A stretch of DNA of 64,000 bases from the NCBI RefSeq assembly GCF_004340785.1, contig NZ_SLXS01000004.1, positions 1-64,000 on the forward strand. Direction: 5' to 3'. A program made the position numbers and the translations under genes. This document shows positions 1-64,000 of the stretch, piece after piece. The notes beneath the pieces are model-generated. The model did no database searches. It had not been told where the DNA came from and saw nothing but the letters and a program-made list of their open reading frames with translations. Position 1 is the first letter of the stretch. Every line of letters starts with the position of its first letter. This stretch comes from Tumebacillus sp. BK434. GTDB lineage: Bacteria; Bacillota; Bacilli; Tumebacillales; Tumebacillaceae.

Positions 1-142
1 CGCGAAGCCCACCTCAAGATAAGACTTCCCACACGGTCAACGTGGTAAGACCCCTTGTAGAAGACAAGGTTGATAGGCTGGAGGTGGAAGCGCCGCGAGG
101 CGTGCAGCTGACCAGTACTAATCGGTCGAGGGCTTATCCTAA
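1..142 (+). rRNA. 23S ribosomal RNA, 3' end (partial)
   Basis: The sequence matches the conserved 3' end of bacterial 23S rRNA, including GATAGGCTGGAGGTGGAAG, GCAGCTGACCAGTACTAATC and the closing pyrimidine-rich strand near 142. The gene begins outside the window. The exact 3' end is judged from the conserved closing helix and may be off by a few bases. No 5S rRNA or tRNA follows: a strong terminator comes about 50 bases later. Confidence 0.95.
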
Positions 143-193
143 GTAAGTCCAACACTCACTACGATTCGCTATTCAGTTTTTGTGGAGCACAGA

Positions 194-226
194 AAGACCC
201 GATCTCACTGAGATCGGGTCTTTTTC
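194..226. terminator. Bidirectional terminator between rRNA and the 228-1148 gene
   Basis: A perfect 12-bp stem (GACCCGATCTCA / TGAGATCGGGTC) with a one-base centre is followed by TTTTT on the plus strand and preceded by an A-run, so it can end the rRNA operon and the convergent minus-strand gene. Confidence 0.85.
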
Positions 227-227
227 G

Positions 228-1148
228 TTACGGCTGCACAATGGTTCGCAAGGTGCCATACAGATGCTGGCTGGGATAGTCTTGGCGATCCACTTGAAAC
301 GGTTTGGGAAAGGCGAAGATCTGATAGCTCTGTTCAGTCTGAGTGTCGGGGAATTGCAACGGATATACGATACGTTCGCCGGGCTTTACTTTGGCATAGA
401 GAACAGGATGTTGGTCATCCACAGGAACTTGCTCCCAGTTCATAAAGGCGACGAGCGCATAATCCACGTCTTGCTTCTGTATATTTCCTACCGACAGATA
501 GGCAGGTTCATCGTCTGGAGATTGGAAGAGGATCTTCAATTCCTCAGCTTTGCTGCTGATAAAGACGTTATCGTTCGGGCCGGAGGTAAACGTACGGACC
601 GGCGTTGCGTAGTCCAACGCGCTGTTCTGGCGGCGATGGATCGGAAAGCGCAAGGGAAGCGCTTCTTGCAGCACAGACGCTTTTTCGATGTCCTGATCTT
701 TGACCATGTATTCGGGCTTTGGGATGACGAGATAATCGAGTTCTTGGGCACCTTCTTGAACGGTTGTCTCAATCTTGACATTGACCGTTTGGTTCGGTGT
801 CATGTCAAACGTATAAAAGGTCTGGGTCTTGCCGTCAATCGTAAACGGAACTTGCTTGAAGTCCTCCAAAACCACCAGCCCATATTTGCGGTCGACTTCA
901 AGGAAGTGGCTGAGGCTTAACACTTTGGTGATCCGATTGCCCGACCCCGGCGTTATGACCGTCCCGTTGTCGATGATCTGTCCGTCCGGCTCGTACAGGC
1001 CATAGGAGATCGTATTGCTGCCTTTCCCGGAGTCGGGCTGGATATCGGCGTACAGCGGTTCATCTTGCGGTGGATCGAGCAGGAAAATCGAAACACTTAC
1101 CGCCGCCAGCAAAGCTGCGAATAACCAAAGTCCCGTCTTTTTCTTCAT
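228..1148 (-). CDS. Secreted or membrane-anchored protein of unknown function
   Basis: A 306-residue protein starts with a positively charged N-terminus and a hydrophobic segment (about residues 6-24), read as a signal peptide or single membrane anchor with the rest outside the cell. There is no lipobox cysteine. The remainder looks beta-rich, with many short strands and prolines, and no motif I recognise. The start has a good upstream AAAAGGAGGT. It converges on the rRNA operon and shares its terminator. Two small secreted proteins lie upstream on the same strand (70 bases away), so all three may form a surface-protein cluster. Function is unknown. Confidence 0.75.
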   Translation of the reverse strand: MKKKTGLWLFAALLAAVSVSIFLLDPPQDEPLYADIQPDSGKGSNTISYGLYEPDGQIIDNGTVITPGSGNRITKVLSLSHFLEVDRKYGLVVLEDFKQVPFTIDGKTQTFYTFDMTPNQTVNVKIETTVQEGAQELDYLVIPKPEYMVKDQDIEKASVLQEALPLRFPIHRRQNSALDYATPVRTFTSGPNDNVFISSKAEELKILFQSPDDEPAYLSVGNIQKQDVDYALVAFMNWEQVPVDDQHPVLYAKVKPGERIVYPLQFPDTQTEQSYQIFAFPKPFQVDRQDYPSQHLYGTLRTIVQP

Positions 1149-1218
1149 CGCGGTACCTCCTTTTGAAAAAAGGAAAGGAAGAGACTGTACGCAGCCTCTT
1201 CATCTCCCAGTATCAGCA

Positions 1219-1659
1219 TCAATAGTAATCCTTCGTTTCATGGTAGACCGTTTTGTAGCCGGCAGCAATGTACGTATGATTGCCAAGCGCATAGTCTGCA
1301 CCTGTCCCGATGCTGCTCAAAGACACGGACGCTCCGGCATGATTGGAATAATCCTGGTCGTCCTCCGCTTGTCCAAGCAACACGCCTTTCGAACTGTAAA
1401 TGCGTGCTTTTGCATAGATCCAATCTTCAATTGCGGTGGAATCGGAAGTGGCAGTCGCTTTGGCGGTGAAGTTCCAGTTGGTGGATGCAGTGACGCGCGA
1501 GGTAACGGTCGGCGTGGCGTCGGTGCTGATGCCGGAAAGGGAGCGCATCGTCTCGACGATTTGATTCGGGAGGTCTTCTTTCGTGGCAGCGCTTGCTGCC
1601 CCGGTCAAACCTGCTGCCAGGATGATTGTGCACAGTACGGCTTTGATCGTTTTTGTCAT
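1219..1659 (-). CDS. Small secreted protein, paralogue of the next gene
   Basis: A 146-residue protein has an N-terminal signal peptide ending near AASAA (about residue 20). The longer frame upstream has no ribosome site, whereas the chosen ATG follows AGGAG at nine bases. The C-terminal half shares a pattern with the 1679-2116 product: YAKxxIY, then D-Y-xx-HAGAS, then GxHxYxxxGYxTVxHxTxxY. The pair arose by tandem duplication. It is presumably exported; no catalytic motif or known family is recognised. The gene is separated from its paralogue by 19 bases and probably co-transcribed with it. Confidence 0.75.
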   Translation of the reverse strand: MTKTIKAVLCTIILAAGLTGAASAATKEDLPNQIVETMRSLSGISTDATPTVTSRVTASTNWNFTAKATATSDSTAIEDWIYAKARIYSSKGVLLGQAEDDQDYSNHAGASVSLSSIGTGADYALGNHTYIAAGYKTVYHETKDYY

Positions 1660-1678
1660 GGCTTTGGACTCCTGTCTC

Positions 1679-2116
1679 TTAGAAGTTTTTTGTCGTGGTA
1701 TGGGTGACGGTGTTGTAGCCCGTCTTTTCATAGCGGTGGCTGCCTTTGGCATAGTCGTCAAAAACCCAAGCGCTGGTATCAGCAGCAGATGCTCCGGCGT
1801 GGGTGGTGTAGTATTGCGCGTCGGTGCCGGAGTTGACAAACGAACCGTCCGGATTGTAGATACTGACTTTTGCATAGACGTAGTCCATCATCGCAGATGT
1901 GTCAGACGTCGCCCATGCCTCCCCTTTGGTCAAGATGATCTGGGTGTTGACTGCCGACGAGCAGGTGATCGAGTCCAATCCGATCATCCCCTTCACGGGC
2001 TGCATGAACGAGGCTACGCTTTCAGGTAACACTTCTTTTGCCGCGCTGGCAACGCCAGTCAAGGTGGCTGCCATCAGCGCAGTGCCGAGGAAAATTCCTA
2101 CAGTCTTTTTCATCAT
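1679..2116 (-). CDS. Small secreted protein, paralogue of the previous gene
   Basis: A 145-residue protein begins MMKKTVGIFLGTALM, a typical signal peptide cleaved near VASAA. AAGGAGG sits nine bases before the start. The C-terminal half repeats the scheme of its downstream neighbour (YAKVSIY, THAGAS, DYAKGSHRY, GYNTVTHTTT), so the two are tandem paralogues. It has a single cysteine, so no internal disulphide is likely. Role unknown; export to the envelope or medium is inferred from the signal peptide only. Confidence 0.78.
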   Translation of the reverse strand: MMKKTVGIFLGTALMAATLTGVASAAKEVLPESVASFMQPVKGMIGLDSITCSSAVNTQIILTKGEAWATSDTSAMMDYVYAKVSIYNPDGSFVNSGTDAQYYTTHAGASAADTSAWVFDDYAKGSHRYEKTGYNTVTHTTTKNF

Positions 2117-2432
2117 TCACATAAACCTCCTTAGAAGTTGATCTTTCAGATGTGTATAAAGTATCAGCATATTATCGTAATATCAATTACATTATTAAAA
2201 ATGTAAAATTCAGAAAAATACCAGATGTGTTCTTGTGCAGACCGGGCAAGGGAAGAATTTGGAAAAATATTTTTAGATCCTAAACGAAAAAACAAGCAGC
2301 AACTTCATTTTAGTAATTACTTCAACTTTTTAACGAAACGACAAGGGGCCATTTTTGCTATCTTTACCAAGTGAGTTTTGCCAACGCGGTGCCATACTAA
2401 AAACGACTCTTTGTCAAAAGGGAGGAGATCTA
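2117..2432. other. AT-rich divergent intergenic region
   Basis: About 315 bases of markedly AT-rich sequence lie between the secreted-protein pair and the acidic-protein gene. It must carry the promoters for both directions. A TGAGT / CATACTA pair spaced 16 bases apart (about 2371-2398) loosely resembles a forespore-type promoter for the plus-strand gene. This is weak and untested. No RNA gene is seen. Confidence 0.35.
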
Positions 2433-3185
2433 ATGGACGTTGTAATGAAGCCTGAACTGCGCACCAATGGCGGGGAGACGACGAGCATCTACTACAACGG
2501 GGAATGGGCTGGCGACCTGTACCTCGTCTACCGTGAAGGCGACAGTTTGACCGGCACGATGCAGATCGACACCCGTCGCGTTGAGGAAAACGAACTTGAG
2601 CATGTTACAGACGAAGTGCGCATCTATGTGCAGCATCTCAGTTCGGCGCTCAATGTCCAAGAAAGCTCCGTGGTCATGATGTATGGCGACATCTCTTCGG
2701 TCGTGGAGATGGAACCGATGGACGTGATCTTGGAAGACGACGCGGAGATTATGCTGACCGAAGACGATGAGCTGTATGACGACGATGCCTTCGAGATGGC
2801 GGATGACGAAGACTGCGAAGACGAGGAACTGTTCGCAGCTGACGACGTCTACTACGAGGAAGATCCGGGCTACTACGCCGCGGCAGAGGTCGAGGACGAG
2901 CCGTTCCATCTCTCTGTCGTCTTCCAGGACGGTGAGCATACCAAGTATCAGCTGCACGACGATGAGCACCGCACGCTGGGCCTCGTCTCCGTCGATGAGA
3001 TCGGCAACAACGTTTCCGGCCGCGTCGAATTCTGGAGCGACATGGATATGGACGAGACGACAGACATCGCCCGCATCTTAGCTCGCGAGTTCTCGGAGAC
3101 AGATGCGGAGAGCATTTCGTTTACGATGAACTATCAGGATCAGCACCTCGGTGATTTCCAACTCGAACGCCGCGATTTGATGTAA
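2433..3185 (+). CDS. Very acidic two-domain protein of unknown function
   Basis: The start is set at an ATG preceded by GGGAGGAG, giving 250 residues. The N-terminal part (about 1-95) and C-terminal part (about 155-250) look like two copies of one domain: each has a strand-turn-strand with G-x-L, an acidic helix rich in E/D and a final hydrophobic strand pair. They are joined by a low-complexity acidic linker (about 95-150) full of DDE and EED. No signal peptide or membrane segment is present, so it should be cytoplasmic. No family is recognised. It ends at a strong terminator and is probably a single-gene unit. Confidence 0.7.
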   Translation: MDVVMKPELRTNGGETTSIYYNGEWAGDLYLVYREGDSLTGTMQIDTRRVEENELEHVTDEVRIYVQHLSSALNVQESSVVMMYGDISSVVEMEPMDVILEDDAEIMLTEDDELYDDDAFEMADDEDCEDEELFAADDVYYEEDPGYYAAAEVEDEPFHLSVVFQDGEHTKYQLHDDEHRTLGLVSVDEIGNNVSGRVEFWSDMDMDETTDIARILAREFSETDAESISFTMNYQDQHLGDFQLERRDLM

Positions 3186-3199
3186 GAGTCAGCTATCGG

Positions 3200-3227
3200 C
3201 CTCTGCTCGTTGAGCAGAGGTTTTTTT
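3200..3227 (+). terminator. Terminator after the acidic-protein gene
   Basis: The stem CCTCTGCTC / GAGCAGAGG is followed by seven T. Confidence 0.85.
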
Positions 3228-3250
3228 CAAACCCTTTGCAAGGTCAATAG

Positions 3251-3275
3251 AAAGACCTCGTCCGAAGACGAGGCC
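3251..3275 (-). terminator. Terminator of the YhcN-like gene
   Basis: On the minus strand, CCTCGTC-TTCG-GACGAGG is followed by a short T-rich run, ten bases beyond the stop codon of the lipoprotein gene. Confidence 0.6.
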
Positions 3276-3284
3276 TGATATTGC

Positions 3285-4598
3285 TTAGCGGTTGGTAACC
3301 CCGGATGTGGTGCCGCCGGTGTTGCCCATGGTGCGGCCAGTGGTCGTGCCAGTGGTCGTGCCGGTGTTCGTGTTCGTGCCTGCGCCGAAGCCGGCGGTGC
3401 CAGTCGTCGGGAACAGGCGGCGGAACATGTCACCCAGATCGCCGAGTCCGCGCAGCGGATGTCCGGATGCTGCATCGCGGACAAAGGCGTCCATACGGTT
3501 GTACAGAGCCGGGTTTGCCGAAACGTAAACCGTGGTGATCGACGGATTGCCTTGTTTGACTGCCGAGATGACACGATCTTTGATGTCGTTGGAGACATCG
3601 GTGTTGTTCGCGTAGGTGCCAGTACGATTCATGCCGGCATTATTGTTGGTGCCAATGTTGGTGCCAGTGTTATTGGTGTAGGTGCCAACGCGGTTGTTGC
3701 CGGACGTGCCGAACAAGCCGGCGCCGGTGCGTCCTGCACCGCGCGTGCCGTCCGTACCGGTCACGCCGCCATTGCCATAATTGCCATTGCTGTAGGTGCC
3801 CATGCCGGTGCCATAGGTGCCAGTCCCATAGGTGCCAACACCGTAGGTGTTTCCGGTGCCGTAGGTGCCAGTCCCATAAGTGCTAGGACCGTAACCGCGG
3901 CCGGTGCCGTAGGTGCCCATGCCAGTCCCGATCCCGGTGCCAAACAGGCTGCTGCCGGTCCCGGTGCCGTACGTACCGGTGCCAGTGGTGCCGTAGGTGC
4001 CAGTTTGCGGCGTCAGCGGGGTTTGCGGCGTCAGACCGGTCGTACCGAAATCGCGGTCGCTCATCGTGCCGCCGTATTGTGATACGTTGTTGGCACGATT
4101 GGTGATCGCATTGCGGTTCGCTTGATGGCCGGCAGTCGGAGGCACATCGCTACGGATGCCGGCGCGGTTGCCGCCGCCAAGGTTGGTGCCTTGGTTGATG
4201 CCGACATACGCGACATTGCCGTTCGTCAGCACTTTCGCGTCACGAATGCCCGGGATCGCTTCGACGCGGGCTTCCAGCGAGCGGTCGACCCGCAGGTTGC
4301 GATACGCGGTGTCACGACCGGCTTGATCACGGACACCCATGCGGTCCCGCACATCGTTGGTCAGCACGTTCGGACGGCGGTCCGGACCCAGATTGTCACG
4401 AACGCCCAGCCGGTCTTGGTCAACACGCGAGTTGCGTACGCCGACACCGCTGTTGTCCATGATACGGCCTGCGCGGTCCGTATTGTAGGTGCCGGTGCGG
4501 TTGTTCGCATTGTTGTCAGGTGCCGCATTCGGCGTACAACCAGCGAGCAGGGATGACGACAGCAAAAGTGCGCCTGCGAGTGCAGAAAACTTTTTCAA
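3285..4598 (-). CDS. YhcN/YlaJ-type sporulation lipoprotein with a long GTYGTG insertion
   Basis: A 437-residue lipoprotein starts at TTG behind GAGGAGG. The signal sequence ends in the lipobox LLAGC (Cys21). The region around residues 108-135 (VEAIPGIRDAKVLTNGNVAY) and the region near 345-380 (helix, then TTVYVSANPALYNRM) look like the two halves of the Spore_YhcN_YlaJ domain, a family of spore membrane lipoproteins. Between them lie about 200 residues of low-complexity Gly/Thr/Tyr/Asn repeats (GTYGTG, GTG) absent from ordinary YhcN. Another GT-rich tail follows. It should be anchored to the outside of a spore membrane. Family assignment is from motif recall; the insertion is seen directly. 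Confidence 0.75.
   Translation of the reverse strand: MKKFSALAGALLLSSSLLAGCTPNAAPDNNANNRTGTYNTDRAGRIMDNSGVGVRNSRVDQDRLGVRDNLGPDRRPNVLTNDVRDRMGVRDQAGRDTAYRNLRVDRSLEARVEAIPGIRDAKVLTNGNVAYVGINQGTNLGGGNRAGIRSDVPPTAGHQANRNAITNRANNVSQYGGTMSDRDFGTTGLTPQTPLTPQTGTYGTTGTGTYGTGTGSSLFGTGIGTGMGTYGTGRGYGPSTYGTGTYGTGNTYGVGTYGTGTYGTGMGTYSNGNYGNGGVTGTDGTRGAGRTGAGLFGTSGNNRVGTYTNNTGTNIGTNNNAGMNRTGTYANNTDVSNDIKDRVISAVKQGNPSITTVYVSANPALYNRMDAFVRDAASGHPLRGLGDLGDMFRRLFPTTGTAGFGAGTNTNTGTTTGTTTGRTMGNTGGTTSGVTNR
3776..4030 (-). repeat. Tandem GTYGTG-coding repeat inside the YhcN-like gene
   Basis: On the minus strand the units GGCACCTACGG and GGCACCGG recur many times with slight variation, coding alternating Gly-Thr-Tyr/Gly-Thr-Gly. 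Unit length is 6-18 bases, so copy number could change by slippage. Confidence 0.7.
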
Positions 4599-4715
4599 GA
4601 TGTCAGCCTCCTCAGCAAGTCAATTTAGCGGTGTTTTACCCGCGAGACTATTGTCACCGATCTGCCAGACCCCTACACTGCGCAAAGATTGGAGAGCTCG
4701 TAAAAAAAATGGGTA

Positions 4716-4745
4716 TTGACGCAAAAACGAACAAAATGGTATACT
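4716..4745 (+). promoter_or_regulatory. Housekeeping promoter of the metNIQ operon
   Basis: TTGACG (4716-4721) and TATACT (4740-4745) are 18 bases apart, about 60 bases before the SAM riboswitch. Confidence 0.75.
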
Positions 4746-4805
4746 CCATTTCGTAGTCCATCACATCACCAACAATTCCGATCTGATAACTGAATACTTT
4801 TCGTG

Positions 4806-4926
4806 CTTTCATCAAGAGAGGTGGAGGGTCTGGCCCTGTGAAACCCGGCAACCGTCAGTTCGTGTGGCAATGAACTGAAATGGTGCCAATTCCTGCGAAG
4901 CGTTCATACGTTTCGGCAGATGAAAG
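4806..4926 (+). promoter_or_regulatory. SAM-I (S-box) riboswitch
   Basis: The P1 helix pairs CTTTCATC (4806-4813) with GATGAAAG (4919-4926). Between them are the diagnostic S-box segments AAGAGAGGTGGAGGG, CCTGTGAAACCCGGCAACC and TGGTGCCAATTCCTGC. Known members bind S-adenosylmethionine and cause early termination. The terminator hairpin lies 20 bases downstream and metN follows, so the importer is expressed when SAM is low. Confidence 0.95.
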
Positions 4927-4947
4927 ACGCAAGAGTTGATCGCCTTG

Positions 4948-4977
4948 TGTCCTTCGTTTGCGGAAGGGCATTTTTTA
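4948..4977 (+). terminator. Riboswitch-controlled terminator
   Basis: The stem TGTCCTTC / GAAGGGCA plus TTTTTT lies directly after the S-box aptamer. It is the expression platform of the metN leader. Confidence 0.85.
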
Positions 4978-5032
4978 TTGCTCAAAAACAGACAAGTGAC
5001 AAATCATAGAACGAGAAGGAGGGGAGACGCCC

Positions 5033-6061
5033 ATGATCAAACTGCAGAACCTTCGCAAAGACTACTATGTGAAAAAAAGCGCGGTCACCGCACTCAAGCG
5101 AATCGACTTGACGATCGCGAAAGGGGAGATCTTCGGCATCATCGGCCACAGCGGTGCAGGCAAATCCACGCTGATTCGCTGCATCAACCTGCTGGAGCGG
5201 CCGACCGAAGGCACCGTGGAGATCGACGGCGTCGATTTGACCCGCCTGAACGCACGGGAACTGCAACACGCACGCCAGAGCATCGGCATGATCTTTCAGC
5301 ATTTTAACCTGCTGTCATCAGCTACAATCTATGAAAATATCGCCTTCCCGCTCCGGCTCGCCAAAAAGCGGCCGGCAGAAATCGACCGCAAAGTAAAAGA
5401 ACTGCTCGAACTGGTCGGCCTCGGTGAACACGCGAAAAAGTATCCCGCGCAACTCTCCGGCGGCCAAAAACAGCGCGTCGGCATCGCCCGCGCCTTGGCG
5501 AACGACCCGAAAGTACTGCTCTGCGACGAAGCGACATCTGCGCTCGACCCGATGACGACCCACTCGATCCTGCGCCTGCTGGCCGACATCAACAAAAAGA
5601 TCGGCATCACGATCGTTCTGATCACCCACGAGATGGGAGTGATCCAAGAGATCTGCGACCGCGTCGCCGTGATCGATGGCGGTGAAATCGTCGAAGAAGG
5701 TCCGGTCGTCGAAGTGTTCCTGCGCCCGCAGCGCCAGATCACCAAAGAGTTCGTCGAGCAAGTCAGCGACTTCGAACTACCGCCAGAACTGCTCAGCCAG
5801 CACGTCAGCGGCGCTGTGCCGCGAGGACAGCACCGTATCGTCCAAGTCTCGTTCCTCGGCGATGTGACGTTCCAGCCGATCATGTTTGAAGTGCTGCAGC
5901 AGGAATCGGTGCAGTTCAACATCCTGCACGGCACGATCTCGCGGATGAAAGACACCCCGTACGGACGCCTGGTGCTCGAGCTGACCGGCGAACCGGCAGA
6001 CCTCGACCGGGCTGTCAGCACCATGAAAAACCGCGGGCTTGATGTGGAGGTGATGCAGTGA
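5033..6061 (+). CDS. metN: Methionine ABC transporter ATP-binding protein MetN
   Basis: A 342-residue cytoplasmic ATPase powers D/L-methionine import with MetI and MetQ. Walker A is GHSGAGKST (residues 38-46), the ABC signature is LSGGQKQR (about 144-151) and Walker B is LLCDEATSALDP (about 163-174). The C-terminal portion after about 260 is the NIL domain, the methionine-sensing regulatory domain of MetN. Its length is typical. AGGAGGGG precedes the ATG. It is the first gene of the riboswitch-controlled operon, and its stop overlaps the metI start. Confidence 0.95.
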   Translation: MIKLQNLRKDYYVKKSAVTALKRIDLTIAKGEIFGIIGHSGAGKSTLIRCINLLERPTEGTVEIDGVDLTRLNARELQHARQSIGMIFQHFNLLSSATIYENIAFPLRLAKKRPAEIDRKVKELLELVGLGEHAKKYPAQLSGGQKQRVGIARALANDPKVLLCDEATSALDPMTTHSILRLLADINKKIGITIVLITHEMGVIQEICDRVAVIDGGEIVEEGPVVEVFLRPQRQITKEFVEQVSDFELPPELLSQHVSGAVPRGQHRIVQVSFLGDVTFQPIMFEVLQQESVQFNILHGTISRMKDTPYGRLVLELTGEPADLDRAVSTMKNRGLDVEVMQ

Positions 6062-6738
6062 TGGAAAACCTGCTGCTCGAACTGTTTCCAAACGTGTTGT
6101 GGCCAGAGATCTGGAAGACGTTTCTCGAAACGCTGTATATGGTGGGCATCGCCACGTTGTTCACCGCCGTGATCGGGCTGCCACTCGGCGTGCTGGTCTT
6201 CCTGACCGCACCGGGCCAACTGATGCAAAACCGCCTAGCGTATCAGATCCTGTCCCTCGTGATCAACGTGTTTCGTTCGATCCCGTTCATCATCTTGCTG
6301 ATCCTGATCATTCCGTTTACGAAGTTCATCGTCGGCACTTCGCTTGGCGTCACCGCCGCGATTCCGCCGCTGGTGATTGGCACCGCGCCGTTCTTCGCCC
6401 GACTGGTCGAAACCTCGCTGCGCGAAGTCGACCGCGGCGTGATCGAGATGGCGCAGTCGATGGGCGCTTCGACCTGGCAGATCATCACCCGCGTCCTGCT
6501 GCCGGAAGCGCGTCCCGGCATTCTCGCCGGTCTGACGATCACGCTGGTTGCACTCGTCGGCTACTCGGCGATGTCGGGCGCGATCGGAGGCGGCGGACTC
6601 GGTGACCTGGCGCTCCGCTACGGCTACCAGCGCTTCCAGATGGATGTGACGGTCGTCGCGACGGTGATCATGATCCTGCTCGTGCAAGTGTTTCAGGTGC
6701 TCGGCGACAAACTCGTCTCGCACTTTAGCAGAAAATAA
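6061..6738 (+). CDS. metI: Methionine ABC transporter permease MetI
   Basis: A 225-residue inner-membrane permease with about five or six transmembrane segments carries the conserved EAA-type cytoplasmic loop (EMAQSMGASTWQIITRVLLPEA, here cited only by position, about 135-156) that docks on MetN. The ATG overlaps the metN TGA in the form TGATG, indicating translational coupling. A GTG three bases earlier could also serve. GGAGG lies just upstream within metN. Confidence 0.93.
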   Translation: MENLLLELFPNVLWPEIWKTFLETLYMVGIATLFTAVIGLPLGVLVFLTAPGQLMQNRLAYQILSLVINVFRSIPFIILLILIIPFTKFIVGTSLGVTAAIPPLVIGTAPFFARLVETSLREVDRGVIEMAQSMGASTWQIITRVLLPEARPGILAGLTITLVALVGYSAMSGAIGGGGLGDLALRYGYQRFQMDVTVVATVIMILLVQVFQVLGDKLVSHFSRK

Positions 6739-6777
6739 AGAATCCAACAAACTCTTACAAAAAAGGATGACGCTATT

Positions 6778-7608
6778 ATGAAAAAACTGCTCCTTGGCGC
6801 AATGACCCTGCTGCTCTCCGCATCCCTCGTGGCATGCGGCACCGATTCCGCAAAAAAAGAGAACGCAACTGGCGACGCAGGCAACGGCGTCGTGACGCTG
6901 AAAGTCGGCGCAACGCCGGTACCGCACGAAGAGATCCTCAAACACGTCGCACCGCAGTTGGAAAAGGAGGGCGTACATCTGGAGATCGTTTCCTTTAACG
7001 ACTACATCCAGCCGAATGTTCAGCTCGGCGACAAGCAGCTCGACGCGAACTTCTTCCAGCACATTCCGTACCTCGAAGACTTCTCCAAAGAGCGCAACCT
7101 CGACCTGACTCACATTGCGGGCGTACACATCGAGCCGATGGGCGCCTACTCGAAAAAATACAAAAAAGCGTCCGACCTGCCGGATGGTGCCACGATCGCC
7201 GTGCCGAACGACGTGACCCAAGTGGGCCGTTCCCTGGCGCTGCTTGAGAAAAACGGTCTGATCAAGCTCAAAGCTGGCGTTGGCATCTCCGGCACCCTCA
7301 AAGACATCGTCGAAAACAACAAGAAATTCAAGTTCAACGAGCTGGAAGCTGCCATGCTCCCGCGCGTGCTCCCGGAAGTCGATCTCGCAGTGATCAACAC
7401 CAACTTCGCGCTGCAAGTTGACCTCGTCCCGACCAAAGACGCACTGTTTATTGAAGACAAAGACTCTCCGTACGTCAACGTTCTTGCCGTTCGCACCGAA
7501 GACAAAGACAATGCAGCGTTGCAAAAGCTGGCGAAAGCGCTGAACTCCGAAGATGTGAAGAAGTTCATCAACGACAAATACAAAGGCGCGATCGTTCCGG
7601 CATTCTAA
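6778..7608 (+). CDS. metQ: Methionine-binding lipoprotein MetQ
   Basis: A 276-residue substrate-binding lipoprotein delivers methionine to MetNI at the outer face of the membrane. The signal peptide ends in LVACG, with Cys20 as lipidation site. The NLPA-family pattern is clear: VTLKVGATPVPHEEIL, the N-Y-I-Q-P-N motif, D-A-N-F-F-Q-H-I-P-Y-L and E-P-M-G-x-Y-S-K-K. It lies 39 bases after metI and closes the operon with a terminator. Confidence 0.95.
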   Translation: MKKLLLGAMTLLLSASLVACGTDSAKKENATGDAGNGVVTLKVGATPVPHEEILKHVAPQLEKEGVHLEIVSFNDYIQPNVQLGDKQLDANFFQHIPYLEDFSKERNLDLTHIAGVHIEPMGAYSKKYKKASDLPDGATIAVPNDVTQVGRSLALLEKNGLIKLKAGVGISGTLKDIVENNKKFKFNELEAAMLPRVLPEVDLAVINTNFALQVDLVPTKDALFIEDKDSPYVNVLAVRTEDKDNAALQKLAKALNSEDVKKFINDKYKGAIVPAF

Positions 7609-7638
7609 GCGGACTACAAAACGCCTCCGGTTGGACGA

Positions 7639-7666
7639 AGACTCGGTCTCTAGACCGAGTCTTTTT
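7639..7666 (+). terminator. Terminator of metNIQ
   Basis: The stem AGACTCGGTC / GACCGAGTCT is followed by TTTTT. Confidence 0.9.
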
Positions 7667-7726
7667 GTTTTCCCTGCATGGTACGATGAAGTCAACAAAG
7701 CACAGATGATGAGGAGGATGTTCCCC

Positions 7727-8731
7727 ATGCTTAACTTCTTGCTCGGTTCGCGAGCGAAATTCGAAGGTACCAAAGAAGTCACCCTGTCCCCGGACGGCTT
7801 GGCCGACCACCTGAAGGCGCACGTACATAACGGTCGGATCTCCGTCAAACAGGCCGATCAAGAGCACGTGCTGGCAATCGTGCACATCGTTGTCAAAGGC
7901 GAGCTGGCCGAAGAGATCACAGACATCTCAGACGCCGACCGTTTCTGGGAGCTGGGACAAAACGGGGGCTGCGTGTTCTTCGAACAGCGCGAGTTCACCC
8001 GATTCTACTCCGGTTCTTCCGTCAAAGTCAGCGTCGAGCTGATCGTGCCCCAAGCGCTGACCCAGGCCAGTCTGGAAAGTCATAACGGGTCGATTTCCGT
8101 CCGCGACTTTGCCGGAAAAGTGTTTGCGCATTCGCACAACGGTGCGCTCGAACTCACAGCGATCACCGGCGATGTGAACGTGCTGTCCCATAACGGCTCG
8201 ATCAAACTGCAGCATGTTGCGGCAACATTCGTCCGGGCGGAGACCCATCACGGCAACATCTTCCTCGACACCGTTTCAGGTGATGTGGAGCTGGATACCC
8301 GCCATGGCAGCGTGGAGTCGAAACACATCGACGGCTCCTTGCGCCTGCTCTCCCGCAATGGCTCGATCTGTGTGGAGCAAGTGGCCGGCGATCTGAAAGC
8401 GGAAACGCACAACGGCAAGATCGTCGTCCGCGAGTGCGGCAAAGATGTCACCTTGCATACGCACAACGGTTCCGTTCGCGTCCAAACGAAAGCCGGAGTA
8501 AACGGAACGTGGAAGGTCAGCACCCACAACGGCGGCATCGAACTGAATGTGCCGCAGGAGACAAACGCCACGTTCCATATGCACACGTCGGCCGGCAAAG
8601 TGCATGGCAATGCGATTCCCGTGCAGTCCCATGGCTTTGTGCAAAACATCATCGTCAAAAAAGGCGATGGCGAGCATCTGGTGGAAGTGGAGACGCATCG
8701 CGGCAGCATCGAAGTCAGCGAGCACAAGTGA
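7727..8731 (+). CDS. DUF4097-type beta-helix protein
   Basis: A 334-residue protein is chosen to start at an ATG nine bases after AGGAGG; the longer frame would begin inside the metNIQ terminator. Most of the sequence (about residues 105-320) consists of short repeats of about 18-20 residues centred on HNGSI, HHGNI, RHGSV and HNGKI, which in the DUF4097 family form a right-handed beta-helix. No signal peptide is visible, so it is likely cytoplasmic. Histidines recur at the same repeat position and line up along one face. Function in this family is not established. It has no clear operon partner. Confidence 0.8.
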   Translation: MLNFLLGSRAKFEGTKEVTLSPDGLADHLKAHVHNGRISVKQADQEHVLAIVHIVVKGELAEEITDISDADRFWELGQNGGCVFFEQREFTRFYSGSSVKVSVELIVPQALTQASLESHNGSISVRDFAGKVFAHSHNGALELTAITGDVNVLSHNGSIKLQHVAATFVRAETHHGNIFLDTVSGDVELDTRHGSVESKHIDGSLRLLSRNGSICVEQVAGDLKAETHNGKIVVRECGKDVTLHTHNGSVRVQTKAGVNGTWKVSTHNGGIELNVPQETNATFHMHTSAGKVHGNAIPVQSHGFVQNIIVKKGDGEHLVEVETHRGSIEVSEHK

Positions 8732-8844
8732 CAAGGAATTATTTCCTCGGCAATAATCGGCGATAATCTTTCAGCGTTCGACAGGAAAAAAACAGCGAAT
8801 TGTGGAATGATGGGAGGTGTACCGGAAAAAGGAGGAGTGTTCCG

Positions 8845-9633
8845 ATGGATGTAGGGCTCCATAAGAAAGTCGTCCTGGTCATGGCGGCGAGCAAAGGATT
8901 GGGCAAAGCGGTCGCAGCCGAATTCGCCCGCGAAGGCGCGCAGGTGATGATCGCAGCCCGTTCCGAAGCGTCACTGCTGCAAGCGGCAGCCGAGATTCGC
9001 GAAGCGACGGGTGGCGAGATCGAATGCTGTGTGGCTGACGCTTCCAACCGTGCCGACATCGACAGCTTGATGGAGCGGACGATTGCTCGCTTTGGAGGAC
9101 TGGATGTGCTGGTCACCAATGCGGGAGGGCCGCCCGGCGGGACTTTTGATGATTTTGAAGATGAGATCTGGGAACGCGCGTTTCAGTCAAACCTGCTCAA
9201 CGTGGTTCGGCTGATTCGCGCCGCTTTGCCGCATTTGCGCAAGCGCGGCGGCGGGCGCATCTTGAATATTACTTCGACTTCGATCAAACAGCCGATCGAA
9301 GGTCTGATTTTGTCCAACACGTTTCGGGCCGGCATTCAAGGCTTGGCGAAGACGCTGGCCGTAGAGCTGGCAGTCGACAACATTTTGATCAACACGATTG
9401 CGCCGGGCCGGATCGACACCGACCGGGTGCGCGAACTGGACGCTGCCCGCGCGCAAGCGCAGGGCAGGACGGTGGAGCAGGTGCGCAATCTGCATGAGCA
9501 GAACATTCCGCTCGGCCGCTACGGCACGCCGGAAGAGTTCGCCAAAGTCGCGGTGTTCCTCGGCTCGCAAGCGAACACATATGTTACCGGCTCCTCGCTC
9601 TTGATTGACGGCGGCATGGTGCGGGCACTATAG
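8845..9633 (+). CDS. Atypical short-chain dehydrogenase/reductase (FabG-like)
   Basis: A 262-residue Rossmann-fold protein starts at an ATG following GGAGGAG. The cofactor loop reads AASKGLG where typical SDRs have TGxxxGxG, and NAGGPPGG stands for NNAG. The catalytic Ser region is present (ITSTS), but the YxxxK motif is replaced by SNTFR, so Tyr and Lys are missing. This matches the known BKR-like subgroup of SDRs with imperfect catalytic residues. It probably binds NAD(P) but may not use the standard mechanism. The next gene starts three bases after its stop, so the two are co-transcribed. Confidence 0.85.
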   Translation: MDVGLHKKVVLVMAASKGLGKAVAAEFAREGAQVMIAARSEASLLQAAAEIREATGGEIECCVADASNRADIDSLMERTIARFGGLDVLVTNAGGPPGGTFDDFEDEIWERAFQSNLLNVVRLIRAALPHLRKRGGGRILNITSTSIKQPIEGLILSNTFRAGIQGLAKTLAVELAVDNILINTIAPGRIDTDRVRELDAARAQAQGRTVEQVRNLHEQNIPLGRYGTPEEFAKVAVFLGSQANTYVTGSSLLIDGGMVRAL

Positions 9634-9636
9634 CCG

Positions 9637-10275
9637 ATGACAACAAAGAATCATGCGGTGAAAGCACTGACGAAAAAGCTGGCCATCCTGCTCATCGTCG
9701 TTCTGCTCGTCGTGCTGGTCGTCGTCTACCAGCACGATCTGTCCGATTTATTCAGCGGTGCCAAAGACGAACCCCTCGCCGTGTTTCTGATCGCCGTGTT
9801 GTTTGCGCTGGTGCCTGCTGTGCCATTTGGACTGGTCGGCGCGCTGATCGGCGCGATGTACGGCACCTTGCTGGGCGGGCTGCTGACTTGGGGCGCCTCG
9901 ACGACGGCAGCGCTGCTGATGTTTCTGTTTGCGCGTTACGTGTTTGCGGAGCAGGCGGGCAAATGGCTGCACCGCTATGAAAAGATCGAGCGTTTTACCA
10001 GGCTGTTTGCGCGCAACGCGTTTCTGGCGATCCTGTTCGCCCGGCTGATCCCGATCATCCCGGCCGTCGCAGTCAATGTGTACTCGGCGATCGCCCGCGT
10101 GCCGCTTCGGGTCTATCTGGGGGCGACCGCGCTTGGCAAGCTGCCGACGATGATCGTGTTTGTCACGATGGGGGAGCAGGCGATGAGCTCCTGGCAGAAC
10201 CTGATGCTGGTCGTGCTGTTCTATGCGGTGTTTCTCGGCATTGTCTCTCTGATCTACAAAAAAGTTGAGTCCTGA
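9637..10275 (+). CDS. TVP38/TMEM64 (SNARE-associated/DedA-like) membrane protein
   Basis: A 212-residue integral membrane protein has about six hydrophobic segments. The VTT/DedA-type signature is visible as FGLVGALIGAMYG (about residues 67-79) and FARLIPIIPAVAVN (about 130-143), with the conserved arginine after F-A. The family includes lipid scramblase-like transporters. It follows the SDR gene by three bases and its ribosome site is weak, so translation probably relies on coupling. It ends at a bidirectional terminator. Substrate unknown. Confidence 0.8.
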   Translation: MTTKNHAVKALTKKLAILLIVVLLVVLVVVYQHDLSDLFSGAKDEPLAVFLIAVLFALVPAVPFGLVGALIGAMYGTLLGGLLTWGASTTAALLMFLFARYVFAEQAGKWLHRYEKIERFTRLFARNAFLAILFARLIPIIPAVAVNVYSAIARVPLRVYLGATALGKLPTMIVFVTMGEQAMSSWQNLMLVVLFYAVFLGIVSLIYKKVES

Positions 10276-10290
10276 TGGACTCAACTTTTT
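10258..10290. terminator. Bidirectional terminator, TVP38 gene and MFS gene
   Basis: AAAAGTTGAGTCC / GGACTCAACTTTTT with a TGAT loop serves both converging genes and overlaps the 3' end of the plus-strand frame. Confidence 0.9.
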
Positions 10291-10293
10291 GTG

Positions 10294-11538
10294 TTAGACG
10301 GCCGCTCCGGCGGTCTGTTCATGCGGTTTTGTTTTGCCCAGCGCCCGGCCGAGCAGTTGATAGTGGGCGATGGCGGCGATGATCAGCAGCACGCCGATGA
10401 TCGAGAACCACGCCTCACCGCCATATTTGGCGAACGTCAGTGCCCCGATGGTCGGAGCGAGCGTCCCGGTCACACTGTAGTGTGCGCCGAAGATCGCAAA
10501 ATAACGTCCGCGCAGTTCCGGCGGCGACAGGATCGAGATCGCCTTTTGAATCTGCGGCCCGTTCAACATCTCGCCGATCGTAAAGGAGATCTCTGCGAGC
10601 ACCAGCACCCAGAACGTCTTTGCCCAGCCGTAGCCAAACGCGGTACAGGCGAGGAACAGAAACGCGATCAATATGACGTTGCGCACCGGGAAGCGGTCGG
10701 CAAACTTGGCGATCAGGATCTGCGTGCAGACGACCATCGTGCCATTGATCGCCAGCAGGGTGGCAAACGTAGTGAGGTAATCGTCGAAGTTCGTTTTCAT
10801 ATGCTGAGGCAGGATGATCTCCACCTGCGAGTAGAGCATCGCACAAGGCACCATCGCCAACGTCAGCCAGATCAGGATCATATGCTTGCGCGGCTTAAAC
10901 TCCGGTCGCGCGCCAGGTTCGCCGGCCGCTGCCTTGGCGTTGTTCGCACGCATCTCTTTCGGAAGCGTCTCCGGAACTTTCCAGATCAACAGCACAAGGT
11001 AGATCAGCTCTGCCAGCGCACAGATGCCAAAGGCGATCGCCGGGTCGACCTTGTAGATCATCACGCCGATCAAAGGGCCGGTGGCCGCGCCGACGTTCAG
11101 CGCGGTGTGCATCAGCGCGAACACTTCCGAGCGCTTCTCTTCCGGCACCAGGTCGGTGATCTGCGCTGATGCCGCCGGCCAGAACATCGACTGCCCAAGG
11201 CCGTTGATGATCGTAAGCATGGCAAACGTCAGCACCGAGTCGGCGAAGATGTAGCCGATCATCGTCCCGGCTTGCGTCACCAGCGCCGCCACCATCATCG
11301 GCTTGCGGCCGTAGCGGTCGGCGAGGTTGCCCGAGTAAATGCCGGCGATCATGCCGGTCAGAGGCTGCAGACCGACGATGACTGCGGTGAGGAGTAAGTT
11401 GCCTTCCAATTTATCAAATAGATATAAAGCGAGAAAAGGACGAATCATAAAACTGCCAAATGTCGTTAAGATCGTGCCGATCACGCGAATCCAGATCGCT
11501 GTGTCATAGCGGCCCAGAATCCCGTACACAAACTTCAT
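10294..11538 (-). CDS. MFS transporter, drug-efflux type (paralogue A)
   Basis: A 414-residue, 12-segment major facilitator has the loop 2-3 signature GNLADRYGRKPMM (about residues 73-85), typical of drug:proton antiporters of the MFS_1 family. A central cytoplasmic loop near residue 200 is rich in charged residues. An ATG nine bases into the frame is preferred because GGGGGTG lies at the right distance; a GTG start would add three residues. It shares long stretches with the next gene (YD-AIWIR-IG, FM-RPFLALYL-DKL), so the two are tandem duplicates. Substrate unknown. Confidence 0.85.
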   Translation of the reverse strand: MKFVYGILGRYDTAIWIRVIGTILTTFGSFMIRPFLALYLFDKLEGNLLLTAVIVGLQPLTGMIAGIYSGNLADRYGRKPMMVAALVTQAGTMIGYIFADSVLTFAMLTIINGLGQSMFWPAASAQITDLVPEEKRSEVFALMHTALNVGAATGPLIGVMIYKVDPAIAFGICALAELIYLVLLIWKVPETLPKEMRANNAKAAAGEPGARPEFKPRKHMILIWLTLAMVPCAMLYSQVEIILPQHMKTNFDDYLTTFATLLAINGTMVVCTQILIAKFADRFPVRNVILIAFLFLACTAFGYGWAKTFWVLVLAEISFTIGEMLNGPQIQKAISILSPPELRGRYFAIFGAHYSVTGTLAPTIGALTFAKYGGEAWFSIIGVLLIIAAIAHYQLLGRALGKTKPHEQTAGAAV

Positions 11539-11610
11539 TCTCCTCACCCCCGTGTATTCTGAGTAGTATACAAGAAGACGAGTTGAATTGGATAGAGGAT
11601 TTACGAAAGA

Positions 11611-12861
11611 TTAAATATTCAGTTTAAGGGCGTTCGGTTTCGACGGCGTGCCAAGCACAGAGCGGGAAATCAAGCGGTGCATAAACAGGGCCGACAGGAC
11701 CAGCAGCACGGCGATCAGCGTAAACCAATACGACCCGCCGAGGTGACCGAAGCCAAAAGCGCCAATGAACGGGCCTAATGTGCGCGTCAAGTTCCAGTTC
11801 AGCCCGTAGATGGCAAAATAGCGGGCGCGAAACTCCACGGGTGCGAGTGTCGCGATCGCCTTTTGCGACTGCGGCATGAACAGCATCTCACCGAAGGTGA
11901 AGATCAGTTCGGACAGGAGCAAGAGAGCCAGCGACCCCGACCAGCCGTAGCCGAGCGCGGTAACCGAGCAGAGCAGAAGCCCGTAGAGCACGACGCGCTG
12001 CATCGGATACTTCTCCGCCAGACGGGCGGTGAGGATCTGGAAGCACATGACGAGAATGCCGTTAAAGGTCATCAGAAGGGCAAACGTTTCTACATAGTTA
12101 GTGAAGTTCGTTTTCAGATGCTGTGGCAAAATGATCTCGACTTGCGAATACATAAACGTAAACGGCAGAATGCCCAGCGTCATCCACCAGAGCATCTTGT
12201 GCTCGCGAAATCGCAGCTTCGGCATCGGCTGTTTGCCCTGGGTGCCGTTGCTGCGCGTTTTTTCGCGCACTTCTTCCGGCAGGGTTTCCGGGATTTTCGT
12301 CAAAATCAAAAGAGCGAAGATCGTCATGGTCGCGGCGGAGAACAAAAAGACGTAGCTCGGATTCATCTTGTACATCAGGACGCCGATCGCCGGCCCAATC
12401 GCAACGCCTATATTAAAGCAGGTGTGCATCAGCGCGAACACTTCGGCGCGCTTTTCCTCCGGCACGATGTCGGCGATCTGCGCACTGGCGGCCGGCGCGA
12501 ACAAGGACGAACCGATGCCGTTGATGACCGAGAGGATGGCAAACAACAACAGTGATTCGACAAAGGCGAACCCGACATAGGTCAGCACCGCGATGCACAG
12601 GGAGCCGAGCATCAGCGGTTTGCGGCCGTAGCGGTCGGACAGTCCGCCCGCATAGAGCGAGGCGATCATCGAAGACGCCGGCTGAAGTGCCACGATCAGC
12701 GTGGTGACCAGCAAGTCCCCTTGCAGTTTGTCATAGAGATACAGCGCGAGAAACGGACGGAGCATGAAGGAAGACATCGTGTTCAGCACCGATCCGATGG
12801 CGCGAATCCAGATCGCGGCGTCATAGCGGCGATAGATCGTCAGCATCCAGTTCACAATCAT
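11611..12861 (-). CDS. MFS transporter, drug-efflux type (paralogue B)
   Basis: A 416-residue 12-segment major facilitator is clearly paralogous to the 10294-11538 product along its whole length. Motif A reads GGLSDRYGRKPLM. The first ATG sits immediately after GAGGTGA, which is close; a GTG two codons on would have better spacing, so the start is uncertain by a few residues. It is transcribed away from a Crp-type regulator gene 98 bases upstream. That layout is compatible with regulation by that protein but does not prove it. Confidence 0.85.
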   Translation of the reverse strand: MIVNWMLTIYRRYDAAIWIRAIGSVLNTMSSFMLRPFLALYLYDKLQGDLLVTTLIVALQPASSMIASLYAGGLSDRYGRKPLMLGSLCIAVLTYVGFAFVESLLLFAILSVINGIGSSLFAPAASAQIADIVPEEKRAEVFALMHTCFNIGVAIGPAIGVLMYKMNPSYVFLFSAATMTIFALLILTKIPETLPEEVREKTRSNGTQGKQPMPKLRFREHKMLWWMTLGILPFTFMYSQVEIILPQHLKTNFTNYVETFALLMTFNGILVMCFQILTARLAEKYPMQRVVLYGLLLCSVTALGYGWSGSLALLLLSELIFTFGEMLFMPQSQKAIATLAPVEFRARYFAIYGLNWNLTRTLGPFIGAFGFGHLGGSYWFTLIAVLLVLSALFMHRLISRSVLGTPSKPNALKLNI

Positions 12862-12959
12862 TCACCTCAATAGAACAGCTAAATTTATCTTTTAAGTATA
12901 CTCGAAAGCTTACAGGGAAGAACAGCCCTTATTTTTCTGAATGTTGTGGAGGTCTTGGG

Positions 12960-13640
12960 ATGTGGAAAGAATTGCGCGGCGTGCGTTTGTTCCGCGATCT
13001 GTCAGAAGAGTTTTTGCAGTTGATCTACAGCGTGACGCGGCTGAAAAAGGTGTCGCGCGGCGAGACGATCTTTTGGGAAGGTGACCCGTTTTCGGCGATG
13101 TACGTCGTGCGCTCCGGCAAGGTGCGTTTGACCAAGTCGACCACCGACGGCAAAGAGATGATCGTCTACATCCGGCAGGACGGGGAGCCGATCGGGGCGG
13201 CGATGCTGTTTTTGGACCAGCCCTACCCGGCGACCGCCAAAGCGATGGAAGACTCGGAAGTCTGGATGATTCCCAATGCGGAGCTGGAAGCGCTGGTGCG
13301 GAAGAATCCGGACTTGGCGATCGCGATCATCCGGCTGTTGGGTGAACGTCTGCTGCAGACACAGGCGCAGATGCGCGACCTCGCCCTGCAGGACAAATGG
13401 GGGGCGCTGATCTCGACCTTGCAGCGGCTGACCGACGATTACGGGCGGGTGACGCCAGCGGGAATCGTGCTCGACATCAACTTGTCCCATCAGGAGCTGG
13501 CCAAGATGATCGGCTCGACGCGGGAAGGGGTCAACCGGATGATGAGCCAGCTGAAAAAAGCGAACCTACTAGATGTGGTGCGCGGGGAGATCACCGTGTT
13601 TGATCCCGGGCGGCTGCAGGATTTTCTGAAAGACTCCTAA
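12960..13640 (+). CDS. Crp/Fnr-family transcriptional regulator
   Basis: A 226-residue protein has an N-terminal cyclic-nucleotide-type sensor barrel (about 8-125, with the G-E-x-I-F-W-E-G-D-P-F-S turn) and a C-terminal winged helix (about 150-220). The recognition helix lies in SHQELAKMIGSTREGVNRMM. There are no cysteines, which argues against an Fnr-like iron-sulfur sensor. Ligand is unknown. GGAGG precedes the ATG. It stands divergent to the MFS pair. Confidence 0.88.
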   Translation: MWKELRGVRLFRDLSEEFLQLIYSVTRLKKVSRGETIFWEGDPFSAMYVVRSGKVRLTKSTTDGKEMIVYIRQDGEPIGAAMLFLDQPYPATAKAMEDSEVWMIPNAELEALVRKNPDLAIAIIRLLGERLLQTQAQMRDLALQDKWGALISTLQRLTDDYGRVTPAGIVLDINLSHQELAKMIGSTREGVNRMMSQLKKANLLDVVRGEITVFDPGRLQDFLKDS

Positions 13641-13643
13641 TCA

Positions 13644-13672
13644 GGCGTCCCGGTGCGGGGCGCCTGTTTGCT
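13644..13672 (+). terminator. Possible terminator of the Crp-type gene
   Basis: AGGCGTCCC / GGGGCGCCT is a strong stem but is followed only by GTTT, so termination may be weak. Confidence 0.5.
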
Positions 13673-13768
13673 TGCGCGGGCAGCTCCGCCCAATTTTCCA
13701 ATCTCACGGACACATAGGGAGCGGGCGCATATACTGCCAGTGACATATGACTAAGGAGGTCGACCGGT

Positions 13769-14818
13769 TTGAAGCTGCACACCGTCCAAAAGGGAGACTC
13801 CCTCTGGAAAATCGCCAAGATGCACGGCATCACCCTCGATGCGATGATCGCTGCGAATCCGCAGCTTGCCAATCCCGATGTGTTGGAGGTTGGCCAGCAG
13901 GTCAACGTCCCGCTGCTGCCGGGCGTGCCGGAGTATGAAGGTCCGGGCACCGATGTGGTGCCGCCCGGTATGGGGCCAGTGGCAGAAGAGCCGGAGAGAC
14001 CTGGCCCTGACATGGCGCCGATCGGGGGGCCGTCGTATCCGTCCGTCCCGAAATGGGATGGCCTGTGGAAATACGTCGTCAAACAAGGCGACAGCATGTT
14101 CAAAATCGCGAAGCAAGTAGGCGTCACCCTTGACCAGTTGAAAGCTGCGAACCCGCAAGTGTCGAACCCAGATCTGATCTACCCTGGTCAAGTTCTCAAT
14201 ATCCCCTCTGCCGGTCTCAAGCCAAAAAGCAACACCGCTCCGATGAGCAAAGAGCAGTTGACAGCACCGATGAGCAAAGAACAACTGACTGCTCCGATCA
14301 TCCAGCAACCCATGGTGCAGATGCCGATGAGCAAGGAACAGCTGACCGCACCGATTTTTGAACAGCCCCTGATGCCCAAAGAAGTGTTGACTCTACCAAA
14401 GGAGATGGCGCCTGTGGAACAACCGATCATGCAGCCCCCGATGGCTCAGCCCCAACCGCAAGTATCCCCGATTGAAATGAACATTCAATACGCTCCGCAC
14501 ATGAACTATGCACCGCATGAGGAAATGGTGCAAGTCCAGCAAGTGCAAATGCAGCAGCCTGTGCATCACCACCCGATGATCATGTACATTCCGGTTTCTT
14601 ATAAGAAGCATAAGTGCAAGAAGAGAAAGCACAAGTGCTGCCCCAAGAAAAGAGTCTGCCATTGCGGCGGCCACAAGCATCACGGCCATCTGGGCCTGAT
14701 GTACGGCAACGTGCACCACGAACTGATGATGCATCAACACATGCAGATGATGCACGGCCATGGCGTGGGCCATCCGGGCGGCATGATGCCCAAGACGTTC
14801 TATCGCGAAGAAGACTGA
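13769..14818 (+). CDS. LysM spore-coat protein, SafA-like
   Basis: A 349-residue protein starts at TTG, eight bases after a perfect AAGGAGGT. LysM domain 1 spans about residues 3-49 (HTVQKGDSLWKIAK) and LysM domain 2 about 94-140 (YVVKQGDSMFKIAK). LysM binds peptidoglycan glycans. A Pro/Met/Gln-rich middle carries three copies of MSKEQLTAP. The C-terminal 70 residues are rich in His, Lys, Cys and Met (HKCKKRKHKCCPKKRVCHC, then many HH and MH). The first 50 residues and the layout resemble SafA, the spore-coat assembly protein. It sits near ruv genes, as safA does in Bacillus. The His/Cys tail could bind metal or cross-link in the coat. Confidence 0.82.
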   Translation: MKLHTVQKGDSLWKIAKMHGITLDAMIAANPQLANPDVLEVGQQVNVPLLPGVPEYEGPGTDVVPPGMGPVAEEPERPGPDMAPIGGPSYPSVPKWDGLWKYVVKQGDSMFKIAKQVGVTLDQLKAANPQVSNPDLIYPGQVLNIPSAGLKPKSNTAPMSKEQLTAPMSKEQLTAPIIQQPMVQMPMSKEQLTAPIFEQPLMPKEVLTLPKEMAPVEQPIMQPPMAQPQPQVSPIEMNIQYAPHMNYAPHEEMVQVQQVQMQQPVHHHPMIMYIPVSYKKHKCKKRKHKCCPKKRVCHCGGHKHHGHLGLMYGNVHHELMMHQHMQMMHGHGVGHPGGMMPKTFYREED

Positions 14819-14829
14819 TCGCAGGGAAA

Positions 14830-14857
14830 GGGAAGCCCGTCTTGGCTTCCCTTTTTT
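14830..14857 (+). terminator. Terminator of the LysM gene
   Basis: GGGAAGCC / GGCTTCCC is followed by TTTTTT. Confidence 0.88.
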
Positions 14858-14884
14858 ATGGAGAGGGGGTGCCGGGATGGGACT

Positions 14885-15841
14885 GTGCTGACAGACAGCC
14901 TGCTCGCGAAGTTGGAGCGGGCGTATGGACTCACGTTTTCCCACGCGGTCAAACTGCGCACCGTGACCGGCGTGCGCACCAGCGGCGGCGCGATGATTCT
15001 CAAACGCTATGAAGGCGAAGGCATGAAAAAGCGGCTCGACGCGCTCGGCACTGCGCTCGAAGTGGTCGTGCGAAGCGGCGTGGAGATCGCCCCCTATGTC
15101 AAGACGAAAGAAAACAGCGCCTACATGAGCGATCGCGGCGCGCTGTGGACGTTGCAGCCGTGGCTTGCCGGCCGGCATCTTTCGCTGCACGATCGCAGAG
15201 AGCGCCACGCGGCTGCGGCGGCGCTGGCCCGCCTGCATCGCGTGCCGACCGCCCGGCAGGTGGAAAAGTCGTTTTATCTGCGCGTGCCGCCGCTGTGGGA
15301 AAAGTACCGCCACCGGCTGGAGCGCGCGCAGGACGCGACGCTGCGCACGATCGCCTTGCGCGATCTGTGGCGTCCGTTTGCTGAGCGGGCGCGCCAGGCG
15401 GTGCGCGATCTGCAGGGGCCGAGCTTCTTGCGGGCGCTGGAGCGGGACACGCGGCGCGGGGCGCTCTGCCACCGCGACCCGGCGCCGCACAACTTCATCT
15501 GGCAGGGCGGGTCGGCGGCGATCATCGACTTTGACCTCGCCGGATTCGATGTGCGGGCGCATGACCTGTACCAATTGCTGAATCATGCCTTATATCTGAA
15601 CGGACACGCGCCAGGGCTGTTTCAGGAGATGGTGGAGGCGTATGAAGGCACGTACCCGCTGTGCGAAGACAACCGGCGCCTGCTCCACGCTTTGATGACC
15701 TACCCGTCGCTGGTGATACGCGAATGGTATGATTTTGGCAAGAACGGCAACAAAAAAGCGCTGCTGCCGCGCCTCGAATGGGCGGCGCTCCAAGAGGAGA
15801 AGCGCTATGCGGAACTGAAAAACGAAAGGCACAGCCCGTAG
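14885..15841 (+). CDS. CotS/YutH-like spore coat protein (aminoglycoside-phosphotransferase fold)
   Basis: An approximately 318-residue protein belongs to the APH/choline-kinase-like fold. The loop CHRDPAPHNFIW (about 202-213) carries the HxDxxxxN catalytic motif and IIDFDLAGFD (about 219-228) the metal-binding aspartates, so it may be an active kinase. Its size and position next to a LysM coat gene fit the CotS/CotI/YutH family of spore coat proteins. The start is uncertain: a GTG is given, while a frame-matched ATG at 14858 lies in the terminator T-run without a ribosome site. Confidence 0.75.
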   Translation: MLTDSLLAKLERAYGLTFSHAVKLRTVTGVRTSGGAMILKRYEGEGMKKRLDALGTALEVVVRSGVEIAPYVKTKENSAYMSDRGALWTLQPWLAGRHLSLHDRRERHAAAAALARLHRVPTARQVEKSFYLRVPPLWEKYRHRLERAQDATLRTIALRDLWRPFAERARQAVRDLQGPSFLRALERDTRRGALCHRDPAPHNFIWQGGSAAIIDFDLAGFDVRAHDLYQLLNHALYLNGHAPGLFQEMVEAYEGTYPLCEDNRRLLHALMTYPSLVIREWYDFGKNGNKKALLPRLEWAALQEEKRYAELKNERHSP

Positions 15842-15856
15842 CGGACTGTGCCTTTT
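15825..15856 (+). terminator. Terminator of the CotS-like gene
   Basis: AAAGGCACAG / CTGTGCCTTTTT spans the stop codon. Confidence 0.88.
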
Positions 15857-15872
15857 TGCCATGTACCTGCTG

Positions 15873-16004
15873 CTATTGAACGTTGACGTTGGTGCCCTGG
15901 TCTGAGTCTTCTCCAGCGTTTTCGTTCTCTACCGACGCGATCATCGTCAGTCCAAACCCTAATGTACCTACCAACAGAACAAGCGCGATCACTCCGGAAA
16001 CCAA
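15873..16004 (-). CDS. Possible 43-residue membrane peptide
   Basis: A short frame starts at TTG ten bases after AAAGGGG. The predicted peptide has one hydrophobic segment (VIALVLLVGTLGFGLTMIA) and then a short acidic, polar tail (SVENENAGEDSDQG). The pattern of one membrane helix and an outside acidic tail is plausible for a small spore or stress membrane protein, but there is no independent evidence. A TTTACA / TATAAC pair about 19 bases apart lies upstream. Confidence 0.4.
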   Translation of the reverse strand: MVSGVIALVLLVGTLGFGLTMIASVENENAGEDSDQGTNVNVQ

Positions 16005-16348
16005 GACACCATCGCCCCTTTCACATCATCGAGTTCGTTATATAAATAGACGAATCGGACATGTAAAAGGTTTCAGATTATTAAGATGTTTTTTCGGGAA
16101 ATTCTAGGAAAAGCCTGCCCTGCATATATACAGCAAAGCAGCATTTTTGGAGGGAGTTGCAGCATTTCCCCTGTTCCTCCTCATCTTACGTCGAAAGTGA
16201 ACGATTTATGACAGCTGGAGTCGGGAGGGAAGCTACATTATGTCTACCTGTAACTGCCATGGCTTTCTCGCGGGATCTATGTTAAAAAGGAAATGTATGT
16301 TCGGCATCGAATACATTCCTACCGAACGTCTAAGGAGGAATTGCCAGC
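16005..16348. other. Intergenic region before ruvC
   Basis: About 340 bases separate the small minus-strand frame from ruvC. An ATG with a good ribosome site (GGGAGGG, ATG at 16240) opens a frame through ruvC in the wrong phase; its early residues look unusual and I do not call it. No hairpin or RNA gene stands out. Confidence 0.4.
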
Positions 16349-16852
16349 ATGCGGATACTTGGAATCGACCCCGGATACGGTCGAACCGGATACGGCGTGG
16401 TCGATTTGATCGGCAACCGATTGAAACCTGTGGAGTACGGGTGTGTGGAGACGAAGCCCAACACGCCGATTCCCGATCGGCTGGTCGAGATCTACGGCGC
16501 CATTCGCGAGATCATCCAGCGGCATCAGCCCGATGCGATGGCGGTCGAACAGATTTTCTTTGCCAAGAGCGTAACGACTGCGCTCGATGTGGCCCAAGCG
16601 CGCGGCGTGGTGCTGCTCGCAGCACGCGAGGCCGGTCTCGCAGTCGCAGAATATACCCCGATGCAAGTGAAGCAGTCGGTCGTCGGCTACGGAAAAGCCG
16701 AAAAGAAACAGATTCAGGAGATGGTGCGCATGCTGCTTGGGCTCGCCAAAATCCCCAAGCCGGACGATGCGGCAGACGGCTTGGCGATCGCGATCACCCA
16801 CGCGCACACCGCTCCCCTGCAAAGCCTTGCCGAAAGGAAGTTGAAGCCGTGA
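16349..16852 (+). CDS. ruvC: Holliday junction resolvase RuvC
   Basis: A 167-residue endonuclease cuts Holliday junctions at the end of recombination together with RuvAB. The acidic active site is visible: ILGIDPGYGRTGYG (Asp7), MAVEQIFFAKS (Glu about 67) and DDAADGLAIAITHAH (Asp about 138 and 141). AGGAGG precedes the ATG. The last codons overlap the ruvA GTG start. Confidence 0.95.
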   Translation: MRILGIDPGYGRTGYGVVDLIGNRLKPVEYGCVETKPNTPIPDRLVEIYGAIREIIQRHQPDAMAVEQIFFAKSVTTALDVAQARGVVLLAAREAGLAVAEYTPMQVKQSVVGYGKAEKKQIQEMVRMLLGLAKIPKPDDAADGLAIAITHAHTAPLQSLAERKLKP

Positions 16853-17475
16853 TCGCATTTGTTGAAGGCGTCGTCGCCTATGCGGAGCTCGACCATGTGG
16901 TGATCAACGTGAACGGTGTCGGGTACCGCGTGTTCGTGACCGGCACCACCGCGTTTCAAATGAAAGAAGGCGAAACCTTGCGCCTGTTCACTCACCATCA
17001 TGTTCGGGAGGACGCGCATCTTTTATACGGGTTCCGCACGAAAGAAGAGAAAGAGCTGTTCAACCGGCTGATCAATGTGAACGGCATTGGGCCGAAAGTT
17101 GCACTATCGATCCTCGGCGCAGGCACTCCGGACCAGTTTGTGTTTGCCGTTCGCTCCGAAGATGTCAATTTCCTGACCAAACTGCCGGGCATCGGCAAGA
17201 AAACGGCCCAACGCCTGATCCTTGATCTCAAGGAGAAGCTGGACGATCTGGCCACCCTGCTGCCCGTGCCGCCGCTGTCCAGCGGAAAAGGCGCGGTGAA
17301 GGCAGCGCCTGCATCTAAAGGACTAGGAGCCGAGTTGCATGAAGCGTTGACCAGTCTCGGCTATACTGAAAAAGAAGCGCATGAGGTTGTCCGAAGCCTT
17401 GCGGAAGAGATAACTGAAGGTGTTCCACTTGAAAGCCTGATCAAGCTCGCTCTGAAGCAAATGATGCGCCAATAA
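16849..17475 (+). CDS. ruvA: Holliday junction DNA helicase subunit RuvA
   Basis: A 208-residue protein starts at GTG overlapping the ruvC TGA (CCGTGATCG). The OB-fold N-terminus includes [10 protein letters not shown]. Two helix-hairpin-helix motifs follow ([16 protein letters not shown] about 75-90 and [19 protein letters not shown] about 109-127). The C-terminal domain, after a flexible linker near 140-160, contacts RuvB. RuvA tetramers hold the junction while RuvB pumps DNA. Confidence 0.95.
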
Positions 17476-17488
17476 GGAGAGGTATTTC

Positions 17489-18484
17489 GTGGAAGATCGG
17501 TTCGTCACATCTCAACCCTTGCAGGAAGACAGCGATCAGGAGACGCTGCGCCCCCGCTATCTGCACGAGATGATCGGGCAGCGCAAGGTGCGTGAAAACA
17601 TGAAAGTCTATATCGAAGCGGCGAAGATGCGCCGGGAAGCGCTCGATCATGTCCTGCTGTACGGTCCCCCCGGCCTTGGCAAGACGACGCTTTCCAACAT
17701 CATCGCCAATGAGCTTGGCGTACACGTGCGCGTCACATCCGGCCCGGCGATTGAACGCCCGGGCGATCTGGCGGCACTTTTGACCAATTTGCAAGAAGGC
17801 GATGTGCTGTTTATCGACGAGATCCACCGCTTGAACAAAAGCGTAGAGGAAGTCCTGTATCCGGCGATGGAGGATTATGCGCTCGACATCATCATCGGAA
17901 AAGGGCCGGCGGCGCGCTCCGTGCGCCTTGACCTGCCGCCGTTTACCCTCGTCGGTGCGACGACGCGGGCGGGGATGCTGTCCCTGCCGCTGCGCGACCG
18001 CTTTGGCGTCGTCTGCCATCTGGAGTATTACGACAATGAAGATCTGCAGAAGATCATCGTCCGCACCGCTGAGATTCTCGGCGTGCCGATCGTGCCCGAC
18101 GGCGCGCGGGAGATGGCCACACGGTCGCGGGGCACACCGCGGATCGCCAACCGGCTTTTGAAGCGGGTGCGCGACTTTGCGATGGTGCAGGGCGACGGTG
18201 TGATCACGGCAGAGCTGGCCGACCATGCCTTGAAGCTGATCCAAGTCGACAAGAAGGGCCTCGATGAAGTCGACCATAAGCTGCTCTTGACGATCATTGA
18301 GAAGTTTGGCGGCGGCCCGGTCGGACTGGACACGATCTCGGCGACGATCGGCGAAGAACCTGATACGATTGAAGACGTTTACGAGCCTTATCTGCTTCAG
18401 ATCGGGTTTATCCAACGTACACCGAGAGGGAGAGTCGTCACCCCGCACGGGTATCACCATTTTGGCCTGATCCCGCCGGAGTGA
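17489..18484 (+). CDS. ruvB: Holliday junction branch migration ATPase RuvB
   Basis: A 331-residue AAA+ motor starts at GTG behind GGAGAGG. Walker A is GPPGLGKTT (about 55-63), Walker [10 protein letters not shown] (about 105-113), the sensor region is VGATTRAG, the arginine finger lies in [12 protein letters not shown] (about 212-223) and the winged-helix DNA-binding end is [17 protein letters not shown]. It lies 13 bases after ruvA, so ruvCAB is one operon. Confidence 0.96.
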
Positions 18485-18520
18485 TATTCTGACAAAAATT
18501 TGCCCGAATCTCGTTTAATG

Positions 18521-18547
18521 CCCCAAAACGCTAACCGGGTGTACGAA
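18521..18547 (+). promoter_or_regulatory. SigI-type promoter of sigI-rsgI
   Basis: CCCCAAAA (from 18521) and CGAA (18544-18547) match the known -35 (CCCC/A-rich) and -10 (CGAA) elements recognised by SigI factors and lie 26 bases before the sigI start. This suggests that SigI drives its own operon. Confidence 0.6.
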
Positions 18548-18572
18548 TCCTATAGCAAGCGAGGTGGAATGG

Positions 18573-19316
18573 GTGGGAATCTTACCGTTCCGACGCAAGA
18601 AATCGGAGGAGACATCAGATCTCAATCAGTTGTTGATGAAGGCACGCAGCGGGGATGAAGAGGCTCGCAACCAGTTGCTACGGGTGTACATTCCTTTCGT
18701 AGCGAAGAGCGCCTCCCAGGCAACGGGACGGTACATTCGCCGTGGGCAAGACGACGAATTCAGCATTGCGCTTGCAGCGTTTAACGAAGCGATCGAACGC
18801 TATGATTTAAGCCGTGGCACCAGTTTTCTCGGTTTTGCCGACACGGTGATCAAGCGGCGGTTGATCGACTATTTCCGCTCCAAGCAGGCGAAGCAGCGCG
18901 ACGTTCCGTTTTCCGACTTCGAAGTGGAAGATGAAGAGGAGAACGTGATCAACTACGTCGAAGTGCAAAAGTCTGTCGAAGAGCACCAGAAGCTGGTGGA
19001 AAGTGACGCCAGGCGGGATGAGATACTGCATTTTACCGAGCTGTTGATGCAGTTTGAGATCTCGATGGAAGAGTTGGTCGATCTGTCGCCAAAACATCAG
19101 GACGCGCGTGAAAATGCGATGAAAGTGGCGAAGGTGATCGCTTCGCACCAGGAGTTTTGCGAATACCTGATGACGAAGAAATCCTTGCCGCTGAAAGCCT
19201 TGATGAACCATGTCAACGTCAGCCGGAAGACGATCGAGCGCCAGCGTAAATATATCATCGCCGTTTCCTTAATCCTGATCGGAGATTTCGAAATGCTGCA
19301 AGACTATATCTTGTAA
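18573..19316 (+). CDS. sigI: RNA polymerase sigma factor SigI
   Basis: A 247-residue sigma-70-like protein has region 2 at about 50-120 (FVAKSASQATGRYIRRGQDDEFSIALAAFNEAI, cited by position) and a C-terminal DNA-binding region near 210-235 (KALMNHVNVSRKTIERQRKYI). SigI responds to heat or envelope/polysaccharide signals and is held by RsgI. GTG 18573 follows GAGGTGG; a GTG nine bases earlier lies inside the ribosome site. rsgI follows after 41 bases. Confidence 0.88.
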   Translation: MGILPFRRKKSEETSDLNQLLMKARSGDEEARNQLLRVYIPFVAKSASQATGRYIRRGQDDEFSIALAAFNEAIERYDLSRGTSFLGFADTVIKRRLIDYFRSKQAKQRDVPFSDFEVEDEEENVINYVEVQKSVEEHQKLVESDARRDEILHFTELLMQFEISMEELVDLSPKHQDARENAMKVAKVIASHQEFCEYLMTKKSLPLKALMNHVNVSRKTIERQRKYIIAVSLILIGDFEMLQDYIL

Positions 19317-19357
19317 CTGTTGTGGGAATGATTTTCTTATGGAAAGGGGGGCCGTTG

Positions 19358-20596
<1,239 letters not shown>

Positions 20597-20649
20597 GATG
20601 TCGATTCGACCTGTGCGGAACGTCTTTGCACGCAGATAGAACGCATAAC

Positions 20650-20681
20650 AAAACCCCGGAGCTGGTGAGCTTCGGGGTTTT
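20650..20681. terminator. Bidirectional terminator, rsgI and HD-GYP gene
   Basis: AAAACCCCGGAGC / GAGCTTCGGGGTTTT converges on both genes. Confidence 0.88.
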
Positions 20682-20684
20682 GTG

Positions 20685-21770
20685 CTACTCGTTGTAGCTG
20701 ACGATCATCATGGTCAGCTCTTTGGTGAGGTCGATGTCGTACGGGCTGTCCAGACGACGGCCTGTCTCATCGGTGAGCAGGCGGACGACCGGGCGCTGCG
20801 GATACTCCGGGTTGAGGCTGACGACGACTGCCGTTTCGTCGGTGTTCAGCTTGACCGTCATGCCGATCGGATAGACGGCGACGTTTTTCGCGAACAGGCG
20901 CACCAGCGACAGATCGAACAGCGCCGTGCTCCCGCCCAAGATGAACTCCAACGCTTCATGCGGCAAGAACGCTTCGCGGTGGAAACGCTTCGAAGTCAAC
21001 GCTTCATACACGTCGCACATGCCGACGATCTTCGAATACTCGTGGATCTCGTCACCCTTCAAGCCGCGCGGATACCCCGAGCCGTCATTGCGCTCATGGT
21101 GCTGGTACGCGACATGGGCCGACAGAAGCGAGATGCCGTCTTGCTCGCGCAGCATCTCATATCCCCATTCCGCATGTTTCTTCATCAACTCAAACTCGAG
21201 ATCCGAATAGCGGCCGGGCTTGTTCAAAATTTCTTGCGGAACCTTGGTGCACCCGATGTCATGCAGCAAGGCGCCAACGCCGAGCTCGGTGATCTCCTTC
21301 TGGCCATACCCTTTGGCCAGACCTAAAGCGGTCGCCAGAATGGCGACGTTCACCGAATGATGATAAAGGTACCCGTCTACCGTGAAAATGCTCGCCAGGT
21401 TGATCAAGCCTGTTCGGTTGGCTTTCAAATCGGCGAGGATGTCTTGGAATACCTTGGAAATCTCGCGGCCGATCTGCGGGCGGGAAGCGCGTCGTGCGCC
21501 CCGTTCCGAGTCAATCATTTGCAGCATTGAATTGTAGACGGTGTTGACTGCGCTTCGACGCGTCTCGTCAGACACCGCATCGACGATCACAATGTCGTCA
21601 GTGCGCTTATCTTCAATATAAAGGCTGGAGACTCCAAGCTGTTTTAAACGCGTGATCATGCGCTCGGAAAGCTTGACCCCAGCACCGACGAGGATCATAC
21701 CTTTTTCATCGAGGACCGGCTTGGCGAGGATCGACTCAACCAGACTCAGTGATACAGGGGCTAATCGCAT
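20685..21770 (-). CDS. HD-GYP domain phosphodiesterase
   Basis: A 361-residue cytoplasmic protein has an N-terminal region of about 110 residues, then an HD-GYP domain. Visible metal and signature residues are HHSVNVAILA (about 136), LLHDIGCTKVP (about 166), H-A-E-W-G (about 196) and HHERNDGSGYPRGL (about 226). The family hydrolyses cyclic di-GMP to GMP or pGpG. GGGAGA precedes the ATG. A diguanylate-cyclase-type gene lies at 27338, so both making and breaking of c-di-GMP are encoded here. Confidence 0.9.
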   Translation of the reverse strand: MRLAPVSLSLVESILAKPVLDEKGMILVGAGVKLSERMITRLKQLGVSSLYIEDKRTDDIVIVDAVSDETRRSAVNTVYNSMLQMIDSERGARRASRPQIGREISKVFQDILADLKANRTGLINLASIFTVDGYLYHHSVNVAILATALGLAKGYGQKEITELGVGALLHDIGCTKVPQEILNKPGRYSDLEFELMKKHAEWGYEMLREQDGISLLSAHVAYQHHERNDGSGYPRGLKGDEIHEYSKIVGMCDVYEALTSKRFHREAFLPHEALEFILGGSTALFDLSLVRLFAKNVAVYPIGMTVKLNTDETAVVVSLNPEYPQRPVVRLLTDETGRRLDSPYDIDLTKELTMMIVSYNE

Positions 21771-21998
21771 GCAGTACCGTCTCCCTGAAATTTTAGATTT
21801 TTCATTAGTATTATAGACGTTGAGAACCCCTAGTGTCCATCATTTCTAAAACAAATTAATCCTGTTTTCATAGTACCTGTCTGCTTTTGACGAATGGTGA
21901 CCGGTTTTGTAGAAGAAGGCAGGAAAACTGAGCCATATAGAGAAGTATAGTACCTTACATGCATCCCAAGATTTATTTTTTCAGAAAAGGAGACGATC

Positions 21999-24086
21999 AT
22001 GCGCACCTCAAGAGTATCTGCTGCTTGGAAAAAGGTCTCCGTCTGTCTGGTCGCGGTCACGATGGCCGGCGCCCTGATTCAGACGCCGATGATACAAACC
22101 GCTCAAGCGGTGAGCGGTTCGACCCCGATTCGCGTGGGTCTGATGATGAAAACGAGCTCTTTTAACACGACGACCGACACCGTCACTCTGCAAGGCCGCA
22201 GCGGCCTGCAGGCTGGCTTTTATACGGGAGGCAAGTTTGCGGCGCGCTATTCATCCACCGGCGCGGTGAAGGCTTCATTGGACAACTATTATGTCCTCGT
22301 CGGCAGCTACGCGACCCTTGGGGAAGCGCAGACGGCCGCGAACCGCATCGATGGCATGGGCATGTCGTACGACATTCTGGTCGAGACCGTCTCCGGCCAG
22401 AAGCAGTATCAGGTGATCAACGGGTATTATGAGTACCGCACGCAGGCGGATGCGGCCCGCACCAAGCTGGCATCGATCGGCGCGGCGAAAGTGCGCGGCT
22501 ACCTGCGCCTCACCGCCGGCAAGCAGGTCAGCCAAAGCGCCGCTGAAGCCAAGGTGAACGACCTGCGCGCCAAAGGACACGAAGCGTACCCGCTCGTGCG
22601 CAAGGATGGCACTTGGGAGGTCTGGATCGGCAATGAAGCGTCACAGGCGGAGCTGGACAGCGTAAACACGAAGCTCGGCGGCGGCTATGCCAAAGCCGAC
22701 TATGCGCCGGCCGACTATCTGCTGATCAAGAAGAGCGCGTACTCCGGCATGGAGATCCCGCACTTCATCCAGAACTCGGCGAAGCAGGAGTCTGCTTTCT
22801 TGCCGATCGGCACACCTGCGGTGACAAAAGTGGCGGAGAAGGCGCGCGAATACCGCGGCGCGATCCTGATCCAAGGCTACAATGAGAAGCCGCACGTGAT
22901 CAACTACGTCGGCCTCGATGACTACCTGTACGGCGTTCTGCCGCAGGAGATGGCGTCCGGCTGGCCGATGGAAGCGCTCAAGGCGCAGGCGGTCGCCGCC
23001 AGAACGTATGCGGTGCGCAAGATGGGCAGTAACCGCTGGGGCGTCGCCGACATCTCCGATGACGTCTGGGATCAGGCTTATCGCGGTTTCACGCGCGAGG
23101 CGACCGACACCAACCAGGCGGTCAACGAGACGATGGGCCAGGTGCTGATGAAAAACGGCGCCTATGTCGAGACGCTCTATTCCTCCAACCACGGCGGCTT
23201 CTCGGGCGATGTGGCGGAGATCTGGGGCAGCCAGGGCATCGACTACCTGAAAGCGGTGCCGAGCCCGTGGGACGCCGAATCGACCCGCCGCGAGCCTCTG
23301 ACCTACCGCGTACAGTTGCCGAGCGGTCAGATCGGCTGGATGCGGGCGAGCGGCGTGACGAAAGACGGCACCAATGCGGCCGGATTCGCCACCGGCGTCG
23401 TCAACGCCGACGCGCAGGCGGTGCGCCCGGTGCCGAACTACTACGCGAGCACGCTTACCACTGCGTCAAAAGGCACGCGGGTCGTGATCCTCGACGAAGA
23501 GATCGAATACAACACCTACAACTGGCAAAAAGGTCCGTTCACGCCCAATGAGATGATGAACATGATCAACCAAAACCAGGCCAGCGGCTATCCGACCGTC
23601 AGCGGGCCGGTCTACGATCTGCGCGTCACCAAGTGGGGCCAGGGCGATCATATGCTGGAGGTCAGCGCCAACGGCAAGCCGGTCACCGTGACCAACGCCG
23701 ACTATTACCGCTACCTGTTCAACGACCTGTGGAGTACGCGGGCCACGATTGAGCAGCAAGGCACGTATACGGTGCAAAGCGCCAGCGGCGTGAAGAGCGA
23801 GTACCCGAACGCCAAGCTGCAAGGCCAAGAGCTGCACGTGGTCACCGCGTCAGGGACGGCGACGACGTCGATCAACGGGTCGAACGACCAGTTCGTCCTG
23901 CTCGGAGCCGGTGGCAAAAGCCGCGTTGTCACCAAGACTCAGTCCTACATCTTCCACGGCAACGGCTGGGGCCACGCGCTTGGCATGTCGCAGTGGGGCG
24001 CACACGGTGCTGCAGTCAACGGGTATACGTATGACAAGATTTTGAAACACTATTATCAAGGGGTTACCCTGACTGAAAAGCAATAA
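21999..24086 (+). CDS. SpoIID/LytB domain protein with SPOR-like N-terminus
   Basis: A 695-residue exported protein has a signal peptide (about 1-35, ending QTAQA). A SPOR-like region of about 150 residues (YYVLVGSYATLGEAQTAANR and a second copy near 160-200) would bind denuded glycan strands. The SpoIID domain contains GLDDYLYGVLPQEM (about 305-318) and AQAVAARTYAVRK, and the C-terminal GHALGMSQWGAHGAA (about 658-672) is the lytic transglycosylase-type core. It should cleave peptidoglycan in the cell wall or during engulfment. AAAAGGAG precedes the ATG. It is much longer than sporulation SpoIID. Confidence 0.88.
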   Translation: MRTSRVSAAWKKVSVCLVAVTMAGALIQTPMIQTAQAVSGSTPIRVGLMMKTSSFNTTTDTVTLQGRSGLQAGFYTGGKFAARYSSTGAVKASLDNYYVLVGSYATLGEAQTAANRIDGMGMSYDILVETVSGQKQYQVINGYYEYRTQADAARTKLASIGAAKVRGYLRLTAGKQVSQSAAEAKVNDLRAKGHEAYPLVRKDGTWEVWIGNEASQAELDSVNTKLGGGYAKADYAPADYLLIKKSAYSGMEIPHFIQNSAKQESAFLPIGTPAVTKVAEKAREYRGAILIQGYNEKPHVINYVGLDDYLYGVLPQEMASGWPMEALKAQAVAARTYAVRKMGSNRWGVADISDDVWDQAYRGFTREATDTNQAVNETMGQVLMKNGAYVETLYSSNHGGFSGDVAEIWGSQGIDYLKAVPSPWDAESTRREPLTYRVQLPSGQIGWMRASGVTKDGTNAAGFATGVVNADAQAVRPVPNYYASTLTTASKGTRVVILDEEIEYNTYNWQKGPFTPNEMMNMINQNQASGYPTVSGPVYDLRVTKWGQGDHMLEVSANGKPVTVTNADYYRYLFNDLWSTRATIEQQGTYTVQSASGVKSEYPNAKLQGQELHVVTASGTATTSINGSNDQFVLLGAGGKSRVVTKTQSYIFHGNGWGHALGMSQWGAHGAAVNGYTYDKILKHYYQGVTLTEKQ

Positions 24087-24132
24087 GCGAATACATAGGT
24101 GTTCGAAATAGATTTGAAAGGTGAACCACATC

Positions 24133-26293
<2,161 letters not shown>

Positions 26294-26322
26294 TGATAGA
26301 TAGATTGGAGGGATAAGACAAA

Positions 26323-26583
26323 ATGGAACTCTTGGGACAATTAGCACCGATTCTGTTGATCTTTGTGGTGTTCTGGCTGTTCATCATCCGCCCGCAGCAA
26401 AAGCGTCAGCGCGAGCGCACAGGCATGCTCAACGCAATTAAGAGCGGCGACCGCGTAATCACCATCGGCGGCCTGCACGCCACCGTGGCGGCGATCGATG
26501 AAAAGACGGTCGTCCTGAACGTTGGCGACACCAAGATGACGTTTGAGCGCTCTGCGGTCAACCACATCGTCAAGGAAGACTAA
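26323..26583 (+). CDS. yajC: Preprotein translocase subunit YajC
   Basis: An 86-residue membrane protein has one N-terminal helix (about 6-26, LLIFVVFWLFIIRPQQKR) and a cytoplasmic domain with the conserved GDRVITIGGLHATV. YajC associates with SecDF in protein export. GGAGGG precedes the ATG; it follows tgt in the usual order and ends at a terminator. Confidence 0.94.
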   Translation: MELLGQLAPILLIFVVFWLFIIRPQQKRQRERTGMLNAIKSGDRVITIGGLHATVAAIDEKTVVLNVGDTKMTFERSAVNHIVKED

Positions 26584-26598
26584 TACCGGCCGATACAT

Positions 26599-26631
26599 AA
26601 AAAGCCTCCTCGCAGTTCGAGGGGGCTTTGT
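26599..26631. terminator. Terminator of the queA-tgt-yajC operon
   Basis: AAAAGCCTCCTCG / CGAGGGGGCTTTG; can also serve the converging gene. Confidence 0.8.
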
Positions 26632-26648
26632 TCATATTACCTGCTAAG

Positions 26649-27047
26649 TTACTTGCGCAGGTTGACGCCGATCATCCCACCGAATCCGCCAACGAGCATC
26701 ATCAGCAGGTCCTGGAACACCGTGTTCATGCTGAACACCGGACCGGTGACGACAACGAGGCCGAGCAGGGTGATGATCACCGCATACGACAGGCCGGTCA
26801 AGCCGCCGAAATACCAGCCGCGATTGCCGGCCTGGCGTGCGGCAAGCATTGAGCCGACCAGTACCGACACCATGTTCAGCACATAGGTGATCGAGGAGAG
26901 ATTGGCTTCGGCGACCGAAGTCCAGCCCATGACGAACGTCGTGATCAGGATCGAAGCAAATGCGGTGATAAACGATGCGATCAGACCATACAGCACGGGC
27001 ATGCCCCAAAAATTCGGCGCATACTCCGCGAGCGGTTTGCTTTTCAT
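26649..27047 (-). CDS. TIGR04086-family (YrzE-like) membrane protein
   Basis: A 132-residue protein has four hydrophobic segments and a Gly-rich end (LMMLVGGFGGMIGVNLRK). The ATG is chosen because AGGAGGTG lies nine bases before it. Position between yajC and the DUF421/spoVB genes equals that of yrzE in Bacillus, though here it is on the opposite strand. Function unknown. Confidence 0.78.
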   Translation of the reverse strand: MKSKPLAEYAPNFWGMPVLYGLIASFITAFASILITTFVMGWTSVAEANLSSITYVLNMVSVLVGSMLAARQAGNRGWYFGGLTGLSYAVIITLLGLVVVTGPVFSMNTVFQDLLMMLVGGFGGMIGVNLRK

Positions 27048-27201
27048 AAGACGTGCACCTCCTAGTCCCATTTTGTCGTTCTATGTATATTCGCTTGTAC
27101 CAGCGGACATGATGGAAAGTGACCGAAGTCGCAGCAAGAGTCTCAGCATCGGATGAAGATTCTTCACAGCCGTACAGCCAGCAGCTTTCGCAGCACTCGG
27201 C

Positions 27202-27233
27202 AAAGCCCCCGTCTCCCAGCGGGGGCTTTTTTA
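27202..27233 (+). terminator. Terminator-like hairpin before the GGDEF gene
   Basis: AAAGCCCCCG / CGGGGGCTTTTTT lies about 105 bases before the start with no gene preceding it on this strand. It may end a short leader or small RNA beginning near 27090, or act as an attenuator. Confidence 0.65.
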
Positions 27234-27337
27234 ACGCTTGTGAAAATTCCTTTAGCAGAACGAGAAGGATTCTTCGAACTTTTAGTGAACTATCTTACCT
27301 ACAGTTTTTGTATCGGGTGATGGAGGAGTGGTTGAAT

Positions 27338-29503
27338 GTGAGATTGACAGCGGTGAAACTGTATCAGTATGCAGTGCTCGCTCTTGCCGCATATTTGTTC
27401 CTGACAGCAGCTTTTGACCACTATGATTCGTTTCTCCGTCCGCAATTGATCCTTTTGCTCCTGCTCTACCTGCTCGTGGAGTCGATCCAGATTCCGCTTG
27501 GGAGCGGCTACGGGTCGCTGACGTATGGGGTCACGCTGGCCACGATGATGTTGTTCGGCCCGCACGTGGCCGCTCCGCTCCTCACCATCGCGGTGGTCGT
27601 AGCGCCGCTGATCAAGCGCAGGTTCCGAGGTACGCTGCTCCATTTGTTTAACGGTGCGCAGCATGCTGTCAGCGCGTTTGCCGCGTATGGCGTGTTCTTG
27701 TGGCTCGGCGGCGGTGCAACCCGGCTGACCGGATTGGGCGAAACGCTCGATTACTTGATCTTGCTGCCGATGACGCTGACGTATATGCTGATGAACCATC
27801 TTCTCGTCCAGATCTTTTTTATCCTTCGCCGCGACGAAGTGACGCCGCGCGATTTCCTGAGAATTTTTGTTTCCGACTCGATGAACTTCCTGATCTGCCT
27901 TCCCTTTGCCGTGTTTATTCTGGCGTTTGACGGGGATGCGCCTTCGCTGCTCCTGATGATGATCCCGCTCGTGCTGTTCGGGCAGGTCATGAAGCTGTAC
28001 CGCAAGATCAAATTGACCCACAAGGCGCATGAAGTGGTGCACCGTCTGCAGAGCGAATTCGATCTGCAAAATATCTCGCGCACGATCACCGAATCGGTGC
28101 GCAAACTGACCCCGTCCGTGTCGGCCGCCCTGTGGGTGATCGAAGATGAGCGGGTGAAGCCGGTCTGGATCGACGGCAAGCAACACCCGGAACTGATGCC
28201 CCAGGAAGGATATTGCCTGTCTGCAGGCAGCATCACTTCGCTCGCTGTGAAAAGCAAGCAGGTTGAGTCGGTGCCGAACACGTTGAAAGACAAGCGGATC
28301 ACCGAGAAATACGAAGAGTTCAAGTCGTTCCTCGCCGTGCCGCTGAAAGCGCGCGACAAGGTGGTCGGCGTCCTGACCTGTTACGGTGCGCGCACCTACG
28401 CGTTTACCGAAGAGCAGATCGAGCTGATCACCGTCCTCGCCGCCCAGGTCGGCGTGCTGATCGAAAACGCATCGCTCTACCGGGAGCTGCAGGAGGCGTC
28501 GCTCCGCGACCCGGGTACAGGGCTTTACAACTACCGCTATTTCTATCAGGAGCTGTCCCGCCGCTTTGAGCTGGCCAAGGCGGAAGTTCGGCCGATGTCG
28601 ATCGCGATCCTCGACATCGACCATTTCAAGAAATACAACGATACGTACGGCCATGTCGTCGGTGATGAAGTGCTGCGCCAAGTCGCGCAGGTGATCCAGA
28701 AGAATGTCGGCAAGCAGGGCGTGGTGGCCCGCTACGGCGGCGAAGAGTTTGCGCTTTTGCTCGACGTGCCGCTGGTCGAAGCGGAAGGCATCGTCGAAGG
28801 CATTCGCAGCGAATTGCATTTTCATAAGTTTCAATACCAAGGCTATACCGTACAGGGCGTGACCGTCTCCGTCGGTGTGGCGAGCTATCCGGACCACGAT
28901 CAGAACGAGAAAGAACTGCTGGAAAAAGCGGACCAGGCGATGTACTGGGGCGCCAAGCAGCGCGGTCGGGACAAGGTCGCCATCTACACGCCCGATCTTG
29001 ACACCCATCTGTTCGTCGACAAGCTGACCGGCCTGTACACCTACCACTACTTGCGGATCAAGCTGGTCGAAGAGCTGATGACCCAGAGCCGGGAGAGCGG
29101 CGAATCGTTCGCCATGATCTTCCTGAACATCGCCGAGTTCACGAAAATCAACCGGACCTTTGGCTTCGAAGTCGGCAACATGGTCTTGCGCGAAGTGGCA
29201 GTCTTGATCAAAGAAAACGTGCGCCACGATGAGATCGCGGCGCGCTACGGCGGCGATGAATTTATGCTGCTCGTGCCGCGGGTGAGCCGGGATGAGGCGC
29301 TGCGCATTCAGGAACGTCTGCAAAAAGCGATCTCCTGCCACAAGTTCAAAGTCGGCGACAACGTGCTGGTGCGCGTCGTCTCGCGGGCGGATGTGATCGT
29401 CTTCCCCGATGACGTCTCCGAAGGACAACAGCTGGTCTCGCGCATCGCCGAGATGTTTTTGCGGCTTTCCTCCAGCTGGCTGGAGCAACAGCAGAAAGCA
29501 TAA
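27338..29503 (+). CDS. Membrane protein with GAF and two tandem GGDEF domains
   Basis: A 721-residue protein starts at GTG nine bases after GGAGGAG. The N-terminal 230 residues contain about seven or eight transmembrane segments. A GAF-type sensor follows (about 255-400). GGDEF domain 1 (about 405-560) has DPGTGLYNYRYF and the active-site form RYGGEEF. GGDEF domain 2 (about 570-715) has DKLTGLYTYHYL and RYGGDEF. Both signatures look intact, so both could make c-di-GMP, though dimer pairing inside one chain is unusual. No EAL domain is present. Confidence 0.87.
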   Translation: MRLTAVKLYQYAVLALAAYLFLTAAFDHYDSFLRPQLILLLLLYLLVESIQIPLGSGYGSLTYGVTLATMMLFGPHVAAPLLTIAVVVAPLIKRRFRGTLLHLFNGAQHAVSAFAAYGVFLWLGGGATRLTGLGETLDYLILLPMTLTYMLMNHLLVQIFFILRRDEVTPRDFLRIFVSDSMNFLICLPFAVFILAFDGDAPSLLLMMIPLVLFGQVMKLYRKIKLTHKAHEVVHRLQSEFDLQNISRTITESVRKLTPSVSAALWVIEDERVKPVWIDGKQHPELMPQEGYCLSAGSITSLAVKSKQVESVPNTLKDKRITEKYEEFKSFLAVPLKARDKVVGVLTCYGARTYAFTEEQIELITVLAAQVGVLIENASLYRELQEASLRDPGTGLYNYRYFYQELSRRFELAKAEVRPMSIAILDIDHFKKYNDTYGHVVGDEVLRQVAQVIQKNVGKQGVVARYGGEEFALLLDVPLVEAEGIVEGIRSELHFHKFQYQGYTVQGVTVSVGVASYPDHDQNEKELLEKADQAMYWGAKQRGRDKVAIYTPDLDTHLFVDKLTGLYTYHYLRIKLVEELMTQSRESGESFAMIFLNIAEFTKINRTFGFEVGNMVLREVAVLIKENVRHDEIAARYGGDEFMLLVPRVSRDEALRIQERLQKAISCHKFKVGDNVLVRVVSRADVIVFPDDVSEGQQLVSRIAEMFLRLSSSWLEQQQKA

Positions 29504-29504
29504 A

Positions 29505-29538
29505 GAGCATCCCCTCCGGGTATGGAGGGGATGCTTTT
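29505..29538 (+). terminator. Terminator of the GGDEF gene
   Basis: AGCATCCCCTCC / GGAGGGGATGCTTTTG. Confidence 0.88.
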
Positions 29539-29584
29539 GTTCATACTAGCAACAGAGTACGTATGTGCGAAAGGAGGAACAGGG

Positions 29585-30271
29585 TTGGAACAGATCTGGG
29601 GGCTGCTCTTGCGCATTACGTTGTTTTACTTTGTCACCCTCATCTCGATGCGCCTGATGGGCAAGCGGGAGATCGGTAAGCTCTCGATATTCGACCTCGT
29701 CATCTCGGTCATGATCGCCGAAGTCTCAGCGACGTCCCTGATGGACCATCAGATTAAGATCGGCGAGGGGGTGCTGGTCATCGGCACGCTCGTCATGCTG
29801 CAGATCGGCATGTCGTGGCTGACGTTAAAATCGCTCACGATGCGCAACCTGTTCGAGGGGCAGCCGACCTTGCTGATCGCCAACGGCAAGATCCGCGATG
29901 ATGAAATGCGCCGCACCAGATACTCGATCAGCGACCTGATGACCCAGCTGCGCGAAAAAGATGTGGCGTCCGTCTCCGATGTGGAATTTGCCATCCTGGA
30001 GACGAGCGGCAAGCTCAGCGTGTTCCCGAAAGCGGAAAAACGGCCGTTGACCCCGGAGGACATCGGCCTGTCGGTGCCGCGTACCGGGCTGCCGATGCCG
30101 CTGATCGTGGACGGGAATGTGATGGATGAGAATCTGGAGCGGATCGGCAAGACCCGATTCTGGCTGAAAAACGAGCTGCAGAAAGCCGGGTACCACGAAT
30201 TGAGAAGAGTGTTCTACTGCTCGATCGACAACCAGGGAGCGCTGTTCGTCGATACGTTCGAGGACAGTTGA
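29585..30271 (+). CDS. DUF421 (YetF/YrbG-like) membrane protein
   Basis: A 228-residue protein starts at TTG following AAAGGAGG; an in-frame ATG at 29522 lies inside the preceding terminator. Three N-terminal membrane helices (about 5-80) precede a soluble DUF421 domain with MGKREIGKLSIFDLV and QPTLLIANGKI. The position just before spoVB matches yrbG in Bacillus. Some relatives are linked to spore membranes. Exact role unknown. Confidence 0.85.
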   Translation: MEQIWGLLLRITLFYFVTLISMRLMGKREIGKLSIFDLVISVMIAEVSATSLMDHQIKIGEGVLVIGTLVMLQIGMSWLTLKSLTMRNLFEGQPTLLIANGKIRDDEMRRTRYSISDLMTQLREKDVASVSDVEFAILETSGKLSVFPKAEKRPLTPEDIGLSVPRTGLPMPLIVDGNVMDENLERIGKTRFWLKNELQKAGYHELRRVFYCSIDNQGALFVDTFEDS

Positions 30272-30273
30272 AG

Positions 30274-30303
30274 AAAACCGTCTCAGCTCCTGAGACGGTT
30301 TTT
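30274..30303. terminator. Bidirectional terminator, DUF421 gene and spoVB
   Basis: AAAACCGTCTCAG / CTGAGACGGTTTTT with a three-base loop. Confidence 0.92.
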
Positions 30304-30305
30304 CG

Positions 30306-31889
30306 CTAGCGGAAAAATGGCACGAGCCGCAAAATCCCGGCGAGCGGCTTGCCGACTTTGGGCAGTCTGGAGACGGTGTGCAGCGTCACCACGCCCATCA
30401 TGTTCAAGACGAAGAAGTACAGGGCGAACCCGGAGATCGTGCCATAGGTGACCAGCCAGACGTCGCTGAGGTGCGTGAAGCTGCGGAATTCGAGCAGCCA
30501 GACGCTGAGCAGCGAGGTGGAGATGAGAATTTTCACGGTCTCGACGAGGTTGACGTAAAAGCCGAGCAAGCGAGTCACCGACAAGAAATGCAGGATGGTG
30601 ACGACGGCAACCGAGATGACGACCGACCAGGCGACGCCTGCGATGCCGTACGCCGGATTGGAGACGAGGTAATAGATGATCCCGAGTTTCAGGATCGAGC
30701 CGACGATCGAGTTGCGCATCGCCACCCCGGCCCGGTTCAGCCCCTGCAAGATCCCGGAGAGCGGCCCTTGCAGGTAGAGCAGGAAGCCGACGGGCGCCAT
30801 GATCGCGAGGATCGGCCCCACTGCTTTGTCATTAAAGATCGCGTGGGACAGTTCGGTCGCATACAAGGTGAGAATCGCCGAGGTCGGGAAGCCGATCAAG
30901 GCGGTCAAGCGAAAGGCCTGATAGAGCCTGCGCTGCACGACCAACTGATCGCCCGCCGCCACCGCTTCGGAGATCGAGGGGACGAGCGTGGTCTGCAGCG
31001 AGTAGGTGAAGACGGTCGGCAGCACCAGCAGCGAGATCGCCATCCCGGAGTACTGCCCGTACAGCGTGGTCGCAACGGCGGCGGAGAGCCCGGTCATCAC
31101 CAGACAGCGAGTGACGAGGATCGGCTCCAGCGTATAGGCGATCGAACCGACGATGCGTGACAACGTGACCGGCATCGCGATCTCCAGCACTGAGGAGAGC
31201 ATCTTGCGAAACGGTTCCAGCGGCTTGTTCGAGGGGACGTGCGGCATCTTGCGCAGCGAATAGCGGGAGTAGTAGACATAGACCAGATAGAGCAGGCCGA
31301 CCAGTTCTCCGATCACCATGCCGATCATCGCCCCGGCGGCTGCATATTCGAGGCCGTACGGGAGCAGATAGGTGGCGAAGACCAGCACCGCGCCGATGCG
31401 GGCGATCTGCTCGAGAATCGAGCCGACCGCGTTGGGCGTCATGTTCTGCAGGCCTTGGAAGTAGCCCCGCAGGATCGAGGAGATGGCGATGATCACGATG
31501 ATCGGCGCCATGGCGAGCAGCGTGTAGTAGGCGCGGGGGTCGGTCAGGACGTTGGTGGTGATCCAAGGCGCCAAGACGAGCATCAAGGCGGTGAAGATGA
31601 CCGACAGCGTGATCACCGCCTTCATTGATACGGTGACGATCCGCTTGACGCGCCGCGTATCTTCCTCGACCAGCGCTTCGGCGACCAGCTTGGAGATCGC
31701 GATCGGCAGACCGGCCGTCGTCAGCGTGATCAGGAACATCAAGATCGGGAACACAGTATAAAACAAACCGATGCCCTCGGCTCCGATCAACCGGGAGAGG
31801 AAGATCTTGTAGACAAAGCCGAGGACGCGGGTCACGAGACTGGCAGCGACGAGGATGACAGCTCCTTTTAAAAAGGATTGTTTGCTCAA
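30306..31889 (-). CDS. spoVB: Stage V sporulation protein B (MOP-family flippase)
   Basis: A 527-residue membrane protein has about 14 helices. The start is a TTG nine bases after AAGGAG; upstream codons in frame look non-coding. The opening SFLKGAVILVAASLVTRVLG and the following GAEGIGLFYTVFPI match SpoVB/MurJ-like polysaccharide flippases, which move lipid-linked cortex precursors across the outer forespore membrane. Its place between the DUF421 and ComN-like genes is the conserved one. Confidence 0.9.
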   Translation of the reverse strand: MSKQSFLKGAVILVAASLVTRVLGFVYKIFLSRLIGAEGIGLFYTVFPILMFLITLTTAGLPIAISKLVAEALVEEDTRRVKRIVTVSMKAVITLSVIFTALMLVLAPWITTNVLTDPRAYYTLLAMAPIIVIIAISSILRGYFQGLQNMTPNAVGSILEQIARIGAVLVFATYLLPYGLEYAAAGAMIGMVIGELVGLLYLVYVYYSRYSLRKMPHVPSNKPLEPFRKMLSSVLEIAMPVTLSRIVGSIAYTLEPILVTRCLVMTGLSAAVATTLYGQYSGMAISLLVLPTVFTYSLQTTLVPSISEAVAAGDQLVVQRRLYQAFRLTALIGFPTSAILTLYATELSHAIFNDKAVGPILAIMAPVGFLLYLQGPLSGILQGLNRAGVAMRNSIVGSILKLGIIYYLVSNPAYGIAGVAWSVVISVAVVTILHFLSVTRLLGFYVNLVETVKILISTSLLSVWLLEFRSFTHLSDVWLVTYGTISGFALYFFVLNMMGVVTLHTVSRLPKVGKPLAGILRLVPFFR

Positions 31890-32029
31890 GGGGTCCCTCT
31901 CCTTCTCCGTACAGGTTGTCTTCTTCTTCACTTCTATGCCGGACATGCAGGGAGTAGTCCAAAAAGAGGATTTGCGGGACCCGGTCACGAATTGTTCACG
32001 CACAGATCAAGAGGGAGGAGGGCGCACAG

Positions 32030-32302
32030 ATGATGGAAGAGCAGACCGAGCACACAGCGCCTATCATGGAGGAAGCGGAATTGAATGAGGTTGTGCGCAA
32101 GCTTTGTATCAGCAAAGCGGAAGAGTTGAACCTGCACGGCTACGAACAGGTGACCGGCGAGGATGTCTGGGAGTGTGTGTCCGGCAAGTACAAGCGCGGC
32201 CTTCCTCCCTTGCATCAGCTGGTCAACGACGTCTTGTCGCTCAAAGCGCACACGTTCATGAACTGGCTGATGGTGCGCACCTTAAAAGGCGACCAAGCAT
32301 AG
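32030..32302 (+). CDS. ComN-like post-transcriptional regulator
   Basis: A 90-residue cytoplasmic protein has the pattern of the Post_transc_reg family (ComN/YrzD), e.g. LCISKAEELNLHGYEQVTGE (about 25-44) and KGLPPLHQLVNDVLSLK-like text near 63-78. In Bacillus ComN influences comE mRNA. GGGAGGAGGG precedes the ATG. It lies divergent from spoVB, in the conserved order, just upstream of secD. Confidence 0.82.
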   Translation: MMEEQTEHTAPIMEEAELNEVVRKLCISKAEELNLHGYEQVTGEDVWECVSGKYKRGLPPLHQLVNDVLSLKAHTFMNWLMVRTLKGDQA

Positions 32303-32364
32303 AAAATCCTCCCACCGCGCACAATAATCAGGTACTTCAAGCGCGATGGGAGGGTTCGAAACGG

Positions 32365-33048
32365 ATGCAGGAAACGAAGAACGAGCGGAGAATTACGCTG
32401 GCCGAAGTCAAACAGCTGCCGCAGATTCAGCAATATATCGTATCGGCCGACAAATTTCTGAAAGCGATGGGCTTCACCGAACACGGATTTCGCCATGTGA
32501 CCTTGGTGTCGAAGATCGCCGAGCATGTGATGGAGCACCTCGGCTACTCGGAGCGCGAACGGGAACTGGCGGCGATCGCCGGCTACATCCACGATATCGG
32601 CAACATCACGGGCCGCCACGACCACGGCAAGGCCGGTGCGATCATGTGCTTTCATATCTTGGAAGGCATCGGGATGCCGTATGACGAGATCGCCTGTATC
32701 GTCGGCGCGGTTGGCAATCACGAGGAGCAGTACGGCGAAGCGGTGAACACGGTGGCGGCGGCGCTGATCCTCGCCGATAAGTCGGACGTGCACCGCACGC
32801 GGGTCAGACGGCGCGACGTGTCCCAGTTCGACATTCACGACCGGGTCAACTACGCGGCGACATCCTCGTTTCTCCACGTCAGCGCCGAGCCGCGCGAAGT
32901 GACGCTGAAGATTGAGATCGACAACAGCATCTCATCTGTGATGGAGTATTTTGAAATTTTTATGGAACGAATGCTGATGTGCCAGCGGGCGGCGAAGATG
33001 CTGGATGCCCGCTTTCGCTTAAACATTAACGGGGCCGACATTCTGTAG
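32365..33048 (+). CDS. HD-domain phosphohydrolase family protein
   Basis: A 227-residue cytoplasmic protein starts at an ATG after GGGAGGG. Metal-binding residues of an HD domain are visible: H in TEHGFRHVTLV (about 38), HDIG in AGYIHDIGN (about 75), HDHGKAG (about 83) and NHEEQYG (about 119), then ADKSDVHR (about 140). The domain usually hydrolyses nucleotides or cyclic dinucleotides; the substrate is unknown. The C-terminal part (about 160-225) is a short alpha-beta extension. It sits between the comN-like gene and secD. Confidence 0.82.
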   Translation: MQETKNERRITLAEVKQLPQIQQYIVSADKFLKAMGFTEHGFRHVTLVSKIAEHVMEHLGYSERERELAAIAGYIHDIGNITGRHDHGKAGAIMCFHILEGIGMPYDEIACIVGAVGNHEEQYGEAVNTVAAALILADKSDVHRTRVRRRDVSQFDIHDRVNYAATSSFLHVSAEPREVTLKIEIDNSISSVMEYFEIFMERMLMCQRAAKMLDARFRLNINGADIL

Positions 33049-33058
33049 GCCCCTTTTT
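33031..33058 (+). terminator. Terminator of the HD-domain gene
   Basis: GGGGCC / GGCCCC with an 11-base loop and TTTTT; it overlaps the stop codon. Confidence 0.7.
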
Positions 33059-33076
33059 GATTGGATCCTTTCTTCA

Positions 33077-33106
33077 TTGACCTATTAATCGCTTAGGAGA
33101 TATACT
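33077..33106 (+). promoter_or_regulatory. Promoter of secDF
   Basis: TTGACC (33077-33082) and TATACT (33101-33106) are 18 bases apart, 39 bases before secD. Confidence 0.7.
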
Positions 33107-33144
33107 AAGATGAGCTAATTCAACGACTATTTAGGAGGATTGTC

Positions 33145-34389
33145 ATGATCAAGTGGAGTCGTTTCGTTGGCTTCCTTTTGATCGTGGTCCTGTTTTTTGC
33201 CCTCGCGGTTCCGACTTATAAGGGAATCTGGAATGGCATCACGCTCGGACTCGATCTGCAAGGCGGCTTTGACGTTCTGTATGAAGTGCAGGATTCACCA
33301 AGTGGGGAAAAAGTAACGGATGAAGGCGTCATCTCGACGATCAAAGCGATCGAGCGCCGCATCGACAAAGAAGGCGTATCCGAGCCGAACATTCAAAAAG
33401 AAGGGGCGAACCGCATCCGCGTTCAACTCGCGGGCGTGTTCGACCAGAATGAAGCAAAAAAGCTGCTTGTGCAGACCGCTCAGCTCCGCTTCCTGGCTCC
33501 CGACGGCACCACCGAGCTGGCAAACGGCAGCGACTTGAAGCCGAATGCGAAGTATGTTTCCGACCAGAACACCGGCGCTCCGCAGGTGGCGGTCGAGTTT
33601 AAAAATCCGGACAAGTTCAAAAAAATCACAGAAACCTACCTTGGCCAACCAGTCGCAATCGAGCTGGACGGCAAGATTATCACCGCTCCGACTATCCAAG
33701 TCGTCATCTATGACGGCAAGGCGGTCATCAACGGTCAGAAGGACGCCAAAGAAGCGATCGAACTGGCGAACCTGCTCAACGCAGGCTCCCTGCCGTTCCC
33801 GCTGAAAGAGATCTCCTCGTTCGGCGTATCGCCGTCCCTCGGCGAAGGCTCTCTCGGCACGACGCTGATGGCCGGCGGCATTGCGTTCATCCTGATTTTT
33901 GTGTTCATGGTGGGCTGGTACCGTCTCCCGGGTCTGATCGCGATGATCGCCTTGGTCATGTACGCATATCTGCTGTTCGCGACGGTCAAATTCATGGGCA
34001 TCACGCTGACCCTGCCGGGTCTGGCGGCGCTGGTGCTTGGTATCGGGATGGCGGTCGACGTCAACATCATCGCAACAGAGCGGATGAAAGACGAATTCCG
34101 CAACGGCAAATCCACGCTCTCTGCTGTTATCATGGGGCAGAAGCGCTCGATGCCGACGATCATCGACGCCAACATCACTTCGATCATCGCCGGTATCCTG
34201 ATGTACTGGTTCGGCACCGGCCAGATCAAGAGCTTTGCTGTGGCGCACATCATTTCCGTCCTGGCGACGTTCATCACCGCTGTGCTGATCTCCCGCCTGC
34301 TGATGCAATTGCTCGTCCGCTCCAACATCATTAAGAACAAATGGTGGTACGGTGCGCCGAGAGAAGCGAAGGGAGGGGCTGCGAAGTGA
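33145..34389 (+). CDS. secD: Protein translocase subunit SecD
   Basis: A 414-residue RND-type membrane protein helps complete protein export using the proton gradient. It has one N-terminal helix, the external P1 domain with LGLDLQGGFDVLYEV (D1 motif), then five helices in the C-terminal third, including GIGMAVDVNIIATERMKDE (D4). It is shorter than E. coli SecD and separate from SecF, unlike the fused Bacillus subtilis SecDF. AGGAGG precedes the ATG. Confidence 0.95.
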   Translation: MIKWSRFVGFLLIVVLFFALAVPTYKGIWNGITLGLDLQGGFDVLYEVQDSPSGEKVTDEGVISTIKAIERRIDKEGVSEPNIQKEGANRIRVQLAGVFDQNEAKKLLVQTAQLRFLAPDGTTELANGSDLKPNAKYVSDQNTGAPQVAVEFKNPDKFKKITETYLGQPVAIELDGKIITAPTIQVVIYDGKAVINGQKDAKEAIELANLLNAGSLPFPLKEISSFGVSPSLGEGSLGTTLMAGGIAFILIFVFMVGWYRLPGLIAMIALVMYAYLLFATVKFMGITLTLPGLAALVLGIGMAVDVNIIATERMKDEFRNGKSTLSAVIMGQKRSMPTIIDANITSIIAGILMYWFGTGQIKSFAVAHIISVLATFITAVLISRLLMQLLVRSNIIKNKWWYGAPREAKGGAAK

Positions 34390-35261
34390 AATTTGATATC
34401 GTAAAGAACCGCAAATGGTACTTCGGCTTCTCCATCCTGATCTCGCTCGCCGGGGTCCTGATCATGCTGCTGATGGGTCTGAACCTCGGCACCGACTTCG
34501 AAGCGGGCTCCCGCGTGCAGTTTAACGTTGGACAAGCATTTACCGAAAAAGAGATCGCCGAGCAGTTCGAAGCGAACTTGGAGACGATTGAGGTCTCCGG
34601 TGTTCAAGAGATCGAGAACTACGGTGCGGTCGTACGCATCGCGAAGAAGATCTCGCCGGAAGAAGAGAACTTGATCAACGAATACCTGAACAAGACCTAC
34701 AAGGACGCCAGCCCGCAGATCTCCTCGATCGACCCGGTCGTGGCGCGCGAGCTGGCGCAGAAAGCGATCTACGCGATTCTGTACGCTTCGCTTGGGATCA
34801 TCCTGTACATGGCGGTCCGCTTCGAATACCGCTTTGCGATCGCAGGCGTCGTCTCCGTGCTGCAGGTCGTGCTGGTCGTCGTCTCGCTCTTCGCGCTGTT
34901 CCGCTTTGAGATCGACATCACGTTCATCGCAGCGATCCTGACGATCGTCGGTTATTCGATCCACGATACGATCGTCATCTTCGACCGCATCCGCGAGAAC
35001 TTGAAGCATTACAAGGTCAAGACGGTCTCCGATCTCGAGCACCTCGTCAACGATTCGATCTGGCAGACGATGGCGCGCTCGATCAACACCGTCCTCACGG
35101 TAATCTTCTCGGCCGGCATGCTGTACCTGCTCGGCGGCGCTGCGATCAAGCACTTCTCGCTGGCCCTGCTGATCGGTCTCGTGACCGGCGCGTACTCCTC
35201 CATCTTTATCGCTTCCCAGCTGTGGGTGGCCTGGAAGAGCCGCGAACTGAAAAAAGCGTAG
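34386..35261 (+). CDS. secF: Protein translocase subunit SecF
   Basis: A 291-residue partner of SecD starts at GTG overlapping the secD TGA (AAGTGA) behind GGGAGG, so translation is coupled. It has one N-terminal helix, an external domain starting NLGTDFEAGSRVQF and five C-terminal helices with GYSIHDTIVIFDRIREN (the SecF signature). It ends at a terminator. Confidence 0.95.
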   Translation: MKFDIVKNRKWYFGFSILISLAGVLIMLLMGLNLGTDFEAGSRVQFNVGQAFTEKEIAEQFEANLETIEVSGVQEIENYGAVVRIAKKISPEEENLINEYLNKTYKDASPQISSIDPVVARELAQKAIYAILYASLGIILYMAVRFEYRFAIAGVVSVLQVVLVVVSLFALFRFEIDITFIAAILTIVGYSIHDTIVIFDRIRENLKHYKVKTVSDLEHLVNDSIWQTMARSINTVLTVIFSAGMLYLLGGAAIKHFSLALLIGLVTGAYSSIFIASQLWVAWKSRELKKA

Positions 35262-35276
35262 TTTTCTGCAGAAAAA

Positions 35277-35312
35277 GAAAGCCGCAGGGTGGAGAACCCG
35301 GCGGCTTTCTTG
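35277..35312 (+). terminator. Terminator of secDF
   Basis: GAAAGCCGC / GCGGCTTTC with an inner GGGT / ACCC stem and CTT after it. Confidence 0.75.
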
Positions 35313-35358
35313 CTATAATAAAAATTATGTATATCGTCATATAGAGAGGATTTTCAAT

Positions 35359-37740
35359 ATGCAACAGACGAAACGCTGGGTCGTGTCGGAGGCGGCAGAT
35401 ACAGAGGTGCAGAATTTGGCGGAGGCGCTTGGCGTGCCCCCGATTCTGGCGAGACTTCTGTGGCGCCGCGGCATTCGGTCGACAGAGACTGCACAGCGTT
35501 TTTTGTACCCGGGTCTCAGCGGCTTTTACGATCCTTATTTGATGAAAGATATGGACAAGACGGTGGAGCGGATTCGCCGGGCGATCGATGAACAGGAGCC
35601 GGTGATGGTCTACGGCGACTATGACGCGGACGGCGCGACGGCCACTTCCGTCTTGTATCTCGCCTTGCGGTCGCTTGGCGCTCAAGTCGATTACTATATC
35701 CCCGACCGCTTTTCGGAAGGGTACGGGCTGAACGGTCCGGCGATCGAGCAGGCGAAGGAAAAAGGCTATCGGCTGGTGATCACCGTCGACAACGGAATCT
35801 CGGCGGTCGAGCAGGTGGCGCTGGCCAATCAGCTTGGGCTGGACCTGATCGTCACCGACCACCATACGCCGCCTGAAGTGCTGCCGGACGCGTATGCGAT
35901 CTTGAACCCGAAGCAGCCGGGCTGCACCTATCCGGATTCGATGCTGGCAGGTGTCGGCGTCGTGTTCAAGCTGGTGCAGGCGCTGTACGGGCGTTTGCCC
36001 GATGAGTTTTTGGATCTGGCGGCCTTGGGCACGGTGGCCGACTTGGCACCGCTGCAGGATGAGAACCGCCTGATCACTTTGTTCGGTCTGGAGAAAATGA
36101 ACGAGTCGCCGCGCATGGGCATCAAAGCGCTGATCGAAGCGACCGGGCTGACCGACAAGAAGGTCACCGCCGGGCACATCGGCTTTTCCTTCGGCCCGCG
36201 CATCAATGCCAGCGGACGGCTCGATTCGGCAACATACGCCGTCGAGCTGTTGACGACGGAAGATCCGGTCAAGGCGGGCGAGCTGGCGCAGTTTCTGGAG
36301 GAGCGCAACCAAGAGCGCCAAGCGCTGTGCGAGACGATCTTTGAAGAGGCGGTCGAGCTGATCGAAGCCAATCCGCACTGGCTGGACGGCCGCGTGCTGG
36401 TCGTCGCCAACCGGGGCTGGAACGAAGGCGTGATCGGCATCGTCGCCTCGCGCATCGTCGAGCGCTACCACCGTCCGACGCTCATCTTCTCGGTCAGCGA
36501 TGAGAAGTGCAAAGCGTCCGCCCGCAGCATCGCCGGATTTGACCTCTACGCGGCGCTGACCCGCTGTGCCGACCTGCTCGACCACTACGGCGGTCACAAG
36601 ATGGCGGCGGGCTTGTCCCTGCCAGAAGAGAAGCTCGACGAACTGCGCGCCCGCCTGAACGAGATCGCGCAGGAAGTGCTGACCGAAGACGACATGACGC
36701 CGGCGCTCGACATCGACATGGAAGTCGATCTGCGCGACGTCGACCTGCGCCTCGTCGAGCAGATCCAAGCGTTGGCGCCGTTTGGCTTCGGCAACCCGTC
36801 GCCGCGCTTCGCCGTGCGGGGGCTGGCGCTGGAAAGCACGCGGGTGGTCGGCAAAGACGCAGCGCACCTGCAACTGCGCGTGCGGCAAAACGGACGTCAG
36901 CTCGACTGCATCGCCTTCCGCCGCAGCGACGAGCAGCATCTGCTCGACGCGCTGGCCGCGATCGATCTGGCCGGTGAGCTTGCCGTCAACGAGTGGCGCG
37001 GCCGGCAGAGCCTGCAGATGGTGCTCGGCGACTGGAAGCCAAGCCCCTTGCAGTCGTTCGATGCCCGCGGCTGCCGGGACAAGTTCGCCTGGCTCGAAGT
37101 GCGCAAGGAAGAATTGACGGTGCTCTGCTTCCAAAAACGCAACGTGGAAGAGATCGAAAAACGCCTGTTTGGGTATCCTTGGAATGAAGGCAAGTATCGC
37201 CTCTACCATGTGGAACCTTCGGGCGACTGGCGCCACATCGCAGGCGAAGACGAGCCAACCGACAACGTCGTCTATTACGACTTGCCCGCGCACATCGAAA
37301 CGTTCGCCCAGTCCTTGCAGGTTCTGATCCCCTCGCAGCGGATCCATTTGATCCAAGGGGACGCCGACCGCGACTGGCTGCGTCAGTCCCTGTTCGACGG
37401 GCTGCCGGAGCGTGAAGCGTTTGCGTACGTCTTCCGCGTGCTGCGCCAACAGGGACAGGGAACGGTCGACGGGCTGTTGTCGGTGATGCAGGGGCCATTA
37501 AATCCGGTCAGCCTGACACACATTCTGCACGTATTTACCGAATTAGGGTTTGCGAATCGCGAGGATGACACGTATTATGTGATAATGGACGCTCCGAAGC
37601 GCGCCTTAACCGAATCGCAGCACTATCAGGAGCAAGAGAAGCGGGTGCAGGCGCTGAAACAAGTCGGCGATCTGCTGCTTTCCGCTTCTTCCGACACTAT
37701 GAGACATTGGCTCGCCGAGCGTTTGGCCGTGCGAGCGTAG
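35359..37740 (+). CDS. recJ: Single-stranded-DNA-specific exonuclease RecJ
   Basis: A 793-residue 5'-3' exonuclease acts in recombination and mismatch repair. DHH-family motifs are clear: [17 protein letters not shown] (about 83-99), [18 protein letters not shown] (about 169-178), [12 protein letters not shown] and the DHHA1 end with [12 protein letters not shown] (about 412-423). An OB-type domain follows to about 570; the last 200 residues are a Gram-positive extension. AGAGGA precedes the ATG. recJ-apt-relA-dtd is the conserved order. Confidence 0.95.
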
Positions 37741-37753
37741 GAGGACAAACTAC

Positions 37754-38266
37754 ATGAACTACAAAGATAAAATTCGCGTGATTTCCGATTTCCCGTCCCC
37801 GGGGATCCGGTTTAAAGATATCACCACCCTGCTCAAAGACGGCGAAGCGTTCCGCGCGGCGATCGACGAGTTTTCGAAATTTGCAGCGGAGCGCAACGCC
37901 GACATCATCGCAGGCCCGGAATCCCGCGGCTTCGTGCTGGCAGCACCGATGGCGTACGCGCTGTCCAAAGGCTTCGTGCCGATCCGCAAGCCGGGCAAAC
38001 TGCCGCATGAGACCATCTCGGCCGACTACTCGCTGGAGTATGGCAAAGACTCGCTGGAAATCCACAAAGACGCAGTGCAGCCGGGTCAGCGCGTGATCAT
38101 CGCCGACGACCTTCTCGCGACAGGAGGGACGATCGGAGCGACAATCAAACTGGTGGAAAGCCTCGGCGCGCAAGTGGTCGGCGTGTGTTTCCTGGTTGAG
38201 CTGTCGTATCTCAACGGACGGGAGAAGCTGAACGGGTATGACGTCTTCTCACTCGTCCAGTACTAG
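37754..38266 (+). CDS. apt: Adenine phosphoribosyltransferase
   Basis: A 170-residue cytoplasmic enzyme makes AMP from adenine and PRPP. It shows the start [36 protein letters not shown] and the PRPP-binding loop [16 protein letters not shown] (about 115-130). TAGGAGG precedes the ATG, 13 bases after recJ. Confidence 0.96.
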
Positions 38267-38300
38267 TCCGGACAAAGTAGCAACGGGGGTGGTTGATCTG

Positions 38301-40526
38301 GTGGGCATCGGGCGCTTGATCGAGAAGATCAGCAAATATCTATCTCCAGCAGATGTGGCGATGGTTCGCCGCGCCTTTGATATGTCCGAAGAAGCTCACC
38401 GGGGTCAGACCCGTTCCTCGGGCGAACCGTACATCATGCATCCGGTTGCTGTTGCCGAGATCTTGGCCGATCTCGAACTGGATGCGGTGACGCTCTCGGC
38501 AGCCCTGCTGCATGACGTGGTGGAAGACACGCACGTCACCGAGGAGACGCTCGTCGGGCAATTCGGCCCGGAAGTGGCGACGCTGGTCGACGGCGTCACC
38601 AAGCTGGAGCGCATCAAGTTCAACTCCAAAGAAGAGGCGCAGGCGGAGAACCTGCGCAAGATGTTCATGGCGATGGCCAAGGACATCCGCGTCATCCTGA
38701 TCAAGCTGGCCGACCGGCTGCATAACATGCGCACGCTGAAGCACCAGCCGGTCGAGAAGCAAGTCAAGACGGCGACGGAGACGTTGGAGATCTATGCGCC
38801 GCTCGCACACCGTCTCGGGATCTCCACGATGAAGTGGGAGCTCGAAGACATTGCACTGCGCTACATGAACCCGCAGCAGTACTACCGCATCGTCAACCTG
38901 ATGGCGAAAAAGCGCAAAGAGCGCGAAGAATACGTGCAGGAAGTCATCGACGGCCTCAGAGAAAAGTTTGGCGAGCTCGAACTGAAAGCGGAGATCTCCG
39001 GGCGCGCCAAGCACCTGTATTCGATCTACCGCAAAATGGTCAACTTTAACAAACAATTTAATGAGATCTACGACCTGCTGGCAGTGCGGATCATCGTCGA
39101 TTCGATCAAAGACTGCTATGCGATTCTAGGCATCGTGCACACGATGTGGAAGCCGATGCCGGGCCGTTTCAAAGACTTTATCGCCATGCCGAAAGCGAAC
39201 ATGTACCAGTCTCTGCACACCACCGTCATCGGCCCGCGCGGCGAACCGCTGGAGATCCAGATCCGCACGTGGGAGATGCACCGCACCGCCGAATACGGCA
39301 TCGCGGCGCACTGGCTGTACAAAGAGCAGGCGAACGCGCAAGGCCCCTCCGCCAAGGAGAAAGACAAGGAAGGTGGCGGGCAGGGCAACATCGCCCAGGC
39401 GAAAGACGCTTCGTTCCAGCAAAAGCTGGCCTGGTTCCGCGAGATCCTGGAGTGGCAGCAGGATTTCAAAGACGCGCAGGAGTTTATGGAGACGCTGAAG
39501 TTCGACCTGTTCGCCGACGAAGTGTTTGTCTTCACCCCGAAAGGCGACGTCATTCAGCTGCCTGCAGGCTCGGTGCCGATCGATTTTGCCTACCGCATTC
39601 ACACCGACATCGGCAACCGCACGATCGGCGCGAAGATCAACGGCAAGATCGTGCCGCTCGACTACAAGCTGAAGACGGGCGACATCGTCGAGGTGCTGAC
39701 CAGCAAGCACTCCTACGGGCCGAGCTTCGACTGGATCAAAGTCGTCAAGTCCTCGCAGGCCAAGTCGAAGATCCGCCAGTGGTTCAAGAAGGAGAAGCGC
39801 GAGGAGAACGTCGCCAAAGGGCGTGAAAACGTCGAAAAAGAGGCGAAGAAGCATAACATCAACCTCGAGTGGATGACCGACAAGAACCTCGAAGAAGTGG
39901 CGAACAAGTTCAACTTCCCGAAAGTTGACGACATGCTGGCCGCTGTCGGCTACGGCGGGTTCTCGGCGCATCAGGTGATCACCCGCATCGTTGAGAAGAT
40001 CAAGCGCGAAACGCCGCCGGCGGAAGTCGCGAAGATCCCGGAAGTCAAACAGGAGCCGAAGAAGAAAAAGAAGAGCAACCTCGGCGTGCAAGTCAAAGGC
40101 ATCGACAACATGCTGATCCGCTTCTCCCGCTGCTGCAACCCGGTGCCGGGCGACGAGATTCAGGGGTTTGTGACCAAAGGGCGCGGGGTCTCCGTGCACC
40201 GCACAAACTGTCCGAATTTGCATGCAGTGGAGGAAAATGAAGACAACCGCCTGATCGAGGTGGAGTGGGAAAGCGCACCGACCGTCTCCTACAGCGTGGA
40301 GATCGAGATCACGGCGCTCGACCGCCGCGGCCTGATCAACGAAGTGATGATGGCCGTCGCCGAATCGAAGACCGACATCACCGCCGTCTCCGGCCGTGCC
40401 GACAAGCGCAAGATGGCGACGATCTCGCTGACGATCAACATCCGCAACGTCGACCACCTGCATACGGTCGTCGAGCGGATCAAGCGGATCAAAGACATCT
40501 ACACCGTGCGCCGGATCATGCAGTAG
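38301..40526 (+). CDS. relA: Bifunctional (p)ppGpp synthetase/hydrolase RelA/SpoT
   Basis: A 741-residue stringent-response enzyme has the HD hydrolase (about 25-200; [11 protein letters not shown]), the synthetase (about 220-360; [18 protein letters not shown]), a TGS domain (about 405-465; [22 protein letters not shown]), a zinc-finger-like region with [10 protein letters not shown] and C-terminal ACT domain. Both active sites look intact. A GTG eight bases after GGGGGTGG is chosen; an upstream ATG inside apt lacks a ribosome site. Confidence 0.94.
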
Positions 40527-40545
40527 CAGCAGGAGGCGTTATCTG

Positions 40546-40995
40546 ATGAGAATCGTAGTCCAGCGGGTCTCCCGCGGCCAAGTCACGGTCGACGGTCAAG
40601 TGACGGGCAGCATCGGACGCGGCTTCGTCTTGCTCGTCGGCGTCACGCACGACGACACGATGGCAGATGTTGAGTACTTAGTCGACAAAGTGGTCAATCT
40701 GCGTGTGTTCGAAGACGAAGCAGGCAAGATGAACCTGTCCTTGCTCGACATCGGCGGCGCTTTGCTGTCCGTCTCGCAGTTCACCTTGTATGGAGATTGC
40801 CGCAAAGGGCGCCGTCCCAACTTTATGGAGGCGGCCAAGCCCGATGATGCAAATCAATTATATGAAGCGTTGAATGACAAGTTACGCCAGCATGGCGTAC
40901 AGGTGGAAACGGGCGTGTTTGGCGCCATGATGGACGTCGAGCTGGTCAATGACGGCCCGGTCACCCTGCTCTTGGAAAGCAAGCGCACCTTATAA
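40546..40995 (+). CDS. dtd: D-aminoacyl-tRNA deacylase
   Basis: A 149-residue enzyme removes D-amino acids wrongly attached to tRNA. It has the opening [17 protein letters not shown], the active-site [17 protein letters not shown] (about 77-93) and the Gly-cis-Pro-like [11 protein letters not shown] end. CAGGAGG precedes the ATG, 19 bases after relA. Confidence 0.96.
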
Positions 40996-41016
40996 TCATT
41001 CCTGATCTGAACCTAC

Positions 41017-41044
41017 AGACTGCCGATCCCGGCGGTCTTTTTTG
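41017..41044 (+). terminator. Terminator of the recJ-dtd operon
   Basis: AGACTGCCG / CGGCGGTCT followed by a T-run. Confidence 0.85.
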
Positions 41045-41084
41045 TTTCGGTATGGAGTAGGTATGTGAAAAAGGAGGGTGTTTC

Positions 41085-41327
41085 GTGGCTGAGACAAGCG
41101 GGAAGACGAAGATCAAAGAGCTCAAGCTGGAACTGTTTCTCGACGAGGCACTGCGCAGCGGGCTGCAGGACTTGCTGGACGGGCAAAAAGATACGCTGGA
41201 AGTGGACTATGTATATTTTCGCCATCTGATCGTCGACGATCTGAAACACGAAGGGCTGCGCCTCGCGCAACTGAAAGTGCCGGTCGGGCGCATCACCAAA
41301 CTGAAGATCAAAACTGTGCGCGGATAA
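41085..41327 (+). CDS. Small protein of unknown function (80 residues)
   Basis: A GTG start follows AAGGAGGG. The 80-residue protein is charged, alternating Lys and Glu, with no signal peptide or membrane segment. Predicted as a short alpha-beta domain (FLDEALRSGLQDLLDG helix, then two strands). It has its own terminator. No family is recognised. Confidence 0.65.
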   Translation: MAETSGKTKIKELKLELFLDEALRSGLQDLLDGQKDTLEVDYVYFRHLIVDDLKHEGLRLAQLKVPVGRITKLKIKTVRG

Positions 41328-41330
41328 AGA

Positions 41331-41366
41331 AACAGCCGGGCTCCTCTGCGGAGTCCCGGCTGTTTT
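41331..41366. terminator. Bidirectional terminator
   Basis: AACAGCCGGG / CCCGGCTGTTTTG; serves the small gene and the converging DUF2203 gene. Confidence 0.88.
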
Positions 41367-41373
41367 GTACATG

Positions 41374-41778
41374 TTAAAAATCGATCGGCCGTCTGCCGAT
41401 AAAGCCTTCATAAAGTCCGTGCCAATAGCGAATCTCCGCCTCGCCCAGCCGCCAGCACAAGAGAACTTCTTCGCCGCCGCGCAGTGCATAGAAGTCGCAC
41501 AGCCCGGTGTCGATGTCTTTGATCTCCACGCCGGTGCCTTGGATCTGACCCAAAAGCGAGTTGGCGCTGAAGAGCAGGAATTCCAGCTCCGCCTCTTCTG
41601 CGAAAAACGCATCCCCGCTCGCCGACACATTGCCGGCAAATTGAAGCTTCGCCTCTTGCAGCTGTTGGTGGCGGCGCTGAATCTCGCGCTTCATTCCTTG
41701 CAGTTCGCGCAGCAGAGACTCCAGTTCCGGCACCAGCGCATTCGCTTCCTGCACCGTAAAATAGCGTTTCGCGGTCAT
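41374..41778 (-). CDS. DUF2203 family protein
   Basis: A 134-residue cytoplasmic protein has an N-terminal helical hairpin (YFTVQEANALVPELESLL, about 6-23) and the family's C-terminal EVLLCWRLGEAEIRYWHGL (about 104-122). It is coded 30 bases after the phosphonate permease gene on the same strand, so it may be co-transcribed, though no functional link is known. Function unknown. Confidence 0.8.
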   Translation of the reverse strand: MTAKRYFTVQEANALVPELESLLRELQGMKREIQRRHQQLQEAKLQFAGNVSASGDAFFAEEAELEFLLFSANSLLGQIQGTGVEIKDIDTGLCDFYALRGGEEVLLCWRLGEAEIRYWHGLYEGFIGRRPIDF

Positions 41779-41808
41779 GGAGGGTCCGCTCCTTTCTCCT
41801 TCAAAAAA

Positions 41809-42579
41809 CTACAGCATGCGTCTGCGGACAAAGCTGCCGACCGTATCGATCAGAATGACGAGCAGCATGATCACAAGAACTTCCACGGCCACCGCCTGGT
41901 AGGCAAACACTTTAAAATCGATAAACAGCATGTTGCCAAGCCCCCCTGCGCCGATGAAGCCGAGCACAAGCGAGGTGCGGGTCGCCACTTCCATCCGATA
42001 AAAGTATTGTGAAAAGATGTGCGGGATAATATCCGGGAGAATCGCCAGTCCCAACACGTGCAAGCGGTTGCCTCCGGTGGCGATGATCGCTTGCTGCGGC
42101 TCTTTGTCGGACGCTTCGATCATTTCGGCGATCAGTTTGCCAAGCACCCCGATGTTGTGCAGCATGATCGCCAGCACGCCGCCAAACGGGCCCAGCCCGA
42201 TCGTCGGCACCAGAATCAAGCCCCAGACGATCTCCGGTACGGAGCGCAGAAAGCTCAGAAACGTGCGCACCAGCCCGTGCACCGCCTGTGGCAGCGGCGT
42301 ATTGCGCGCCGCCACAAAGGACAAGGGCAGTGCAAACAGCAAGCCGAACGTCGTCCCGACGAAGGCGATCTGCAAGGTCAACAGCGATTGTTTCAGCGCC
42401 TCCTGCAGGACATCCCACTGCGGCGGGAACCACTGGCCGGCGATAAAGCTCCACGTGCTGCCAAGCCCCAGCAACTGCCTGAGGTCGACGCCCGTGGCGA
42501 ACATGCTCCACACAAGAAGCGCGAAGAGCACGGCGAATGACACCATTCGCCGCACTCTTTTCCGCCAAAAGTAGGACAT
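41809..42579 (-). CDS. phnE: Phosphonate ABC transporter permease PhnE
   Basis: A 256-residue membrane protein has six helices. The PhnE/PtxC pattern is visible in FLRSVPEIVWGLILVP (about 113-128), GPFGGVLAIMLHNIGVLGKL and the coupling loop SDKEPQQAIIATGGNRLHV (about 158-176). It is paired with the binding protein 45 bases upstream. The ATPase normally encoded with them (PhnC) is missing from this locus. Confidence 0.88.
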   Translation of the reverse strand: MSYFWRKRVRRMVSFAVLFALLVWSMFATGVDLRQLLGLGSTWSFIAGQWFPPQWDVLQEALKQSLLTLQIAFVGTTFGLLFALPLSFVAARNTPLPQAVHGLVRTFLSFLRSVPEIVWGLILVPTIGLGPFGGVLAIMLHNIGVLGKLIAEMIEASDKEPQQAIIATGGNRLHVLGLAILPDIIPHIFSQYFYRMEVATRTSLVLGFIGAGGLGNMLFIDFKVFAYQAVAVEVLVIMLLVILIDTVGSFVRRRML

Positions 42580-42624
42580 TTGAAATCACCGTCCGATTAT
42601 TCGCGGCCGATACCGTGCAACCGT

Positions 42625-43533
42625 TTATTTGAGACGGCCATCCGCCTCGGCCGCTTTTTCGATCGCTTCGTAGTCTTGATGTGTTGCTTTTACAAAGCCG
42701 TCCGCTGCGAAGGCATCGAGAATCTCTTTGTCTTTCAGGTTCAGGAAAGCGGTCTGCAGCTTTTCGATCGTCGCTGCATCCATGTCTTTTTTCACGACAA
42801 ACGGGTATTGGAACAGTTTTTCCGACTGCCAGATCTTCTTAAACTGGGTGCCGTCAACGGTACCTTTTTCGACCAGCTTGTCAAAATAGGCGGAGTCGAT
42901 CGCACCGGCGGTCACTTTTTTGTTCTGAATCGACAGCGCCGTCACATCATGCGCCATGGTGAAGGTGATGCTTTTGAAATCGGAGTCTTGCTTGCCGCGG
43001 TAGACGCCGCGCGCTTTCAATTCCATGCCCGGGATCAGCGAGCCGGAGGTCGAGTTCGGATCGCCAAACGCAAAATCGACGTTTTGCTTGTCGGCGATCA
43101 GGTCTTCCAGCGTGTTGTATTTCGAGTCTTTATGTACCAGGATGTACGAATAATAGAACGGCACGCCTTTTGCCGTTTTTGCCACGATCGCTTGAGCGCC
43201 GCCTTTTTTGTGGGCGATGACGTACGTCAGCGGACCGAGGTAGGCCACATCAAGCTTGTTAAAGTTGAGCGCCTCGACGACGCCGTTGTAGTCCGGATAG
43301 TTGTTCATCGTCACTTTCAGGCCGGTCTCTTGTTCTAAGTAGGCGCGGAATTTTTCCAGCGTTTCCGCCGAAATCTTCGTCTCTGCCGGGATCAGACCGA
43401 CGCTGAGCGTGGTCGGTGTTGCGCTTTGGCCGTTTTTTTCTTCTTGTTTCGGCTCGGTCGTGCCGCCGCATCCGACGATCACAAGCGCCATCACCAGCAT
43501 CAGCAGCAGCGACAAGGTGTTTTTTCTTTTCAT
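42625..43533 (-). CDS. phnD: Phosphate/phosphonate-binding lipoprotein PhnD
   Basis: A 302-residue lipoprotein has the signal peptide ending ALVIVGC (Cys22 lipidated). PhnD/PtxB-like features are VGLIPAETKISAETLEKF, YLGPLTYVIAHKKG (about 97-110), FAFGDPNSTSGSLIPGMELK (about 155-174) and SAYFDKLVEKG. GGAGGAGCAAG precedes the ATG. It delivers phosphonate or a phosphate analogue such as phosphite to PhnE. Confidence 0.9.
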   Translation of the reverse strand: MKRKNTLSLLLMLVMALVIVGCGGTTEPKQEEKNGQSATPTTLSVGLIPAETKISAETLEKFRAYLEQETGLKVTMNNYPDYNGVVEALNFNKLDVAYLGPLTYVIAHKKGGAQAIVAKTAKGVPFYYSYILVHKDSKYNTLEDLIADKQNVDFAFGDPNSTSGSLIPGMELKARGVYRGKQDSDFKSITFTMAHDVTALSIQNKKVTAGAIDSAYFDKLVEKGTVDGTQFKKIWQSEKLFQYPFVVKKDMDAATIEKLQTAFLNLKDKEILDAFAADGFVKATHQDYEAIEKAAEADGRLK

Positions 43534-43575
43534 CTTGCTCCTCCATTCCCATCATGGGGTAACTCTCCACAAGTG

Positions 43576-43605
43576 ATTATACCGAAAAGTGGTCAGGCGA
43601 ATCAA
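43576..43605 (-). promoter_or_regulatory. Promoter of phnD-phnE
   Basis: On the minus strand TTGATT and TATAAT are 18 bases apart, about 43 bases before phnD. No Pho box was recognised. Confidence 0.65.
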
Positions 43606-43664
43606 ACGAGTGCCTCTTGGGCGATCCTAGTGAAGGAATTGCTCACGTAAGGAGGTTGCATACA

Positions 43665-43844
43665 ATGGCAGAGCAACAGAACGGCAAGAGCCGGTTTCCG
43701 ACCGAAGATGTGATGATGGGCCAAGACGTCAACGTCCCGTATGACATGTCGGTGCCCGGCGAAGAGGACATGACGATCTGGGACAACATGGTGCAGGCGC
43801 TGAAGCCCGACCTCACCCCGAACCGCAAGAAAAAGCAGCAATAA
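43665..43844 (+). CDS. Small protein of unknown function (59 residues)
   Basis: An ATG is preceded by AAGGAGG at nine bases. The 59-residue product is hydrophilic with no membrane segment: an Asp/Glu/Met-rich middle and a basic Arg/Lys/Gln end. It has its own terminator. No family is recognised; a spore or stress small protein is possible but unsupported. Confidence 0.6.
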   Translation: MAEQQNGKSRFPTEDVMMGQDVNVPYDMSVPGEEDMTIWDNMVQALKPDLTPNRKKKQQ

Positions 43845-43849
43845 CCCCT

Positions 43850-43882
43850 AACACCGCCTGCAGAACGAGGCGGTGTTTTTTT
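43850..43882 (+). terminator. Terminator of the 59-residue gene
   Basis: ACACCGCCT / AGGCGGTGT followed by seven T. Confidence 0.9.
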
Positions 43883-44075
43883 CTGGAAAAATTGATTGTC
43901 GGAACAATCAGTACAGCTTATAATAGAGCTACAATTGAATCGGGAACAAGCGGTTGGTTTACTTTTAGCTAAATTTATGTTTAATCAATGTCCCAAAGGG
44001 CGAAGCGCCAAGTGCATTCGATCGAAGAGAGCTCCGCAGCGATCGCCAAATCAAACCATGGGGAGTGAGCGAACG

Positions 44076-44501
44076 ATGACTTTGAAGTTGGAGACAGAGT
44101 GGAATCAAGAGGCGGCCCGCGAGGTGATCCGCAATCTGGTCGATTTCAACAAGCAAAATATCGCGCCGGAAGACCTGCAGGCACCGGAAGAAAATTTCTC
44201 GCTGGTGCTGCGCGATGAAGCCGGCGCGGTCGTCGGCGGTCTGGTCGGCATGCTGTACTGGCGGAGATTGAAGATCGAGATCCTCTGGCTGCATGAAAAC
44301 TTGCGCGGTCAAGGGCAGGGCAGCCGTCTCTTGCAGGAGATGGAGCGGTTGGCGAGGGAGAAAGGCGCGCGTCTGATCGAACTGGACACGATCTCCTTTC
44401 AAGCGCCCGAGTTTTACAAGAAGCACGGCTATGAAGTATTCGGCAAGATCGAAAACTTCCCGGACGGCCACACGCATTATCATTACATGAAGTGGCTGTA
44501 G
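44076..44501 (+). CDS. GNAT-family N-acetyltransferase
   Basis: A 141-residue acetyl-CoA-dependent acetyltransferase starts at an ATG behind GGGGAGTGAG; the 60 upstream in-frame residues are not protein-like. Acetyl-CoA loop: LRGQGQGSRLLQEMERLAREKGA (cited as about 77-99), preceded by the strand IEILWLHE. The end FYKKHGYEVFGKIENFPDGHTHYHYMKWL (about 113-141) is typical of the YjdJ/YhhY-like group. Substrate unknown. Confidence 0.88.
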   Translation: MTLKLETEWNQEAAREVIRNLVDFNKQNIAPEDLQAPEENFSLVLRDEAGAVVGGLVGMLYWRRLKIEILWLHENLRGQGQGSRLLQEMERLAREKGARLIELDTISFQAPEFYKKHGYEVFGKIENFPDGHTHYHYMKWL

Positions 44502-44517
44502 GGAAGCAAGGCGGCTG

Positions 44518-44556
44518 AAAAGAGTTCTCACCTCGTGCGGGTCGAGAACTCTTTTT
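44518..44556 (+). terminator. Terminator of the GNAT gene
   Basis: AAAGAGTTCTC / GAGAACTCTTTTT with a 14-base loop. Confidence 0.85.
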
Positions 44557-44679
44557 GATCATTTGTCAGGGCGGTTACTCTTTTCGGGAGTGGTATTGTG
44601 TAGAATAGCGAGAAAGGTATTATGCGTATTTTAGCGAATAGTTGTTGCAACAAGTATTTTGAAGATGGAGTTGTTGGAG

Positions 44680-45885
44680 ATGAAAGGTACGGAGATTGTG
44701 GCCTCACCTGCACGGACGCGTAGGTATTGGATGGCGGTGATCTTGGGGTCGCTGTCGGCGTTTGGACCATTGTCGCTCGACATGTATCTGCCTGCACTGC
44801 CCGCGCTGGCCGATGATCTGAGCACCAGCGCATCAATGGTGCAGCTGAGCTTGACGGCGTGTCTGCTCGGTCTGGCGCTGGGACAGCTGGTCGCAGGGCC
44901 GGTCAGCGATGTGCGCGGGCGGCGCCTGCCGCTGCTGATCGGGCTGTTGGTCTATGCGCTCTCGTCGTTTGCTTGCGCGATGGCGACATCGGTAGGGGTG
45001 CTGGTGATCTTGCGGTTCATCCAAGGCGTGGCCGGGGCGGCGGGGATTGTGATCTCGCGGGCGATCGTGCGCGATATGTATTCGGGGACGGAGCTGACCA
45101 AGTTTTTCTCGCTCCTGATGCTGATCAACGGAGCGGCGCCGATTCTGGCTCCGATCTTTGGCGGGCAGCTGATGCGCTTTACCTCGTGGGAAGGCGTGTT
45201 CCTCGTCCTCGGGTTGATCGGCGTGGTGATGCTGGTGCTGGTCCTGTTCGGGATGCCGGAGACGCTGGCGCCGGATCGCCGTGTGACGGGCGGGTTTCAG
45301 AGCACGATGAAAACGTTCCGCGAGCTGGCGAAGAACCGCGTCTTTATGGGCTACGCACTGGCTTCCGGGCTGGTGACGGCGGCGATGTTTGCCTACATCT
45401 CCGGGTCGCCTTTTGTCCTGCAGGACATCTATGGCGTGACGCCGCAAACTTTTAGCTTGATCTTTGCCATGAACGGGCTGGGGATCATCATCGCCGGGCA
45501 GGTGACCGGTCGGCTGTCCGGCCGGGTCAGCGATACGAAGTTGCTGGTCACGGGGCTTGCCTTGGCTTTCCTCGGCGGCATGGTTCTGCTGGCCGCCTTG
45601 CTGATGGAGGCTGGCCTGTGGGCGGTGCTGGTGCCGTTGTTCTTTGTCGTCGCCAGTGTCGGGATCGTGAACACGACCAGTTTTTCGCTGGCGATGCAGG
45701 ACCAGGGCCATGCGGCCGGCACCGCTTCGGCGCTGCTCGGGGTGCTGACGTTTATCATCGGCGGGCTGGTCGCGCCTTTGGTCGGCATCGGCGGCAGCGA
45801 GACGGCCATTCCGATGGGCGTGATCATCGCGGTGGCCGAAGTCGGCGCGGTGGTCTGCTACCTGTTGGCCCGGAAAAAAGCATAA
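44680..45885 (+). CDS. Bcr/CflA-family multidrug efflux MFS transporter
   Basis: A 401-residue transporter has 12 helices. The family signature is SLDMYLPALPALADDL (about 26-41) followed by AGPVSDVRGRRLPLLIGL (motif A). The SRAIVRDMY motif (about 128-136) is typical of Bcr/CflA exporters. An ATG with GGAG nine bases before it is chosen; two earlier in-frame starts exist. Exports drugs or small metabolites; substrate unknown. Confidence 0.88.
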   Translation: MKGTEIVASPARTRRYWMAVILGSLSAFGPLSLDMYLPALPALADDLSTSASMVQLSLTACLLGLALGQLVAGPVSDVRGRRLPLLIGLLVYALSSFACAMATSVGVLVILRFIQGVAGAAGIVISRAIVRDMYSGTELTKFFSLLMLINGAAPILAPIFGGQLMRFTSWEGVFLVLGLIGVVMLVLVLFGMPETLAPDRRVTGGFQSTMKTFRELAKNRVFMGYALASGLVTAAMFAYISGSPFVLQDIYGVTPQTFSLIFAMNGLGIIIAGQVTGRLSGRVSDTKLLVTGLALAFLGGMVLLAALLMEAGLWAVLVPLFFVVASVGIVNTTSFSLAMQDQGHAAGTASALLGVLTFIIGGLVAPLVGIGGSETAIPMGVIIAVAEVGAVVCYLLARKKA

Positions 45886-45896
45886 AGTGAGGAAAA

Positions 45897-45931
45897 AGCT
45901 CACGAGTTCGCTCGTGAGCTCTTTCTTTTTT
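45897..45931 (+). terminator. Terminator of the Bcr/CflA gene
   Basis: AGCTCACGAG-TTCG-CTCGTGAGCT followed by CTTTCTTTTTT. Confidence 0.88.
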
Positions 45932-45945
45932 CCAGCGTACGGTGA

Positions 45946-45978
45946 TATACTGTTGTTACGACAATGATAATCATTCTC
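45946..45978 (+). promoter_or_regulatory. Fur box over the nitroreductase promoter
   Basis: GACAATGATAATCATTCTC (45960-45978) matches 17 of 19 positions of the Fur consensus GATAATGATAATCATTATC. A -10 element TATACT (45946-45951) ends eight bases before it, so a bound Fur would cover the transcription start. The nitroreductase gene begins 22 bases later. Confidence 0.85.
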
Positions 45979-45999
45979 ATTATATTGGAGGAATCATAC

Positions 46000-46563
46000 A
46001 TGCAATTGGCGCAGTTGATGAAAGCAAGACGTTCGATCCACCGTTTTGAAGACCGCCCGGTGTCGCTGGAACTGGTCAAAGAGATGCTCGATACGGCAGT
46101 GTGGGTGCCGAACCACAAGATGACCCAGCCATGGCGCTTTGTGATCGTCCACGGTGAAGGTCGCAAGAAACTCGCCGAGGTTGCCCGCGCGGTGAACGAG
46201 AAGCGCGAGACCGATCCGGAGAAGAAACAGGCGATCGGGCAGAAGATTTACGACAAGCTGATGGGCGTGCCGATGTTTGTCGCCGTGCTGATGAAAGAGG
46301 ACACGCAGCTGGCGACGCGGGAAGAGGACTACGCATCGACCGCCTGTCTGATCCACAACTTCAGCCTGCTCGCGTGGGAGCAAGGCATCGGCATGGTCTG
46401 GGAGACCTACGGCTTGCTGCACCAGCCGGCGTTTCGTGAAGCGCTCGGCGTCCAACCGGGCGAAAAGATCGTCGGCAGTCTCCATGTCGGCTACCCGGAC
46501 CACATGCCGGAAGCCCGTCCGAGAAAAGGCGTTGAAGAGCTGCTGACGGTGATTGCGGAGTAA
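46000..46563 (+). CDS. Nitroreductase-family flavoprotein, Fur-controlled
   Basis: A 187-residue FMN-dependent oxidoreductase has the opening KARRSIHRFEDRPV (FMN phosphate-binding Arg), then PNHKMTQPWRFV (about 36-47) and EKIVGSLHVGYPDH (about 155-168). GGAGGAA precedes the ATG. The Fur box says it is made under iron limitation, when a flavin reductase could help release iron from ferric chelates; this role is inferred. Confidence 0.88.
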   Translation: MQLAQLMKARRSIHRFEDRPVSLELVKEMLDTAVWVPNHKMTQPWRFVIVHGEGRKKLAEVARAVNEKRETDPEKKQAIGQKIYDKLMGVPMFVAVLMKEDTQLATREEDYASTACLIHNFSLLAWEQGIGMVWETYGLLHQPAFREALGVQPGEKIVGSLHVGYPDHMPEARPRKGVEELLTVIAE

Positions 46564-46705
46564 AATCAGGCCAAAGGTAGCGAACGATATGTAAGATCGA
46601 GTTGCATGGAGCCTGCGATTCTGGCAGGGATGCAGAGGTGGAAAGCTGACGTTTGGCAACGGTCAAGAAATGAATCACAGTTGTGCGAGAGTGGTTGAGA
46701 CAGGA

Positions 46706-48256
46706 TCAGAGGATTGGTTCCTGTCCCCAACGATCACGCGGCTGTTGCAAGAGAGAGGAGATCGTCTCGCAAAGTGTACGCACGGCGCGATGCAGCTCCT
46801 CTTTTTTGGCGTTGGCAAAGGAGATGCGCAGGTGGTTGAACTCCGGCTCGCCCGGATAGCAGGCCGACCCGAGCAGGAAGGAGATACCTTGGGCGCGGGA
46901 GGCGGCGAGCAGGTCTTCGGCGCGCAGGCGTTCCGGCAACGTGATCCAGATGTTGACCCCGCCGAGCGGCACCGTCCAGCGTACGCCTGGCGGGGCATAC
47001 TGCTCCAAAGCGGTGAGCACGGCTTGGAGCTTCGTGAGCAGGGCTTGGGAGAGCTGCTTCGGAAACGTTTTGGCGTGTTTGGAGCGGAGGTAGGCCAGCA
47101 CCGCGCGCTGAGTGAGCAGCGGGGAGCCTAAGTCGACCGTCGATTTCGCGCCGATCAACCGTTTGAGGACGGTGCCTTTGGCGAGCAGGCAGGCGATGCG
47201 ACAGCCGGGACCGATCGTTTTGCTGAACCCGCTCAGATGGATGACATGGCCGTCCGTTTCCAGCTGCATCAGCGAGGGCGGCGGAGGTGAAGCTTCAAAG
47301 CTCAAGTCGCCCCACGGGTTGTCTTCGATGATCAGGCTGTGGTAGCTCTCCGCGATCTCCAGCAGTTGCTGACGGCGGCGCAGGCTCATCACCGTGCCGG
47401 TCGGGTTGTGATAGGTCGGGATGGTGTAGATGATCTTCGGCGGATGCACGTCGCACAGCGCGGTCAGGATGTCGAGGCGCATCCCTTCGCTGTCCACCGG
47501 GACCGGGATGATCGTCGCCCCGCGTCCGCGAAAGACATCGAGCGCAGAAGGGTAGGTCGGGGCTTCAACGATGACGACATCGCCTTTGCCGACAAAACAG
47601 CGCGCGACGAGGTCGATGCCTTGCTGCACGCCGCTGGTGATCAGAACGTCCTCGGCGGTGACGTTCATGCCGCGCTCCTTGTGGTAGCGGGCCATCTCCG
47701 TGCGAAGTTCGAGATCTCCCTCGATCGGTCCGTAGCGGGTCAGGAGATGCGGAGACTCGCGGAGGGCTTTTTCCAGCTCCTTGTTGAGCTCGGCGTGTGG
47801 CAGCAAGTCCGGATCGATGATTGCCGTCGACAGGTTGATGCCGCCGGGAAACGGGCCGTGCGGTTCGAAGTTCCAGACTTGAGCGCGGGGCAGGTAGTCG
47901 GTGACGGCGAACTGCCACTGGTAGTTGGCATGGGCTTGGCGTTGGCGCGATGAGTTTGCGTTCTGCTTCTCGTGCCCGAGGGGAGAGTCGTCTGATGGAT
48001 GTTCAAAAAGGGTGGTGAGGTGTGTTTTTACATAGGTGCCCTTGCCTTGGATGCGTTCGATCAATCCGCTTTTTTCAAGCTCGTCATACGCTTGGACGAC
48101 GGTCATCAGGCTGACGGAGAGCTGTTTGGCGAGCTGGCGGACAGATGGCAGGGTGCTGCCCTCTTCTAACAAGCCGGAGCGGATGCGCTCGGCGATGGCC
48201 GATTTGATCTGTTGCACATAAGACAGGCCAGTTTGACGCTGCAGCTCGATCTGCAT
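46706..48256 (-). CDS. MocR-family regulator (GntR winged helix fused to aminotransferase fold)
   Basis: A 516-residue protein has an N-terminal GntR HTH (about 10-78; GSTLPSVRQLAKQLSVSLMTVVQAYDELEKSG region) and a class I aminotransferase-like domain (about 130-510) with the PLP Lys in HLSGFSKTIGPGCRIA (about 340). Such proteins sense PLP or aminated ligands. AGGAGG is eight bases before the ATG. It is divergent from an EamA exporter with a shared inverted repeat between them, pointing to direct control. Confidence 0.9.
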   Translation of the reverse strand: MQIELQRQTGLSYVQQIKSAIAERIRSGLLEEGSTLPSVRQLAKQLSVSLMTVVQAYDELEKSGLIERIQGKGTYVKTHLTTLFEHPSDDSPLGHEKQNANSSRQRQAHANYQWQFAVTDYLPRAQVWNFEPHGPFPGGINLSTAIIDPDLLPHAELNKELEKALRESPHLLTRYGPIEGDLELRTEMARYHKERGMNVTAEDVLITSGVQQGIDLVARCFVGKGDVVIVEAPTYPSALDVFRGRGATIIPVPVDSEGMRLDILTALCDVHPPKIIYTIPTYHNPTGTVMSLRRRQQLLEIAESYHSLIIEDNPWGDLSFEASPPPPSLMQLETDGHVIHLSGFSKTIGPGCRIACLLAKGTVLKRLIGAKSTVDLGSPLLTQRAVLAYLRSKHAKTFPKQLSQALLTKLQAVLTALEQYAPPGVRWTVPLGGVNIWITLPERLRAEDLLAASRAQGISFLLGSACYPGEPEFNHLRISFANAKKEELHRAVRTLCETISSLLQQPRDRWGQEPIL

Positions 48257-48295
48257 AGTGGGAGCCTCCTGAAGTGTTCTAAAATGCCGTTGACT

Positions 48296-48348
48296 GTTAT
48301 GGTGTGTTCCGTGGTAATTTCCTTGGTGTCAGTATAACACACTATAAC
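48296..48348. promoter_or_regulatory. Operator candidate between MocR and EamA genes
   Basis: GTTATGGTGTGTT (48296-48308) is the inverted copy, with one mismatch, of AACACACTATAAC (48336-48348), separated by 27 bases. It fits the paired sites bound by dimeric MocR regulators. Confidence 0.6.
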
Positions 48349-48366
48349 GGTTTGGGGTGAAATGGG

Positions 48367-49287
48367 ATGTATGTGTTTTTCTATGTCCTGATCTGTTTGA
48401 TCTTTGGCACGACCTTTCTGGCGATAAAAGTAGGGATTGTTGCAGGCGGGCCGCCTTTATTGTTTGCAGGGCTACGGTTTTCGTGTGCTGGGTTGTTGGT
48501 GCTGGCGTTTTTGGCGTGGCGCAAGCACAAATTTCCGCGGCAGACGCACCTGTATTGGCAGATGGCGAAAGTGGGGGTGTGCCAGACCACAGTGTTGTTC
48601 GGTGTCATGTACTGGGCAGAACAGTATATTCCGTCCAACCTGGCCGCACTGATCAACGCCGGAACGCCGATGATGGTGTGTCTGCTCGGGGCACTGCAGT
48701 TGCGGCAAAAGTTGCATCTGACGCAGCTGAGCGGACTGCTGCTGGGGATCTTGGGCGTGTATTTGATCGTTGGCAAAGGGACGGTGGAGACGAGCAGCAT
48801 CGTGGTGACGGCTGTCGTGATCGCAGCTCTGTCCCAGACGGTCTGCGCGTGGGGCGCGCTGGAGACGCGGAAGCTGTTTGCCGCGGGCGTGTCGCCCTGG
48901 GTGGCGAACGGGTTTCAGATGCTGTTTGGCAGCGCAGGTCTGCTGCTCGCAGCGGCGGTGCGCGGAGAGTCGTTCACAGAGGTGACCGACCCGTGGGGCG
49001 CCTTCGGGTCGCTGCTGTTCTTAATTTTTGTCGGTTCAATCTTGGGCTGGGGGCTATATTATCTGTTGACCGCGAAAACCAGCCCGCTGCTCGCCTCGAC
49101 ATGGAGCTACGTGTCGCCGGTCGTCGCGATGATCGTCGGCGCGCTGTGGATGGGCGAGTCGTTCACCGTGCTGTCAGCGCTGGGCGGCGTGATCGTGCTG
49201 GCCGCGGTGGCGATTGTGAACTGGGTGGACTGGAAGAAGCTGATGCAGGATATGCAGGGGCGGAAGGACCGGAGTTTCGTCAGCTGA
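48367..49287 (+). CDS. EamA-family transporter
   Basis: A 306-residue membrane protein has ten helices in two EamA repeats (about 5-135 and 150-285), each with the drug/metabolite transporter pattern, e.g. YWAEQYIPSNLAALINAGTP (about 82-101) and TSPLLASTWSYVSPVVAMIVG (cited as about 239-259). GGGGTGA is seven bases before the ATG. Likely exports an amino acid or related metabolite under MocR control. Confidence 0.88.
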   Translation: MYVFFYVLICLIFGTTFLAIKVGIVAGGPPLLFAGLRFSCAGLLVLAFLAWRKHKFPRQTHLYWQMAKVGVCQTTVLFGVMYWAEQYIPSNLAALINAGTPMMVCLLGALQLRQKLHLTQLSGLLLGILGVYLIVGKGTVETSSIVVTAVVIAALSQTVCAWGALETRKLFAAGVSPWVANGFQMLFGSAGLLLAAAVRGESFTEVTDPWGAFGSLLFLIFVGSILGWGLYYLLTAKTSPLLASTWSYVSPVVAMIVGALWMGESFTVLSALGGVIVLAAVAIVNWVDWKKLMQDMQGRKDRSFVS

Positions 49288-49365
49288 GTTACAGATGCGG
49301 GGAAGCGGGTATGCTATTCTGTTGCTGGTTCCAACATTCTCGTACGACAAAGGAGCGTTTCGCAC

Positions 49366-49827
49366 ATGTCTAACGAACTGGAAGCGAAAAAAGGCACCCA
49401 CTATACACTGGTCGATGCCGGTCCGTTTACGGAGCTGGGGAAGTATAAATTCGAAGTCGGCCCGTATCAGTTCCCGGGTAAGCTGTTTTTGAACGACCTG
49501 CTCGGGTTGACCGGAATGGAAGTCAGCTTCGGAAAGATGTTCCCCGGCACGGGAATTCCGTATTCGCATAAGCATGTGGAGAATGAAGAGCTTTATATTT
49601 TTATCAAAGGGCAAGGGCAGTTTTTGATCGATGGCGAAGTGATTGACGTTCGCGAAGGGACTGCGATTCGCGTGGGCACAGAAGGTGTGCGGGCGTGGCG
49701 GAACAACTCGACGGAGGAACTGCACTATATTGTGATTCAAGCGAAGCAAGGCAGCTTGGGGCAGTATACGCTGAAGGATGGGAAGATCGTCGAGCCGAAG
49801 GTGACGTGGCCGGGTGAAGAGGCGTAG
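49366..49827 (+). CDS. Cupin-domain protein
   Basis: A 153-residue protein has a single cupin barrel. Motif 1 is IPYSHKHVENEELYIFIKGQG (about 66-86, metal ligands His71, His73, Glu77) and motif 2 lies near EGVRAWRNNS (about 110-119), where the usual final His is replaced. AAGGAG precedes the ATG. Enzymatic or binding role unknown. Confidence 0.85.
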   Translation: MSNELEAKKGTHYTLVDAGPFTELGKYKFEVGPYQFPGKLFLNDLLGLTGMEVSFGKMFPGTGIPYSHKHVENEELYIFIKGQGQFLIDGEVIDVREGTAIRVGTEGVRAWRNNSTEELHYIVIQAKQGSLGQYTLKDGKIVEPKVTWPGEEA

Positions 49828-49844
49828 TTTTTGGTGATTTTGGC

Positions 49845-49877
49845 GGGGAGGGGTGTTTCTGTTTTCCTCCCCTTTGT
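49845..49877 (+). terminator. Terminator of the cupin gene
   Basis: GGGGAGG / CCTCCCC with a 14-base loop and TTTG; moderate. Confidence 0.55.
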
Positions 49878-49901
49878 TAAACATACCAGCAAAAAAGGGG
49901 T

Positions 49902-49929
49902 TTGAAGTCAGCCGATCTTAGGTTATAAT
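49902..49929 (+). promoter_or_regulatory. Promoter of tRNA-Sec
   Basis: TTGAAG (49902-49907) and TATAAT (49924-49929) are 16 bases apart, 16 bases before the tRNA. Confidence 0.65.
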
Positions 49930-49945
49930 GATTCTATTCTCATAT

Positions 49946-50042
49946 GGAAGCAGATGGAGTACTGGTGTCTCTCCCGGTCTTCAAAACCGAGCGCGGCCGG
50001 TGGACCCGGCTGGGTGGGTTCGATTCCCACGTGCTTCCGCCA
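49946..50042 (+). tRNA. tRNA-Sec (selenocysteine), anticodon TCA
   Basis: A 97-base tRNA has paired acceptor ends GGAAGCA / TGCTTCC, a long D arm, anticodon loop CTTCAAA with TCA (reads UGA), a long variable arm GCCGG / CCGGC and the T loop GTTCGATTC, ending CCGCCA. This layout is specific to tRNA-Sec. No selA, selB or selD lies in the window. It marks the left edge of the island. Confidence 0.92.
49948..49991 (+). repeat. Left copy of a 44-bp direct repeat (candidate att site)
   Basis: Positions 3-46 of tRNA-Sec, from AAGCAG to ACCGAG, recur perfectly at 62513-62556, 12,565 bases away. A perfect repeat inside a tRNA at both ends of an integrase-bearing AT-rich block is the usual mark of an integrated element. 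Confidence 0.75.
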
Positions 50043-50224
50043 AAAATGTAAGTAGGGCAAGGGAACTTGCTAGGTATCGCGTTTTTCTTGACTTGGAAAA
50101 CACACTAGTATTTTACGCGAATTTGATGCAGTCCGAGTGTGACCTATTTGGGTGTTCGGGTGTGTCCAATCGCTAAATCGGGTCTGTTCGTAACTCTCTA
50201 TGACAATCATAGGGGGTTATTTTA

Positions 50225-51173
50225 ATGTTTGGAGCGAAGACGAAACGCAAGGTTGCAAGAACTCCCACCACCACAAATGACCGTTCTTTCGTGGGAGAGT
50301 TATCGCTGGTCGAAATGTTCGAAAGATAAATGTCGCAGAAAAGGACGGAGGGCTTGGCACAGGTAACCCTAGAAGACTATGAGGTACATTTTAGATACCT
50401 GTTTGAGTACTTAGGCGGTGACATCGCCAAGGAAGACATCACTGCCGATCTGTTCAGAGCCTATATCGACTGGATGATCCATGACAAGGGTCTTTCCCCT
50501 GTAACGGCAAACGTGAGGATCAGAACAATGAGGGCGTTTATACGCTTCGCCTTTGTAGAAGGCTACATTCAATCACCGTTACATGAAAAAATCAAGCTGC
50601 TTAAAACCGAAGAAGACACGCTTGAATCGTTTACCACCGCAGAGGTCAAGGCACTTCTCGATAAGGTAGACACTTCAACATTTGCAGGATTTCGTGACTT
50701 CGTGATGATCTGCACGCTATTGGACACGATGGCTCGAATATCGGAGCTTGTCGCCCTCAAGCGAAGCAATGTCAATATAAATTAAGCTCGAAGCCCATGA
50801 AACAAAATCTCGACGTGCTAAGGACTGTCCCACAAGCAAGCTATTAGCAGATTACATGAGTGAATCAGAGGACTTTGCGGAAGAGTTATTATTTCTGTCG
50901 TATAGTGGAACTTCGATTTTGCCTAATTCGTGGAGGAGGAGATTGTCGGAATACGGGGAACTGGCTGGTATTCGAAATAAACGAGTATCTCCTCATACTT
51001 TTCGGCATACGGGAGCCTTGTTTTATATCCTCAATGGAGGCGACCCGTTTAGTTTGCAAAAGATTCTGGGTCACACGGACATGTCGATGGTCAGGAAATA
51101 TATCCAGATGACCAGTGCGGACGTGAAACGGCAGCATAATATATTTTCGCCGTTAAAAAACATAAGATTATAG
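50225..51173 (+). pseudogene. Tyrosine recombinase (integrase), broken by a stop and a frameshift
   Basis: The reading runs in three pieces. The first (50225-50329, 34 residues, good AGGGGGT site) ends at TAA, directly followed by ATG 50330. The second (50330-50785) carries the core-binding domain and the first catalytic Arg (DTMARISELVAL). A frameshift near 50780 leads into the third piece (to 51173), which holds the Lys region (HETKSRRAKDCP), HTFRH and GHTDMSMVRKYI with the nucleophile Tyr. All catalytic residues remain, but no single protein is made, so the gene is probably dead. It lies next to tRNA-Sec, as expected for the element's integrase. Confidence 0.8.
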
Positions 51174-51181
51174 TCCAGAAT

Positions 51182-51205
51182 GCGGGTCAATCTGACCTGC
51201 TTTTT
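51182..51205 (+). terminator. Terminator of the broken integrase
   Basis: GCGGGTCA / TGACCTGC with a three-base loop and TTTTT. Confidence 0.8.
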
Positions 51206-51513
51206 GTTTTTGAGAGGGAATAAAAAGTCGAATAAAAAACTATTGACTATACATAAAGTGATATTTTACAAATCTATATATCTGTTGTATCATATGATTC
51301 ACCAAGTCATATCTAGGAAGGGATTGATGTCATTCATCGAAGAGGTGGGAAATAACCCTTTTCGCAATTATTAGCGGTGTCTATAGTACCAGTTGAGATA
51401 ATTTTTCGGTAAAATATCACCCTAATATATACTGTTAACAAAGAAAACTATTAGCAAAGAAAACTACTACAAAGAATTGGAGTCTTGTTTTTTTAGGAAA
51501 GGAAAAACACATC
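51206..51513. other. AT-rich non-coding region
   Basis: About 310 bases of strongly AT-rich DNA hold a 64-codon frame without protein-like composition. There is no clear gene. Scattered direct AT-rich words (AAGAAAACTA twice near 51440-51470) are seen. Confidence 0.4.
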
Positions 51514-52468
51514 ATGAGCAAACAATATTATAGTCCCTATTCCAAATTCGTTTTACGGTACAGATAAGCTATCCTCTCATGCGTTGTACTTGTATGCTCA
51601 TCTATACCAAGGGAGGACTTATCTTACAGATACAACAAAGACTAACCTAAGTTTGATTGAATCGGAAATAAAGTTTGTCAAGAAAGGTCAAGACAATCGA
51701 AACTATATCCTGCAAGCCTTGGAATGCCTGATTACGAGAGGCCACATCGTATGTACTTATCTTGATTTAAAAAAAGACAAGCGGCTCGACATTTCTTTTC
51801 CAAAAGTTGATGGTTATGAAAAAATTCCAGTTGCATACTCTCGGATGACTGACAATTCCGAGAAGTACATGATCCTCTGTTATATTACAAAAACTAAGCG
51901 AAGCATTTCGTATTATGAGCTTGCTGATGTACTTATTTGCTCTGTTACTCATGCCAAAAATATTATTTCTGAAATGGAGACAGAGGGACTGATACAGATA
52001 ATACAAGGGAAGTTTTTCATTAACGATGAAGGATTGCCTCGAAGAGAGAAAAATAAATACTCTGTAAATTCGGGAAATATCAAGGCGGAAAGTTCACAAT
52101 TTGAAACTATCAACAGCGAAGAGAAGGATGATGAGCCAGAACACAATTGGTATGATCGGGATGCTAAACTAAGTGTTAAGGATTTTGAGTATTATCTACA
52201 GACTGACGATGAGAAGCAGATAAGCCATGCAGAAAAGCGGATCGAAGCCATACGTCAAACTGAAGCAGGAAAGAAATTTATTGATCGTATGCTAAAAGAA
52301 GCAGAAGCCAATAATCGGGCATATGATGAATACTTTGGTAATCCAGAAAGAAAATTGAAGCAAATAATCGAATTTCAAAGGATCAATCAGCAAGTCAATG
52401 AACGAGTTCGAAATCAGAATGAAGATACAAATGATGAAAGGATTGACCTTTCAACTCTATGGGAGTAG
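51514..52468 (+). pseudogene. HTH protein of mobile-element type, frameshifted near its start
   Basis: An ATG with AGGAAAGG before it begins MSKQYY, but a one-base shift near 51530 moves the reading into the long frame (VPIPNSFYGTDKLSSHALYLYAH and onward to 52468; 294 residues from a TTG at 51584). The N-terminal 150 residues look like two winged-helix units, as in plasmid or phage replication initiators, followed by a charged helical end with a short DnaD-like look (EYYLQTDDEKQISHAEKRI region). If the shift is real the gene is damaged; if a rare start is used it may still be made. Function uncertain. Confidence 0.6.
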
Positions 52469-52472
52469 GGGA

Positions 52473-52497
52473 GTGGCAAAATGCCATTCCTTTTTTC
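52473..52497 (+). terminator. Terminator of the HTH gene
   Basis: GGAGTGGCA / TGCCATTCC followed by TTTTTT. Confidence 0.82.
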
Positions 52498-52747
52498 ATA
52501 TCTGGCGCGGTAAATATAGATTCAGTAGCTACGGTCAAGATTTTCAGCATACTGACATATGCCCAGCAGCAGCTCGCATCGAAGATGACCAATTTTTGCC
52601 TTGTATTCGATTTTTAAATTCACCCCTGACAAAGTATAGCCCCTCCACTCAATAATGCGATACAGGGCATATACGGGGCTCTGAGATAGGGTATGAGAGA
52701 CAGTTCTACTGTTATCAAATGAAATGGCGATTTCATAGGAAACAAAA
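52498..52747. other. Intergenic region, one doubtful frame
   Basis: About 250 bases between two terminators. A 78-codon minus-strand frame (52522-52758) starts inside the pro-peptide terminator without a ribosome site; its last 50 residues look mildly protein-like, so a decayed gene is possible. Confidence 0.3.
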
Positions 52748-52772
52748 AATGCACCCATAGGGGTGCAAGATT
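52748..52772 (-). terminator. Terminator after the pro-peptide gene
   Basis: On the minus strand TTGCACCC-CTAT-GGGTGCA is followed by TTTTTTG. Confidence 0.88.
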
Positions 52773-52784
52773 ACTACTTCAAGT

Positions 52785-52910
52785 TCAAGAATTAGAAATA
52801 ATCCCGTGTGGCTTTGGGTCGAGGTCTGCTGCAACGTTTGAAAGATTACTTCCATTGCTGACGAGAACAACAAATGCACATAACACTAATAGTGCCAGGA
52901 TCTTTTTCAT
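52785..52910 (-). CDS. Exported pro-peptide of an RRNPP-type signalling pair
   Basis: A 41-residue frame starts nine bases after the regulator's stop and ends just before a terminator. It opens MKKILALLVLCAFVVLVSNG, a clear secretion signal, then a short polar end finishing AADLDPKPHGIISNS. Small exported peptides encoded immediately after an HTH-TPR regulator are the hallmark of the Rap/NprR/PlcR/PrgX group, where a 5-10 residue C-terminal piece is re-imported and binds the TPR domain. By analogy the signal would come from the last 10-12 residues, for instance around KPHGIIS. Layout and signal sequence are seen; peptide activity is inferred. Confidence 0.72.
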   Translation of the reverse strand: MKKILALLVLCAFVVLVSNGSNLSNVAADLDPKPHGIISNS

Positions 52911-52919
52911 TTCGACTCT

Positions 52920-54215
52920 CTACTCCCTTGCTAAGGATTCAAAAAGATCACTTCTTTTGCTTTGCAAGTCAAGAGCTTCTTCTAAATTCCCGATCTTACG
53001 ACAGGCGTCAACGGCAATTTGGAGGGCAGCAGCTTGATCTCTCACAAAACCTATTATAGCAAATATGTTAGAAGATTTTATAGCGAGTTCTTGGGCTTGA
53101 ATATAATTCTGAATTTTGTAGTGGTATTTTGCGAAAACAGCATATAGTTCCCCTAATTCAAGCGTTGTAGATATTTCAATTGATGATGCTATGTGTTGCG
53201 CTTGGCAAAGATACTCATACGCTTCTTCAACTTGTTCGGTAAGCAGATGGATTTCTGCAATTTTAGCATAAACAAAAACCACTCCTGCATGATAATTGTC
53301 CAATTCAAATTGGTTTGCACACTGAATTAGATCCTGAATTGCTTGGTCTGGATTCTCTTTGTAGGTGATAGATGCAGCCATTGTCACCTGAACACGACTA
53401 AACAATGAATTGTTGTTCAGAGTTTGATATAAGGTCTTTGCCTGATCAAAGAATTCAGATGCCCTTTGAAAGTCATCTGTGTTTTTGTACGCAATACCTA
53501 ATACATATAATGCATCGGCTAGTTTTCTTATGTCATTGATTTTTTCGTAATACGCCCCTGCCTTTTCAATGTACGGGAGGGATTCACGAATACACCCTTT
53601 TTTTCGTAAGGTTAACCCTACATTGAATGAAATGTAGGCAGCGAGATGATCAAATTCAATGAACCGGTTTATATAATCGTAGGCGCGTTTGTAGTTGTAA
53701 AGTGCTTCTTCGGTTTCTTGCAATTCGGTATAATTGTTGCCGATCTTGTTTCTGATCCATGCCAGTAAATTTGCGTCGTGAAAATTGGAAGACTCAAGAC
53801 TCTGAATCATTGGTTGCAAAATAGACAGAGCTTCTTGAAAACGTCCTTGTTGATATTTACAGTCAGCAAGAAAAACCGATAATCTTAACTTATCATATTC
53901 GGAAACCAATTCATTCTGTAGCTTAACGATCAGTTCCTCTGCTTCGGCTGGCTGATTCTTTTCTATAAGCAGCTCAACAAGTTTGATCCGGGCGTGCAAT
54001 TCCATGTTTTTGTCTTCATCTTGAAGCAATTCTTTTATTGGAATCAAAAAGGCATCAGCAATCTTATTTAGAAGATCTGCAGATGGCATTGCACGATCCT
54101 GTTCAATTGTACTAATCCACGAGATCGTTACCCCAACCAGATTCCCAAGGTCGGTTTGTGATAAGTTTCGTTCTTTTCTAAGTCTCCGTAGTCTTTGACC
54201 TAATGATTCATTCAT
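52920..54215 (-). CDS. HTH-TPR regulator of RRNPP type (receptor for the pro-peptide)
   Basis: A 431-residue cytoplasmic protein has an N-terminal Cro/C1 HTH (about 5-62; LSQTDLGNLVGVTISWISTIEQ region) and then TPR-like helical repeats to the end (about 70-425; e.g. ALYVLGIAYKNTDDFQRASE). The arrangement and length match NprR/PlcR-like receptors. The cognate pro-peptide follows nine bases after the stop. GGGTGAT precedes the ATG. Its promoter is in the 54216-54369 gap, divergent from a second HTH-TPR gene. Confidence 0.85.
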   Translation of the reverse strand: MNESLGQRLRRLRKERNLSQTDLGNLVGVTISWISTIEQDRAMPSADLLNKIADAFLIPIKELLQDEDKNMELHARIKLVELLIEKNQPAEAEELIVKLQNELVSEYDKLRLSVFLADCKYQQGRFQEALSILQPMIQSLESSNFHDANLLAWIRNKIGNNYTELQETEEALYNYKRAYDYINRFIEFDHLAAYISFNVGLTLRKKGCIRESLPYIEKAGAYYEKINDIRKLADALYVLGIAYKNTDDFQRASEFFDQAKTLYQTLNNNSLFSRVQVTMAASITYKENPDQAIQDLIQCANQFELDNYHAGVVFVYAKIAEIHLLTEQVEEAYEYLCQAQHIASSIEISTTLELGELYAVFAKYHYKIQNYIQAQELAIKSSNIFAIIGFVRDQAAALQIAVDACRKIGNLEEALDLQSKRSDLFESLARE

Positions 54216-54248
54216 CTATATCACCCAATTTACTGGACTTTATTGAAT

Positions 54249-54277
54249 ATTATACAGATCTTGTCATAAATCAGCAA
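54249..54277 (-). promoter_or_regulatory. Promoter of the HTH-TPR/pro-peptide operon
   Basis: On the minus strand TTGCTG and TATAAT are 17 bases apart, about 34 bases before the ATG. Confidence 0.7.
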
Positions 54278-54320
54278 TGAAGTATACAAATTTCTGTAAC
54301 TCTCTATCGGTTAATACTTT

Positions 54321-54360
54321 ACATCAAGAATTGATGTAATCAAACGAACACTTCTATAAT
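54321..54360 (+). promoter_or_regulatory. Promoter and palindromic operator of the second HTH-TPR gene
   Basis: TTGATG (54331-54336) and TATAAT (54355-54360) are 18 bases apart. The perfect palindrome ACATCAAGAATTGATGT (54321-54337; arms ACATCAA / TTGATGT) covers the -35, so a bound dimer would block this promoter. Autoregulation is likely. Confidence 0.7.
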
Positions 54361-54393
54361 CAAGTCGCAATGACGAAGATGGGAGTGTTGAAT

Positions 54394-55683
54394 TTGAACA
54401 TATCGTCTCTTGGGCAAAGAATTCGAGAAATACGACTTAAAAAAGGAATCACTCAAATTGAGCTTGCTTCTGGCTTATGTACTCCATCGCTTATCTCCCA
54501 AATTGAAAGTGACAGGGCGCGACCTTCTTACAAAACTCTGGTTGCGCTGGCAACTAGACTCGATGTTCCTCTTGAACATCTCTTACAAGAGGTGAATCTG
54601 GATCTTGAGTTTTCAAGTAAGTACAAGTTGGCAATGGGAATGATTCGAGGGAATGAGTTCCAAACAGCCGTCCCGTTGTTGAATGACCTCTTGGAAAGTC
54701 AACAGCACAGAATACAAAGAGAATCGTTGCTGTTGGAACTTACACGCTGCCTCGTTGAGTTAGGTAATGTCCTTGAAGCTGAAAAGGTCTTACAACAGTT
54801 GGATCAAATCTGCTTCACGGAACGGAACGATCATTTACACGTTGAAGTGTTGTTGCTGCTTGGGAAAGTCGCGGAGTTGAAAAATGAATATCCAATCGCT
54901 CTTTTCCACACGAACCGGGCTTGGAATGAATTACAAAAGGTAGAAGAGATCGACGCAGATAATCAAGCGAAGATTCTCATTCAGTTAGCCAGTCTCCATG
55001 AGCGGGTCGGAAAGGTTGCGGAGGCGGCCGAGTATTACGAGAAGGCATTGTTGCTCAATCCGTATAACGGTGAAGATCGAGGGAAGACTTTTCTCCGCTT
55101 GGCAGAGGTTTATGATCGGCAAAAGAAGTTTGAGCAAGCAGAAGAATATGCAATGAAAGCAACCGTGCTTCTGCAAGAACAAGCGAATGCCGAACAGAAA
55201 CGAGAAATGAAACATCGTTTGATCATGCTGCAGCGTGAGAAGAGCGATTGGAAAGTGAGTGTCCAAAAACTGTTGAACCTTGCAGAGCAGTATGAGCAGA
55301 TCGGTGACAAATCAAAAGCTGGTGAAGTCTTCGCTGACATCGCGCTCATCTGTTCTGAGAATGGCGAAATTGATGAATCCTGGGCTTACGCTGAAAAAGC
55401 AAGAATGAGTCTCTCGGATACTTCCCCTACTATGGGGCAAGTCCACCGTGTTCTGTCGTTTGTCTATTTTCACCGTGAAGATGAGGAGAAAGGCAAACGG
55501 CATCTCGATAATGCGGTCAAGATTTATAAGCGACATGGCAAGTTTGCGGAGCTTGAAGAGGTAACGCTACACATGTGCCGGTATCTGAATGAAAAGGGGG
55601 AGCACCGGGAAGCATTCGAGCGGATGGAGCTGCTTCACACGTATATGACAGGACAATTGGAGCAGCGTGGGATCGTGCTTTGA
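54394..55683 (+). CDS. Second HTH-TPR regulator, divergent from the first
   Basis: A 429-residue protein has an N-terminal HTH (about 3-58; GITQIELASGLCTPSLISQIE region) and TPR-like repeats (about 65-420). The start is a TTG eight bases after GGGAG; an ATG at 54370 would give almost no leader after the promoter. It resembles the RRNPP group in architecture but no pro-peptide is seen after it. Instead a 128-residue two-repeat protein overlaps its stop. Its palindromic operator and back-to-back position with the first regulator suggest a two-regulator switch. Confidence 0.82.
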   Translation: MNISSLGQRIREIRLKKGITQIELASGLCTPSLISQIESDRARPSYKTLVALATRLDVPLEHLLQEVNLDLEFSSKYKLAMGMIRGNEFQTAVPLLNDLLESQQHRIQRESLLLELTRCLVELGNVLEAEKVLQQLDQICFTERNDHLHVEVLLLLGKVAELKNEYPIALFHTNRAWNELQKVEEIDADNQAKILIQLASLHERVGKVAEAAEYYEKALLLNPYNGEDRGKTFLRLAEVYDRQKKFEQAEEYAMKATVLLQEQANAEQKREMKHRLIMLQREKSDWKVSVQKLLNLAEQYEQIGDKSKAGEVFADIALICSENGEIDESWAYAEKARMSLSDTSPTMGQVHRVLSFVYFHREDEEKGKRHLDNAVKIYKRHGKFAELEEVTLHMCRYLNEKGEHREAFERMELLHTYMTGQLEQRGIVL

Positions 55684-56066
55684 AAGTCCAATTTATGGGT
55701 GTGTACGAGCGGCAGCATTGGGAGAGGTATTCCCGGACAATGGTGCGGGTAGGAAATGCAGCAGGCTACCTGTTCATCCACAAGAATCGCCATGATCGTT
55801 GGTACTTTCGCGGTCATCGAGTGGAAGCACAAAATTTCTATCAAGCCATGGCCAAACTTGAAGAGAGTATTTTCGAAGTAGAAGGATTATCAGACGGCGC
55901 ATTGTGGGAGCGAGTTGGGGCAATGATTGGAGTGAATGGCATCTGGGGATACTTGTATAAGAGCAAGACGAGACAAGGTGGTTGGGTATGGTGTGGGCAT
56001 GAGTTTGAAGCGGAGACAGAGAAGATGGCGAAGGAGCATTTGCAAAGTTTGAGCAAGGATACATGA
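55680..56066 (+). CDS. Protein with two copies of a GYL-W-GH-EA repeat, unknown function
   Basis: A 128-residue protein begins at TTG overlapping the regulator's TGA (CTTTGA); an ATG five codons later is the alternative. It contains two copies of a roughly 40-residue unit spaced 61 apart: GY29-30, W41, GH45-46, EA49-50, A56, L60 and GY90-91, W102, GH106-107, EA110-111, A117, L121. No signal peptide, membrane helix or known family. Overlap with the regulator indicates coupled translation and a joint role. It ends at a terminator. Confidence 0.7.
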   Translation: MKVQFMGVYERQHWERYSRTMVRVGNAAGYLFIHKNRHDRWYFRGHRVEAQNFYQAMAKLEESIFEVEGLSDGALWERVGAMIGVNGIWGYLYKSKTRQGGWVWCGHEFEAETEKMAKEHLQSLSKDT

Positions 56067-56076
56067 GCGGCTATTG

Positions 56077-56102
56077 GGCGACCCGAGGGGGTTGCCTTTT
56101 CT
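56077..56102 (+). terminator. Terminator after the two-repeat gene
   Basis: GGCGACCC / GGGTTGCC with a GAGG loop and TTTTC. Confidence 0.75.
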
Positions 56103-56277
56103 ATTTTGCAGGGTGGTGATCGGATAAGAGGTCAAAAGTAGCAAAAGAACACATCTGTTTGGAGTAATTTGTTTTTCACCGATTCCGATAAATTGGGGCG
56201 TTTTAAGGCTGTTTTGGGCTTAGATCGTAGAGAAATAGGGATTCTACCGAATGCGATTTCAAAAGCGCGTCACATCT

Positions 56278-56311
56278 TGAATGTAACACAATAAGAAAAG
56301 AGTAACATTCA
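56278..56311. repeat. 10-bp inverted repeat TGAATGTAAC / GTAACATTCA
   Basis: TGAATGTAAC (56278-56287) and GTAACATTCA (56302-56311) form inverted arms with one mismatch and a 14-base spacer in an otherwise empty AT-rich 376-base gap. The same word recurs in the palindrome at 56400. They could be integrase arm sites or operators. Confidence 0.6.
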
Positions 56312-56367
56312 GGAAAATGACGCCAGCCCTTGATATATAAGGGTTTTATCAGTTTTGGAAATTTTTG

Positions 56368-56416
56368 TTGCTTATAAATGTTACATATCGTATGATCGAG
56401 TTACATTGAATGTAAC
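56368..56416 (+). promoter_or_regulatory. Promoter and 17-bp perfect palindrome of the integrase gene
   Basis: TTGCTT (56368-56373) and TATGAT (56391-56396) are 17 bases apart. GTTACATT-G-AATGTAAC (56400-56416), a perfect palindrome, begins four bases after the -10, over the expected start of transcription. A repressor bound there would silence the integrase. Confidence 0.7.
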
Positions 56417-56442
56417 AAAACGTATGAAAAAGGGGTATATAT

Positions 56443-56985
56443 ATGGAACTCGTACAGCCAATTCGAGACAAAAAGCAGATCGACGAGATGAAGAAGGTAC
56501 TCAGAAAACAATCGCTTCGTGACTGGTTTCTGTTTGTCCTTGGGATCAATACAGGATTACGTGTAAGTGATGAGCTCACCTTGAAGGTTAAGAATGTACG
56601 CAATCAAACACACATCACCATCAAAGAGAGTAAGACAGACAAAGACAAGAGATTTAGAATCAACGGGGCTTTGCGTGAGTGCATTGACGAGTATATTGAG
56701 AGGATGGACGATGAAGCATGGTTATTCCCATCTAGGAAGGGTGACAAAGCAATTTCGAGGGTACAGGCATATCGAATCCTGAACGCTGCTGCTGAGAAGG
56801 TCGGGGTGGAAGAGATCGGGACTCATACCATGAGGAAGACATTCGGCTACCATCACTACAAACAGAACAAAGACGTTGCCATGCTGCAGAAACTCTTTAA
56901 TCACTCCGCACCGTCCGTGACACTTCGTTACATAGGTATCGAACAAGATGAAATGGACGCATCAATTGAAGATTTCAGACTATAA
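56443..56985 (+). CDS. Tyrosine recombinase, catalytic domain only
   Basis: A 180-residue protein has the complete catalytic set: Arg in GLRVSDEL (about 38-45), Lys in ESKTDKDKRF (about 66), HTMR (about 127-130), His in FNHSAPSV (about 152) and Tyr in TLRYIG (about 161). The usual N-terminal core-binding domain is absent, as in some short Bacillus recombinases. AGGGG precedes the ATG. It is a second, intact recombinase in the island and likely belongs to the element carrying the ABC-3C genes. Confidence 0.88.
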   Translation: MELVQPIRDKKQIDEMKKVLRKQSLRDWFLFVLGINTGLRVSDELTLKVKNVRNQTHITIKESKTDKDKRFRINGALRECIDEYIERMDDEAWLFPSRKGDKAISRVQAYRILNAAAEKVGVEEIGTHTMRKTFGYHHYKQNKDVAMLQKLFNHSAPSVTLRYIGIEQDEMDASIEDFRL

Positions 56986-57007
56986 CCATCCGTGAGGGTG
57001 GTTTTTG
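56984..57007 (+). terminator. Terminator of the short integrase
   Basis: AACCATCC / GGGTGGTTTTTG. Confidence 0.75.
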
Positions 57008-57153
57008 TATAGGGGGTGAGAAAACATCCATTAAGGACTTACTGATGTACATTATAGGATAAGCAATTGCATTTCCACGACCTGGATGATTTTCTATTTG
57101 TGACAAATTTATGTAGTTAAGTTTATTCATCATACCGGGTTAGTCAATTCCTT

Positions 57154-57197
57154 GCTATAATAGAAAGAGCATTATATACATTGAAAATGTTATATAC
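57154..57197 (+). promoter_or_regulatory. Extended -10 promoter and palindrome of the ABC-3C operon
   Basis: TGCTATAAT (57153-57161) is an extended -10. The palindrome ACATT-GAA-AATGT (57178-57190), extendable to about 57173-57196 with one bulge, lies just after it and resembles the integrase palindrome (both contain ACATTGAA). One regulator may bind both. Confidence 0.5.
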
Positions 57198-57221
57198 TGT
57201 TCTCTATGGGAGGTGTTTCTT

Positions 57222-58481
57222 TTGGCAAAAAATAGATCATTTGCAGATTCTACAGCGGCTGATGATAAATTGATTGGTTTTGAGTATCAATATTACTATT
57301 TTTTTGATCAATTATTGCAACTCAAAGATACTGATGAAAAAATTGGGATGGAGGTAAAAGATGACGTACATCTTGAGATGGGAAATAAATTAATACTTAT
57401 TCAGCTTAAACATTCTGTTCGTACAAATACCAAAGGAGATGTTATCAGCCTAAAAGAAAGAGATAGTGATATTTGGAAAACTATTCACAACTGGGTTAAT
57501 ATTACTAACGATAGTAATGAAGGGAGAGCGGATGCTTCTGCCCAAGAAGAATTTTTGAAAAAAACTAAATTCGTTTTAGTTTCCAATAAGTCAATCGGTA
57601 GAAGGAACAAGTTCTTTGATGTGATTGATGACTTTAAATGTGGAGTAATTACCATACATAAATTACGTAGCTATCTCACTCAACTGTCCGAGGGAACTGA
57701 TCAAGTAGATATAAAAACATATATTGAGGAGTTATTTGCCCAGCAAGACAACTGGATCAAGTTATTCGCTGCGGGCATTGAATTTGATCTTGGAGTAGAT
57801 GACTTAATTGAAAGAATCAAAAAGTCAATTAAAGGAAATTTTGTGCCTGAAAATGGTGTTGAGACAGTATTTCATTCTATAAATAGCAGATTAAGAGAGG
57901 AGATATACAAAATCATAAAAGAAAGAAAAAAAGTGCTTATTACTTTTGATGAATTTCATAGAAAATATACACCACATTTTTGTCTTGGAAGGGTAAACAA
58001 GTTGCCAGTACGTCGCTTGGAAGCTTTTTTTGATGGAAATGTACAAGAGCAAAATTTTATTAAACAGTTGATAGATATTGACGATCTTGATGAATCAGAT
58101 ATTGATGAAATGAGAGAATATACATCAATTATGTTGCACGCAAAAACAAATATTGAACAGTGGCAAAGAAATTATGAGATAACTAATGAAAAAATGGAGG
58201 ACTTTATAAGTAATAGTAAATTAGAATGGAGAAACGCTCATAAGGAGGCTCATTTTGACACTAAAGATCTCTATCGAACCAAGGATCGTGATTTTGAAAA
58301 AATTAATATTGTGAATGCCAGAAAGTGCTTGCATCAAGTTAGGAAAGTCAGACTTAGATTGGATGAGGACACAGAATTTGATATTAAATTCAGCAATGGG
58401 AAATATTATATGTTATCAGACCGATTAGAATTAGGATGGGTCTATGATTGGAAGAAGAGGTATAAAGAAGATGGGAGGTAA
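57222..58481 (+). CDS. ABC-3C system effector with REase-like N-terminus and C-terminal ABC-3C domain
   Basis: A 419-residue protein starts at TTG after GGGAGGTG. The N-terminal 130 residues look like a PD-(D/E)xK nuclease of the DUF4297/Cap4 style: GFEYQYYYFF, then EVKDD and QLKH as the Asp and QxK of the active site. The middle is helical. The last 60 residues (ARKCLHQVRKVRLRLDED, then SNGKYYMLSDRLELGWVYDW) match the C-terminal domain that marks proteins of ABC three-component conflict systems. It likely degrades DNA or RNA when switched on by its ATPase partner; that is inferred. Confidence 0.78.
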   Translation: MAKNRSFADSTAADDKLIGFEYQYYYFFDQLLQLKDTDEKIGMEVKDDVHLEMGNKLILIQLKHSVRTNTKGDVISLKERDSDIWKTIHNWVNITNDSNEGRADASAQEEFLKKTKFVLVSNKSIGRRNKFFDVIDDFKCGVITIHKLRSYLTQLSEGTDQVDIKTYIEELFAQQDNWIKLFAAGIEFDLGVDDLIERIKKSIKGNFVPENGVETVFHSINSRLREEIYKIIKERKKVLITFDEFHRKYTPHFCLGRVNKLPVRRLEAFFDGNVQEQNFIKQLIDIDDLDESDIDEMREYTSIMLHAKTNIEQWQRNYEITNEKMEDFISNSKLEWRNAHKEAHFDTKDLYRTKDRDFEKINIVNARKCLHQVRKVRLRLDEDTEFDIKFSNGKYYMLSDRLELGWVYDWKKRYKEDGR

Positions 58482-58923
58482 TTACATATATAACAATGAA
58501 GCTATAGGTGCGATAGCTATTGCTTCCGTAATGAAGCATTTAAAAAGCAGTAGTATTGGAAAAACGATGCTCTTTTTGCCGTTATTGCTCCATAATCCAA
58601 CAACAAACTTTTTAAAAAAGCGTAGCACTGGTGTACGTAGTTTAGAGGAACTATTGGTTAAAAAAGGTGGGTACTTTATTAACTTTGATGATCGATTTAG
58701 ATCATTATTACCGATCTCATTAAATTCACTTCTGGTTTTAGCTGAAATAGGAGTTATCAATGTGGATGACGGAATGGTTAGGTATAATACTGAGTCTAAG
58801 TTTGATATTAATACAAACATTGGAAATCGAATAACGAATATCATTATGGCATCTGAGAAACTGGCGATGATAATGAAAGAAGAGACGGGAAATCTATACT
58901 TACAATTGAGGGTGAAATTATGA
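58471..58923 (+). CDS. ABC-3C system middle component
   Basis: A 150-residue protein begins with an ATG overlapping the effector gene by 11 bases. The start NYIYNNEAIGAIAIASVMKHL and the TMLFLPLLLHNPTTNFLKK stretch (about 29-47) are typical of the small 'middle component' of ABC-3C systems, found between effector and ATPase. It is thought to bridge the two. Its stop overlaps the ATPase start (ATGA). Confidence 0.78.
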   Translation: MGGNYIYNNEAIGAIAIASVMKHLKSSSIGKTMLFLPLLLHNPTTNFLKKRSTGVRSLEELLVKKGGYFINFDDRFRSLLPISLNSLLVLAEIGVINVDDGMVRYNTESKFDINTNIGNRITNIIMASEKLAMIMKEETGNLYLQLRVKL

Positions 58924-60788
58924 ACTTTTGCATAAGCAAATTGATTCTTTGGCTTTCTAACGGCGAACAACGCATCTTGGAATTTATGCCTAATAAGGTG
59001 AATGTAATTACTGGGGATAGTGAAACGGGTAAAACAGCAATTTTCGAGATAATTGATTATATATTATTTTCAAGTGAGACAAAAATTTCCGAAGAGGAAA
59101 TAAATGAATATGTAGATTGGTATGGGATGCATTTTTCTATTGGCAGCAAAGAATTAACTCTAGCTAGGAAGAAATTTGATGCTTTTAGAAAGGTTTCTCA
59201 AGATTATTACTTTTCAGGAAGTGGGGTAATTCCGAAGTCACCCGAAAAGAATATTCAAGAAAAACTACTTAAAAAAATTATTGAATCAGAATTTTCTATT
59301 TCCAGTGATACGATAATTCCTTATGGAGGTAAACATATAAGGGCGGGTTCAAAAATATCACTTCGATATTTCTTGCTATTTAACTCTCAATCTGGAGATA
59401 CGATTTCACATAGTGAGCAGTTCTTTGATAAAATGGCTGAACCTAAATATAGAGAAGCACTTGAGAGGGTCTTCGATCTGGCAACAGGGATTGAGTCAGT
59501 CGAGAATATACTCATTAAAGAGAAGATCGATAACTTGCAAAGAGAAATAAATAAATTGGAAAATAGAAAGAAGTCACAAGAACTCGATATGGAAAGTTCT
59601 AATCTAGAAGATATGATCGCTAAAGCAAAGGAATTTAATCTAATTCCAGAAAATAACAAAACGTATGAGGAGGATTTGTTTGATCTTCAATTAGTGTCAA
59701 AGGACTTTAATGCACAGAAAGTAACAACCGAATTGAATGATTTAGAAGAGATTAGAATGGAACGGATATCGATTGCAAGAAGAATAAAAATAATACAGAA
59801 ATACAAACAAGATTATACTAAATATAAGGAGTCTGAAGCGGATAATTTAGATAGTCTGAGGCCAATCCAATATCTGAAAGAGAACTTTCTTGAATTAATC
59901 GAGTCTCCCGATGTTAGACAATTTATTTTATCTCTTGATAAAGAGTACCGTTCATTAAAGAAGTCCTTGCGTAAAAGGACTCCTATTGAACAAAATTTAG
60001 ATGACGAGCTGCAAGAACTACAAATAAGATTTGATGAGCTAGAAAAAATTATTTTGAGATACCCACAAAGCAATCCAGGATCTACTTCGCTTTTGGAAAA
60101 AATACTATTTATCGCAGAGGTACGCGGGAGATTGAATTCCGTGACTTCCAAAAAATTAGATACAAGCGTCGATCAGCAGATTCTGTCAATAATTGAGGAT
60201 CAGAAAGAATTGAAAGAAAAGTATATTGATCGGGATGAAGCACGAAGTAGAGTATTGTTGTTGCTCAATGAACTAATTCAAAAATATTTGGATAAAGCAT
60301 CAGATGAAGGTGCATTAGACACATATAATCGCTATAGATCTTCATTTGATTATAAAGGGAAACGATTACAGCTTAGAAAACCAAACACACTTGTTCCTTC
60401 ACATGTTGGCAGTAGTTCCAATCACCTGTTTATGCATATTTGCCTATTTCTTGGGTTGCACGAATTAATGGTTATTCAACAAATACCTTACGTTCCAAGG
60501 TTTTTATTGCTCGATCAACCGAGTCGTCCTTATTATGGAGAGGCTAAAAGGGAAATCAGAGGTAGTGAGGCATCTTGGGAGGATATAAAAAATGATGATA
60601 GAGAGAAAATAACAACTGTGTTCAGATTGCTGAATCATTTCATCGATGAAATCAACAAGCATGGTGTTAATTTTCAAATGATAGTTTTGGAGCATATTCC
60701 AGAGAATGTTTGGACCGAGGCAAAATTAGAGAATATTGTCTTGGTGGAAGAGTTTAGAAAAAATGGAAATAAATTGATTAATTTATAA
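58920..60788 (+). CDS. ABC-3C ATPase, DUF3732 type
   Basis: A 622-residue SMC/RecN-like ATPase has Walker A GDSETGKTA (about 31-39), a long coiled-coil-like middle (about 170-470), and the C-terminal half with LLLDQPSRPYYG (Walker B, about 523-534) and a His-switch-like MIVLEH. This is the DUF3732 family, the ATPase of ABC-3C systems. No transmembrane segments. The start overlaps the middle-component stop, so the three genes form one coupled unit, ending at the hairpin at 60814. Confidence 0.85.
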   Translation: MNFCISKLILWLSNGEQRILEFMPNKVNVITGDSETGKTAIFEIIDYILFSSETKISEEEINEYVDWYGMHFSIGSKELTLARKKFDAFRKVSQDYYFSGSGVIPKSPEKNIQEKLLKKIIESEFSISSDTIIPYGGKHIRAGSKISLRYFLLFNSQSGDTISHSEQFFDKMAEPKYREALERVFDLATGIESVENILIKEKIDNLQREINKLENRKKSQELDMESSNLEDMIAKAKEFNLIPENNKTYEEDLFDLQLVSKDFNAQKVTTELNDLEEIRMERISIARRIKIIQKYKQDYTKYKESEADNLDSLRPIQYLKENFLELIESPDVRQFILSLDKEYRSLKKSLRKRTPIEQNLDDELQELQIRFDELEKIILRYPQSNPGSTSLLEKILFIAEVRGRLNSVTSKKLDTSVDQQILSIIEDQKELKEKYIDRDEARSRVLLLLNELIQKYLDKASDEGALDTYNRYRSSFDYKGKRLQLRKPNTLVPSHVGSSSNHLFMHICLFLGLHELMVIQQIPYVPRFLLLDQPSRPYYGEAKREIRGSEASWEDIKNDDREKITTVFRLLNHFIDEINKHGVNFQMIVLEHIPENVWTEAKLENIVLVEEFRKNGNKLINL

Positions 60789-60813
60789 ACGGGTGATGAA
60801 GTTTGTTATACTT

Positions 60814-60842
60814 AACCGTGTCCATTATGGATGCGGTTTTTG
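60814..60842 (+). terminator. Terminator of the ABC-3C operon
   Basis: AACCGTGTCCA / TGGATGCGGTTTTTG; nearly the same sequence recurs at 61352-61377. Confidence 0.8.
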
Positions 60843-61040
60843 TTTTCCGAATCACTCATTATCATAGTTCCCCAGTTGATATTAGTATTATAGAAAATGG
60901 GAGAATGACCTTGATAAACGGCGCAACTCATAGTAAATTTGTAGTAGAGTTCGCTAGGGCTTTACGCACGATACGCCATGACTAACAAGTCCCAAACGCC
61001 AAAAATCCTTGCTATAACTGACCTCTCGGCCTCACACGCG
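60843..61040. other. Short intergenic region before the tRNA-Ser fragment
   Basis: A 60-codon frame crosses this stretch but opens inside the terminator, so it is doubtful. TATAAC near 61012, 29 bases before the tRNA fragment, may be the old tRNA-Ser promoter. Confidence 0.35.
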
Positions 61041-61087
61041 GAGAGGTACCGAAGTGGTCATAACGGGGCGGTCTTGAAAACCGTATG
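61041..61087 (+). pseudogene. 5' half of tRNA-Ser (anticodon TGA), truncated
   Basis: GGAGAGGTACCGAAGTGG, then the anticodon arm GCGGTCTTGAAAACCGT with TGA, match a Firmicute tRNA-Ser from position 1 to the end of the anticodon stem. The variable arm, T arm and acceptor 3' strand are missing. Such half-tRNAs are left at one end of an element integrated at an anticodon arm. Confidence 0.8.
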
Positions 61088-61156
61088 GGTATCTAACGAC
61101 AAATTTATATAGTGATGTTTCTCAAAATATTGAGTTTCAAGGGAGGAAATTAGTCT

Positions 61157-61333
61157 ATGAACGACTATGGATATGTTGTAAAGTACGAAAACGGTACTTA
61201 CTATGCACATGATGGAAAATCTGGACTTATTGGGGCTACAATTTTTCGCACCGAGACTGCTGCGAGCCTTGTGGTCAACGATTCAGACCAGAAAAGCACA
61301 ATAATCAAGGTGGAAGTTAGGATAGTAGAATAG
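61157..61333 (+). CDS. Small protein of unknown function (58 residues)
   Basis: An ATG follows GGGAGGAAAT. The 58-residue protein reads as a small beta-rich domain (YGYVVKYENGTYYAHDG, then hydrophobic-charged strands to VEVRIVE) with no signal peptide. Ten bases of gap and a terminator (61352) follow. No family recognised. Its good ribosome site, protein-like sequence and terminator support it. Confidence 0.6.
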   Translation: MNDYGYVVKYENGTYYAHDGKSGLIGATIFRTETAASLVVNDSDQKSTIIKVEVRIVE

Positions 61334-61351
61334 CTCCGCCAGAATAAGATG

Positions 61352-61377
61352 CCGTGTCCATATTGGATGCGGTTTTT
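61352..61377 (+). terminator. Second copy of the CCGTGTCCA terminator
   Basis: CCGTGTCCA / TGGATGCGGTTTTT, near-identical to 60814-60842. The two flank the tRNA-Ser half and the 58-residue gene. Confidence 0.75.
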
Positions 61378-61481
61378 AATTTCGAGAATCGACCATGAGT
61401 TAGTCAGGTTAAATGAACAGGAAAACTAATCGATTAGTCGAAAATGTAAATGAATAACATCATTAGTTAAGGGGGATTGTC

Positions 61482-62186
61482 ATGTCATTTTGGTTTGTCA
61501 TCGGTGGTTCGATATTACTTTCTATCTGGCTTGAACGTGCAACAAAAAAGAGAAGACAAAAAGCGAAGTCAGGCAAACGCCGATCTGCACCTAGGGTCAA
61601 TACAACTCCGCCTGCGCCATCAACTGAAATTCGCCCGGATGTGGTCATTCTTCAAACATCGCTGCAGGAGCTTTCAGGATTCGAGTTTGAACGGCTGCTC
61701 GCGCTTTATTTCCGAGATCAAGGGTACAAGGTTGAGGAAACCGGAGTGGGCGGGAAGGACGGCGGAGTTGATTTGGTGCTGGTGGATCGAAGAGGGGAGC
61801 GGACTGCTGTTCAGGCGAAACGGCATTCTGATCATAATAAGGTACCTGTACAAAAGGTGCGTGAATTTGTTGGAGCGAAACGAAATCACAATTGTGTACT
61901 CACTCTTCTTATCACCACATCGGATTTAACTGAGCCTGCTAAGAAAGAGGCGGAGCAGTTCCATATGGAATACTGGCACGGTGGACTTTTAGAACTGAAG
62001 TTGGCTACATGGGGAAAGTATAATCCGACGAAACAGAAGCAAAGAGCTGTGCGCAACGAGGCAGCCACTACGCGCGAAGTCATTTGTAAGTGCGGTCATT
62101 CGATGGTGATCCGCAAAAACAAGCAAGGCGTGTCATTTTACGGCTGCTCCCGTTTTCCGAATTGTCGACATACCACGTCAATCTAA
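61482..62186 (+). CDS. Membrane-anchored Mrr-type restriction endonuclease with topoisomerase-type zinc ribbon
   Basis: A 234-residue protein starts at an ATG after AAGGGGG. It has an N-terminal transmembrane helix (about 4-17), a basic linker, then the Mrr-type REase fold (about 60-165: LSGFEFERLLALYF, GVGGKDGGVDLVL with the active Asp, VQAKRHS with the QxK) and a four-Cys-type zinc ribbon at the end (CKCG then YGCSRFPNC, about 205-227). Mrr proteins cut modified foreign DNA. The zinc ribbon resembles those at the end of topoisomerase I. Confidence 0.85.
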   Translation: MSFWFVIGGSILLSIWLERATKKRRQKAKSGKRRSAPRVNTTPPAPSTEIRPDVVILQTSLQELSGFEFERLLALYFRDQGYKVEETGVGGKDGGVDLVLVDRRGERTAVQAKRHSDHNKVPVQKVREFVGAKRNHNCVLTLLITTSDLTEPAKKEAEQFHMEYWHGGLLELKLATWGKYNPTKQKQRAVRNEAATTREVICKCGHSMVIRKNKQGVSFYGCSRFPNCRHTTSI

Positions 62187-62510
62187 AAGAAATCTCCCCC
62201 CCTTTCTCAAGTTATCAATAAAAACTTGGGTGACTACCAACCTGACATGTGACTGTTTCAATATATTGCTGTTCAGCCGTTGCTAAGTGACCAAAAGCTG
62301 AACCTGCGAAGGGGACGGTTTTTGTACTGTGATGCTTTAGCACTTCAATCCGTTCGGGTTGATCGCCGTACTGGTAGGTCGCAGCAATGAGTTGATATTC
62401 CCATCGGTTATACTATACTGGATACAAGTGAGTTACGGAAAAGACCTAGTGTGTTCTTAGTCCGAGACCGTGTGTGTAGTCTCAAAAACATTGATATATC
62501 AATGCATTTC
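62187..62510. other. Intergenic region with a decayed minus-strand coding remnant
   Basis: On the minus strand, 62215-62412 reads for 65 codons without a start (NRWEYQLIAATYQY and onwards to a stop) with protein-like composition. It may be the 3' remnant of a gene cut off by rearrangement at the island edge. No product is assigned. Confidence 0.35.
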
Positions 62511-62607
62511 CCAAGCAGATGGAGTACTGGTGTCTCTCCCGGTCTTCAAAACCGAGTGCGGCCTATGGTGTAGGCTGGGTGGGTACGATTTCCACGCACT
62601 CCGGCCA
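62511..62607 (+). pseudogene. Second, defective tRNA-Sec copy
   Basis: The copy aligns without gaps to the intact tRNA-Sec over 97 bases. The first two bases differ (CC for GG), the next 44 are identical, and then 13 of 51 differ. The acceptor strands no longer pair and the T loop reads GTACGATTT. The variable arm still pairs (GCCTA / TAGGC) with both sides changed, which suggests the 3' half comes from a different, once functional tRNA-Sec. Confidence 0.8.
62513..62556 (+). repeat. Right copy of the 44-bp direct repeat (candidate att site)
   Basis: Identical to 49948-49991. Together they bracket about 12.6 kb containing the integrases, regulators, ABC-3C genes and the Mrr-type gene. Confidence 0.75.
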
Positions 62608-63042
62608 AATCAACATCTTCTACATACAGTCTCGCGTTTTGGCATAGCCCACAGTCTGGGCGTTCGAACATGCTAATAGGTAGACTTTTTGATATGGCAA
62701 AGGCGTCGTTTGACGCACGTTTGAGAGATCGTAAGGATTGGGTAGGCAGCGACTTTGACAAGGCATCGGAAATCTTTATCGCGGATTGAAAACGTGCGGG
62801 CTGCACCGAGCGGACTGAGGTTGGACAAATTCTATAGATTCTTTTATTCTGAACATGCATTTGGAGCAGGAAGACGGAGGGTGGCGGCCCTATAATGTCC
62901 TCCTGCTTTCTGTTGTTTGTTTGCATCTAGCATACGACAAGCTAGCGAAAATTTCTCCAGCAATGATAATGAGAAAGCCTCTCAATTTCTCTATCGTGAA
63001 AACAGAGCGACTACATAATATAGTGAGTAGTGAGGTGTAAAG
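62608..63042. other. Intergenic region with coding debris
   Basis: About 435 bases. A 31-codon plus frame from 62695 (MAKASFDARLRDRKDW, stop near 62789) reads like a protein fragment without a ribosome site. No intact gene or RNA is seen. A ribosome site for the next gene is at 63032. Confidence 0.3.
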
Positions 63043-64000
63043 ATGTTAAGTTCTTTACGGTATAAGCAGTTTGGACATCCTCTTGAAGTCTTGGAATTAG
63101 AGCAACGAGTGGATGTGCCACTTCATCCCGACGAAATAAGGGTTCGAATGCTGCTTAGTCCAATCAATCCTTCTGACCTAATTCCGATTCGAGGTGCCTA
63201 TAAACATCGAATCCAATTGCCAGCGATACCAGGATACGAAGGGGTTGGGGTTGTTGAGGGAATCGGTTCATCCGTCCCCACCACCCTCCTAGGCAAACGG
63301 GTTCTGCCTTTACGAGGTGAGGGAACTTGGCAACAGTACGTGAAAACGAAAGCCAATTATGCGATCCGCGTTCCCGATGAAATCGATGACGAAACAGCAA
63401 GCCAAATGTACATTAACCCTGTAACGGCATGGCTTATTTGTACAGAAGAATTACGGCTGAAATCTGATGACGTGCTGATTGTAAATGCTTGCGGGTCTGC
63501 GATTGGACGTATTTTTGCACAGTTTTCAAAGGTGTTTGGATACAAGTTGATTGCAGCAGTTAGAAATGATATCCATACCCAGGAACTGCAATCGCTAGGT
63601 GCTTGGGCTGTGATTAATACGTCTAAAGAATCACTTGTCAATAGGGTCAAAGAATTGACAGATGGGGTGGGGGCAACGGCAGGTATTGATAGCATTGGTG
63701 GGCAAGATGGGAACGAACTAATTGAGTGTATACGTGTAAACGGAACAGTATTAAGCATTGGTCTCTTGTCTGGCATCCAGATCGATTGGGCCAAAAAATC
63801 CAACATCACCGTGAAACCGTATTGGCTTAGACGATGGATCGAAGGAGCTTCCGATCTTCAGTGGCATAAAACATTTGATGACATATCTAACTTGCTCAAG
63901 GAGAAAAAACTGATAATCCAGACCGCAAGAGAACGCTTCGGTTTATCAGAGTATAAAAAAGCGATCCAATCTGCTGAATACCATGGTCTGAAGGGGAAAG
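63043..64000 (+). CDS. Zinc-type alcohol dehydrogenase/quinone oxidoreductase (MDR), 3' end outside window
   Basis: The frame is open from an ATG behind GAGGTG to the last base (about 319 residues). It has the MDR GroES-like fold (about 1-120; PINPSDLIPIRGAYK, PGYEGVGVVEGIGSSV) and a Rossmann domain with NACGSAIGRIFAQFSKVFG (about 150-168). The zinc-ligand Cys and His of classical alcohol dehydrogenases are absent, so it fits the quinone reductase/enoyl reductase (MECR-like) branch and reduces using NADPH. Substrate unknown. Confidence 0.85.
   Translation, partial: MLSSLRYKQFGHPLEVLELEQRVDVPLHPDEIRVRMLLSPINPSDLIPIRGAYKHRIQLPAIPGYEGVGVVEGIGSSVPTTLLGKRVLPLRGEGTWQQYVKTKANYAIRVPDEIDDETASQMYINPVTAWLICTEELRLKSDDVLIVNACGSAIGRIFAQFSKVFGYKLIAAVRNDIHTQELQSLGAWAVINTSKESLVNRVKELTDGVGATAGIDSIGGQDGNELIECIRVNGTVLSIGLLSGIQIDWAKKSNITVKPYWLRRWIEGASDLQWHKTFDDISNLLKEKKLIIQTARERFGLSEYKKAIQSAEYHGLKGK

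Follow-up and report, generated by a model that had tools for sequence, protein, structure and literature searches.

Genes A and P of the soil bacterium Tumebacillus sp. BK434 form, by every testable feature, an RRNPP-type receptor–pheromone system and belong to a lineage-specific subfamily. This assignment follows from exported frames throughout the receptor clade, a shared pheromone core, purifying selection, a retained peptide-anchoring Asn and a Rap/NprR-like fold. Taking the locus as a whole, we consider it probable that the peptide alters the grip of A on an operator and thereby switches a divergent gene pair, B–C. The analysis started from a window of 64,000 nucleotides, the whole stretch of DNA under study (contig NZ_SLXS01000004.1, positions 1 to 64,000), in which the pair is laid out as follows:

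52920–54215, minus strand: A, HTH plus nine-TPR receptor/regulator with peptide-anchoring Asn198 (431 aa; Pfam domains and structural model)
52785–52910, minus strand: P, 41-aa pro-peptide with predicted export, frame sequence MKKILALLVLCAFVVLVSNGSNLSNVAADLDPKPHGIISNS, predicted pheromone core AADLDPKPHGII
52750–52767, minus strand: intrinsic-terminator-like hairpin TGCACCCCTATGGGTGCA followed by TTTTTTG, 3' of P

The ATG of P lies 9 nt past the stop codon of A. The Pfam families HTH_31 (4e-14) and TPR_12 (3e-25) were detected in A, with HTH_19 and HTH_3 also above cut-off, and the secretion signals of the propeptides were assessed by hydropathy and composition. All sequence statements of an earlier sequence-only reading (a 431-residue HTH–TPR gene, a 9-base gap, a 41-residue secreted frame and a terminator) were confirmed; its assignment of the two genes to an RRNPP-type pair gained support from the clade-wide exported frame, the anchor Asn and the HTH plus TPR architecture. 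That reading had overlooked B, C, the operator and the exchange of modules described below.

A was searched in its own genome and 100 related genomes, and the region downstream of each receptor was read; the full set of 38 receptors proved too divergent for its alignment to serve in a locus search. A short exported frame was found after all 42 homologous receptors, which come from seven genomes of the family and form a single clade (support 100); the gap between receptor and peptide frame was 266 nt in one of them. Under a fixed rule (start codon −40 to +20 nt from the receptor stop, basic start, hydrophobic stretch, 30–85 aa), 33 of 36 clade members passed versus 3 of 463 other genes from the same stretches (Fisher p ~1e-44, which is no true probability because clade members are related). 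One of these three other genes was a distant HTH–TPR gene with a look-alike peptide. The pN/pS values for P of 0.05/0.19, 0.04/0.43 and 0.07/0.38, from comparisons between the own genome, T. avium and a further genome, G002, reflect mostly silent-site change, with few changes in all, and indicate purifying selection; pN/pS was low for A too. The expectation of the earlier reading that an exported frame with a varying C-terminus always follows the regulator held across the clade, the C-terminus varying around a shared core. Homologues lacking the frame, or a frame unconserved at the amino-acid level, were sought in the clade and none was found.

The A clade was present in all seven family genomes, and the other seven genomes of the order contained more distant HTH–TPR proteins only. 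Among 398 genomes sampled across the phylum, matches outside the own genome were weak. Copy number was about five in the own genome (G000, 4.65 Mb) and about 20 in T. avium AR23208. A literature search returned no study of these systems in Tumebacillus and no experimental record of A–P. RRNPP_detector reports candidate systems in bulk in Alicyclobacillaceae (PMC10075063). This is the NCBI family assignment of Tumebacillus, and some of its A–P pairs may already figure in those lists.

Residue 198 is Asn in all 42 A-clade receptors and aligns with residue 201 of PlcR, N201, which we take to be the equivalent of the peptide-binding Asn. In RRNPP receptors, a conserved Asn binds the peptide backbone (PMC3601957). 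The remaining three peptide-linked receptors in the tree (L009, L013 and L015) have the anchor Asn as well; these belong to the own genome, fall outside the A clade and likewise come with exported peptides, that of L015 carrying FIHDAEPL four times. Among bacterial proteins of solved structure, PlcR was the best full-length match to the clade profile (3e-17). An AlphaFold model of A built from 5 sequences (mean pLDDT 79.9) replaced a 3-sequence model (pLDDT 69); it comprises the HTH and 18 helices, corresponding to nine TPRs, within the range of five to nine seen in RRNPP receptors, with residues 143–188 poorly modelled. NprR (5dbk; Z 20.5, 3.4 Å over 256 residues), Rap, AimR and PlcR were among the closest solved structures. 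The fold by itself is not decisive, since generic, unrelated TPR proteins scored as high as RRNPP ones in the same search.

The propeptide C-termini share the core A-x-D-x-x-P-x-P-[MLH]-x-I. In nearly all of them the core behind the leader extends to 12 residues and reads approximately A-[YV]-D-x-G-P-x-P-[MLH]-[GS]-I-x; position 8 is Pro in 42 of 43 and position 1 is Ala in 33 of 43. The core pattern occurred in 39 of 44 tails compared with 4.7 in shuffles, a figure that is descriptive because the pattern was chosen with the data already seen. Two or three tandem copies were present in 13 of the 44 propeptides, and that of L092 carries VIDPADPF three times; multi-pheromone propeptides with tandem units are already known (PMC11343458). 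The motif KPHGIIS, singled out by the sequence-only reading, does lie in the C-terminus of P, but by itself it is not the conserved core, which is AADLDPKPHGII. P may be cleaved after the Ala at position 1. Peptide and TPR divergence were weakly correlated (Spearman 0.11, with 24 of 1000 permutations as high), and a core common to so many propeptides could mean crosstalk, not private channels.

On the other side of A, a conserved intergenic region separates the receptor from two further genes:

54249–54277, minus strand: predicted A promoter (TTGCTG, 17 nt, TATAAT), identified by eye in the aligned conserved intergenic region, absent from the scan list
54319–54339, no strand: operator, perfect 21-bp palindrome TTACATCAAGAATTGATGTAA, probable A site
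54331–54360, plus strand: predicted B promoter (TTGATG 54331–54336, 18 nt, TATAAT 54355–54360), from a promoter scan, conserved
54394–55683, plus strand: B, divergent HTH–TPR paralogue lacking a peptide gene, with Gln in place of the anchor Asn (TTG start; longest frame from 54370)
55680–56066, plus strand: C, 128-aa protein with no family match, overlapping the B stop

B falls in a different clade from A; the 16 members of the B clade all carry Gln where A-clade receptors have the anchor Asn. C was found solely behind B genes; family and structure searches gave no match of C to any family or solved structure. The divergent B is missing in about half of the A clade, so B–C cannot be its general output. 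The own genome also holds two lone B–C pairs (L019 and L022) that lack A, P and the operator.

The −35 hexamer of the predicted B promoter falls within the palindrome. The distance from the palindrome to the A transcription start, predicted by eye on the conserved alignment, is about 87 bp. In the six loci whose A carries the recognition helix VGVTISWISTIEQDR (the window, L031, L061, L063, L065 and L066), the palindrome shows one mismatch or none. L071, whose helix is VGVTIGWISQIEQNK, has three mismatches, and the palindrome is absent from lone B genes that have the standard B helix. This match between helix and operator amounts to fewer than six independent events, because the six operator-bearing loci partly share the region by descent. 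The regions upstream of paired and lone B genes were compared for a shared B operator, and none emerged. Since the palindrome tracks the recognition helix of A and is missing at lone B genes, A rather than B is most likely its binder, and the pheromone most likely switches B–C locally. The overlap with the −35 hexamer suggests repression of B–C, while a centre near −38 is compatible with activation; repression is slightly favoured.

At up to two mismatches, the own genome contained a single operator site, and in three whole genomes the sites lay between A and B genes or remnants, with one exception, a two-mismatch T. avium site inside a B gene by coordinates. At three mismatches, the count in the own genome equalled that of the reversed-pattern control (8 versus 8). 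These numbers bear on the notion that A is a PlcR-like global regulator and B–C just one of its targets. PlcR and NprR regulate distant genes, and A may use sites looser than the tested pattern; even so, one site in 4.65 Mb, and no excess over the control at three mismatches, make a wider regulon unlikely.

Beyond the observed anatomy, homology, conservation, operator uniqueness and differing module histories, we infer the following course of events. P would be exported through Sec and trimmed to a short peptide around DLDPKPHGI, which would be re-imported by the oligopeptide permease. The peptide would then sit in the TPR groove of A, with Asn198 holding its backbone, and its binding would alter the hold of A on the single 21-bp operator over the −35 of the B–C promoter, so that B–C is switched with local peptide concentration. 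B, which has neither a peptide gene nor an anchor Asn, would form the output together with C. Swapping of sensor/peptide, HTH/operator and B–C parts between loci could give rise to many parallel channels, the present copy being carried on a tRNA-targeted island.

The ends of this island and its remaining features are:

49946–50042, plus strand: tRNA-SeC (selC), left island end
50330–51173, plus strand: broken tyrosine integrase (frames 50330–50785 and 50856–51173)
51584–52468, plus strand: 294-aa protein with a weak winged-helix match, also on the T. avium island
56443–56985, plus strand: short tyrosine recombinase, catalytic domain only, common to related islands
62513–62609, plus strand: selC copy, 87%, first 44 nt identical, right island end

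A tRNA gene, an adjacent (broken) integrase, a tRNA repeat at the far end and syntenic outer flanks (with T. avium, left to 50044 and right from 65404) are the features of a tRNA-targeted island, and the earlier placement of the pair on a mobile island is thus supported. Three genes at 57213–60788 match the Lamassu defence proteins LmuA, LmuC and LmuB, and an Mrr-like nuclease with a topoisomerase-type zinc-finger end is encoded at 61482–62186. A 20-bp repeat, GAATGTAACAAAACGTATGA, with its variants occurs in three copies (56376–56427 and 59649–59668), two of them just before the recombinase gene at 56443; these repeats are possible recombinase sites. A 32-bp direct repeat (60816–60847 and 61352–61383) is 88% identical over copies 536 bp apart.

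Related islands were found elsewhere. In T. avium, other A–B modules lie next to the same tRNA gene (tRNA-SeC), and a 91% relative of A lies on an island bracketed by tRNA-Ser copies, with a second such island in tandem (tRNA-Ser copies at L124:8293–8381 and 18670–18758 and L125:11138–11224); the two islands have one A–B–C module each. G002 has related content flanked by two tRNA-Pro copies. Of the clade members in the three genomes examined, most had no integrase within 10 kb. Signalling is thus a trait of the family, and mobility a property of some copies.

The sequence-only reading had proposed that the pair lets cells sense how many neighbours carry the island. On such a view the pheromone would report these neighbours, and A would control excision, transfer or the defence genes. 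The location of the pair makes this possible: selC and its copy enclose the pair, two tyrosine recombinases and a Lamassu-type set, and the A–B–C–recombinase block recurs in the T. avium tRNA-Ser islands and partly in G002 at tRNA-Pro. Plasmid and phage RRNPP systems can act in this way (PMC10075063). Against it, the operator was found only between A and B and not before the second integrase (the recombinase), the Lamassu or the Mrr-like genes of the island; the first integrase is broken, most clade relatives lack a nearby one, and no conjugation genes were recognised on the island. The proposal gained no support from operator sites or neighbouring genes, and we give it about the same low standing as a wider regulon.

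Less likely still is that the island copy is a non-functional relic of a functional family. The integrase is broken here, and A is truncated in G002 and in one T. avium copy; in the window, by contrast, all four genes (A, P, B and C) are intact, as are both promoters and the operator, and pN/pS is low for P and A. That P is instead a small membrane toxin or secreted antimicrobial peptide merely regulated by A, as a short hydrophobic frame next to an HTH protein with below-cut-off matches to antitoxin and phage repressor models might suggest, is very improbable given the conserved polar C-terminal core, the tandem cores, the lack of a modification or immunity gene, and the constant presence of the frame and the peptide-anchoring Asn across the receptor clade.

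Returning to a peptide-controlled A that switches B–C, comparison between loci shows separate histories of its parts, because identity to the window shifts sharply at module borders. L031 is 98% identical in the HTH, 90% in the TPR region and 68% in B; for L063, L065 and L066 the values are 82–88%, 38–40% and 64–72%, and for L071 65%, 37% and 83%. The units exchanged are accordingly TPR plus peptide, HTH plus operator, and B–C. A bolder version, which we hold only tentatively and as less probable than not, treats the peptide-sensing receptor A and its 'deaf' paralogue B (Asn to Gln) across one operator as a bistable unit, with TPR and peptide swapped under a fixed HTH and operator; Tumebacillus strains would gain private channels by cassette exchange, partly via tRNA islands. 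In G002 (L126:1453–2640), a far-diverged HTH–TPR gene with its own peptide (core STPEPLGII) precedes B–C.

Several known systems resemble A–P in part. NprR/NprX of the Bacillus cereus group shares the HTH with nine TPRs, a Sec-type propeptide gene just downstream and, in some propeptides, tandem units. It differs in its remote sequence similarity and peptide core (NprX has approximately SKPDIVG), and A–P has a divergent B and an operator of its own. PlcR/PapR, from the same group, includes the best full-length sequence relative of A, with the anchor Asn aligned and a palindromic operator; PlcR has five TPRs and a wide regulon, unlike the nine TPRs of the A model and the one operator in the genome. 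AloR/AloP of Paenibacillaceae, compared by description, likewise shows a large lineage-specific HTH–TPR expansion with each receptor followed by a propeptide gene, but the bacterial family and the peptides differ (PMC7425212). Rap/Phr systems with tandem pheromones have several units per propeptide and the TPR fold (PMC11343458), whereas Rap has a 3-helix bundle in place of the HTH and acts on proteins, not DNA.

Phage RRNPP systems divergent from a c1-type repressor are similar in that a receptor–peptide pair faces a second, operon-leading regulator (PMC10075063); here the second regulator is itself an HTH–TPR protein paralogous to the receptor, with no phage genes behind it. AimR differs in its encoding by temperate phages: viral contigs gave no match to A, phage and plasmid records gave distant ones only (21–31% identity over long stretches), and the neighbourhood of A showed no recognisable phage structural genes. 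RRNPP receptors with nine TPRs are already described, as are expanded families (PMC12700828, PMC7425212). From the described subfamilies known to us, A–P is set apart by a paralogous HTH–TPR gene facing it head to head, an operator that seems private, and the exchange of modules.

The locus adds to RRNPP systems a lineage-specific subfamily whose members share a pheromone core and differ in the sensor, and in which natural domain swaps join the same HTH and operator to another TPR region and peptide. With a shared core, differing sensors and existing swaps, how peptide–receptor specificity changes without loss of function is directly testable on natural pairs, and with one operator and a two-gene output the circuit should be easy to rebuild in Bacillus subtilis.

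Some A genes have large neighbours that were considered as peptide synthetases; they encode RHS-repeat proteins instead. At three loci (L134, L138 and L112), A–P pairs adjoin such proteins; one of these ends in an HNH nuclease and another in an ADP-ribosyltransferase-like region, and at these RHS-linked pairs peptide signalling perhaps controls contact competition.
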